Source: Clostridium sp.
GTDB taxonomy: Bacteria; Bacillota; Clostridia; Acetivibrionales; Acetivibrionaceae
Direction of reading: 5' to 3'
Length of the DNA: 36,141 nt
Assembly: GCA_012517995.1 (NCBI GenBank)
Contig: JAAYTS010000011.1
Coordinates: forward strand, 1-36,141
The stretch's first letter is position 1. Every line of letters starts with the position of its first letter. Under the pieces are notes generated by a model. That model did not search any database, had not been told where the DNA came from, and saw only the letters and a list, made by a program, of their open reading frames with translations. Below, piece after piece: positions 1 through 36,141 of the stretch. The translations under genes and the position numbers were made by a program.

Positions 1-120
1 ACCCACACAATAATAGCCATTTCGGTTAAGCATTACCTTTATAGAATTAATTATACCCTCTTCATCGTCTAGTACAAGAATTTTATAATCCATACTTATT
101 TGGGTAAGCCTTTTGCGCAT
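1..120 (-). CDS. Response regulator receiver domain protein, N-terminal 40 residues only
   Basis: The reading frame runs off the left edge of the window. From the ATG at 120 it encodes 40 residues that include KILVLDDEEG followed by an amphipathic helix. This is the beta1 strand, acidic pocket (D18, D19) and helix 1 of a CheY-like receiver domain. The start is supported by AAGGAGGA at 129-136, eight bases upstream; a second in-frame Met at residue 10 lacks its own site. The phosphoacceptor Asp and any output domain lie outside the window, so DNA binding, chemotaxis or c-di-GMP output cannot be told apart. It lies downstream of the GGDEF/HD-GYP gene on the same strand, with 175 bp between them. 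Confidence 0.8.
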   Translation of the reverse strand, partial: MRKRLTQISMDYKILVLDDEEGIINSIKVMLNRNGYYCVG

Positions 121-149
121 ACAAAAAATCCTCCTTAAGCAGTATAATA

Positions 150-175
150 ATACTTGCTTTCTATACTTGCTTTTT
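150..175. repeat. Two tandem 13-bp repeats upstream of the response regulator
   Basis: ATACTTGCTTTCT (150-162) is followed directly by ATACTTGCTTTTT (163-175), 12 of 13 identical. The pair sits 30-55 bp upstream of the response regulator start, where a promoter or activator site would be expected. Function is not known. Confidence 0.5.
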
Positions 176-295
176 AGTATCTAAAATGCTCCCCCATTAA
201 AAAAAAAGAAAAACTTAATATGAGAATTGAAAAAACGACCTATCTACATTTTACATGATTTAAAAAACTAATGCAATGTTTTTAGTATATTAATT

Positions 296-1936
296 TCATT
301 CATTTAATATATTTATAAAAGTATTTACAACAAGTGGATCAAACTGAGTGCCTGATTTTGCTTTTAATTCTTCTAAAGCTTGCCTTTTTTCCATCCCTTT
401 CCTGTAAGGGCGATTGGATAACATAGCATCGTATGCATCAGCAACACAAAGAATTCTAGCTTCTAAAGGAATATCATTTCCCTTAATTCCAGATGGGTAG
501 CCTTTTCCATCATATCTTTCATGATGATATTTTATGGTATCTATTAAAGATTCCATATCTGATAAAGGCTCTAAAATATCAACGCTATAATTTGGATGAT
601 TGCGCATAATAAGGAGTTCTGAATTGTTTAATGAAGTAGTTTTATTTAATATTTCCTCAGGTATTTCTACTTTACCAATATCATGGAGTAAAGCAGCTAT
701 TTTCAATTCACGCAGCCTGTTTTTATCAAGTTTAAGAACTTTTCCTATCTTTTTACAATACTCCATAACTCGCTGAGAATGTCCAAAGGTGTACCTGTCC
801 TTAGCAGAAACTGTACTTAAAAGAACCCTGACCCCTCCAAATAATTGATTTTCATCTGAATCAAAAAAAGCTTTGATTTCTTCAAAAATATCCTTGTATA
901 ACTGTACATTGTTTTTACCTTTGTTTTTTGCCTGATAAAGAGCTCTGTTAGATTGCATAATCAAGTCTTCTTTGTTTTTTGCAAAATTAGGATATATTGA
1001 ATATCCTATAGAAAGAGTCATTTCCTCAGGGATGTTTTTCATTTCTACCATTTCTCTATAGGAATTTTTTATACGTTCAATAAACCATAAAATATCATTT
1101 GTGTCAGTTTCAGAAATCAATATTGCAAATTCGTCTCCACCATATCTAGAAACAACATCACTTTTCTTTGTTTCATTAAATAACACATGTGCAGTTTTTG
1201 CTAAAAGCTCATCACCTTCATTTCGTCCATAAGTATTATTGTAATTTTTAAAGTTATCAATATCAATCATTATCATTCCTAATGAGCTATTTCTATTATC
1301 TGCATGTTCTATTTTTTCTTCAATTAATGTATGAAAATACCTGTGGTTATAAAGTCCTGTAAGACTATCAATAAAAGCTATTCTTTCTAGCTTGTATATT
1401 TGTTTGCTTTTTTGGGATGAAATATATGCAACTATAATGGACACAATAATTAGTGATATTCTCATAAATGCAAGATTTATTAAAAGTGGCGGCGCATATA
1501 AAGCTCCATTTACCGCATAATCTGGTATTTTATTAATATTTGCAAAAAGACTTTCAGACAAAAGGGCAGAAGATTTAAAAAAGTATATAGCTGCAATACC
1601 ATTTACAACTACAGATATAGACATTCCTAAATAAGCAAAGCGGTATGAAATAAAAATTGAAATACCTACTTCTAATACTGCAAAAAATCCTCTGTATTCT
1701 ACTCCTATACGACCAGAGGCCTGAAGAATTATAATAATAAAATAAATTGAGATAATAACAACAAACAGCCTATTTACTGCAGCTTTTAATTTATGACTCC
1801 ATGGTTGTAAATTTATATCGTCATAATAATATAGGTCTGCTGATGCTGTATTTGTATCTAGAAATTTTTTCTTTGTTTTAGTATTTCCTAAAAGTAAATC
1901 CAATAAGTTAGAAAATAGTGTTTCCTTTTTACTCAC
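296..1936 (-). CDS. Membrane GGDEF/HD-GYP protein (c-di-GMP synthesis and/or degradation)
   Basis: This 546-residue protein has a cytosolic N-terminus and about four hydrophobic segments between residues 55 and 175. A GGDEF domain (about 185-345) follows, with DIDNFK at 225-230 and an intact RYGGDEF (GGDEF at 266-270), then an HD-GYP domain (about 355-546) with HDIGK at 418-422 and HHERYDGKGYP at 471-481. Both catalytic signatures look complete, so diguanylate cyclase and phosphodiesterase activities are both possible. The usual product-inhibition RxxD five residues before GGDEF reads KKSD (257-260), so feedback inhibition may be weakened. The start is GTG at 1936, preceded by a purine-rich AAGGAAAAGG. 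The membrane region probably senses an unknown signal. A PilZ protein at 30128-30856 could act downstream. Confidence 0.93.
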   Translation of the reverse strand: MSKKETLFSNLLDLLLGNTKTKKKFLDTNTASADLYYYDDINLQPWSHKLKAAVNRLFVVIISIYFIIIILQASGRIGVEYRGFFAVLEVGISIFISYRFAYLGMSISVVVNGIAAIYFFKSSALLSESLFANINKIPDYAVNGALYAPPLLINLAFMRISLIIVSIIVAYISSQKSKQIYKLERIAFIDSLTGLYNHRYFHTLIEEKIEHADNRNSSLGMIMIDIDNFKNYNNTYGRNEGDELLAKTAHVLFNETKKSDVVSRYGGDEFAILISETDTNDILWFIERIKNSYREMVEMKNIPEEMTLSIGYSIYPNFAKNKEDLIMQSNRALYQAKNKGKNNVQLYKDIFEEIKAFFDSDENQLFGGVRVLLSTVSAKDRYTFGHSQRVMEYCKKIGKVLKLDKNRLRELKIAALLHDIGKVEIPEEILNKTTSLNNSELLIMRNHPNYSVDILEPLSDMESLIDTIKYHHERYDGKGYPSGIKGNDIPLEARILCVADAYDAMLSNRPYRKGMEKRQALEELKAKSGTQFDPLVVNTFINILNE

Positions 1937-2009
1937 AACCTTTTCCTTTCCTTCCCCAAAAGTAAAAATATTTAATATTTAAAATATAAAATATCTAATC
2001 ATTTATTAT

Positions 2010-2024
2010 AAACAAAAATTGTTT
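2010..2024. repeat. Short inverted repeat between divergent genes
   Basis: AAACAA-AAA-TTGTTT lies in the divergent region between the GGDEF/HD-GYP gene and the PHP gene. A regulator site is possible but nothing else supports it. Confidence 0.25.
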
Positions 2025-2087
2025 GTCTATATAATTTGCAAATAATTTGTATGTCCAAAACAAATATTATAAACATATGGTATTTAC

Positions 2088-2116
2088 TTGACTTAAATAT
2101 AATTATACTTTATAAA
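2088..2116 (+). promoter_or_regulatory. Sigma-A-type promoter of the PHP phosphatase gene
   Basis: TTGACT (2088-2093), a 17-bp spacer and TATAAA (2111-2116) give a good vegetative promoter about 48 bp before the ATG at 2164. The ribosome binding site AGGGAGG precedes that ATG. Confidence 0.7.
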
Positions 2117-2163
2117 TAAAATATATTCAAATCTAATTTTTAAAAAATTTAGGGAGGACAAAA

Positions 2164-2964
2164 ATGTTTGATTGCCACGTTCACAGTAGCTTTTCAGGAG
2201 ACAGCGAAATGCAATGTAATATAGCTATAGAAACAGCAATGGATTTAAGGCTATACGGTATAGCATTTACAGATCATTTAGATTATGATTATCCTGATTA
2301 TGACGATGTATTTATGATTGATTTTGACAAATATTCTGAATTTATCGACAAGTTAAAAGAGGATTACAGCAAAAAAATAAAAATATGTAAGGGTATTGAA
2401 ATTGGTATACAGCCACATGTTTTAGATGAATCTTTAGAAGTTGTTGAAAAATATGATTTTGACATAGTAATACTTTCAACCCATGTTGTTGACAAATTAG
2501 ATCTTCATAATGGGGATTTTTGCAAAGGAAAAACCAGAAAAGAAGCATATGGCAGATACCTTGAAGCTGTATTAGAAGGTATTTTGAATTTTAAAAACTT
2601 TGATGTATTAGGGCATATAGACCTTATAAGGAGGTATGGACGTTATGATGTCAATACGTTAAAATATCATGAGTTCTCTGATTATATTGATGCTATATTA
2701 AACAAATTAATTTCTTTAGGAAGAGGTCTAGAGGTAAATACGTCAGGATATAGGTACAACTTAGGGTCACCAATGCCTGATTTTGATATTATTAAACGAT
2801 ATAAGGAATTAGGCGGGGAAATAATTTGTGCAAGTTCTGATGCTCATACACCAGATTATATAGCATATAAATTTTCATATATAAAAGAACTTATTGAAAA
2901 AGCAGGGTTTAAATATATTTCTTATTTTGAAAACAGAAAACCAGTCTTTTATCCTATAAAATAA
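2164..2964 (+). CDS. PHP-domain phosphatase, HisJ-type histidinol-phosphatase
   Basis: This 266-residue single-domain protein of the PHP metallophosphatase family closely matches the HisJ/HisK class, which hydrolyses L-histidinol phosphate in histidine biosynthesis. Metal-ligand motifs are visible in order: HVHSSFSGDS (H5, H7), FTDHLD near 36-41, GIEIG near 78-82, STHVVD near 106, LGHIDLIRRYG near 150 and SSDAH near 224. Length matches the family. It stands alone on the plus strand with its own promoter and ribosome binding site and shares a bidirectional terminator with tyrS. No other his genes are in the window, so another phosphoester substrate is possible. Confidence 0.78.
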   Translation: MFDCHVHSSFSGDSEMQCNIAIETAMDLRLYGIAFTDHLDYDYPDYDDVFMIDFDKYSEFIDKLKEDYSKKIKICKGIEIGIQPHVLDESLEVVEKYDFDIVILSTHVVDKLDLHNGDFCKGKTRKEAYGRYLEAVLEGILNFKNFDVLGHIDLIRRYGRYDVNTLKYHEFSDYIDAILNKLISLGRGLEVNTSGYRYNLGSPMPDFDIIKRYKELGGEIICASSDAHTPDYIAYKFSYIKELIEKAGFKYISYFENRKPVFYPIK

Positions 2965-2983
2965 AAATTTTAAATTTTTATAA

Positions 2984-3038
2984 AAAAAGCTCCATTACCA
3001 TAAATTTATAAAGTGCATATATAGTAATGGAGCTTTTT
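2984..3038. terminator. Bidirectional terminator between PHP gene and tyrS
   Basis: A perfect 15-bp stem (AAAAAGCTCCATTAC at 2984-2998 with its complement at 3024-3038) has A/T tracts on both sides. It can end both convergent transcripts. Confidence 0.9.
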
Positions 3039-3054
3039 ACATTTATTCTAAAAT

Positions 3055-4281
3055 CTAAACTAACTTAACTTTATGATATACCTTTTTTCCTTTTTTAATT
3101 ATAAGTTCATTATCTTTAAAATCATCTGTTTTTACTGTAAAATTAAATTCATTAATTTTTTCATTGTTAACAGATATGCCACCTTGTTGTATAAGGCGTC
3201 TTCCTTCTCCTTTTGAAGGAACAAGTTTGGTTTTTACAAGTAAATCAATTATATTTATTCCATCTAGAATGTCATTATTGCTAATTTCAGTTGTAGGCAT
3301 ATCATCAGAGCTGACACCTTTTCCAAAAAGGGCCTGGGCAGCATTTTGCGCCTTTATTGCTTCTTCTTCTCCGTGAATAAGCTTTGTAACCTCATATGCC
3401 AATACTTTTTTTGCCTCATTTATTTCCTGCCCCTCTAATTTAGAGAGTTTTTCAATTTCATCCATAGGAAGGAAAGTAAGAAGTTTAAGGCAGTTAATAA
3501 CGTCTTTATCATTAATATTTCGCCAGTACTGGTAAAATTCATATGGAGGTGTTTTGTTGGCATCTAACCAAAGGGCACCTTTTTCAGTTTTGCCCATTTT
3601 AACTCCTTCACTAGTGGTAAGAAGGTTAAATGTCATACCATATACTTCTTTTCCTTCAACTCTTCTTATAAGGTCAATTCCACCTAATATATTTGACCAC
3701 TGGTCATCCCCGCCTAATTGTAAAACACAGCCATAATCCTGGTAGAGTTTTAAAAAGTCATAACTTTGCATAAGCATATAGTTAAATTCTATAAAAGACA
3801 GACCTTTTTCAAGTCTTGATTTAAAACACTCAGCTGTAAGCATTCTGTTAACAGAAAAATGCACACCTATTTCTCTTAAAAATCTAACATAATTTAATTC
3901 TAGCAGCCAGTCTGCATTATCAATCATTAGTGCTTTTCCATCAGAAAAATCAATAAATTTTGAAAGCTGTTTTTTGAAATTCTCAGCATTTTTTTGTATT
4001 TCTTCCCTGGTCATCATTTTTCTCATATCTGTTTTACCTGTGGGGTCTCCCACCATGGTAGTTCCGCCACCTATAATTGCAATAGGTCTGTGTCCTGCTT
4101 TTTGCATATGGGACATTACAACCATTTGAAGAAAGTGTCCTACATGTAGGCTGTCCGCTGTGGGATCAAATCCAATATAAAAAGTAACCTTTTCATTTTC
4201 TAATATTTTTTTTACTGGTTCTTCATGGGTAATTTGAGCAATAAACCCTCTTTCTTTTAAAGTTTGAAATACACTAGACAT
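3055..4281 (-). CDS. tyrS: Tyrosyl-tRNA synthetase
   Basis: This 408-residue class I aminoacyl-tRNA synthetase charges tRNA-Tyr. The HIGH motif appears as HVGH (46-49), the tyrosine-site region includes GGDDQWSN near 190-197, and the KMSKS loop reads KMGKT (228-232). An S4-type RNA-binding domain fills the last 70 residues. Length is normal for bacterial TyrS. AGGAGG lies just before the ATG. A T-box leader lies immediately upstream, so expression should rise when uncharged tRNA-Tyr accumulates. The gene appears monocistronic. Confidence 0.97.
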
Positions 4282-4322
4282 AATAAATTCCTCCTATATA
4301 TTTAAATACTAATATCAATAAT

Positions 4323-4618
4323 AAAAAAACTTTCACATCCTATGCTTTAAGGACGAGAAAGTTCCCGTGGTACCACCTTATTTTGCATATCTAAAAGATA
4401 TGCCTCATTATATATAACCGATGTAACGGTCGGTAACCGTCGTACACCTACTAAATGGGACTTTGCCCATGATTTCAGTGTGAAGCTCTAGAGTGTAATT
4501 CGTCCTTCCATGTTCATAAGCCCTTCCACCAAAACAGGCTATTCTCTTTGATGTAACCATAGAAGGCTACTTTGTCTCCTTCAAAGCCTTTTACTTTTTA
4601 ATTTTAAAATTTATACTT
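4323..4618 (-). promoter_or_regulatory. T-box riboswitch controlling tyrS (Tyr specifier)
   Basis: The minus-strand leader contains the canonical T-box AAGGTGGTACCACG (complement at 4366-4379), which base-pairs with the acceptor end of uncharged tRNA. It is followed by a terminator hairpin (AACTTTC paired with GAAAGTT, then a U run; 4323-4364). The 5' part carries a Stem I with an AGAGA-type element. A UAC tyrosine codon (4555 to 4553), followed by A, sits where the specifier codon is expected. Codon, T-box, terminator and downstream tyrS all agree. The exact Stem I fold was not computed. Confidence 0.95.
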
Positions 4619-4624
4619 CTAATT

Positions 4625-4653
4625 ATTTTAACACAAATTAAGGCAGTTTACAA
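4625..4653 (-). promoter_or_regulatory. Promoter of the tyrS T-box transcript
   Basis: On the minus strand TTGTAA (4653-4648), a 17-bp spacer and TAAAAT (4630-4625) lie just upstream of the T-box leader and directly downstream of the mnmA stop codon. Transcription would begin near 4618. Confidence 0.65.
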
Positions 4654-4662
4654 TAAATTTTT

Positions 4663-5742
4663 TTACATTATTACTCCCCCACCTACAACTATATCATCAC
4701 TGTAAAAGACAACTGACTGTCCCGGGGTTACAGCTCGCTGAGGGTCTTTGAATACAACCTTCACCTTTCCATCCTGGATAGGATAAATAGTTGCATCTGC
4801 TTCTTTTGCAGAGTACCTGATTTTTGCCTTTACTTCCATAGGCTTTTCTAATTTATCAATCATTATATAATTTAAGTCATCTGCTATAAGGGATTTAGAA
4901 AAGGTTTCGTGGTTTTCTCCTAATATTACATTGTTGTTTTGAGCATCCACACCTATCACATACATAGGTTTTCCAAAAGCTATCCCAAGACCTTTTCTTT
5001 GACCTACAGTATAGTGAATTATTCCCTTGTGTTCTCCTAAGATATTTCCCTTTGTATCAACAAAATATCCAGGCTTAATTTTTTTATCTGTATTTTCCTT
5101 AATAAACTTTGCATAATTATTGTCTTCCACAAAGCATATTTCCTGGCTGTCAGGTTTTGAAGCCACATCAAGACCTAGTTTTTTTGCAATTTCCCTTACC
5201 TCTTCCTTTGAGTAGTCGCCAATAGGCATTAATGTTCTGGAAAGTTGGTCCTGGGTTAAATTATACAGTGCATATGTCTGGTCTTTTTTATCAGTTACTG
5301 ATTTTTTAAGTAAGTATCTTTTTAACTTCTCGTTATATTCAATAATTGCATAATGTCCTGTAGCCACATAATCTATCCCCATAGATACTGCTTTTTGAAG
5401 CATAGCCTCAAACTTAACATATCTGTTGCAGGCAATACAAGGATTAGGGGTCCTGCCTTTTAAATATTCATTTTTAAAATAATCAATTACCTTGCCATGA
5501 AAGACATCCTGAAAATTCATAACATAATAAGGTATGCCTAATTTATATGCAACACTTCTAGCATCATCTACAGCAGAAAGTGAACAGCATCCTGTCTCAT
5601 TTTTTATTGTATCTTCTCCCGTTTCAGGCCATATTTTCATTGTAACGCCTATTACTTCATAACCTTTTTTTAAAAGTACAGCGGCGGCCACCGAACTATC
5701 GACACCACCGCTCATACCTATCATAACTTTCTTTTTAGACAT
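4663..5742 (-). CDS. mnmA: tRNA-specific 2-thiouridylase MnmA
   Basis: This 359-residue enzyme installs sulfur at position 2 of the wobble uridine (U34) in tRNAs for Lys, Glu and Gln, using ATP and persulfide sulfur from a cysteine desulfurase. Visible signatures are the PP-loop SGGVDSS (11-17), TPNPCIACN with the first catalytic Cys at 102, and [10 protein letters not shown] with the second at 203. The length is standard. It is the last gene of iscS-iscU-mnmA, 22 bp after iscU, consistent with direct sulfur relay. The ribosome binding site is weak (GGGTGG about 12 bases before the ATG), so translation may be partly coupled to iscU. Confidence 0.96.
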
Positions 5743-5764
5743 TTTATATCAATTCCACCCTTTG

Positions 5765-6202
5765 TCAGTCTATGTCGTGATTTATATCTTCGCACCTTTT
5801 GCAGCATGTAATGCATCCATCTTCATTGTCAGAAAGACCGTTTTTGTTTTTATAATCCTGTATAGCTGCTCGTATAGCCTCTTCTGCTAAATTTGAACAG
5901 TGCATTTTAGCAGGTGGCAGGCCGTCTAAAGCTTCAGCCACAGCCTTATTAGTTATATTTAGAGCTTCATCTACAGTTTTACCTATTATAAGTTCTGTGG
6001 AAATACTGCTAGTAGCAACAGCAGCACCACATCCAAAAGTTTTAAACTTAGCATCAACTATTACATTATTTTCAATTTTAAGATACATTTTCATAATATC
6101 GCCACACTTGGCATTTCCTACTTCTCCAATGCCATCGGCATTTTCTATTTCTCCAACATTCCTTGGATTTGCAAAATGATCCATAACCTTATCACTATAC
6201 AT
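5765..6202 (-). CDS. iscU: IscU/NifU-type iron-sulfur scaffold with an extra C-terminal Cys cluster
   Basis: This 145-residue scaffold assembles iron-sulfur clusters from IscS-derived sulfur. The three conserved ligand cysteines are present: AKCGD (C33), FGCGAAVA (C58) and MHCSNLA (C102). After the normal end of the IscU fold there is a short extension with four cysteines in the pattern CxxCCxxC (C130, C133, C134, C137), which basic IscU lacks. The gene overlaps the end of iscS by 8 bp, so the two are translationally coupled. In other Clostridia this gene is often named nifU. Confidence 0.93.
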   Translation of the reverse strand: MYSDKVMDHFANPRNVGEIENADGIGEVGNAKCGDIMKMYLKIENNVIVDAKFKTFGCGAAVATSSISTELIIGKTVDEALNITNKAVAEALDGLPPAKMHCSNLAEEAIRAAIQDYKNKNGLSDNEDGCITCCKRCEDINHDID

Positions 6203-7385
6203 ATTGTTTCCCTCTTTTCACTTTTTCATATAATGGAGACATTTCTCTTAGTCTCCCAACAATTTCAGGTAATTCATTTAATAGTATATCAATGTCAGCA
6301 TGAGTATTGTCTTTTCCAAAAGTAATTCTAAGTGAACCATGAGCTATCTCGTGAGAAAGACCAATTGCAAGAAGAACATGGGATGGATCTAAAGAGCCTG
6401 ATGTGCAGGCAGACCCACTTGATGCTGCAATACCCTTCATATCAAGCATGAGAAGGAGGGATTCCCCCTCAATAAATTCAAAGGAAAAGTTTGCATTTCC
6501 TGGAAGTCTATTTTGTCTGTCCCCATTTAGCCTTGTAAAAGGAATATTTTTCAGCACTTCTTCAATTGTTCTGTCTCTTAAGCTTAACAATTTTTTATTG
6601 TTTTCTTCCATGTTTTCAGTTGCAATTTTAATGGCTTCTCCAAGTCCCACTATTCCAGCAACATTTTCTGTACTAGCTCTTCTGCCTCTTTCTTGAGCTC
6701 CTCCATGAATAAATGATGTGATTTTCACACCTTTTTTTATATATAAAGCTCCCACTCCCTTAGGACCGTAAAGCTTGTGAGCTGATAAAGATAAAAGGTC
6801 TATATTTAATTCATTAACATCTATAGGTACGTTTCCCACTGCTTGTACAGCATCTGTGTGAAAAATTATGCCTTTTTCCTTTGCAATTTTGCCTATTTCT
6901 CCAATAGGCTGAATTGTTCCTATTTCATTATTTGCAAACATAACTGAAATAAGTATTGTATTGGGCTTAATTGCTTTTAACACATCATCAGGAGAAACAA
7001 GCCCATTTTCATCAACTGGCAGATAAGTTACTTCAAAACCATCACTTTCTAAATAGCGGCATGTATGCAAAACAGCGTGATGCTCTATGCTTGTGGTAAT
7101 TATATGGTTACCTTTGTCTTTGTTGGAATAGGCAACTCCCTTTATAGCCCAGTTATCTGCCTCAGTTCCTGACCCTGTAAAAAATATTTCTCTTGGATTT
7201 GCGCTAATAGCTTTAGCTACTTTTTCCCGAGCATCTTCTACAGCTTTTTTACTTTCTCTTCCAAGATAATATATAGATGAAGGGTTTCCAAAATTCCCCT
7301 TTAAGTACGGCAACATCTTTTCTAAAACTTCAGAGCTTATAGGTGTTGTCGCTGCATGATCAAAATATATTGTTTTTCTGTCCAT
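6195..7385 (-). CDS. iscS: Cysteine desulfurase (NifS/IscS type)
   Basis: This 396-residue PLP enzyme converts cysteine to alanine and carries the released sulfur as a persulfide. The PLP lysine is in SLSAHKLYGPKG (K204), the cofactor-stacking His is in EHHAV (about 102-103), and the catalytic loop Cys is in SGSACTSGS (C327). It is the first gene of a tight operon with iscU (8-bp overlap) and mnmA, so it should supply both cluster assembly and tRNA thiolation. An AAGGGG ribosome binding site precedes the ATG. No IscR-type regulator gene is adjacent. Confidence 0.95.
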   Translation of the reverse strand: MDRKTIYFDHAATTPISSEVLEKMLPYLKGNFGNPSSIYYLGRESKKAVEDAREKVAKAISANPREIFFTGSGTEADNWAIKGVAYSNKDKGNHIITTSIEHHAVLHTCRYLESDGFEVTYLPVDENGLVSPDDVLKAIKPNTILISVMFANNEIGTIQPIGEIGKIAKEKGIIFHTDAVQAVGNVPIDVNELNIDLLSLSAHKLYGPKGVGALYIKKGVKITSFIHGGAQERGRRASTENVAGIVGLGEAIKIATENMEENNKKLLSLRDRTIEEVLKNIPFTRLNGDRQNRLPGNANFSFEFIEGESLLLMLDMKGIAASSGSACTSGSLDPSHVLLAIGLSHEIAHGSLRITFGKDNTHADIDILLNELPEIVGRLREMSPLYEKVKRGKQYV

Positions 7386-7516
7386 AATTATTACCCCTTA
7401 TATTAAACTAATTTCTTATTTATTTATTCCCTAAAACAAATTGTTAAAACATTTTGCTAGTATGTTGCAGAAGTTTGATTTTATAAATTTAAGTTTATAA
7501 AATATTTACATTAACT

Positions 7517-7545
7517 AGATTAGCACTCTAGGATATGATTGTCAA
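7517..7545 (-). promoter_or_regulatory. Candidate promoter of the iscS-iscU-mnmA operon
   Basis: On the minus strand a perfect TTGACA (7545-7540), a 17-bp spacer and TAATCT (7522-7517) lie about 130 bp before iscS. The spacer and -10 contain CTAGAGTGC and CTAG repeats that could bind an Rrf2/IscR-type regulator; this is inference. Confidence 0.5.
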
Positions 7546-7663
7546 TATTTTTTCCGCACTTTGTGAAATTATTGACATACTAACCATAGACCTTAGAAGA
7601 GAATATGTATATTGCCAGAATGTATTCATAATTATGGAAATGGAGTTTTAAAAAAAAATAAAT

Positions 7664-7942
7664 TTAAAATAAAGGAGTGTAACATCTTTTTTTTAGCATA
7701 TCTTCTATTTCGTCAATGGTTTTTCCCTGTGAATTAATCATAAAAACCCCGTATTGGGTTCTTTTTCCCATAGTAAATTGGGGCATGTTATTTCTGGATA
7801 TACATGAAATATTAAATGAGTTTCCTGCATAAATAATAGCATCAACAGGATAATTATAATTTTCAATGTAAACAACATCAAACCCTCTTTTTTCAAGTTG
7901 GCTTTTTATATCTTCAAGTCCCCTTTGGATCGCAACTACCAA
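7664..7942 (-). CDS. YkuS-like (UPF0180) small protein
   Basis: A 92-residue protein whose N-terminal pattern (VAIQRGLEDIKSQLEKRGF) matches the YkuS/UPF0180 family of small Firmicute proteins with no defined function. I place the start at TTG 7942, because GGAGG (7951-7955 complement) lies eight bases before it. The frame can be extended upstream to a TTG at 7957, but that codon overlaps the ribosome binding site. The C-terminus is longer than in Bacillus YkuS and ends in a cationic KKRC segment. It lies between cheR and iscS on the same strand; no functional link is evident. Confidence 0.6.
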   Translation of the reverse strand: MVVAIQRGLEDIKSQLEKRGFDVVYIENYNYPVDAIIYAGNSFNISCISRNNMPQFTMGKRTQYGVFMINSQGKTIDEIEDMLKKRCYTPLF

Positions 7943-8002
7943 AAAGACCACCTCCAATAATTATTATTACCGAAAATAGTCTATATATACTTTTTGCATA
8001 GT

Positions 8003-8785
8003 TTAGAGATCCTTTTCTTTTTGATAAAAAAACGTTTGTATTGGTTTTAAATTGTAGTTACTATAAAGAAGTATCTGTTCTGTACTTCCTACAAATAATA
8101 CTCCTGATGGGGCTAAAGCTTTATTAAACTTTTTATATATTTCTGTTTTAGCCTCTTCTGTAAAGTAAATTAAAACATTTCTGCACACAATTAAATGGCA
8201 GTTAGACGGGTATTCATCAGATAATAAATTATGATGTCTAAATTCAATACATTCTTTTAGCTGATCTTTTATACAATAAGTGTTCCCATCTTTTGTAAAG
8301 TGTTTTTGCAAATAAGACTTAGGAAGGTTTGTCATACTTTTTTCCGCATAAATTCCTTTTTTGGCTTTTTCCAATATATCCTTGTCCAAATCAGTTGCAA
8401 TAATTTTAATATCTTCAAGAGGATAAAATTCATTTAATATCATTGCTATGGTATATGGCTCTTCCCCACTAGAACAGGCAGCACTCCAAATTTTTAATTT
8501 TTTATTTTCTTTTATCAGCATTGGGAGAATAAATTCCTTTAATTTAACCCACTGTTCAGGATTTCTGCAAAATTCAGATACATTTATAGTAATATAGGTC
8601 ATAAACTCATCATAAAGCATTGAATCTTTTTTTATCGCCTCAATATATGATTGATATCCATCAAATCCCCTTTTGCTAATTAGTGAATTAAGTCTTCTTT
8701 TCATCTGTCTTTCCTTATATGAATTAAGGTCAATTCCAGTTATTTTATAAATTTCTTTTTTAAAATCCTCATAGTTCATTGACAT
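8003..8785 (-). CDS. cheR: Chemotaxis protein methyltransferase CheR
   Basis: This 260-residue SAM-dependent enzyme methylates glutamates on chemoreceptors. The N-terminal helical domain (about 1-70) precedes the methyltransferase domain. Hallmarks are NVSEFCRNPEQW (68-79), the SAM-binding WSAACSSGEEPYTIA (100-114), ATDLDKDIL near 130 and CRNVLIYF (201-208). No receptor-docking TPR extension is present. No other che genes occur in the window, so it may serve a scattered chemotaxis set or a Che-like non-flagellar system. GGAGA lies before the ATG. Confidence 0.93.
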   Translation of the reverse strand: MSMNYEDFKKEIYKITGIDLNSYKERQMKRRLNSLISKRGFDGYQSYIEAIKKDSMLYDEFMTYITINVSEFCRNPEQWVKLKEFILPMLIKENKKLKIWSAACSSGEEPYTIAMILNEFYPLEDIKIIATDLDKDILEKAKKGIYAEKSMTNLPKSYLQKHFTKDGNTYCIKDQLKECIEFRHHNLLSDEYPSNCHLIVCRNVLIYFTEEAKTEIYKKFNKALAPSGVLFVGSTEQILLYSNYNLKPIQTFFYQKEKDL

Positions 8786-8806
8786 TTTATATCTCCATTC
8801 TAAAAA

Positions 8807-9217
8807 TTAATAAGTAAGTTCAGGAAAAAACCTTTTTATTTCTAATTCTGCACTTTGGACAGAATCAGATGCATGTATTAAATTTTCAAAATCATGAGAA
8901 CCAAAATCCCCTCTTATGGTGCCAGGCAAAGAGTCAAAAGAACTTGTTTTTCCAATCATGTTGCGGACAGTTGATATAACTTTATTCCCCGAAAGAATAA
9001 TAACTATAACTGGACCAGAAGTCATATATTTTGTGAGATCATTGAAAAAAGATTCGCCTCTTACATGAGAATAATGCAGACTTATAGTTTCTTCATCAAT
9101 TGTCATCATTTTAATGTGGGTTATAGTGAAATTTTTTTTTTCAAATCTTGAAATTATTTCTCCAACTAATTTTCTTCTTACAGAATCGGGTTTTAAAATA
9201 ACTAATGTTCTCTCCAT
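8807..9217 (-). CDS. ndk: Nucleoside diphosphate kinase
   Basis: A 136-residue enzyme that moves the gamma phosphate between nucleoside di- and triphosphates through a phosphohistidine. It begins MERTLVILKPDSVRR with the nucleotide-binding Lys (K9). The active-site His is in NLIHASDSVQSAE (H115), after RGDFG. I place the start at 9217, where AAAGGAG precedes the ATG; an upstream in-frame Met at 9259 would add 14 residues with no family match and has no ribosome binding site. It is 21 bp upstream of cheR on the same strand, so the two are probably cotranscribed. Confidence 0.96.
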   Translation of the reverse strand: MERTLVILKPDSVRRKLVGEIISRFEKKNFTITHIKMMTIDEETISLHYSHVRGESFFNDLTKYMTSGPVIVIILSGNKVISTVRNMIGKTSSFDSLPGTIRGDFGSHDFENLIHASDSVQSAELEIKRFFPELTY

Positions 9218-9356
9218 ATCTGCTCCTTTATTATGATAATTATTGTGATAACTATACAAGGAATTTGATATAGTAACTATAGAAAAAAATTAATATATTT
9301 TAAATATATTTTAACACAATGTTTTTAAAAAATAAAGGTTTAAAAAGCTTATATTA

Positions 9357-9398
9357 AAGTAGAGCCTAAACCATTGTTAGTTGGTTTAGGCTCTACTT
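9357..9398 (-). terminator. Strong hairpin downstream of speD
   Basis: A perfect 16-bp stem (9357-9372 with 9383-9398, core AGAGCCTAAACC) has a 10-nt loop. It lies just after the speD stop on the minus strand. The following U tract is short and broken, so part of its role may be 3'-end stabilisation. Confidence 0.75.
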
Positions 9399-9429
9399 GT
9401 ACATCCCTAAGAATCTATATAAATGTTTA

Positions 9430-9804
9430 TTATAAATTTGCAACTTTAACAGGTTCATCAAATATGCCCCTTTTCACCTCGGTTGCTGTCATGTCCTTAG
9501 CTTTAAGCATTTCACCTAAATAATTACAAGCATCCCACGGATTAACGGTATCACCACAAGTAAAAACATCCACGGCGGCGTAACCTAGTTCCGGCCACGT
9601 GTGAATAGTTAAATGAGATTCTGAAATAACTACTACACCACTAACTCCCTGTGGACTAAATTTGTGAAATGCCACCTCTCTCACCTCAGCTCCAGCTCTT
9701 AGCGCAGCTTCAACCATACATTTTTCGATAATATCTGCGTTGTTGAGCATGTCGGCGGTGCAACCATAAATTTCTGCTAAAATATGACGTCCTAATGCAT
9801 TCAT
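9430..9804 (-). CDS. speD: S-adenosylmethionine decarboxylase proenzyme
   Basis: A 124-residue pyruvoyl-dependent enzyme that makes decarboxylated SAM, the aminopropyl donor for spermidine synthesis. Self-cleavage occurs between E62 and S63 in [13 protein letters not shown], and S63 becomes the pyruvoyl group. H68 and C83 (FTCGD), the other processing and catalytic residues, are present. The start is the ATG at 9804, preceded by AAAGGAGGAA; a longer in-frame form from 9876 would begin inside the leader and promoter region. The length matches the short bacterial class. The partners speE and speB are 22 kb away on the same strand. Confidence 0.96.
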
Positions 9805-9881
9805 ATTTGTTTCCTCCTTTAATAAATAATATCCCAACCTTTCTTTATTTTGAAATTTACAAACGAATTTCAACAAAAACT

Positions 9882-9909
9882 ATTTTAGCACTTTTCATTC
9901 AAAAGTCAA
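9882..9909 (-). promoter_or_regulatory. Promoter of speD
   Basis: On the minus strand TTGACT (9909-9904), a 16-bp spacer and TAAAAT (9887-9882) give a likely start near 9875. The roughly 70-nt leader contains the inverted repeat GAAATT...AATTTC (9852-9871), which could form a hairpin upstream of the ribosome binding site. Confidence 0.65.
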
Positions 9910-10022
9910 TAGTTTTTTAGCATAATTATATATATTTAATATTTGTATTAATTTATGTGGCACATACTCATTTATACTCAATAATTTTTCAAAATTCTTT
10001 GCTTTAAAGAGATGATAAAATA

Positions 10023-10060
10023 AAAAACATTGGAAAAATCATAATTTTTCCAATGTTTTT
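10023..10060 (-). terminator. Terminator of the cmk-plsC-ispH/rpsA operon
   Basis: A perfect 17-bp stem with core CATTGGAAAAAT (10023-10039 with 10044-10060) and a 4-nt loop is followed by a T-rich tract on the minus strand, just after the ispH-rpsA stop. Confidence 0.88.
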
Positions 10061-10092
10061 TATTTTAATACAAATAGTTTTTAAGTTTTATC

Positions 10093-12162
10093 TTACTCGG
10101 AAGTTTTTACAACATCAGCCAGTGTAACTTCCATTTCTTCTTTGTGTTCTGTAACTTCCGTCTCTTCTTTATTTTCTTCTTTAGCTTCCTCTGTGCTGTC
10201 GCCTGGCGGGTCTATTGGTTTTACTTCTTTAATGCTAAGGTTGATTTTTTTGTTTTCAACATCCATTTCAATTATTTTAGCATCAACTTCCATTCCAACT
10301 TCTAAAACATCTTCAACTTTTGCAATACGTTTATTTGATATCTGAGAAATGTGAACAAGACCGTCTACACCTTCTATAATTTCAACAAATGCTCCAAAAG
10401 GCGTCATTCTTAAAACTTTAACAGTAACAATAACTCCTTCTTTATACATTTGACCCACTTTAACCCATGGGTTATCTTCTTGTTTTCTGTAACCTAAAGA
10501 GATTTTTTTCTTATCTTTGTCAAACTCTAGTACATGAACTTCTACAGTATCACCCACTTTTAAAATTTCGGAAGGATGATCTATTCTAGACCATGATAAT
10601 TCAGAAACATGTATAAGCCCATCTACACCGCCTATATCAACAAAAGCACCAAATTTAGTCAGGCTTTTTACAACTCCACTGTAAGATTTGCCCACTTCTA
10701 TATTTCCCCAAATCTCTTTAGAAGCTTTTTCTTTTCTCTCTTCAAGAATTACTCTTGCTGAGCCAACTAATTTGCGTCTCTTTTCATTAAAATCAATTAG
10801 TCTTAATTCTATAGTTCTTTTTAAATATTCTCTTAAATCTTTTACATATCTGTCACTTAATTGAGAGCCAGGTACAAAAATTCTAACCCCCTTGTAGCTA
10901 GCTACTACTCCTCCATTAACAACTTCAATTACAATAGCTTTTAAAGGTGTCTTATCCTCATAAGCTTTTTCTACTTCTTCCCAAGCTTTATTTGCTTCAA
11001 CTTGTTTTTTTGAAAGTCTGACATTGCCTTCTCCATCATTAATTTGTTGAACAAAAACTTCAATTTCATCCCCTATTTTTACTTCTTTTTCAATTTGAAA
11101 GTCAGGTATATCGGTGTACTCTTCAAGAGATATTATTCCATCAGCTTTATAGCCTAGATCTACAAAAACCTCATTGGCATTAAAACCAATTACCTTTCCT
11201 TTTATAATATCTCCTGCTTGTATTCTTACAAAAGAATCTTCCAAAGCATCGGCAAAATTAATTTCACCATTATTTTCTTCATTTTTAGTTACTTCTTGAT
11301 TGTTTAGTTCACTCATTTTTTTAATAACCTCCTCAATTACCCAGTCCGGTGTCGAAGCCCCGGCAGAAATTCCTATTTTTTTTATTTTTTCAACATCTAT
11401 CTGTGGTAAATCAGCAGATGTCTCTACCTTAAAAGTCATAGCACAGTGTTTTTTGGAAATATCGCAAAGTTTTTGCGTGTTTGAACTATTTCTATCTCCA
11501 ATTATTATCATCACATCTACAGTTTTGGATATTTCCTCCACTTCGCTTTGTCTTTTACTTGTGGCACTACATATTGTATCAAATTTTAAGATGTTTTCAA
11601 ATTTTTCTTTTAAACATTCATTTATTTCGTGCCATCTGTCTTTAGTAATGGTTGTTTGCGCTACAACACAAACTTTTTCATCGGTTTTTTTAATTAATTT
11701 TACATCATCAACACTGTTTATTATATAGGCATTATTGTTACACCAGCCATTAATTCCGATTACTTCGGGATGGTTTTTGTCACCCACAATTATTATCCTG
11801 TAGCCTTCATTACTCTTTTCTTCTACAAGATTGTGTATTTTTTTTACATATGGACATGTAGCATCTTCCAAAATCAACCCCTTATCTTTAATCTTTTTAT
11901 ATATAATTGGTGTAACACCATGCGCTCTAATAACAATATGACCTTTTCCATCAATATTACCATCTATATCATCTAAATCATTTATATCTTTTATTATTCT
12001 TACCCCTTTTTCCCTAAGGTAATTTACCACCTGTTCATTGTGAATGATAGGTCCAAAGGTGTATATTTGTTTATTATTTGTTTTTAGCATTTCATAAACT
12101 TTTTTTACAGCATTGTCTACTCCAAAACAAAATCCTGCTGATTTGGCTATAATTATTTCCAA
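10093..12162 (-). CDS. ispH-rpsA: Fused IspH (HMBPP reductase) and ribosomal protein S1
   Basis: This 689-residue fusion is typical of Clostridia. Residues 1-285 are IspH, the iron-sulfur reductase ending the MEP isoprenoid pathway. The cluster cysteines are C12 (GFCFGV), C103 (DATCPYV) and C198 (DTICSAT), with H41, H81 (RAHGV) and HPEV (131-134) also conserved. Four S1 RNA-binding domains follow at about 313-386, 402-470, 491-560 and 576-645, then an acidic tail, as in S1 proteins that help recruit mRNA to ribosomes. The start is TTG at 12162, with GGAGG seven bases upstream inside the end of plsC, two bases after the plsC stop. The TTG start may limit output. Confidence 0.96.
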
Positions 12163-12164
12163 TT

Positions 12165-12758
12165 CTATTCCTCCAAAAGAGAATATACTTTTTTCATAAT
12201 TTTTTCACTTTCCAATAATAACTCACTATTAGTATATTTCTTATTTTTATCTAAATCAAGTGTAAAAGGTTTTCCAAATATTACTTTAACTTTGCTAAAT
12301 AATCTATAGTTCCCATTTATTAAAACAGGCAATATAGGTGCCTGTGATTTTTGGGCTAAAAGTGCTGCACCAGCTTTAACTTTTATCTCTTTATTGGTTT
12401 TTTGGGCTTTTTTCTTTCTTGTTCCTTCAGGAAAGATACCAACAATATGTCCTTCGGATAAGAGTTTTAAAGAAGTTTTTATAGCTCCTACATCACCTTT
12501 TCCCCTTTTTACAGGAAAAGCTCCTAATTTTCTTATGATAAATGCTAAAATTGGGTTTTTAAAAAGTTCTTCCTTTGCCATATAGCGAACTAAGCGTTTC
12601 ATTCTATATCCAATAAAAAACATGTCCAACTCACTAATATGGTTACTACATAAAATGGCAGCACCTTCTTTGGGAATATTTTCTCTGCCTATAATCTGAA
12701 CCCTGTAAAAAACAGAAAAGATTATAACAAAAATAATTTTAACTATTTCTTTACCCAT
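12165..12758 (-). CDS. plsC: 1-acyl-sn-glycerol-3-phosphate acyltransferase
   Basis: A 197-residue membrane-associated acyltransferase that makes phosphatidic acid from lysophosphatidic acid. It has a hydrophobic N-terminal segment (about 5-22), the catalytic HX4D motif in [11 protein letters not shown] (near 37-47) and the substrate-binding FPEGTRKKK near 109-117. Length and motifs are standard. The gene overlaps the end of cmk by 8 bp and has a weak ribosome binding site, so translation is probably coupled. The order cmk-plsC-ispH/rpsA is conserved in clostridial genomes. Confidence 0.93.
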
Positions 12759-13428
12759 AACTTTTCACATATCCTAAAATTGTATTTACAACTTCATCAA
12801 TTGACATATTTGTTGTATCTATCTCTATGGCATCTGAGGCTTTGGTAAGTGGTGCAAAACTTCTGCTACTGTCATTTTTATCCCTATATTCAATATCCTT
12901 CAAAACCTCTTCTAATGTTATATTTTCAATATTTTTAGACAGCTGCTCTGAATATCTTCTTCTTGCTCTCTCTTTAATATCTGCATTTAAGAAAATCTTA
13001 ACATCTGCATTGGGCAGCACATAAGAACCAATATCCCTTCCATCCATCACTACACTGTTTTCTGTGGATATCTTTCTTTGAAGTTCAACCATTTTTATTC
13101 TAACATTAGGAATGGTTGCAACATTTGACGCACCTATTGAAACATCAGGTGTTCTTATAAGAGAGCTGACATCTTTGCCATCTAGAAAAATCTTTTGCTC
13201 ATCTTTAGAATAAACAATTTCAATATCAATATTTTCTACAAGTTTTGATAATTTCTCATCATCAAGTGTATCAATATTTTCATTAATTGCTTTTAGTGCA
13301 ACTGCCCTGTACATAGCCCCGGTATCCAAGTATAAAATCCCCAATTTCTTTGATATAATTTTTGCTATTGTACTCTTTCCTGCACCAGCAGGACCATCAA
13401 TGGCAATTGAAATTTTCTTGTCACTCAT
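12751..13428 (-). CDS. cmk: Cytidylate kinase
   Basis: A 225-residue P-loop kinase that phosphorylates CMP and dCMP. The Walker A motif is in AIDGPAGAGKSTIA (residues 9-22), followed by LDTGAMYRA for the substrate region and MDGRDIGS with VFL-type core strands in the middle. The C-terminal arginine-rich lid is RARRRYSEQL. Length is normal. It lies 45 bp after aroH and overlaps plsC, in the common clostridial arrangement. Confidence 0.96.
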   Translation of the reverse strand: MSDKKISIAIDGPAGAGKSTIAKIISKKLGILYLDTGAMYRAVALKAINENIDTLDDEKLSKLVENIDIEIVYSKDEQKIFLDGKDVSSLIRTPDVSIGASNVATIPNVRIKMVELQRKISTENSVVMDGRDIGSYVLPNADVKIFLNADIKERARRRYSEQLSKNIENITLEEVLKDIEYRDKNDSSRSFAPLTKASDAIEIDTTNMSIDEVVNTILGYVKSYG

Positions 13429-13473
13429 ACTACTCTCCCAAACTGATTTTTAAGTATTTTTTAAACAATTTAT

Positions 13474-13830
13474 CTAGTTTAAATCAGGTCTTAAAACTTT
13501 CGCTTCATTAAGATATACATGCCTTATTTGTCTTTTATCCATATTTGCATTTACATGCAGCATTACCCTTATACATTTTTTAAGACCGTCTGGCACATCA
13601 ATTTCATTCATACACATAAGAGCCACATCATTAAGACCTATTTCTCTTGCTGCCACAGCTGGAAAAGTTGCATTTAAATCCTTTGTGGCAGTAAAAATAA
13701 TACTTATAATATCATCTTTTTTAAGATTGTTTTTTTCAATTACTTCTATAAGGAGCTTTTTTGTTTCATTTAAAATTTCTCTTTTATCGTTGTTTAAAAC
13801 AGTAGTAGCTCCCCGTATAGCCCTTACCAT
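13474..13830 (-). CDS. aroH: Chorismate mutase, AroH (Bacillus) type
   Basis: A 118-residue monofunctional enzyme that converts chorismate to prephenate in Phe and Tyr synthesis. It begins MVRAIRGATTV and keeps the AroH catalytic set: R6, C73, E76, R88 and Y106 (in RHVYLNEA). I chose the ATG at 13830 because GGAGG lies nine bases upstream; an upstream Met at 13854 would add eight residues not seen in AroH. It lies between the HutP-like gene and cmk on the same strand. No other aromatic amino-acid genes are present. Confidence 0.94.
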   Translation of the reverse strand: MVRAIRGATTVLNNDKREILNETKKLLIEVIEKNNLKKDDIISIIFTATKDLNATFPAVAAREIGLNDVALMCMNEIDVPDGLKKCIRVMLHVNANMDKRQIRHVYLNEAKVLRPDLN

Positions 13831-13886
13831 ATTTAACTTCCTCCATTCTGCCATTCTACCAATCTACCATTTTATATAAAAAACAA

Positions 13887-14321
13887 TTAAACAACCCTGT
13901 GCCCTAATCCAATAGAAACTTCATTTAAATGAAGTAAACCAATACCGAAAAATATTGCCACACTAATATGGTTTTTATATCGGGCAACGCCTATTTTGCC
14001 TCCTACATTTAAGCCTATTGCCTTAGGCATTATTTGAGACAGTGCTTCTCTTGTAGCTCCTGCCACTGCACCCTCTTCTACATGGTTATCCAAAATAACA
14101 TTTTCTCTTTTTGAAGCCACAACAGCTCTTTCTATTATTTTGGTAAATGAGGTAATAAACTCACCACCAAAATCTGCAGCAACTGTTCTAATACCCTGTT
14201 CTAAGAATTCTGCCTGATACATTTTTTCCTCTTCCCTTTGTGATGTAAGGGCAATTTTAATTGCTGCTGAAGCAATTTCCTTACTGCCAAAGCCTTTGGA
14301 TTTTAAATTATTCTTATCCAT
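13887..14321 (-). CDS. HutP-like RNA-binding regulator
   Basis: A 144-residue protein that resembles clostridial HutP-family proteins. It has an N-terminal helical region (SKEIASAAIKIALTSQREEE), a central VAADFGGEF strand, EEGAVAGATREALSQIMPKA, and a C-terminus ending SIGLGHRVV that resembles the metal- and histidine-binding end of HutP. Bacillus HutP is a histidine- and Mg-dependent antiterminator that binds RNA of the histidine utilisation operon. No hut genes are in the window, so the RNA target and effector are unknown. It leads the aroH-cmk-plsC-ispH/rpsA run, 56 bp before aroH. Function is inferred from family only. Confidence 0.72.
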   Translation of the reverse strand: MDKNNLKSKGFGSKEIASAAIKIALTSQREEEKMYQAEFLEQGIRTVAADFGGEFITSFTKIIERAVVASKRENVILDNHVEEGAVAGATREALSQIMPKAIGLNVGGKIGVARYKNHISVAIFFGIGLLHLNEVSIGLGHRVV

Positions 14322-14374
14322 AATCTCTCCGAACTTTTAAAGTATTATATGTAAAGTTATTAAATTACTATTAT

Positions 14375-14403
14375 ATTATACTGTAATAACACAATTAAAA
14401 CAA
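14375..14403 (-). promoter_or_regulatory. Candidate promoter of the HutP-like/aroH operon
   Basis: On the minus strand TTGTTT (14403-14398), a 17-bp spacer and a perfect TATAAT (14380-14375) lie about 54 bp before the HutP-like ATG at 14321. Confidence 0.45.
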
Positions 14404-14411
14404 TAAAAAAA

Positions 14412-14909
14412 TTAATCAATTTGTATTTTAGCCAGTTGTTTTATTTCTGAATTTAATTTAATATTAGTGCCTTTGTATTTGTCTAAAATATTGCTGCTGG
14501 CAGAAATTATTTCTACTTCTGCATTATCTGCCATAGTAGAATCAATCTCCACCACATCTCCGTCTTTAACATATAGTTTTATAATATTTGAAGTAAATGC
14601 AGCCACTGTATCCCCATTTAATAATACTTTAACTTTTTTATTTTTATCTTCACTTTTTAATGAAATAAAAATTTCCCCTCTTTTATAGAGATACTCCTCA
14701 TTTTGAAGGGGATTTCCTTCTAAACTGTTTTCACTTACTAAAACCGCTCTTACATTTGGATTTGTCATTGCAGCCTGAACAATAATTAAGCTTATAAACA
14801 CAAATACAAAAGTAGAGAATAAAATCTTTTCAAAAATATATGCTGAAAAAATTTTTTTATTTCGCTGTTTTTTTTGTTTTCTACTTGTTTTAAATATTAT
14901 AATTTTCAT
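14412..14909 (-). CDS. Unknown single-pass membrane-anchored protein
   Basis: I do not recognise this 165-residue protein. It has a short, strongly basic N-terminus (KTSRKQKKQRNKK), one hydrophobic segment at about residues 29-47 of the shorter form, and an extracytoplasmic beta-rich domain of about 110 residues with motifs such as YLYKRGEIFISLKSED and VKVLLNGDTVAAF. The topology predicts a type II protein with its C-terminal domain outside. The start is the ATG at 14909, eight bases after GGAG; a GTG three codons upstream overlaps that site. It lies between the BaiN/RdsA-like gene and the HutP-like gene, in the same direction. Confidence 0.75.
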   Translation of the reverse strand: MKIIIFKTSRKQKKQRNKKIFSAYIFEKILFSTFVFVFISLIIVQAAMTNPNVRAVLVSENSLEGNPLQNEEYLYKRGEIFISLKSEDKNKKVKVLLNGDTVAAFTSNIIKLYVKDGDVVEIDSTMADNAEVEIISASSNILDKYKGTNIKLNSEIKQLAKIQID

Positions 14910-14997
14910 ATTTTTCACTCCACAAAGGTTTTAAAAGGGAATATTTACTATAAGAATAATATGCACAAGTTTTTTAAAAAATACACATACCCTTTTT

Positions 14998-16230
14998 TTA
15001 CCTGCAATTATTACCTGCCAAATACCCTGTGGAAAAGGCAATTGTTAAATTAAACCCTCCTGTATATGCATCTAAATCAATAACTTCCCCGGCAAAGAAC
15101 AGTCCCTTTATTAGTTTTGATTCCATTGTAGATGGATTAATTTCATCCACAGATACTCCGCCAGCTGTTACTATTGCTTCTTCTAATGGCCTTGCTCCAT
15201 TAATTGATAGAGTAAGGTTTTTTAAAAGTTTTACCAAAGATATTCTCTCTTCTTTTGTAATTTGATTTACAGGCTTTGCAGCATCTATTCTTGAAAGCTC
15301 TATTATTACAGGAATTAGTTTTTGTGGCAAAAGGTCGTCTAAAGCGTTTTTAAACTGTTTTCTTGAAAATTTCAAAAAATCCCTTTGGATTCGTTCATCT
15401 AACTTTTCTTCTGTAAGGGCAGGTTTTAAATCAATTAAAAGTTTTATTCCTTTATAATCATAATCTAATATATGCCGGCTTGCACTTAGTATTATAGGAC
15501 CTGAAACTCCAAAGTGTGTAAAAAGCATTTCTCCAAAATCACTATATATTTTTTTACCTTTATTATTTAATAAAGTTATTGAAACGTTTTTTAAAGACAA
15601 CCCTTGTAGATTTTTAACCCACTTTTCATTAGTGATTAGTGGCACCAAAGAGGGTTTTAAAGAAACTATGGTATGTCCTAAATCCTTTGCCATTTTGTAC
15701 CCGTCCCCAGTTGAGCCAGTTCCAGGATATGAGGCACCTCCAGTTGCCAATACAACTTTGTCACAACTAACTTTTTTACCTGACTTTAACATGACACCAG
15801 TTATTTTTTTATCATCTGCTAGTATTTTTTCTACAGAGGTGTTTAGCCATAAAGTTACTTTTTTGCTTTTTAAAAAATTATTTAAAGTATCTACCACATC
15901 TTTTGCTTTGTCTGAAACAGGAAATACCCTGCCGCCTCTTTCTACTTTTGTTTTAAGACCGTATTTATTAAAAAATTCTATCAAATCTGTGTTTGAAAAT
16001 GTATAGAAAGCAGAATACAAAAAACACCCATTTCCAGGAGTGTTTTCAATAAGACCTTCTATATCGGTATTATTTGTTATGTTGCACCTGCCTTTGCCAG
16101 ATATTAAAATCTTTCTGCCTATTTTGTTGTTTTTTTCAATGAGTATCACCTCATTGCCATTTTCAGCGGCTTTTCCAGCAGCCATTATCCCTCCAGGACC
16201 GGCACCAATAACTATAACCTTTTTTTTCAT
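14998..16230 (-). CDS. FAD-dependent oxidoreductase, HI0933/YhiN (BaiN/RdsA) family
   Basis: A 410-residue flavoprotein. The FAD-binding Rossmann motif is VIGAGPGGIMAAGKAAENG near the N-terminus, followed by IEKNNKIGRKILISGKGRC. The second conserved flavin region is FFAGEVIDLDAYTGGFN at the C-terminus. The family includes E. coli YhiN, reported as a dihydrouridine synthase of 23S rRNA (RdsA), and BaiN of bile-acid bacteria, so an rRNA modification role is plausible but not proven here. The start is the ATG at 16230, nine bases after GGAG; an in-frame ATG at 16245 overlaps that site. It directly follows the RpiR-type gene. Confidence 0.85.
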   Translation of the reverse strand: MKKKVIVIGAGPGGIMAAGKAAENGNEVILIEKNNKIGRKILISGKGRCNITNNTDIEGLIENTPGNGCFLYSAFYTFSNTDLIEFFNKYGLKTKVERGGRVFPVSDKAKDVVDTLNNFLKSKKVTLWLNTSVEKILADDKKITGVMLKSGKKVSCDKVVLATGGASYPGTGSTGDGYKMAKDLGHTIVSLKPSLVPLITNEKWVKNLQGLSLKNVSITLLNNKGKKIYSDFGEMLFTHFGVSGPIILSASRHILDYDYKGIKLLIDLKPALTEEKLDERIQRDFLKFSRKQFKNALDDLLPQKLIPVIIELSRIDAAKPVNQITKEERISLVKLLKNLTLSINGARPLEEAIVTAGGVSVDEINPSTMESKLIKGLFFAGEVIDLDAYTGGFNLTIAFSTGYLAGNNCR

Positions 16231-16254
16231 ATTATTAATCTCCATAAATTTTAT

Positions 16255-17133
16255 TTATGCATTTTTATCATTCTTTTCATAAACTCCGTATTCATCCCAT
16301 ATTTCCTCTAAATTTTGAAAAACATTGTAAACATGTTCTTTTTTCCTCATAGCAATTGCAACAATTAAAGCATTTAGAACACTTAAGGGCGCAACAAGAG
16401 AGTCCACAAAAGAAGCCATGTCACTTCTAGCAGTAAGAGTGTGGTGGGAGTTTTCTGTCAAAGGAGAATCATTGCTGTCTGTAATGGCTATAACAGTTGC
16501 ACCTTGTTTTTTGGCAAATTTCATTGCATTTATAGTTCTCATTGAGTATCTGGGAAAACTAATACCTATCACCACATCACCTTTAGAGGCATAAATTATT
16601 TGTTCAAATGTTTCACTTACACTAGTAGTATGTACAAGTCTTACATTATTAAATATAAGATTAAAGTAAAATCCTAAAAAACTTGCTAATGGTGCAGAAC
16701 TTCTCACCCCAAGTATATATATTCGTTTTGCGTTTAAAATGCTTTCCACTACATTATCAAAACTTTTTGTATCAATTTCTTCTAAGGTTATTTTGATTTT
16801 GTCCATATCTGACAAAAGAACACTTTTTAATATATTACTATCCTTTATTCTTCTAGAGGAAATTTCCATCCTTTGAGTGGGTGTTAGTTTGCTTTTAACT
16901 AATTTACCCAATTCTTTTTGAAGCATAGGGTACCCTTCAAAGCCAATTTCATTTGCAAATCTTACTACAGTTGATTCACTGACCCCCACTTCTGCACCAA
17001 GTTTTGCAGCAGTCATGAAGCTTGCTTTGTCATAGTGATTTATTATAAAATTTGCTATTAATTTTTGTCCTTTGCTAAATTTTTCCATGCTGTTTTCAAT
17101 TATAGATATTAAGTCAGAATTTTTATTTTTCAT
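16255..17133 (-). CDS. MurR/RpiR-family transcriptional regulator with SIS domain
   Basis: A 292-residue regulator with an N-terminal RpiR-type helix-turn-helix (about 1-80; recognition region VGVSESTVVRFANEIGF) and a C-terminal SIS sugar-isomerase domain (about 125-260; RIYILGVRSSAPLASF and GDVVIGISFPRYSMRT). Such proteins sense phosphosugars and control sugar or peptidoglycan-recycling genes. No sugar operon is adjacent: it lies between a ypmA-like gene and a flavoprotein gene in the same direction. Target genes cannot be named. AAGGGG precedes the ATG. Confidence 0.92.
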   Translation of the reverse strand: MKNKNSDLISIIENSMEKFSKGQKLIANFIINHYDKASFMTAAKLGAEVGVSESTVVRFANEIGFEGYPMLQKELGKLVKSKLTPTQRMEISSRRIKDSNILKSVLLSDMDKIKITLEEIDTKSFDNVVESILNAKRIYILGVRSSAPLASFLGFYFNLIFNNVRLVHTTSVSETFEQIIYASKGDVVIGISFPRYSMRTINAMKFAKKQGATVIAITDSNDSPLTENSHHTLTARSDMASFVDSLVAPLSVLNALIVAIAMRKKEHVYNVFQNLEEIWDEYGVYEKNDKNA

Positions 17134-17154
17134 TCCAATTCCCCTTATGCCAAA

Positions 17155-17325
17155 TTATGCTGTTTCATAAATTGAGATTCTCATTTTACCTTTATTCATA
17201 GTCAAGCCAAACAAAAGATTTTTGTCTTTAAGATTTTTATTTAGAAAGTCTACCACCTTATATAAATCCATATTAGAATCCAATTCCAACACAGATTTTA
17301 AATCAAGTTTTTCTTCTGAACTCAT
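17155..17325 (-). CDS. YpmA-like small protein (DUF4264)
   Basis: A 56-residue protein. Its central segment DLYKVVDFLNKNLKDKNLLF followed by GLTMN resembles Bacillus YpmA (DUF4264), a short Firmicute protein of unknown role. The start at 17325 is an ATG six bases after GGAGG. An upstream in-frame extension to 17385 would cross the likely promoter and is rejected. It lies 21 bp upstream of the RpiR-type gene and is probably cotranscribed with it. Confidence 0.65.
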   Translation of the reverse strand: MSSEEKLDLKSVLELDSNMDLYKVVDFLNKNLKDKNLLFGLTMNKGKMRISIYETA

Positions 17326-17356
17326 ATTATTCCTCCAAATTATAATTATCATTTCT

Positions 17357-17385
17357 ATATTACATATTAAAAAGATAAAAATCAA
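17357..17385 (-). promoter_or_regulatory. Promoter of the ypmA-like/rpiR operon
   Basis: On the minus strand TTGATT (17385-17380), a 17-bp spacer and TAATAT (17362-17357) lie about 32 bp before the ypmA-like ATG. It starts just after the terminator of the preceding macroglobulin transcript. Confidence 0.55.
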
Positions 17386-17395
17386 GCATACCTAT

Positions 17396-17441
17396 AAAAA
17401 ATTAGCTTCGGGACAATTAATTATCCCAAAGCCAATTTTTT
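17396..17441 (-). terminator. Terminator of the alpha-2-macroglobulin-like gene
   Basis: In minus-strand RNA this is an uninterrupted stem of about 20 bp, including three G-U pairs, with core GGCTTTGGGA and a trailing U6. On the plus strand the same positions would be C-A mismatches, so the hairpin favours minus-strand transcription. Confidence 0.85.
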
Positions 17442-17486
17442 ATTTTTTTAAAATATAGTTAAGTAAATTCAAATAAAATTAGTCAA

Positions 17487-20400
17487 TTATTTTTCCTCAA
17501 CCGGGAATTTGTCAATATATACCAACAAGTACCTTCCTAAAAGAGTTAAATCTATAGAGTTAATAACTCCGTCTCCATTTAAGTCAGCAGCTTCTTTTCG
17601 TACTGGAAGTTCTTTAATAATTTCAAGAAGATATCTTGAAAGCATTGTATAGTCTATTGAGTTTATTTTCCCGTCACCACTTATGTCACCATATAAAATC
17701 TTTTCAGGCTCAGGCACAAATGGCGGCGGATCAATTGGAGTGGAAATTAATTCATCTGTTTCTATAGTTACAACTTCCGTCTTTCCTGAATTTATAATGT
17801 CACGGGAAGTGGTGCTTTGGATTACAGGTCCCTGTGCAGTATATACACCTGGACTTACAACCCTTGCAAGATATTCAATATACGGATTTGATTTCCAATA
17901 ACTGCTGTTATAAACGTAGAAAGTTACTTTCTGGCCTTCAGTATTATACATGGATCTATTAGGCTTCAGTCCTGAAGGAAGATAGTCGGTTATTTCATAA
18001 ACCCCGTCAAATGCTGTGTCGCTAATCCTCCATGTAAGTCTCACCTTTATAACATCTCCCTGCTTCAATGTGTTTGAATTTAAAGGAGTGCCGTTCATAT
18101 GGTAGTATGTGCGGCTGATGGAAATATCATTGCTCTTTTGTTTTATGTCAAATACATTTTCTTTGAAAACAGATACTAAACCAACATCCCCTTTTACATC
18201 TGTTATTTTTAAGTTTTTAAGCTGCATTGGCAATAATCTTAAGGAAAAACTTTTTCCATTTGTAAGTTGTACCCTTCTCTCTTCCCCGTCATAATTGTAA
18301 GTAAATTCTGCATCTTCTGTACTTAAGTTTTTAATTTTTTCACTGATAAACAGAAGTTTTTCTATGTATATAAGTCTGTCCCGTAAACGTCCAAGAGCAC
18401 AGTATTCATACATGCCTTCACTTTCAGGCTTATCAAGCAATGCTGCAAGATATGAGCAAAGTCCGGTAACCTCTGAAATATCACCTTTAGAAGAATCTAT
18501 CTTAACTCTGTAATATGGTGCATATTCTTCTATATATGGGGATATTCTTTCATTGTATATTTCTTCAGCCTTTGTCATGTCACCTATTTCATAGTAGGCA
18601 AGAGCCAGATATATGAGGTCTGTTACGCCTAAATTATCAATGGTTTCAGCTTCATTAAGCTCTAAAAGAACAGGTTCTCCCAATACAGAAAGTCCGTACA
18701 ATGCCTTTATTCTGTTGGAACTTATATTAAGGTTTCTTTTAAAGTATTGTTTTAACTGCTCTGTATTAACCATATCCTTTGCAAAAACAACCATTTTTGC
18801 AGTTAAATCAATATCGCTTTCTGAATAAGTAAACAATGCCAGACCGCCGTCGGCTTTTTGGTACTCTGAAACATTAGGTTTTTCTAGTGCAGGTAAATAG
18901 TGGTCTTCACTAAAGTATTCATTCAACAATTTTGATGCCAAATACCTGGATATAATTTGATCCAGCCTTCCTCCAAAAACATAATTTAAGTTTTTCAAAT
19001 CCCTAAAGTACATACCTTTACTTTTGTCCTGGAACACAAGAGTGGTAAATCCCTGTTCTCCCGCTGGTATATCCATGTCAGGTGAAACTATTGAAAATTC
19101 GGCTTTTTCAATTTGGTAATAAGAGTCAAATACATTTACCGAATGCAATACGGCATCGGAAAATCCATTTTCAGTATATGCCCTTATTATTAAATCATAG
19201 TGCCCTTCTTCAAAAGTCCAAAGGGGTATATTTACTCTTTCAAAAGCTTTTCCTTTTACAGTAATCTTAGTATCCGGATCAGCCTTGTCATATACTTCAA
19301 AATACACATCTTCATCTTCTTCAAGTCCGCTTCCGTAAGCATTTACACCCATTACAGGCTTGTCACCGGCCAAATAGGATGTATTGAAGCTGTAGTTTAT
19401 AAAAAACGGCAGTGTCACTATCATGTTAACCTTTTCGCTTCCGGCATTTAGTTCTTTTGATATTGCTGACATGGTTATTCTCCATGAAGTAACATTGTCA
19501 GGAAGTTTGAAAGAAGCCGTACCTGTTCCGTCAGTTCCGGTATTTATACTTAAAAAGTTTGCTGTGTCTCTAAAGTCAGACCTTACATCAGAAGATTTAT
19601 TAATACCGTCTACATCACCATTAGGAGGAGCACCCCAACCTGGTTCCGGCGCCATTTCAACTCTTTCACGCAGTTCGGCATCTATATTGTGGGATTTTTT
19701 ATCAAAGTATATTCCTGAAGCTATACGTACATACAAATCACTAAGTATATTTACGTATTGATTTCTTAAACTGAAGAAAGCTTCATCAACAATACTTATA
19801 TTTACAACTGATTTAACGGGATTTCCGTCTTTGTCTTTCACACTTACTTTTAAGTTTACCGTATCCCCCGGTTTGTAAAAATCTTTATCTGTTTCTCCTG
19901 CAATAGTGAGATTTTTTTCTTCCATATCATATACAATGTTTCTTCTTGCAGTAATATATGTTCTGCCGGTAAAACAAACCGAAGTTGCATAAACATTTGG
20001 CATGTAATCTTCTAAAAATTCAAAAGTATGGGTTGATGAATTGGATACATCATAATGTACAATCCCGTTTTGAGACAGGATATAGATGTAATTTTCGTAC
20101 GGAAGATTTTCATTTCCAAATACAAAATCCAATTTTACGTCCTCGCCTATACCGTACTTTTCTTTATCGCTTTTTAATGTATAAGAATTGCTTCCGGAAT
20201 TAGAATAGCTAATTTGTTTTCCAATATACACTGTACCGAAAGACATAGATCTTCCTGAGTTATCTTCACACCATAGTTTAGCAGTGTAGTAGGAATCCTT
20301 TATTTCCGGAGCGTCAAAATTATAAAAAGCCGTTCCCGATTTACTTGTATTCATTGAAAAATTCTTTATAGGCTTGGTTTCAAGTGTCCATCTGTATATG

Positions 20401-22727
20401 TCATAAGTAACTTTGTTAATTGGATCATAATATGTTCCTGATTTTTCTTTATTCCATGTGTTCAGATAAATGGTACCGTTTATGGTTTTACCACCCACCG
20501 GAGCTCCTAAATAGTCATTATAGTGGGCAGCGGTTCCGTTATTCAGACGGTCTAGCACAATTTCATTTACTTCCGCATCAACACGTCCTATTCCCTTTTC
20601 TATTTTTCCGCTGTATTTAACATTAATGTCATTGACAAAAACCCTCACTGAGTCAGAAGCCCTGATTTCTCCGGTTTCAGGCAAAGTTGCCCTGGCAGTT
20701 ACCGGAATAGTATAAATTCCCTGAACATTTTTTGTTGCCTCCGGAACATATTTTATATTTAATTTTCCGGAAACATCCGTTGTCCCTGTTCCTTCTATTG
20801 ACTTATCAGTTAATGAACTTGTTCCTATAGTATAACTTGTATTTAAATCTGATACTCCTGTTCCCTCAAAAAATGATGCACTAAGATTAAAGTTTACCTC
20901 TTCACCTAAAAAAACGGCAACTTTGTCTTTTTCAAATTCCATTTTATATGAAGGTTTTACATATTCCTGAACATCAATAATACTAGATACAATAACTGAA
21001 TCGCCTTTTTTTAGTCTTATTGTATAATAGCCTTTCGGCAAATTAGGAAGCTGGATTTTTTCTTCAAAGAAATTATCTTGTACACTTATGTTCTTTTTAA
21101 TAACAGGAAATACGTCTTTGGTCGGACGGTCGTAATAATAAGGGCTGTAATAGTAATAACCCTCAAATAATTCCAAAGTAAGATGGTCTATATCTTCATC
21201 TTCATACCTGTTTTTTATAAATCCCCATATATTTACGGTATCATAAGGCTTATACATTCCCCTGTCGGTGAAAAAATATCTCCAGTAATAATTGCCTCCT
21301 CCATAACTGCAGGAACTGGTTTCTAAAAGGGTTTTTTTACCTTCTGCAGTTTTTACACAAAGGAACTGTTTGGTGTAAATATAATTCGATCCGTAATATC
21401 TATAAAAATAATTATCTGTAGAATAATATTCGTCATAGTAAAAATAATCGTATCTGGTACCGGTATCTTCTTTTATAATAGGATCAATCAGTTCAGTGTC
21501 AAGTACTGCAATTCCGTCATCGTCTGTAACAAATGTATCATCAGTATTTGAAAAACTAATAACGGCACCTTTTAAAGGCTTCTTAGTTTCCATATCGTTA
21601 ACCCATATTAAAGTGTCTGTTATGCTTTTGGTTATGTAAACACTGGTATTGGTTATTTGCACAAAAGTCTGCGTTCTTTTATCTTCACAGTAACTGTCTA
21701 AAATATAATAACCCTCCGGAAGTTCCTGAGGAATTGTAATGGTTGCACTTCCGGACCTTCTTCCGTCTTCATTAAGTTTTTGATCAAATTCAAGAATTTT
21801 TTTCAAACCGTCAACAGGCAGAAAAATGTTGTTATAGTTAATTTGCGCCCAGTCCGGACAGCTGTTCCTTATCATAACGGCTTTATAAAAAGATTCAAAA
21901 TCATCATATGCGTAAACACTTGTATTGAGATTTAAAAACATAGGACCGTTAGAATTGCTTATGTAAAAGTGTAAAGGAACTTGAACTTTATCTTCAGTGG
22001 AAAAATCGGTAATTTGTCTAGTGTAATTAATAGTTATTACAGGTTTTCCTGGGGGGTTTTCTTCAGGTTTTGCAGCTGTTTCAAATGAAAATACATAATC
22101 ATCCTCTATTGTCCTGTCTGTGCCATTTATTTTGATACCTTTTTTTATCCTAACTGTATAAATTGTCTCATATTCTAAATTATTGCTTGGAATAAATGCA
22201 GCTGTCTTGCCATTATACACTTGAAATCTTCCAGGAACATTTGGCGTAATCTCAAAGTATTCCTCTATATTACTAAAGTTTTCGTGACTAAAGATGATTT
22301 CTATTCCAGTATTTACAGGAACTCCTATGGTTTCATTTCCGGGAAATGCACTTATAATTTCAAATTTAGTTTGAGTCTGAAAAACCCAGGTTGTCTCAGT
22401 ATCTGTCTTCATTCTGAAAGTATAAATACTGTTTTCAATAAGTGGTCTTGACAAATTAATGCTAAAAAAGTTTTTGTCCAGCTCTGTTATAATTGGGTCT
22501 GGCTCCCCATCAATTGAAAAGGCTTTTTTTACCTCTTCTAGTGAAAAATCTTTTTCTGTTTCAAGTAAAAATTCAGTATCTACAGCAATGCCAGTGTGGT
22601 CAGATTCTAAGGGTACTAAGCGGTAACCATTACGCGGATAAGCAGCCCTACCCGATGCAAACACAGAAATACATGTTGTTAAAATTAAACATGTAATAAT
22701 AAGTAGTGAAGTTGCTTTTCTATACAT
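17487..22727 (-). CDS. Secreted alpha-2-macroglobulin-like protein with C-terminal type I dockerin
   Basis: This 1746-residue protein starts with a signal peptide (about 1-25), then two Ig-like Big_5-type domains (about 40-218). A long macroglobulin body follows, with the bacterial MG2 signature FTDRGMYKPYDTVNIWG (486-502) and the A2M core LPDNVTSWRITMSAIS near 1075-1090. A dockerin sits at 1678-1746 with calcium loops GDISGDGKINSID and ADLNGDGVINSID. Bacterial A2Ms can trap proteases through a Cys-Gln thioester (GCxEQ); the equivalent site reads GGRLDQ (1252-1257), without Cys, so covalent trapping is unlikely. The dockerin implies attachment to a cellulosome scaffoldin, perhaps as protease protection or structural coat. 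It diverges from a GH9 cellulase gene. The first 230 codons are CpG-poor relative to the rest, a sign of mosaic origin. Confidence 0.93.
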   Translation of the reverse strand: MYRKATSLLIITCLILTTCISVFASGRAAYPRNGYRLVPLESDHTGIAVDTEFLLETEKDFSLEEVKKAFSIDGEPDPIITELDKNFFSINLSRPLIENSIYTFRMKTDTETTWVFQTQTKFEIISAFPGNETIGVPVNTGIEIIFSHENFSNIEEYFEITPNVPGRFQVYNGKTAAFIPSNNLEYETIYTVRIKKGIKINGTDRTIEDDYVFSFETAAKPEENPPGKPVITINYTRQITDFSTEDKVQVPLHFYISNSNGPMFLNLNTSVYAYDDFESFYKAVMIRNSCPDWAQINYNNIFLPVDGLKKILEFDQKLNEDGRRSGSATITIPQELPEGYYILDSYCEDKRTQTFVQITNTSVYITKSITDTLIWVNDMETKKPLKGAVISFSNTDDTFVTDDDGIAVLDTELIDPIIKEDTGTRYDYFYYDEYYSTDNYFYRYYGSNYIYTKQFLCVKTAEGKKTLLETSSCSYGGGNYYWRYFFTDRGMYKPYDTVNIWGFIKNRYEDEDIDHLTLELFEGYYYYSPYYYDRPTKDVFPVIKKNISVQDNFFEEKIQLPNLPKGYYTIRLKKGDSVIVSSIIDVQEYVKPSYKMEFEKDKVAVFLGEEVNFNLSASFFEGTGVSDLNTSYTIGTSSLTDKSIEGTGTTDVSGKLNIKYVPEATKNVQGIYTIPVTARATLPETGEIRASDSVRVFVNDINVKYSGKIEKGIGRVDAEVNEIVLDRLNNGTAAHYNDYLGAPVGGKTINGTIYLNTWNKEKSGTYYDPINKVTYDIYRWTLETKPIKNFSMNTSKSGTAFYNFDAPEIKDSYYTAKLWCEDNSGRSMSFGTVYIGKQISYSNSGSNSYTLKSDKEKYGIGEDVKLDFVFGNENLPYENYIYILSQNGIVHYDVSNSSTHTFEFLEDYMPNVYATSVCFTGRTYITARRNIVYDMEEKNLTIAGETDKDFYKPGDTVNLKVSVKDKDGNPVKSVVNISIVDEAFFSLRNQYVNILSDLYVRIASGIYFDKKSHNIDAELRERVEMAPEPGWGAPPNGDVDGINKSSDVRSDFRDTANFLSINTGTDGTGTASFKLPDNVTSWRITMSAISKELNAGSEKVNMIVTLPFFINYSFNTSYLAGDKPVMGVNAYGSGLEEDEDVYFEVYDKADPDTKITVKGKAFERVNIPLWTFEEGHYDLIIRAYTENGFSDAVLHSVNVFDSYYQIEKAEFSIVSPDMDIPAGEQGFTTLVFQDKSKGMYFRDLKNLNYVFGGRLDQIISRYLASKLLNEYFSEDHYLPALEKPNVSEYQKADGGLALFTYSESDIDLTAKMVVFAKDMVNTEQLKQYFKRNLNISSNRIKALYGLSVLGEPVLLELNEAETIDNLGVTDLIYLALAYYEIGDMTKAEEIYNERISPYIEEYAPYYRVKIDSSKGDISEVTGLCSYLAALLDKPESEGMYEYCALGRLRDRLIYIEKLLFISEKIKNLSTEDAEFTYNYDGEERRVQLTNGKSFSLRLLPMQLKNLKITDVKGDVGLVSVFKENVFDIKQKSNDISISRTYYHMNGTPLNSNTLKQGDVIKVRLTWRISDTAFDGVYEITDYLPSGLKPNRSMYNTEGQKVTFYVYNSSYWKSNPYIEYLARVVSPGVYTAQGPVIQSTTSRDIINSGKTEVVTIETDELISTPIDPPPFVPEPEKILYGDISGDGKINSIDYTMLSRYLLEIIKELPVRKEAADLNGDGVINSIDLTLLGRYLLVYIDKFPVEEK

Positions 22728-22935
22728 TTTTCCTCCCCCTTTTTTTTCTTCATATTTTAATTATACAACATATTTTGACGTTATAAAAACAAAATAAGTT
22801 TCATTTTAATAACTAAATTAAAATATTATTTGCTGTACATACAAGGAGTAACATTATATAATTAAAATAGAGGTGAGATGTTAGATATAATAAATTTTAT
22901 ATAAAATATAATTTTTATAAAGGAGAGTATAAGTT
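22728..22935. promoter_or_regulatory. Divergent control region between the two dockerin genes
   Basis: This 208-bp AT-rich region carries ribosome binding sites at both ends. A perfect TATAAT for the minus-strand gene lies at 22765-22760 (its -35 is poor), and the plus-strand promoter lies at 22834-22862. Shared control of both cellulosomal genes is plausible. Confidence 0.5.
22834..22862 (+). promoter_or_regulatory. Candidate promoter of the GH9 cellulase gene
   Basis: TGTACA (22834-22839, four of six to consensus), a 17-bp spacer and TATAAT (22857-22862) lie about 74 bp before the ATG at 22936. An alternative sigma factor cannot be excluded. Confidence 0.45.
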
Positions 22936-25146
22936 ATGCTAAAAAGAAGAGGTGTAAACAAGAGAATTACTTTTTTAACTGCATTTGTTGTGCTAGTATC
23001 ACTTTTACTGCCTTCTTTTGTGATGCAGCCGATAACCTTTGCCAGCTCCTCTCCAAGAGAAGGAGACCAGTATTATAATTATGGTGAAGCATTGCAAAAG
23101 GCACTTTTATTTTACAAGGCAAACCGTCTTGGAGACCTGCCAGATGATTACATTTTGCCTTATAGGGCAGATGCAGCAATGACAGACGGTCAGGACGTGG
23201 GTCTTGATTTAACAGGTGGCTGGGCTGATGCTGGTGATGGAATTAAGTTTACCCACACCATTTCATATGCTGCAGCACAGCTTGGATGGGCTGTATATGA
23301 ATACAGGCAGGCTTTTAAAAATGTAGGATTATTAGAGGACATATTAGATGAAATTAAATGGGGAACAGATTTTTTAATTAAAGCAAATCCAGAACCTAAT
23401 GTTTTTTACTATATGTGTGGACATGGAGACTCTGACCACTCAGTGTGGGTTCCTCATGAGTTTTTGGATTATGTAACTGACAGAAGTTCATTTAGATTGG
23501 ATCCATCAACGCCTGGTTCTGATGTTGCAGGTATGAGTGCTGCAGCTCTTGCTATAGCTTCTTTAATATTTGAAGAGACAGACCCTGAATATTCAGAAAA
23601 ATGTCTAATGCATGCAGAGAGAATTTTTGACTTTGCCTATACATACCAAGGTAAAAACCCTCTAAATATTTTATATCCATCTGGAAGCTATGTGGATGAC
23701 CTTGCATGGGGTGCCATTTGGCTTTATATAAAGACAGGAGAACAGCATTACTTAGATAAGTCAATTTCAATTATGCCTGTTAATACAATAGGCGGATATC
23801 ATACTCATTGCTGGGATGATGTAAGTTATGGTGCAGCAATTAAAATAGCTCAGGTAACAAAAGACGAAGAATACTCCTTTATGGTGGAGAGAAATTTAGA
23901 CTTTTTCTTGCCTGGTGGAGGTATAACTTATAGTCCTGGTGGGTTAGCATGGCTTTCCCAATGGGGTTCTTTGCGTTATGCCAGCACAGCAGCATTTTTG
24001 GCTTTTGTATGGTCTGATGATAAAACTGTTGGAACCCTTTCAAAAAAAGATGAGTATAGAAAATTTGCTGAAAGACAAATAAACTACATATTAGGTGATA
24101 ATCCACGTGGAGGAAGTTATGTAGTAGGTTTTGGAGAAAATGCTCCTAAACATCCTCATCATAGAACTGCACATGGTTCGTGGGTAAGTATGACTGAGGC
24201 ACCTCCATTTAGCAGACATATACTATATGGTGCTTTAGTTGGTGGTCCTGATTCAAAAGATTTTTGGGAAGATAATATTAATGACTATATTATGAATGAA
24301 GTGGCAATTGACTATAATGCAGGTTTTGTAGGTGCTCTTGCTAAAATGATTGATATGTATGGTGGGAAAATACTTGAAAATTGGCCACAGCCTGAAGATT
24401 TCAGAGCACCTGAAGACGATTTAGAAGAATACTTTGTAAGAGCTTGGAGAATGTATGAGGGTTTTGGAACGGTAAATGTACTCTTTCAAGTTAACAATCG
24501 TTCAGCAAGACCTCCAACAGTAAAAGATAAACTATCTGCTCGCTATTTCATGGATTTGACAGAAGTATTTGAAGCAGGTCATGGTTTAGATGCTGTTGAA
24601 ATTAAACTTGGTTCCCATGAAGGTGCAACACTCCATGGTTTGGAACACTATGCAGACAATATATATTATTTTACTGTTGATTTTTCAGGTACCCTGCTTA
24701 TGCCTGCTGAGTGGAAACTTTGTCAAAAGGAAGCTAATGTATCAATTTCATATAAAAATGGTGTTGGAAGCCATGAAAATGACTGGTCATATCCAGGAAT
24801 ACATGATGACCCTGACTATGATAACATATCCTTTGCTGGTATGACACCTTTAATACCAATATATGATGATGGTGTACTTCTTTGGGGTGAAGAGCCTCCA
24901 GGAGGTCCAGATGTTCCTGAGCCAACAACTTCCCCAGAACCAAGTGTTGTATATGGGGATTTAAATGAAGATGGAATAATTAACTCAACTGACTATATGC
25001 TTCTTGGAAGAATTGTTTTAGAAATTCCAGTTGAAAATGTGAATATGGAAGCTGCTGATATAAACGGTGACGATATAATTAATTCAACAGATTCCGTTAT
25101 TTTAAGCAGATACATACTTGAAATAATTGATAAGCTGCCTAGATAG
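22936..25146 (+). CDS. Cellulosomal GH9 cellulase with CBM3c and type I dockerin
   Basis: This 736-residue secreted glucanase has a signal peptide (about 1-37), a GH9 catalytic domain (about 46-490), a CBM3c module (about 498-650), a PEPTTSPEPS linker and a dockerin (about 671-736). Catalytic residues fit GH9: D98 and D101 in GGWADAGDG, PHHRTAHGSW (407-416) and the acid E455 in NEVAIDYNAGF. GH9-CBM3c pairs are usually processive endoglucanases on crystalline cellulose. The usual DAGDHVKF reads DAGDGIKF, so the conserved His after the second Asp is Gly, and the Tyr in GGWYDAGD is Ala. The dockerin has Ser-Thr recognition pairs at 684-685 and 717-718; its second calcium loop reads NGDDI instead of NGDGx. 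AAAGGAG precedes the ATG. Confidence 0.96.
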   Translation: MLKRRGVNKRITFLTAFVVLVSLLLPSFVMQPITFASSSPREGDQYYNYGEALQKALLFYKANRLGDLPDDYILPYRADAAMTDGQDVGLDLTGGWADAGDGIKFTHTISYAAAQLGWAVYEYRQAFKNVGLLEDILDEIKWGTDFLIKANPEPNVFYYMCGHGDSDHSVWVPHEFLDYVTDRSSFRLDPSTPGSDVAGMSAAALAIASLIFEETDPEYSEKCLMHAERIFDFAYTYQGKNPLNILYPSGSYVDDLAWGAIWLYIKTGEQHYLDKSISIMPVNTIGGYHTHCWDDVSYGAAIKIAQVTKDEEYSFMVERNLDFFLPGGGITYSPGGLAWLSQWGSLRYASTAAFLAFVWSDDKTVGTLSKKDEYRKFAERQINYILGDNPRGGSYVVGFGENAPKHPHHRTAHGSWVSMTEAPPFSRHILYGALVGGPDSKDFWEDNINDYIMNEVAIDYNAGFVGALAKMIDMYGGKILENWPQPEDFRAPEDDLEEYFVRAWRMYEGFGTVNVLFQVNNRSARPPTVKDKLSARYFMDLTEVFEAGHGLDAVEIKLGSHEGATLHGLEHYADNIYYFTVDFSGTLLMPAEWKLCQKEANVSISYKNGVGSHENDWSYPGIHDDPDYDNISFAGMTPLIPIYDDGVLLWGEEPPGGPDVPEPTTSPEPSVVYGDLNEDGIINSTDYMLLGRIVLEIPVENVNMEAADINGDDIINSTDSVILSRYILEIIDKLPR

Positions 25147-25180
25147 TGATTCATTTAATAAAAGTTGATTGTTTATAATA

Positions 25181-25220
25181 AAAAAATAAGAGCGGATTTT
25201 AGTCCAGCTCTTATTTTTTT
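25181..25220. terminator. Terminator after the GH9 gene, bidirectional
   Basis: AAAAAATAAGAGC (25181-25193) pairs with GCTCTTATTTTTT (25207-25219), with an inner GGA/TCC extension and a T run. It ends the cellulase transcript and probably also serves the convergent membrane-protein gene. Confidence 0.88.
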
Positions 25221-25264
25221 ATATAAATATAAATATTTTATAAGTTTTACAACAAATAAAAATT

Positions 25265-26182
25265 TTAAAAAATACTCATAAATGAAAGCAGGTTATATTC
25301 TGCAACATCCAACACTACAATTAATAATACTAAAAACAAAGTAAATCCAGTTGCAGTCCAGTATACAATTTTCTCTTCATCTCCAGATACTGTTTCATAT
25401 AAGCCTATATATGTAAGTATAATTGAAAAAATACTAGCTCCAAATAACAAAACAGCAATACCTGAAAAAACAAGTGAGCCTATTCCAGAAATTATTGCAG
25501 CTATAGTTATTGGAATAGACGATATTCCTACAATGGTTATAAGTGCTTTAAAGTTTGAATTGAGTTTGAAAATTTTTGATGTAATAAATAATGAAACAGG
25601 TAAAAGTATAAATGATGCAAAGTAAATTATTAATGATTTTAAAAACATGCTAAAATATGGTATCTTCTTTCCAAAACCCAATATACTAATGCCTCTAGAA
25701 AGTTTCGCTACAAAAATAAGAATAATAATGGAAAATACTAAAGATTGTAGTCCTCCAAAAAATAAACCCTTTTTAAAATCATGATTAACAGCATTATACT
25801 TTATTGTGGCTAAAGGATTTTTAATAAAATTAATTGAAAAATCCAGCATCTTCTTTAGATAATTAGATGTGTTTCCAATAACTTCTTTTGCTTTTTCAGA
25901 TGAAAAAAATTCTTCTTGTTTAACACCTTCTGTATTATTGTTTTCATTTGAAGGTTTTGCAATGTTTTCCTCTGTATTCATCTGATTTTCTTGCAAATTT
26001 TGGTTTTCAGTTTTTGCTAACACAATCTTTTGTTCCATTTGATTTTGTGTATTTTTTTCTGTAACTTCAGCTGATGCTTTTTCTAAAATAATCCCTGTAC
26101 CTTCTTTTACTGCTGATTCATTACAAATGCAATTTTCACCTTCTTTTAAAGCTCTTCTGCAGTTACTGCAATAATTTGACAT
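25265..26182 (-). CDS. Zinc-ribbon, Yip1-like multi-pass membrane protein
   Basis: A 305-residue protein. The N-terminus has a short zinc ribbon, CSNCRRALKEGENCIC, then a low-complexity Gln/Asn/Glu-rich linker (about 30-115), then about five hydrophobic segments in the C-terminal 170 residues with the spacing of Yip1-domain proteins. Such proteins are common in Clostridia and have no assigned function; membrane localisation is clear. The start is the ATG at 26182, after GGGAGG; an upstream in-frame Met at 26224 adds 14 residues but has no site. It is a single gene between the cellulase terminator and the carboxylase-module terminator. Confidence 0.78.
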   Translation of the reverse strand: MSNYCSNCRRALKEGENCICNESAVKEGTGIILEKASAEVTEKNTQNQMEQKIVLAKTENQNLQENQMNTEENIAKPSNENNNTEGVKQEEFFSSEKAKEVIGNTSNYLKKMLDFSINFIKNPLATIKYNAVNHDFKKGLFFGGLQSLVFSIIILIFVAKLSRGISILGFGKKIPYFSMFLKSLIIYFASFILLPVSLFITSKIFKLNSNFKALITIVGISSIPITIAAIISGIGSLVFSGIAVLLFGASIFSIILTYIGLYETVSGDEEKIVYWTATGFTLFLVLLIVVLDVAEYNLLSFMSIF

Positions 26183-26283
26183 ATTATAACCTCCCAAAAT
26201 TAAAACAATATTATTTATATTCAATATTTATTAATATAAGAATATCAAATTAAAAATATTTTGTCATCAACTATAAAGATAAA

Positions 26284-26330
26284 AAAATAAAAAAGCACTT
26301 CTTGTATAAATTTTATTGAAGTGCCTTTTA
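26284..26330 (-). terminator. Terminator of the carboxylase/decarboxylase operon
   Basis: In minus-strand RNA GCACTTC pairs with GAAGTGC (26295-26301 with 26318-26324), extended by A-T pairs and followed by a long T-rich tract, directly after the 5S-like gene stop. Confidence 0.82.
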
Positions 26331-26338
26331 TTTACTTT

Positions 26339-27730
26339 TTATACAGGATGCACTTTATTTTCATAATCAACCATGTCAGGATCTATTCCATATTTCTTTG
26401 CTTTTCTAAACTCAAAATATTTTTTTGCAACAGGTGGAAATAGTGCATAAGACAGTATATCTTCATCCTGTTCTAAATACTCTTTCATTTCATTTTTTAT
26501 ATTTTTAAGTTCAGGCTTTATAAAATCTGCAGGCCTTTTAGTAATAGGTTTTTCACCATTTAAAATCTTTTTTTGTATTTCAGGATTAATAGATGCAGGA
26601 GTTTTGCCGTACTCTCCTTTTACTAGTGCCTTTGATTCCTTTGGAACCATTTTATATCTTTCACCCATTAATACATTTAAAACAGCCTGAGTACCTACAA
26701 TTTGACTGGTAGGTGTTACAAGTGGAGGAAAACCAAAGTCTTCTCTTACTTTTGGTATTTCTTTTAAAACTTCTTCAAATTTATCAAGAGCATTTGATTG
26801 CTTAAGTTGTGATACAAGATTTGAAAGCATTCCGCCAGGAACTTGATATATTAATGTATTAATATCAACTCCCATTACCTTTGCATCTAAAAGTCCACTT
26901 TCTAAGTATTCTTCTCTTAAAGGTTTAAAATACTCTGCAATTTCATTTAATTTATTTAAATCAAGTCCTGTATCGTATTTAGAATCTTTTAAAGTTGCAA
27001 CCATTGATTCTGTAGGCGGTTGTGAAGTTCCAAGAGCTAAAGGTGATATTGCACAGTCTACAACATCACATCCTGCTTCTATCGCCTTAAGATATGTCAT
27101 TGATGCAACACCACTTGTGTAGTGAGTATGAATTTGTATAGGAACCTTTATATTTTCTTTTAAGGCTTTTACCAACTCATAAGCTGCATAAGGAACCATT
27201 AAACCTGCCATATCCTTTATACATATAGAGTCTGCACCCATGTTCACAAGTGTCTTTGCATCTTTTACAAAAAGATCTAGATCGTGAACAGGGCTTATGG
27301 TATAACATACTGCAGCTTGTGCATGTCCTCCTTCTTTTTTACAAGCCTTAATAGCAGTTTCTATATTTCTAATATCATTTAGGGCATCAAAAATTCTTAC
27401 TATATCAATTCCATTTGCTATTGCTTTTTGGACAAAATATTCTACAACATCATCTGCATAATGTTTATACCCTAAAAGGTTTTGCCCTCTTAAAAGCATT
27501 TGAAGTTTTGTTTTTTTAACATGTTTTTTAATAGTCCTTAATCTTTCCCAAGGGTCTTCATTTAAAAATCTCAAGCAAGAGTCAAAAGTTGCTCCTCCCC
27601 ATGCTTCCAGTGAATGATACCCTATATCATCAAGCTTTTCTAATATAGGAGCCATTTCATCAATTTTCATACGCGTGGCAATTAGTGATTGATGAGCATC
27701 CCTTAGAACAGTTTCAGTTATTTTAGCCAT
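26339..27730 (-). CDS. Carboxyltransferase acting on pyruvate/oxaloacetate (OadA/PycB/5S type)
   Basis: A 463-residue TIM-barrel carboxyltransferase of the OadA, pyruvate carboxylase B and transcarboxylase 5S family, which moves CO2 between biotin and pyruvate/oxaloacetate. Visible motifs are LRDAHQSLIATRM (9-21), EAWGGATFDSC, LLRGQN, the metal-ligand Lys in KDMAGL (172-177) and HTHYTSG (201-207). It lacks a fused biotin domain; a separate carrier is encoded directly upstream. It is the last gene of a three-gene operon with a 12S-like subunit. No membrane OadB pump is present, so cytosolic decarboxylation or transcarboxylation is favoured. A strong AAGGAGGT precedes the ATG. Confidence 0.9.
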   Translation of the reverse strand: MAKITETVLRDAHQSLIATRMKIDEMAPILEKLDDIGYHSLEAWGGATFDSCLRFLNEDPWERLRTIKKHVKKTKLQMLLRGQNLLGYKHYADDVVEYFVQKAIANGIDIVRIFDALNDIRNIETAIKACKKEGGHAQAAVCYTISPVHDLDLFVKDAKTLVNMGADSICIKDMAGLMVPYAAYELVKALKENIKVPIQIHTHYTSGVASMTYLKAIEAGCDVVDCAISPLALGTSQPPTESMVATLKDSKYDTGLDLNKLNEIAEYFKPLREEYLESGLLDAKVMGVDINTLIYQVPGGMLSNLVSQLKQSNALDKFEEVLKEIPKVREDFGFPPLVTPTSQIVGTQAVLNVLMGERYKMVPKESKALVKGEYGKTPASINPEIQKKILNGEKPITKRPADFIKPELKNIKNEMKEYLEQDEDILSYALFPPVAKKYFEFRKAKKYGIDPDMVDYENKVHPV

Positions 27731-27797
27731 TTATTCTACCTCCTTAATTATTTCTTACCCCATCTTTTAAAAATCAAAACCAAAATAATAATAACAA

Positions 27798-28190
27798 TTA
27801 ATTCAGGGTAAGCAGTATATCACCCGAATCCACAGAGGCACCACCAGATACATCCACAGAGGAAACTGTACCGTCTTGAGGAGCTAAAATTTCGTTTTCC
27901 ATTTTCATAGCTTCTAAAATAACAAGCACCTGACCTTTTTTAACGGAATCTCCAGGCTTAACATTAACTGCAAGGATGGTTCCAGGCATTGGAGCATCAA
28001 CTTTAACTGAACCTGCACTGCCACCAGTACTTTTTTTCGGTGCAGCTGCTTTTGGAGCAGGTGCAGGTGCAGGAGCTGGAGCTGGGCTGCTCACTGTTAC
28101 TGTGGGTTGAGAAGCAACAGTTCCGCCTTTTATTTCTTCCACCTCAACTTCATATTGATTGCCATTAACTTTTATTAAAAATTTTTTCAT
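27798..28190 (-). CDS. Biotin carboxyl carrier protein (1.3S/gamma type)
   Basis: A 130-residue biotin carrier. A short N-terminal region is followed by a flexible Pro/Ala linker (about 35-50, repeated APAP) and a biotinyl domain with the attachment Lys in EAMKMENEI (K96). It shuttles carboxyl groups between the 12S-like and 5S-like subunits encoded on either side. The linker-plus-domain layout resembles carriers of oxaloacetate decarboxylase, methylmalonyl-CoA decarboxylase and transcarboxylase rather than AccB. AAGGAGGA lies seven bases before the ATG. Confidence 0.95.
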   Translation of the reverse strand: MKKFLIKVNGNQYEVEVEEIKGGTVASQPTVTVSSPAPAPAPAPAPKAAAPKKSTGGSAGSVKVDAPMPGTILAVNVKPGDSVKKGQVLVILEAMKMENEILAPQDGTVSSVDVSGGASVDSGDILLTLN

Positions 28191-28287
28191 ATTTATCCTC
28201 CTTAAAAATTTTAAACATCATAATGTTAAATTTATCACATTCAAAGAGAAATTATAAACATTTTACAAATAACCATGATGAAGATTA

Positions 28288-29838
28288 TTATAAAGGTATA
28301 TTTCCATGTTTTTTTGCAGGTCTGTTTTCCCTTTTACCTGCTAGCATTTCTAAAGCACTTATTAAGCGAATTCTTGTAGAAGCAGGTTCAATAACATCAT
28401 CAACATAGCCTCTTGCTGCTGCAATATATGGATTTGAAAACTTATCCCTATATTCATCAATTAATTTATTTCTAGTAGCAATGGGGTCATCTGCATTTCC
28501 AATCTCTTTTCTAAAAATAATATTAGCAGCTCCATCAGGTCCCATCACTGCTATTTCAGCAGTAGGCCATGCGAAAACCATATCTGCACCTAAATGCTTG
28601 CTGTTCATTGCAATATAAGCACCGCCATAAGCTTTTCTAACAATTATATTTATTTTAGGTACTGTAGCTTCTGCAAAGGCATATAGTAATTTTGCACCAT
28701 GCCTGATAATTCCGCTGTGCTCTTGATTAACACCTGGTAAGTACCCTGGTACATCTGTAAAACTAATTATGGGTATGTTAAAAGAATCACAAAATCTTAC
28801 AAATCTTGCCGCCTTATCAGATGAATTGACATCTAAAACTCCAGCTAAGAATTTTGGCTGATTTGCCACTATTCCTACTGTTTTACCATTCATTCTTCCA
28901 AAACCAACTATAATATTTTTTGCAAAATGTTTTTGTATTTCAAAGAAATCTCCATCATCTACTATAGAAGTAATTATTTCCATAGCATCATAAGGTTTAT
29001 TTGAATCTTCAGGAATTATATCAGTAAGACTGTCAACTATCCTGTTTATATCATCATTATTTTCTTCGTAAGGTACATCTGATAAATTATTATCTGGAAG
29101 GAAGCTTATTAATTTTTTGATTTTTTCTATACATTGGTCTTCATTTTCACTCATAAAGTGTGCAACGCCGCTTTTGGAATTGTGTGCATTTGCACCACCA
29201 AGCTCATTAAATGTTACATCTTCCCCTGTAACTGCTTTAATTACTTGAGGACCTGTTATAAACATTTGGCTTGTGTTTTCAACCATAAATACAAAGTCTG
29301 TAATAGCTGGAGAATACACTGCTCCTCCTGCACAAGGACCCATTATCACGGAAATTTGAGGTATTACTCCAGAAGCGTGAGTGTTTCTGGAAAATATTTC
29401 TCCAAAACCCTTTAGGGCATCAATACCTTCTTCAATTCTTGCGCCGCCTGAGTCATTAATGCTTATAAATGGTGCCCCTGTTTTAATTGCCATATCCATA
29501 ACATTAGTAATTTTCTTAGCATGCATTTCTCCTAAGGAACCACCAATAACTGTAAAGTCTTGAGAGGAAATAAAAACCAGCCGTCCATTAATTGAGCCAT
29601 AACCTGTCACTACACCGTCGCCAGGTACTTTCTTTTTTTGCATATCAAAATCAATACTTCTTGTTTCGGCAAATGCATTTACTTCAACGAAACTATTTTC
29701 ATCTAATAAAGCATTTATTCTTTCTCTGGCAGTCTTTTTTCCAGCATCATGCTGTTTTTTAATTTTTTCTGCTCCTCCCCCTAAGCTTATCTGGGACCTT
29801 TTTTCATTTAAAAGGGCCATTCTGCCTTCATTATTCAT
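28288..29838 (-). CDS. Acyl-CoA carboxyltransferase, MmdA/PccB/12S type
   Basis: A 516-residue crotonase-fold carboxyltransferase of the propionyl-CoA carboxylase beta, methylmalonyl-CoA decarboxylase alpha and transcarboxylase 12S family. Typical motifs are GKKTARERI near the start, INDSGGARIEEG, MGPCAGGAVYSPA in the N-half and PGYLPGVNQEHSGIIRHGAK in the C-half. It should transfer CO2 between biotin and an acyl-CoA. With the biotin carrier and 5S-like genes downstream it forms a transcarboxylase-like set. I prefer the ATG at 29838, six bases after GGAG; an in-frame GTG at 29850 overlaps the ribosome binding site. Substrate cannot be fixed from sequence alone. Confidence 0.92.
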   Translation of the reverse strand: MNNEGRMALLNEKRSQISLGGGAEKIKKQHDAGKKTARERINALLDENSFVEVNAFAETRSIDFDMQKKKVPGDGVVTGYGSINGRLVFISSQDFTVIGGSLGEMHAKKITNVMDMAIKTGAPFISINDSGGARIEEGIDALKGFGEIFSRNTHASGVIPQISVIMGPCAGGAVYSPAITDFVFMVENTSQMFITGPQVIKAVTGEDVTFNELGGANAHNSKSGVAHFMSENEDQCIEKIKKLISFLPDNNLSDVPYEENNDDINRIVDSLTDIIPEDSNKPYDAMEIITSIVDDGDFFEIQKHFAKNIIVGFGRMNGKTVGIVANQPKFLAGVLDVNSSDKAARFVRFCDSFNIPIISFTDVPGYLPGVNQEHSGIIRHGAKLLYAFAEATVPKINIIVRKAYGGAYIAMNSKHLGADMVFAWPTAEIAVMGPDGAANIIFRKEIGNADDPIATRNKLIDEYRDKFSNPYIAAARGYVDDVIEPASTRIRLISALEMLAGKRENRPAKKHGNIPL

Positions 29839-29965
29839 TTTCTGCTCCACCTCATGTTTTTTATTTGTAATTTTTGTTTAGCACTTTAAAAAATGTAAAA
29901 AAACAATTTATATTATAATTGCAATTGTTACGTAGATATACTATAATTATAGATACCTATCCTAG

Positions 29966-29994
29966 ATTATAATACTATATGACATTACTTGCAA
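29966..29994 (-). promoter_or_regulatory. Strong promoter of the biotin carboxyltransferase operon
   Basis: On the minus strand TTGCAA (29994-29989), a 17-bp spacer and a perfect TATAAT (29971-29966) predict a start near 29958 and a leader of about 120 nt. The leader contains overlapping CAATTG/ATTATAATTG palindromic segments near 29905-29930. Confidence 0.7.
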
Positions 29995-30127
29995 GACAAA
30001 TTAGGCTGATTTTGAAAATTAATAAATTTTTTCTTATTAATTAAAGACTGAAAATTTTCCGATACATATAGCGAAATACTGTTTTTTAACTCAATTTTTG
30101 AAAATATAATTTATAAGGGTGATTTGT

Positions 30128-30856
30128 TTGAGAAAAATCAAACCCGAACAAAGCAGGGGTATAACCTTTTGTAAGGTTTCTATTGATGATGCTACTTGGA
30201 TTCATGGCATTATAACTTATATAAACTTGGAAAAAAAAATTGCCGAGATATTTCTTTCTGCCCGTTATTTCAGAAATCATTTAAAGGAAGGTCAAAAAAT
30301 ACTTATAAAATCCTTTGACAACAATAACGAAACTCTATTTTCTGCAAGTATCACTAAAAAAGTGATTTCCATAAGAAAACAAGCCATAACCGTCAATATA
30401 GACAAAATGATGAACTACCATAATAAGCGTAAATTTGAAAGGTTTTATTTAAACTACCCCTGTAAAATAAGTATGGGAGATAAAGAATATGTTGCCATTT
30501 TGTCTGATGTTAGTTTTGGCGGTGGAATGCTTTATACAGATGCAGAAATTGATGACCATTCTATAGTCAGTATAAGCATATTTATATCAAGTACCTTAAC
30601 CATTAATTTTATAGGAAAAACAGTTAGAAAAGAAAGTGTTGGAAACAGTGAATTGACATATGGTATAGAAATACTGGAAATTGACGAAGAAAACAATTCT
30701 CTTCTGGCTGAACTAATCAATTTCCTTGAAGAAGAAAAAAATAATATTGCACACGAATGGAGAATTTTTAATATGCTAAAATATTCTATCTACACTATAT
30801 CTGTAATTTTTATATTTGTTGTTATTTTCTTCTTTTTCACAAATGAAGCCCTATAG
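30128..30856 (+). CDS. PilZ-domain c-di-GMP-binding protein with C-terminal membrane segment
   Basis: A 242-residue YcgR-like protein with an N-terminal beta domain (about 1-95) and a PilZ domain that keeps both c-di-GMP motifs, RKFER (RxxxR, 101-105) and DVSFGG (DxSxxG, from 127). The C-terminus is a hydrophobic segment (about 217-237), so the protein is probably tail-anchored, unlike soluble YcgR. I place the start at TTG 30128, six bases after AAGGGTG; a GTG nine bases upstream overlaps that site. Its 3' end overlaps the convergent mnmM gene by 6 bp with no terminator between them. Confidence 0.88.
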   Translation: MRKIKPEQSRGITFCKVSIDDATWIHGIITYINLEKKIAEIFLSARYFRNHLKEGQKILIKSFDNNNETLFSASITKKVISIRKQAITVNIDKMMNYHNKRKFERFYLNYPCKISMGDKEYVAILSDVSFGGGMLYTDAEIDDHSIVSISIFISSTLTINFIGKTVRKESVGNSELTYGIEILEIDEENNSLLAELINFLEEEKNNIAHEWRIFNMLKYSIYTISVIFIFVVIFFFFTNEAL

Positions 30857-31414
30857 CTTTTCAATGCATACAAGTATAGGTGGACAATTTCGCTGGTTTA
30901 TAAACTCTGTCTTCATGACGGCAAATTTTTTTTGCTCAATGGTTTTTATAAAACTTAAAACTTTTTCTTTCTCTTGTGTCCCATTGTCCTTTCCATAATA
31001 AATTACTATTGTAATAATGCCTCCTGTAACTAAAAGTTCCATGGATTTTTCTATTGCAGAAATTGTGGTATCTGCCTTGGTGGATACACTGTGGTCACTT
31101 CCCGGAAGATAGCCTAAATTAAACATTACTGCCTTTATGTTTTCGTTTACGTAATTACCCATGTTTTCATGACCGTCTTTTATAAGGGTCACTCTTTTTA
31201 AAAGCTTTAGTTCTTCTAACTTTCCGGCTGTATTTTCTATAGCCGCATCTTGTATATCAAAGCCAAAAACTCTTCCCCTCTCCCCTACAAGCTGTGCTAA
31301 AAACACTGTGTCGTTGCCGTTGCCGCAGGTGGCATCAACAACAGTATCCCCTTCATTAACACAAGCTTTTATATACTGGTGGGATTGTTTTAAAGAATTT
31401 TTAATTATTTTCAT
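30851..31414 (-). CDS. mnmM: SAM-dependent methyltransferase of the YtqB/MnmM family
   Basis: A 187-residue Rossmann-fold methyltransferase. It has the SAM motif VVDATCGNGNDTVFLAQL, then FGFDIQ and a catalytic-region motif FNLGYLPGSDH (near 105-115) typical of the YtqB group. Bacillus YtqB was identified as MnmM, which methylates 5-aminomethyl-2-thiouridine at tRNA position 34. MnmA, which adds the 2-thio group of the same nucleotide, is also in this window. The ATG at 31414 is preferred, with GGTGAG five bases upstream; an upstream GTG at 31420 overlaps it. The gene overlaps speB by about 14 bp, so translation is coupled. Confidence 0.85.
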   Translation of the reverse strand: MKIIKNSLKQSHQYIKACVNEGDTVVDATCGNGNDTVFLAQLVGERGRVFGFDIQDAAIENTAGKLEELKLLKRVTLIKDGHENMGNYVNENIKAVMFNLGYLPGSDHSVSTKADTTISAIEKSMELLVTGGIITIVIYYGKDNGTQEKEKVLSFIKTIEQKKFAVMKTEFINQRNCPPILVCIEKL

Positions 31415-32285
31415 AATCACTCACCATAAGTATTACATCTCTTATTATTTTAGCAGCAAAAATAGCTGTCCTGTCTGATAAATCGTAAGGAGGGGAAACC
31501 TCTACAATATCAAATCCTACAATGTTTAAATCCTTTAAAAGTCCCATGGATTTTATAAGTTCATTTGAGCTTATACCGCCGGGCTCCGGTGTGCCTGTAC
31601 CATTTGCATATGCCGGGTCTAAAACATCTATATCAAGGGTTATATATATTGGTTTGTCTTTAAATTTATCAACTACAGCCTTTAGCGGTTCATACACCTC
31701 TAAAGTGAACATGTTGGTATTTAAAGAAGCAAACTTAAACTCCTCTTTTGTACCTGATCTTATTCCAAACTGGTATATGTTTTCAGGGGGCATAAAATCA
31801 ATTACACGCCTTATTGCAGAGGCATGGGACAGTGGGCAGCCTAAATAATCCTCCCTTAGGTCTGCATGGGCGTCAAAGTGTATCAGCACCAGTTCATCTT
31901 TGTACTTTTCGTAAACTTTTTTTATAACAGGTACACTTATAAGATGTTCGCCTCCAATAAAAAGTGGAAACTTGCCGTCCTTTATAATTTCCCCTGCTGC
32001 CTCTTCTATTATTTCAAGGCATTTTTCTGCATTTCCAATAGGAAGATCCAAGTCGCCTGCATCAAAAAATGATGCATCTTCTAAGGACTTGTCCATATAT
32101 ATACTGTATTCCTCAATGCCAATTGATACTTCTCTTATTTTTTGAGGTCCAAATCGTGTACCGGGTTTAAAGCTGCATGTAAAGTCCATTGGTACACCAA
32201 CTAAAATTATTGAAGACTCTGCATAGGTTTTAGAACTTCCCATAAATCTTAAAGGAACAGTAAGTTTTCCGCTTTTTAAACTCAT
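31401..32285 (-). CDS. speB: Agmatinase
   Basis: A 294-residue manganese ureohydrolase that splits agmatine into putrescine and urea. Metal-ligand motifs are GGEHLI (111-116), HFDAHADLR (136-144) and LDIDVLDPAYANG (217-229). The agmatinase class is favoured over arginase by the neighbouring spermidine synthase gene. The start at 32285 is an ATG after AAAGGAG; an in-frame Met at 32303 lacks a site. It lies 142 bp after speE on the same strand and overlaps mnmM downstream. Confidence 0.93.
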   Translation of the reverse strand: MSLKSGKLTVPLRFMGSSKTYAESSIILVGVPMDFTCSFKPGTRFGPQKIREVSIGIEEYSIYMDKSLEDASFFDAGDLDLPIGNAEKCLEIIEEAAGEIIKDGKFPLFIGGEHLISVPVIKKVYEKYKDELVLIHFDAHADLREDYLGCPLSHASAIRRVIDFMPPENIYQFGIRSGTKEEFKFASLNTNMFTLEVYEPLKAVVDKFKDKPIYITLDIDVLDPAYANGTGTPEPGGISSNELIKSMGLLKDLNIVGFDIVEVSPPYDLSDRTAIFAAKIIRDVILMVSDYENN

Positions 32286-32325
32286 ATAATTCTCCTTTAA
32301 CACATTATGTTCATATTTAAAAACT

Positions 32326-32412
32326 TTTGTTTGTAATTAATACTTCTTTTAGTTTATGTTTAATACTTTTCGTTGTATTTAATATTTTTTGTTTATATTT
32401 AGTTTACATTTA
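32326..32412. repeat. Imperfect AT-rich repeats between speE and speB
   Basis: Four degenerate units of about 18-22 bp occur in a row, with shared pattern TTTTnGTTTnTnnTTAATACTT. The first is TTTTGTTTGTAATTAATACT and the last TTTTGTTTATATTTAGTTT. Function is unknown; replication slippage or a regulatory RNA stretch are possible. Confidence 0.4.
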
Positions 32413-32427
32413 TTAAATAATGATTTT

Positions 32428-33255
32428 TTATTTAATAATGTCTGATACAAATTTTGGCAGTGCAAAAACTGCTTTGTGTATTTGAGGGCAGTAATACTTT
32501 GTATCAAATTTTGGTATACTGTCTGTATCTGTTTCTAACGGATCATATTTTTTTGAACCCATTGTAAAACTCCAATAACCGCTTGGGTAAGTCGGTATTG
32601 CACATGTATAAAGCCTTGCTATAGGGAATATTGATTCTACATTTTTAAATGTATTTCTAATTAGTTCTTTATGAAAAAAAGGTGATTCAGTTTGAGCAAC
32701 AAATATTCCGTCTTCTTTTAAACATTCGTATATGGCTTTATAAAATTCCTTTGAAAAAAGGCCTACAGCAGGACCTATCGGGTCAGTTGAGTCAATCATT
32801 ATTACATCAAATTCATTTTTATGCTGGTTTACATATTTTATCCCGTCATCAACAATTACCTCTACCTTCTCGTCAGTTAAGGCACAGCTTATTTCAGGCA
32901 AATGTTCCTTTGCAATTTCTATAACTCGTCCGTCTATTTCACAAAGCACTGCTTTTTCGATGGTAGGATGCTTAATGATTTCCCTGATTGCCCCTCCGTC
33001 CCCTCCGCCAATTACAAGGGCTTTTTTAGGGTTTTTATGGGTAGCCAAAGGAACATGTGATATCATTTCATGATAAACAAATTCATCCTCTATTGTAGTT
33101 TGTACAGTTCCGTCTAGAACAAGCATCTTGCCAAATTGCTCTGTATCAATCAATGCAATGTCCTGATACTGTGTTTTTTCAGTGTGGTATGTTTGTTTAA
33201 CTTTGCATGTTATTCCTACATTTTTTGTTTGATATTCTGTATACCAAAGCTCCAT
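32428..33255 (-). CDS. speE: Spermidine synthase
   Basis: A 275-residue aminopropyltransferase that makes spermidine from putrescine and decarboxylated SAM. Key motifs are YHEM (61-64), the nucleotide-binding GGGDGG (83-88), CEID near 105-108 and the catalytic DSTDPIGPA (155-163). It is followed by speB, and speD elsewhere in the window supplies the decarboxylated SAM. The gene carries an AAGGAG site nine bases before the ATG. Together the three genes complete agmatine to spermidine; arginine decarboxylase is not in the window. Confidence 0.96.
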
Positions 33256-33321
33256 TAAAATTCACTCCTTGTGATGGATTAAACCAATATTTATAGGCAT
33301 TATTAATTAGCCATTAATATT

Positions 33322-33705
33322 TTAATCCCCAAAACATGTCTTGTCAATAAAATGTACTTCCCAGATTATTAAAATAACACATCCAACCAGGTAACAAAAA
33401 ATATCTTTTATGTCAAAGGTAGATCCAACAATTGTGGACAGTACTTTATTATCTTGTATATTTAAAATTTCTACAATATTTATGTACTGCAAAATCTCTA
33501 CCATTACAGAAAAGATAAAAATATATAGGGGTAAAAATTTTATTGGCTTTTTTATAAAAGATTTTATAAAGGTGTATAGCAAAATAACAACCAGTATATC
33601 CCCTACATACGGTCTTATGATATTATCTCTTATAAAAAGGGCAATTATTATTTCTATAGTTAAAAAAGTAAAAAAAGCTGCCAAATATCTTTTATTTATT
33701 CCCAT
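33322..33705 (-). CDS. DUF2809 family small membrane protein
   Basis: A 127-residue protein with about four hydrophobic segments. The motif IRPYVGDILVVILLY in the second segment, the EILQ motif in the third and STFDIKDIFCYLVG in the fourth match the DUF2809 family, which has no known function. GAGG lies before the ATG. It is 66 bp upstream of speE on the same strand and could be cotranscribed; a polyamine connection is not established. Confidence 0.82.
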   Translation of the reverse strand: MGINKRYLAAFFTFLTIEIIIALFIRDNIIRPYVGDILVVILLYTFIKSFIKKPIKFLPLYIFIFSVMVEILQYINIVEILNIQDNKVLSTIVGSTFDIKDIFCYLVGCVILIIWEVHFIDKTCFGD

Positions 33706-33805
33706 TTTTTAATCACCTCACCATATACATCAATAAAAATATAAACAAAATAACTCCTATAATTTTAATATGAAAGATATTATATCACATTTATTTCTTT
33801 TTGGA

Positions 33806-34129
33806 TTATCGATACAGTAATATGTTTTTTCTGCAAGAAATATATATTATTAACCCCGCATTCAGATTATTTGCTCTGTCTATAGCATCTATTGCTTTTT
33901 GTGACGCTATTATTATAGTTGTCTCTCTATTGTATTTTTCTAAAATTACATATCCTTTTTTAGATTCATCAATACTTGCAGATTTATAACCATCAGGTGA
34001 GGGAGAAAATTCAAATAAGTTACCAACTTTAATATATTCCTCCCTTTAAAAAGCAGTTATAGTAATTGAACTAATTACTATAAACAGGCTCAAAAATACT
34101 AACACAAACTGATTTCTTGACAGTTTCAA
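33806..34129 (-). pseudogene. Small exported protein gene interrupted by an in-frame TAA
   Basis: One minus-strand frame reads, from a TTG at 34129, a 27-codon signal-peptide-like stretch (KLSRNQFVLVFLSLFIVISS) up to TAA at 34046-34048. The same frame continues for another 79 codons with coding-like composition (KVGNLFEFSPSPDGYKSAS, then AIDAIDRANNL) to a TAA at 33806-33808. There is no ATG, GTG or TTG after the internal stop, although GGGAGG (34039-34044 complement) sits just behind it. The simplest reading is a nonsense-mutated gene; reinitiation at an ATT at 34033 is an alternative. An 11-bp perfect inverted repeat (34057-34083) lies in the signal-peptide part. Protein family not recognised. 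Confidence 0.5.
34057..34083. repeat. Perfect 11-bp inverted repeat
   Basis: TTATAGTAATT (34057-34067) and AATTACTATAA (34073-34083) flank a 5-nt loop. It lies immediately before the internal stop of the interrupted exported gene and just upstream of an orphan GGGAGG. No T run follows on the minus strand, so it is not an obvious terminator. Confidence 0.6.
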
Positions 34130-34139
34130 GGACAGTTTC

Positions 34140-34256
34140 TTAAATTTTATTATTGTAAATTACATAATGAAAAGCAACAATACAAGCTCCGGATACCTTT
34201 ATAATGACTGTAAAAAAAACAGCAGCTAATAAATTAATAACCAACAATTTTTTCAT
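34140..34256 (-). CDS. Possible 38-residue hydrophobic peptide
   Basis: An ATG at 34256, nine bases after AAGGA, opens a 38-codon frame (MKKLLVINLLAAVFFTVIIK followed by VSGACIVAF) that looks like a signal peptide or single membrane segment with a short tail. It lies 36 bp after the 349-residue membrane gene and just before the interrupted exported gene. It could be a real small membrane peptide or the 5' remnant of a longer decayed gene. Confidence 0.35.
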   Translation of the reverse strand: MKKLLVINLLAAVFFTVIIKVSGACIVAFHYVIYNNKI

Positions 34257-34292
34257 TATTTCTTTTCCTTTTTAAATTGGTTTTTTAAAACT

Positions 34293-35342
34293 TTATTTTA
34301 TAACAAGGGAATGTCCCTCCTGTGAAGGATTAACTTCTACAATAATATTTTCACTGTCCACAAATATATCCCATCCTTTATGTAATTTTGATGCCGGAAA
34401 AATATTTAAAGTAAATTTTTGCCTTATATATGGTCTATTATATTCATGACACTTTTCATATAAATTAGCTAATAATATTTCAACATCAAGACTTTCATCA
34501 GTAATGAATTTTAATTCATAGTCCTCTGTATCCATCATATAAAAGCGTATACCGGATTCAATGCGGCTGGCAACATAGTAATCATATGAAAATCTCTCTC
34601 GTTCTATCATATGGTTTAAACGCACTATAATTGAAATAATAAAAATTCCTAAAAAAACAGTTGTAAAACTAATAAATATTTTTTTTACATATAACTTTCT
34701 TTTTTCAAAATTAAAATTATTAACTTTAAACAAAAATTTTATAAATTGAAATAAAAATATTAAAAATACAGGAGATAAAATAATCCCAATAACAGACAAA
34801 TCAAAATAATCAGGTGGAATTCCTACTCGTTGAAAGTCTATAATCCCCATTTGATAGTTTAAATAAATTAAAACTGATACAAGGAAAATGCCTGAAAAAA
34901 TTGATACAATGCTAACTAATATATTTTTCACAGAAATATTTCTTTTTTCCGTTCTTACACCAGTTCCAATAATTCCAAACGCAAATCCTATAGTTTGAAT
35001 TAAAAATAATCCAAATACAGGAGATACAATTATCCAAAATTTTGATAAGTAATGATAATCAAATGATAAACTGTGTGAATGTTTATGCATTAAAACAACC
35101 AGAATTCCTAAAAAAACAGTCACAACACTTATTAATATCCCTTTTTTAGACAACTCTCTTTTTTTTGAACTTAAGCCCATAACCCCAAATATAATTCCCA
35201 AAATTTGAAACAAAAACATAGGCGACAGAATAACGCCTATGTTTGATAAAACAAAAGATATTATTGCATATTTATTTTTTTTTTGATTACCTGTAATGCC
35301 TATAGAATAATTATCATATTTTTCTATTCTAAATTCCTCCAC
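34293..35342 (-). CDS. Membrane protein with three DUF4190-like repeats and a pilin-like C-terminus
   Basis: This 349-residue protein has three related two-helix membrane modules at about 25-85, 98-162 and 180-243. Each has a VILSP/VSP/ILSP start, a FGVMG/FGIIG/KFLFK turn, a basic KKRELSKK or EKRNISVK loop and an ISVVTVFLGI-type second helix. The first copy is closest to DUF4190. The last helix leads into an extracytoplasmic domain (about 250-349) beginning VASRIESGIRFYMMDT, which resembles the N-terminal helix and start of a type IV pilin-like domain. The start is GTG at 35342, nine bases after AAAGGAG, overlapping the upstream gene by 14 bp. Function unknown. Confidence 0.72.
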   Translation of the reverse strand: MEEFRIEKYDNYSIGITGNQKKNKYAIISFVLSNIGVILSPMFLFQILGIIFGVMGLSSKKRELSKKGILISVVTVFLGILVVLMHKHSHSLSFDYHYLSKFWIIVSPVFGLFLIQTIGFAFGIIGTGVRTEKRNISVKNILVSIVSIFSGIFLVSVLIYLNYQMGIIDFQRVGIPPDYFDLSVIGIILSPVFLIFLFQFIKFLFKVNNFNFEKRKLYVKKIFISFTTVFLGIFIISIIVRLNHMIERERFSYDYYVASRIESGIRFYMMDTEDYELKFITDESLDVEILLANLYEKCHEYNRPYIRQKFTLNIFPASKLHKGWDIFVDSENIIVEVNPSQEGHSLVIK

Positions 35343-35967
35343 AGCATTTATCTCCTTTTTTTAGTTTGATAACATAATAATACCTTCTGTCTGTATTATA
35401 GTCTATATAATGTTTAGAATTATCTTCAGGTTCTTTTCCATGTTCTAAAATATCCCCTTTATAGCCGGCTTTTGATGACCAATTTCCATCTTTATCTTCC
35501 CTATAAAAATGATAATCCACCGTTCCGTATTTATCCCTTTTATCCCTAAAAACAGACATTATCCTGAATGCTCCAAGAGGAATAGGGTCATCTTTTTTAT
35601 CCATTTCCCTGATAATCCATCCCACAGCCATTCCATCTGCAATAACAGAATTTACAAATTCATCTATATAGCCGTCAATATAACCATGTAAGTAATATAT
35701 TTCTCTATCTTTTTCCGAGTAATCTTTAAGATATCCTTTACTTTTAAGATATCTATCTGCTATCTCTGCCGGGTCAGCACCACCTTCTTCAAATTCAGTA
35801 CCGTCATGAAAGGTGTATAAACCAAGTGCATATGTATAGCAGTTTTGTTTTATAGAAGAAGCATCAGCTATTTTTTTGTTTTTCCCACTTACATCATAAA
35901 CTACCCTTTTTTCTAAAGCAAATTCATTAGGACTTCCGTTTGTGTCAAGTAAAAGTGTGCAACTTTT
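35329..35967 (-). pseudogene. 5'-truncated gene encoding a papain-like Cys/His domain
   Basis: The open frame runs 213 codons from just after a TAG (35968-35970) to the stop at 35329, but the first Met is at codon 113 and no GTG or TTG precedes it. The upstream 112 codons look truly coding (LLLDTNGSPNEFALEKRVV, QNCYTYALGLY), so the gene has lost its 5' part rather than starting at 35631. C43 in NCYTYAL and H153 in DYHFYREDKDGNWSSKAG resemble the Cys and His motifs of papain/CHAP-like domains found in secreted or RHS-type proteins; I infer this from pattern memory. It overlaps the next membrane gene by 14 bp, suggesting an original two-gene unit. Confidence 0.55.
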
Positions 35968-35970
35968 CTA

Positions 35971-36141
35971 TCTTTCCTGAAAACAATTTAATTTGACTTT
36001 TTAAACAGGCTTTGCTCCGTTAAAATTTATTTAGTAATACATCAAAAATATAATTACTTTTTTTTTTGCTTCAAAACCACACCAATTTAAAGTGGCAAGG
36101 TCCAACAAACTCCTTATATAGGCTTCTAATAGCCAATTTAA
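35971..36141. other. Non-coding right edge, possible junction of a rearrangement
   Basis: No gene is supported here. Stops interrupt the frame of the truncated gene. The stretch has an A10 run on the minus strand (36058-36067) and the short sequence CCAATTTAA twice (near 36083 and at the end). A minus-strand frame with SLLDLATLNWCGFEA runs off the edge and may be a fragment of something outside the window. Confidence 0.3.

Follow-up and report, generated by a model that had tools for sequence, protein, structure and literature searches.

A dockerin-bearing, thioester-less alpha-2-macroglobulin-like protein from a clostridial genome, a candidate protease trap of the cellulosome

The gene and its surroundings

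The window analysed here is a stretch of 36,141 nucleotides from a Clostridium sp. contig (JAAYTS010000011.1), which a first-pass annotation described as holding an alpha-2-macroglobulin-like (A2M) protein with a dockerin. The open reading frame confirms the coordinates of that gene, 17487 to 22727, and puts it on the minus strand. Its translation has 1746 amino acids, and the coordinates include the stop codon. The features are as follows.

17487..22727, minus strand: dockerin-bearing, thioester-less A2M gene, residue 1 at 22727 (open reading frame, translation, Pfam, homologues)
22650..22727, minus strand: predicted Sec signal peptide, about residues 1-26, an ordinary-looking hydrophobic N-terminus, MYRKATSLLIITCLILTTCISVFASG
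22077..22373, minus strand: Big_5 Ig-like domain, residues 119-217 (Pfam, 2.3e-9)
20178..22052, minus strand: run of macroglobulin (MG) domains, about residues 226-850 (MG2 at 1.2e-11, a weak bMG3; AlphaFold; Foldseek)
19767..20180, minus strand: A2M_BRD bait-region domain, residues 850-987 (Pfam, 7e-14)
19590..19712, minus strand: predicted bait loop, residues 1006-1046 (pLDDT below 50 at model positions 177-217; dN/dS; low identity and indels)
19359..19556, minus strand: A2M family domain PF00207, residues 1058-1123 (Pfam, 6.9e-8)
18327..19019, minus strand: helical TED, about residues 1237-1467 (11 helices in the AlphaFold model; fold match)
18957..18974, minus strand: GGRLDQ replacing GCxEQ, residues 1252-1257 (direct reading; conservation in homologues)
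17886..18125, minus strand: bMG10 domain, residues 1535-1614 (Pfam, 1.6e-7)
17523..17693, minus strand: type I dockerin, residues 1679-1735 (Pfam Dockerin_1, 1e-17, full model; PDB dockerins)
22936..25146, plus strand: GH9 - (weak CBM3) - dockerin cellulase, the divergent neighbour (Pfam, 1.2e-138 and 3.8e-13)

Pfam domains and fold matches of the AlphaFold models to bacterial A2Ms both bear out the A2M architecture: the MG domains are followed by the bait-region domain, the TED and a C-terminal MG domain, as is canonical for the superfamily. A TED model is absent from the Pfam matches, and this domain was recognised from the AlphaFold model. The A2M signal is well beyond chance, since full-length homologues exist in many genomes and the whole gene has a dN/dS of 0.19 against its close orthologue L012, that is, it is under purifying selection. 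It is also the only gene with an A2M_BRD match in this genome, a 3.2 Mb draft. No lipobox is conserved among the orthologues at the N-terminus. Pfam finds no serpin domain (PF00079) in the protein; the serpin of this genome is a separate gene.

The C-terminal type I dockerin, also claimed at first pass, is complete with two Ca-binding repeats. Its identity to the genome's other dockerins is 41-65%, and it belongs to the same class as those on the GH9, GH5 and GH10 enzymes. The genome, that of a plant-fibre degrader, has 16 cohesin matches over the cut-off and more than 50 further dockerin matches; the 48 other dockerin proteins that were scanned include GH9 (11), GH5 (5), GH10 (4), CotH (2) and serpin (1) proteins.

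The GH9-dockerin cellulase begins 208 bp from the A2M gene and is divergently transcribed. The arrangement of GH9, A2M and RpiR-SIS genes is kept in four further genomes of this genus. In one of them, that of the close relative G004, the A2M frame (L015) is broken by stops near residue 254 with the GH9-dockerin neighbour still present, so the A2M gene must be dispensable there; the copies in the other genomes sharing the neighbourhood are intact. A. alkalicellulosi (DSM 17461) has a second copy (L052) at another location, and both of its frames are open.

Two further observations concern this stretch of DNA. Compared with L050, the A2M gene (window 17500-22800) has about 75-84% DNA identity (dS 0.77) and its flanks 86-98% (dS 0.22-0.46). 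The divergence thus has the size of the gene, which hints at allelic replacement or an unusual turnover. Elsewhere in the window, 10093-12162 on the minus strand encodes a fusion of LytB/IspH with four S1 RNA-binding stretches.

The thioester site

The site expected to read GCxEQ was reported at first pass as GGRLDQ (1252-1257) without a Cys, and direct reading agrees. The missing thioester stands, but the idea that its loss is peculiar to the cellulosomal protein does not, because GxRx[DE]Q without Cys runs across the family. Gly1252, Arg1254, Asp1256 and Gln1257 are invariant in 31 of 31 aligned homologues, which gives the pattern G-x-R-[LIV]-D-Q. Among 95 non-redundant members of the family, drawn from Clostridia, Chloroflexota, Acidobacteriota and Uhrbacteria, 74 have the looser G-x-R-[LIVA]-[DE]-Q; several of the others keep the Arg and an acid, and the 21 that lack the motif include fragments. 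GCxEQ occurs in none of the 95, nor does any of them have a Cys at the site, and no column of the whole homologue alignment is an invariant Cys. The loss of the thioester is therefore ancestral to the family and its replacement under strong constraint. The trait is old, it belongs to the family as a whole, its replacement motif is fixed, and it is no private decay. Genuine thioester proteins exist in two related genomes, where L048 and L049 read GCFEQ; among 60 relatives, PF07678 matches these two only. By eye, both also seem to carry several TM-like hydrophobic segments just before the bait region.

It is important to realize that aligning this TED to thioester A2Ms by sequence only is unreliable. 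In MAFFT and hhalign alignments GCFEQ falls about 20-25 residues before GRLDQ, and when hhalign is given the TED only, the aligned part is just the downstream landmark. We therefore locate the site from the model, in which strand, short helix, loop and helix 1 follow one another, and from two marks in the sequence: an aromatic-x-aromatic-Gly run ahead of it (YPYGCLEQ in YfhM, YSYGNRIDQ in L017) and the landmark GG-[FL]-[AS]-L...LTA after it. With the Gly as anchor, the family is one residue longer, and Arg1254 replaces the Cys only if one counts from the Gln; the absence of Cys holds whichever anchor is used. The interrupted genes L015 and K-12 yfaS were read as they stand.

The predicted fold and the bait loop

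AlphaFold models made with family alignments have a mean pLDDT of 81.7 for residues 830-1665 and 83.2 for residues 25-850. The best PDB matches of both halves in Foldseek are bacterial A2Ms, the native E. coli and Salmonella proteins, with E values of 5e-38 (830-1665) and 9e-25 (25-850). Against trypsin-activated E. coli A2M, VIA-align 2 gives Z 17.2 over 640 residues at 5.9 A, and in Foldseek and VIA-align the TED stretch of the model matches A2M and complement proteins over its whole length. The pTM values, 0.58 and 0.51, make the arrangement of the domains less certain than the domains themselves. Within the TED, C1424 and C1443 (window 18399-18458) lie in neighbouring helices and may form a disulfide; of the ten proteins of the dockerin clade, all have the first and nine the second.

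Residues 1006-1046 are the longest disordered stretch within the C-terminal half, at the canonical place of the bait loop. Against L012, dN/dS reaches 0.82 in the bait (residues 1004-1050, 47 codons), with 0.12-0.39 in other segments. Three segments vary most within the dockerin clade: the bait, 220-264 and 410-454. A disordered, fast-changing bait fits a protease-facing role, without proving one.

A conserved core with exchanged anchors

A single-protein query of the genome contigs gave no match, and an alignment query gave the homologues. In a tree made by a quick method with SH-aLRT support only, all ten dockerin proteins fall on one branch with support 100, and all come from the bacterial family of the window's genome. 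Going by this tree, the dockerin fusion arose once, in that one family. Relatives of the same architecture include those of Herbivorax sp. ANBcel31 and Acetivibrio alkalicellulosi. A search for a phage origin of the gene found no match.

The sister clade (L063 of Pseudobacteroides cellulosolvens, L021, L022 and L036) ends in Cu_amine_oxidN1 (Pfam, 2.3e-37), which has been termed a cell-surface-binding module (PMC6780208). The P. cellulosolvens protein, L021 and L022 have the same core and motif and are 44-47% identical to the dockerin protein, with the surface module and no dockerin. The next clade includes proteins whose thioester-less A2M is preceded by a TM helix and, at the N-terminus, a zf-HC2 anti-sigma zinc finger (L058:8052-13899, also L042, L043 and L044), with an ECF sigma gene one gene upstream in four genomes. 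The A2M ectodomain of these relatives is likely that of a transmembrane sensor; our search for literature on macroglobulins with anti-sigma factors found no such protein reported. In most of the more distant members there is a single hydrophobic segment at the N-terminus. Across the family the A2M core was retained and its attachment exchanged.

Relation to the known bacterial A2Ms

Of the two E. coli A2Ms named at first pass, YfaS is the better comparison. It reads NTGSRLIP at the site, with GSRL, which makes the thioester-less Type II A2Ms, and not YfhM, the closest known proteins to compare. YfaS and MagD (Type II; PMC5764988) have in common with the dockerin protein the MG domains, the bait and a TED without CxEQ, and YfaS shares Gly-x-Arg-Leu at the site. 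The family profile scores YfaS at 139 bits versus 50 for YfhM (Type I), but it also scores clostridial Type I proteins at 139-152 bits, level with YfaS, so descent from Type II is not established by score. YfaS itself sits on a very long branch of our tree with support 66.

There are differences from both types. Unlike Type II A2Ms, the protein has a dockerin, is predicted to be extracellular and carries an extra Big_5 domain at its N-terminus; unlike YfaS, it keeps [DE]Q after the Arg. The six-gene mag operon of the Type II proteins is not seen among its immediate neighbours. The best fold match of both halves is to the Type I proteins, E. coli YfhM/ECAM and Salmonella A2M. However, Type I A2Ms have CxEQ and lie beside pbpC, and this gene has no Cys at the site and lies next to GH9-dockerin and RpiR-SIS genes.

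What the protein may do

We believe the protein is best read as a secreted thioester-less A2M that its dockerin recruits to the cellulosome, where it would act as a non-covalent protease trap or a sacrificial bait; we give this a probability of roughly one half. An attacking protease would cut the bait in its exposed loop, at about 1006-1046, whereupon TED and MG ring would close round the protease and hold it sterically and non-covalently, as reported for MagD. The dockerin would position the trap next to the cellulosomal enzymes, so that the cellulosome would have its own steric trap or at least a sacrificial bait. The GxRx[DE]Q loop before TED helix 1 would serve as a structural latch and not as a reactive site.

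The non-covalent mode suggested at first pass gains a precedent, by analogy, in MagD, a Type II A2M reported to trap a protease non-covalently after an engineered bait was cleaved (PMC5764988). For E. coli A2M the cut bait has been proposed to compete for the C-terminal MG domain, freeing the TED (PMC4498604), a release that by itself needs no thioester chemistry. From these analogies we infer closure triggered by cleavage and non-covalent trapping, whereas the gene, its fold, the conserved motif, purifying selection with a relaxed bait and a single dockerin fusion are shown directly. Incorporation into the cellulosome and protection are predicted; the class of the dockerin, the cohesins and the dockerin-serpin of the genome and the kept GH9-dockerin neighbour speak for this reading. 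Several points weigh against this reading. The bait tested in MagD carried an engineered TEV site, the two other segments named above are as variable as the bait, the G004 copy is interrupted and thus dispensable, the pTM values leave the domain arrangement unsure, and the anti-sigma-fused relatives suggest the core may sense rather than trap.

The MG rod and the TED could instead be a spacer, coat or ligand arm, with the "bait" a flexible linker. The family-wide loss of the thioester suits such a structural or binding module, as do the variable loops besides the bait and an attachment swapped among dockerin, cell-surface module and TM, like that of adhesive surface proteins. We consider this possible but doubtful, since the bait-region domain is retained, a disordered loop lies where a canonical bait would, and a complete A2M order including TED and bMG10 exceeds what a spacer needs. 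It is the retained, disordered and fast-changing bait loop that makes us favour a trap over a structural coat.

Cleavage of the bait might also signal or release something with the protease never being held, which would make the protein a sensor or a sacrificial decoy. The zf-HC2-TM-A2M proteins with their adjacent ECF sigma gene point this way, and their clade is sister to the dockerin plus surface-module clade. We think it unlikely here; lacking both an anti-sigma and a TM part, the dockerin protein could not signal alone, and the role is itself only putative in the zf-HC2 relatives.

It is very improbable that we are looking at the decaying remnant of a former Type I trap that lost both thioester and function. 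A site without Cys and the broken G004 copy would suit that account, but dN/dS is 0.12-0.19 in most segments, the replacement motif does not vary within the order and most genomes have full-length frames. Recent decay is rejected for the family on the basis of the invariant GxRxDQ and purifying selection. A covalent trap using another TED Cys is hardly credible and we reject it, since C1424 (in 24/31 homologues) and C1443 (17/31), though both in TED helices, are neither invariant nor in CxEQ spacing, lie in late helices far from the loop preceding helix 1, and are more simply read as a disulfide or buried thiols.

Significance

Serpins trap proteases covalently, by loop insertion, and neither they nor Dpi are related to the present protein in fold or mechanism. 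The resemblance lies in where they act: the dockerin-serpins (PinA of C. thermocellum) and Dpi of C. cellulolyticum are putative protease inhibitors docked on the cellulosome, as we predict for this protein, and have been reported as cellulosome protectors and protease inhibitors (PMC12484212). The first-pass analogy with dockerin-serpins is strengthened by the one found in the same genome.

What is new here, as judged from the genes, is where the Type II-like A2M core is found, joined to a dockerin. We found no literature joining macroglobulins with dockerins or cellulosomes, including that of thermocellum, in a search mostly of open-access main texts; a listing in some supplementary table is possible. 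The main texts of the papers on the cellulosomes of C. alkalicellulosi and C. clariflavum (PMC6780208, PMC4582956) do not name an A2M.

More tentatively, and with some doubt, we suggest an old, distinct clostridial lineage of thioester-less A2Ms, carrying the fixed GxRx[DE]Q latch and working non-covalently, that may have been domain-swapped into a surface form (TM or cell-surface module), a transmembrane protease sensor with anti-sigma and ECF factors, and a cellulosome guard with a dockerin. If the trap reading is true, an A2M would be a further, unrelated and broad-range protease defence of the cellulosome beyond serpins and Dpi (PMC12484212). Complement-like bacterial proteins would then extend to an extracellular machine of Gram-positives, and thioester-free A2M action would become testable in a soluble, single-chain protein.
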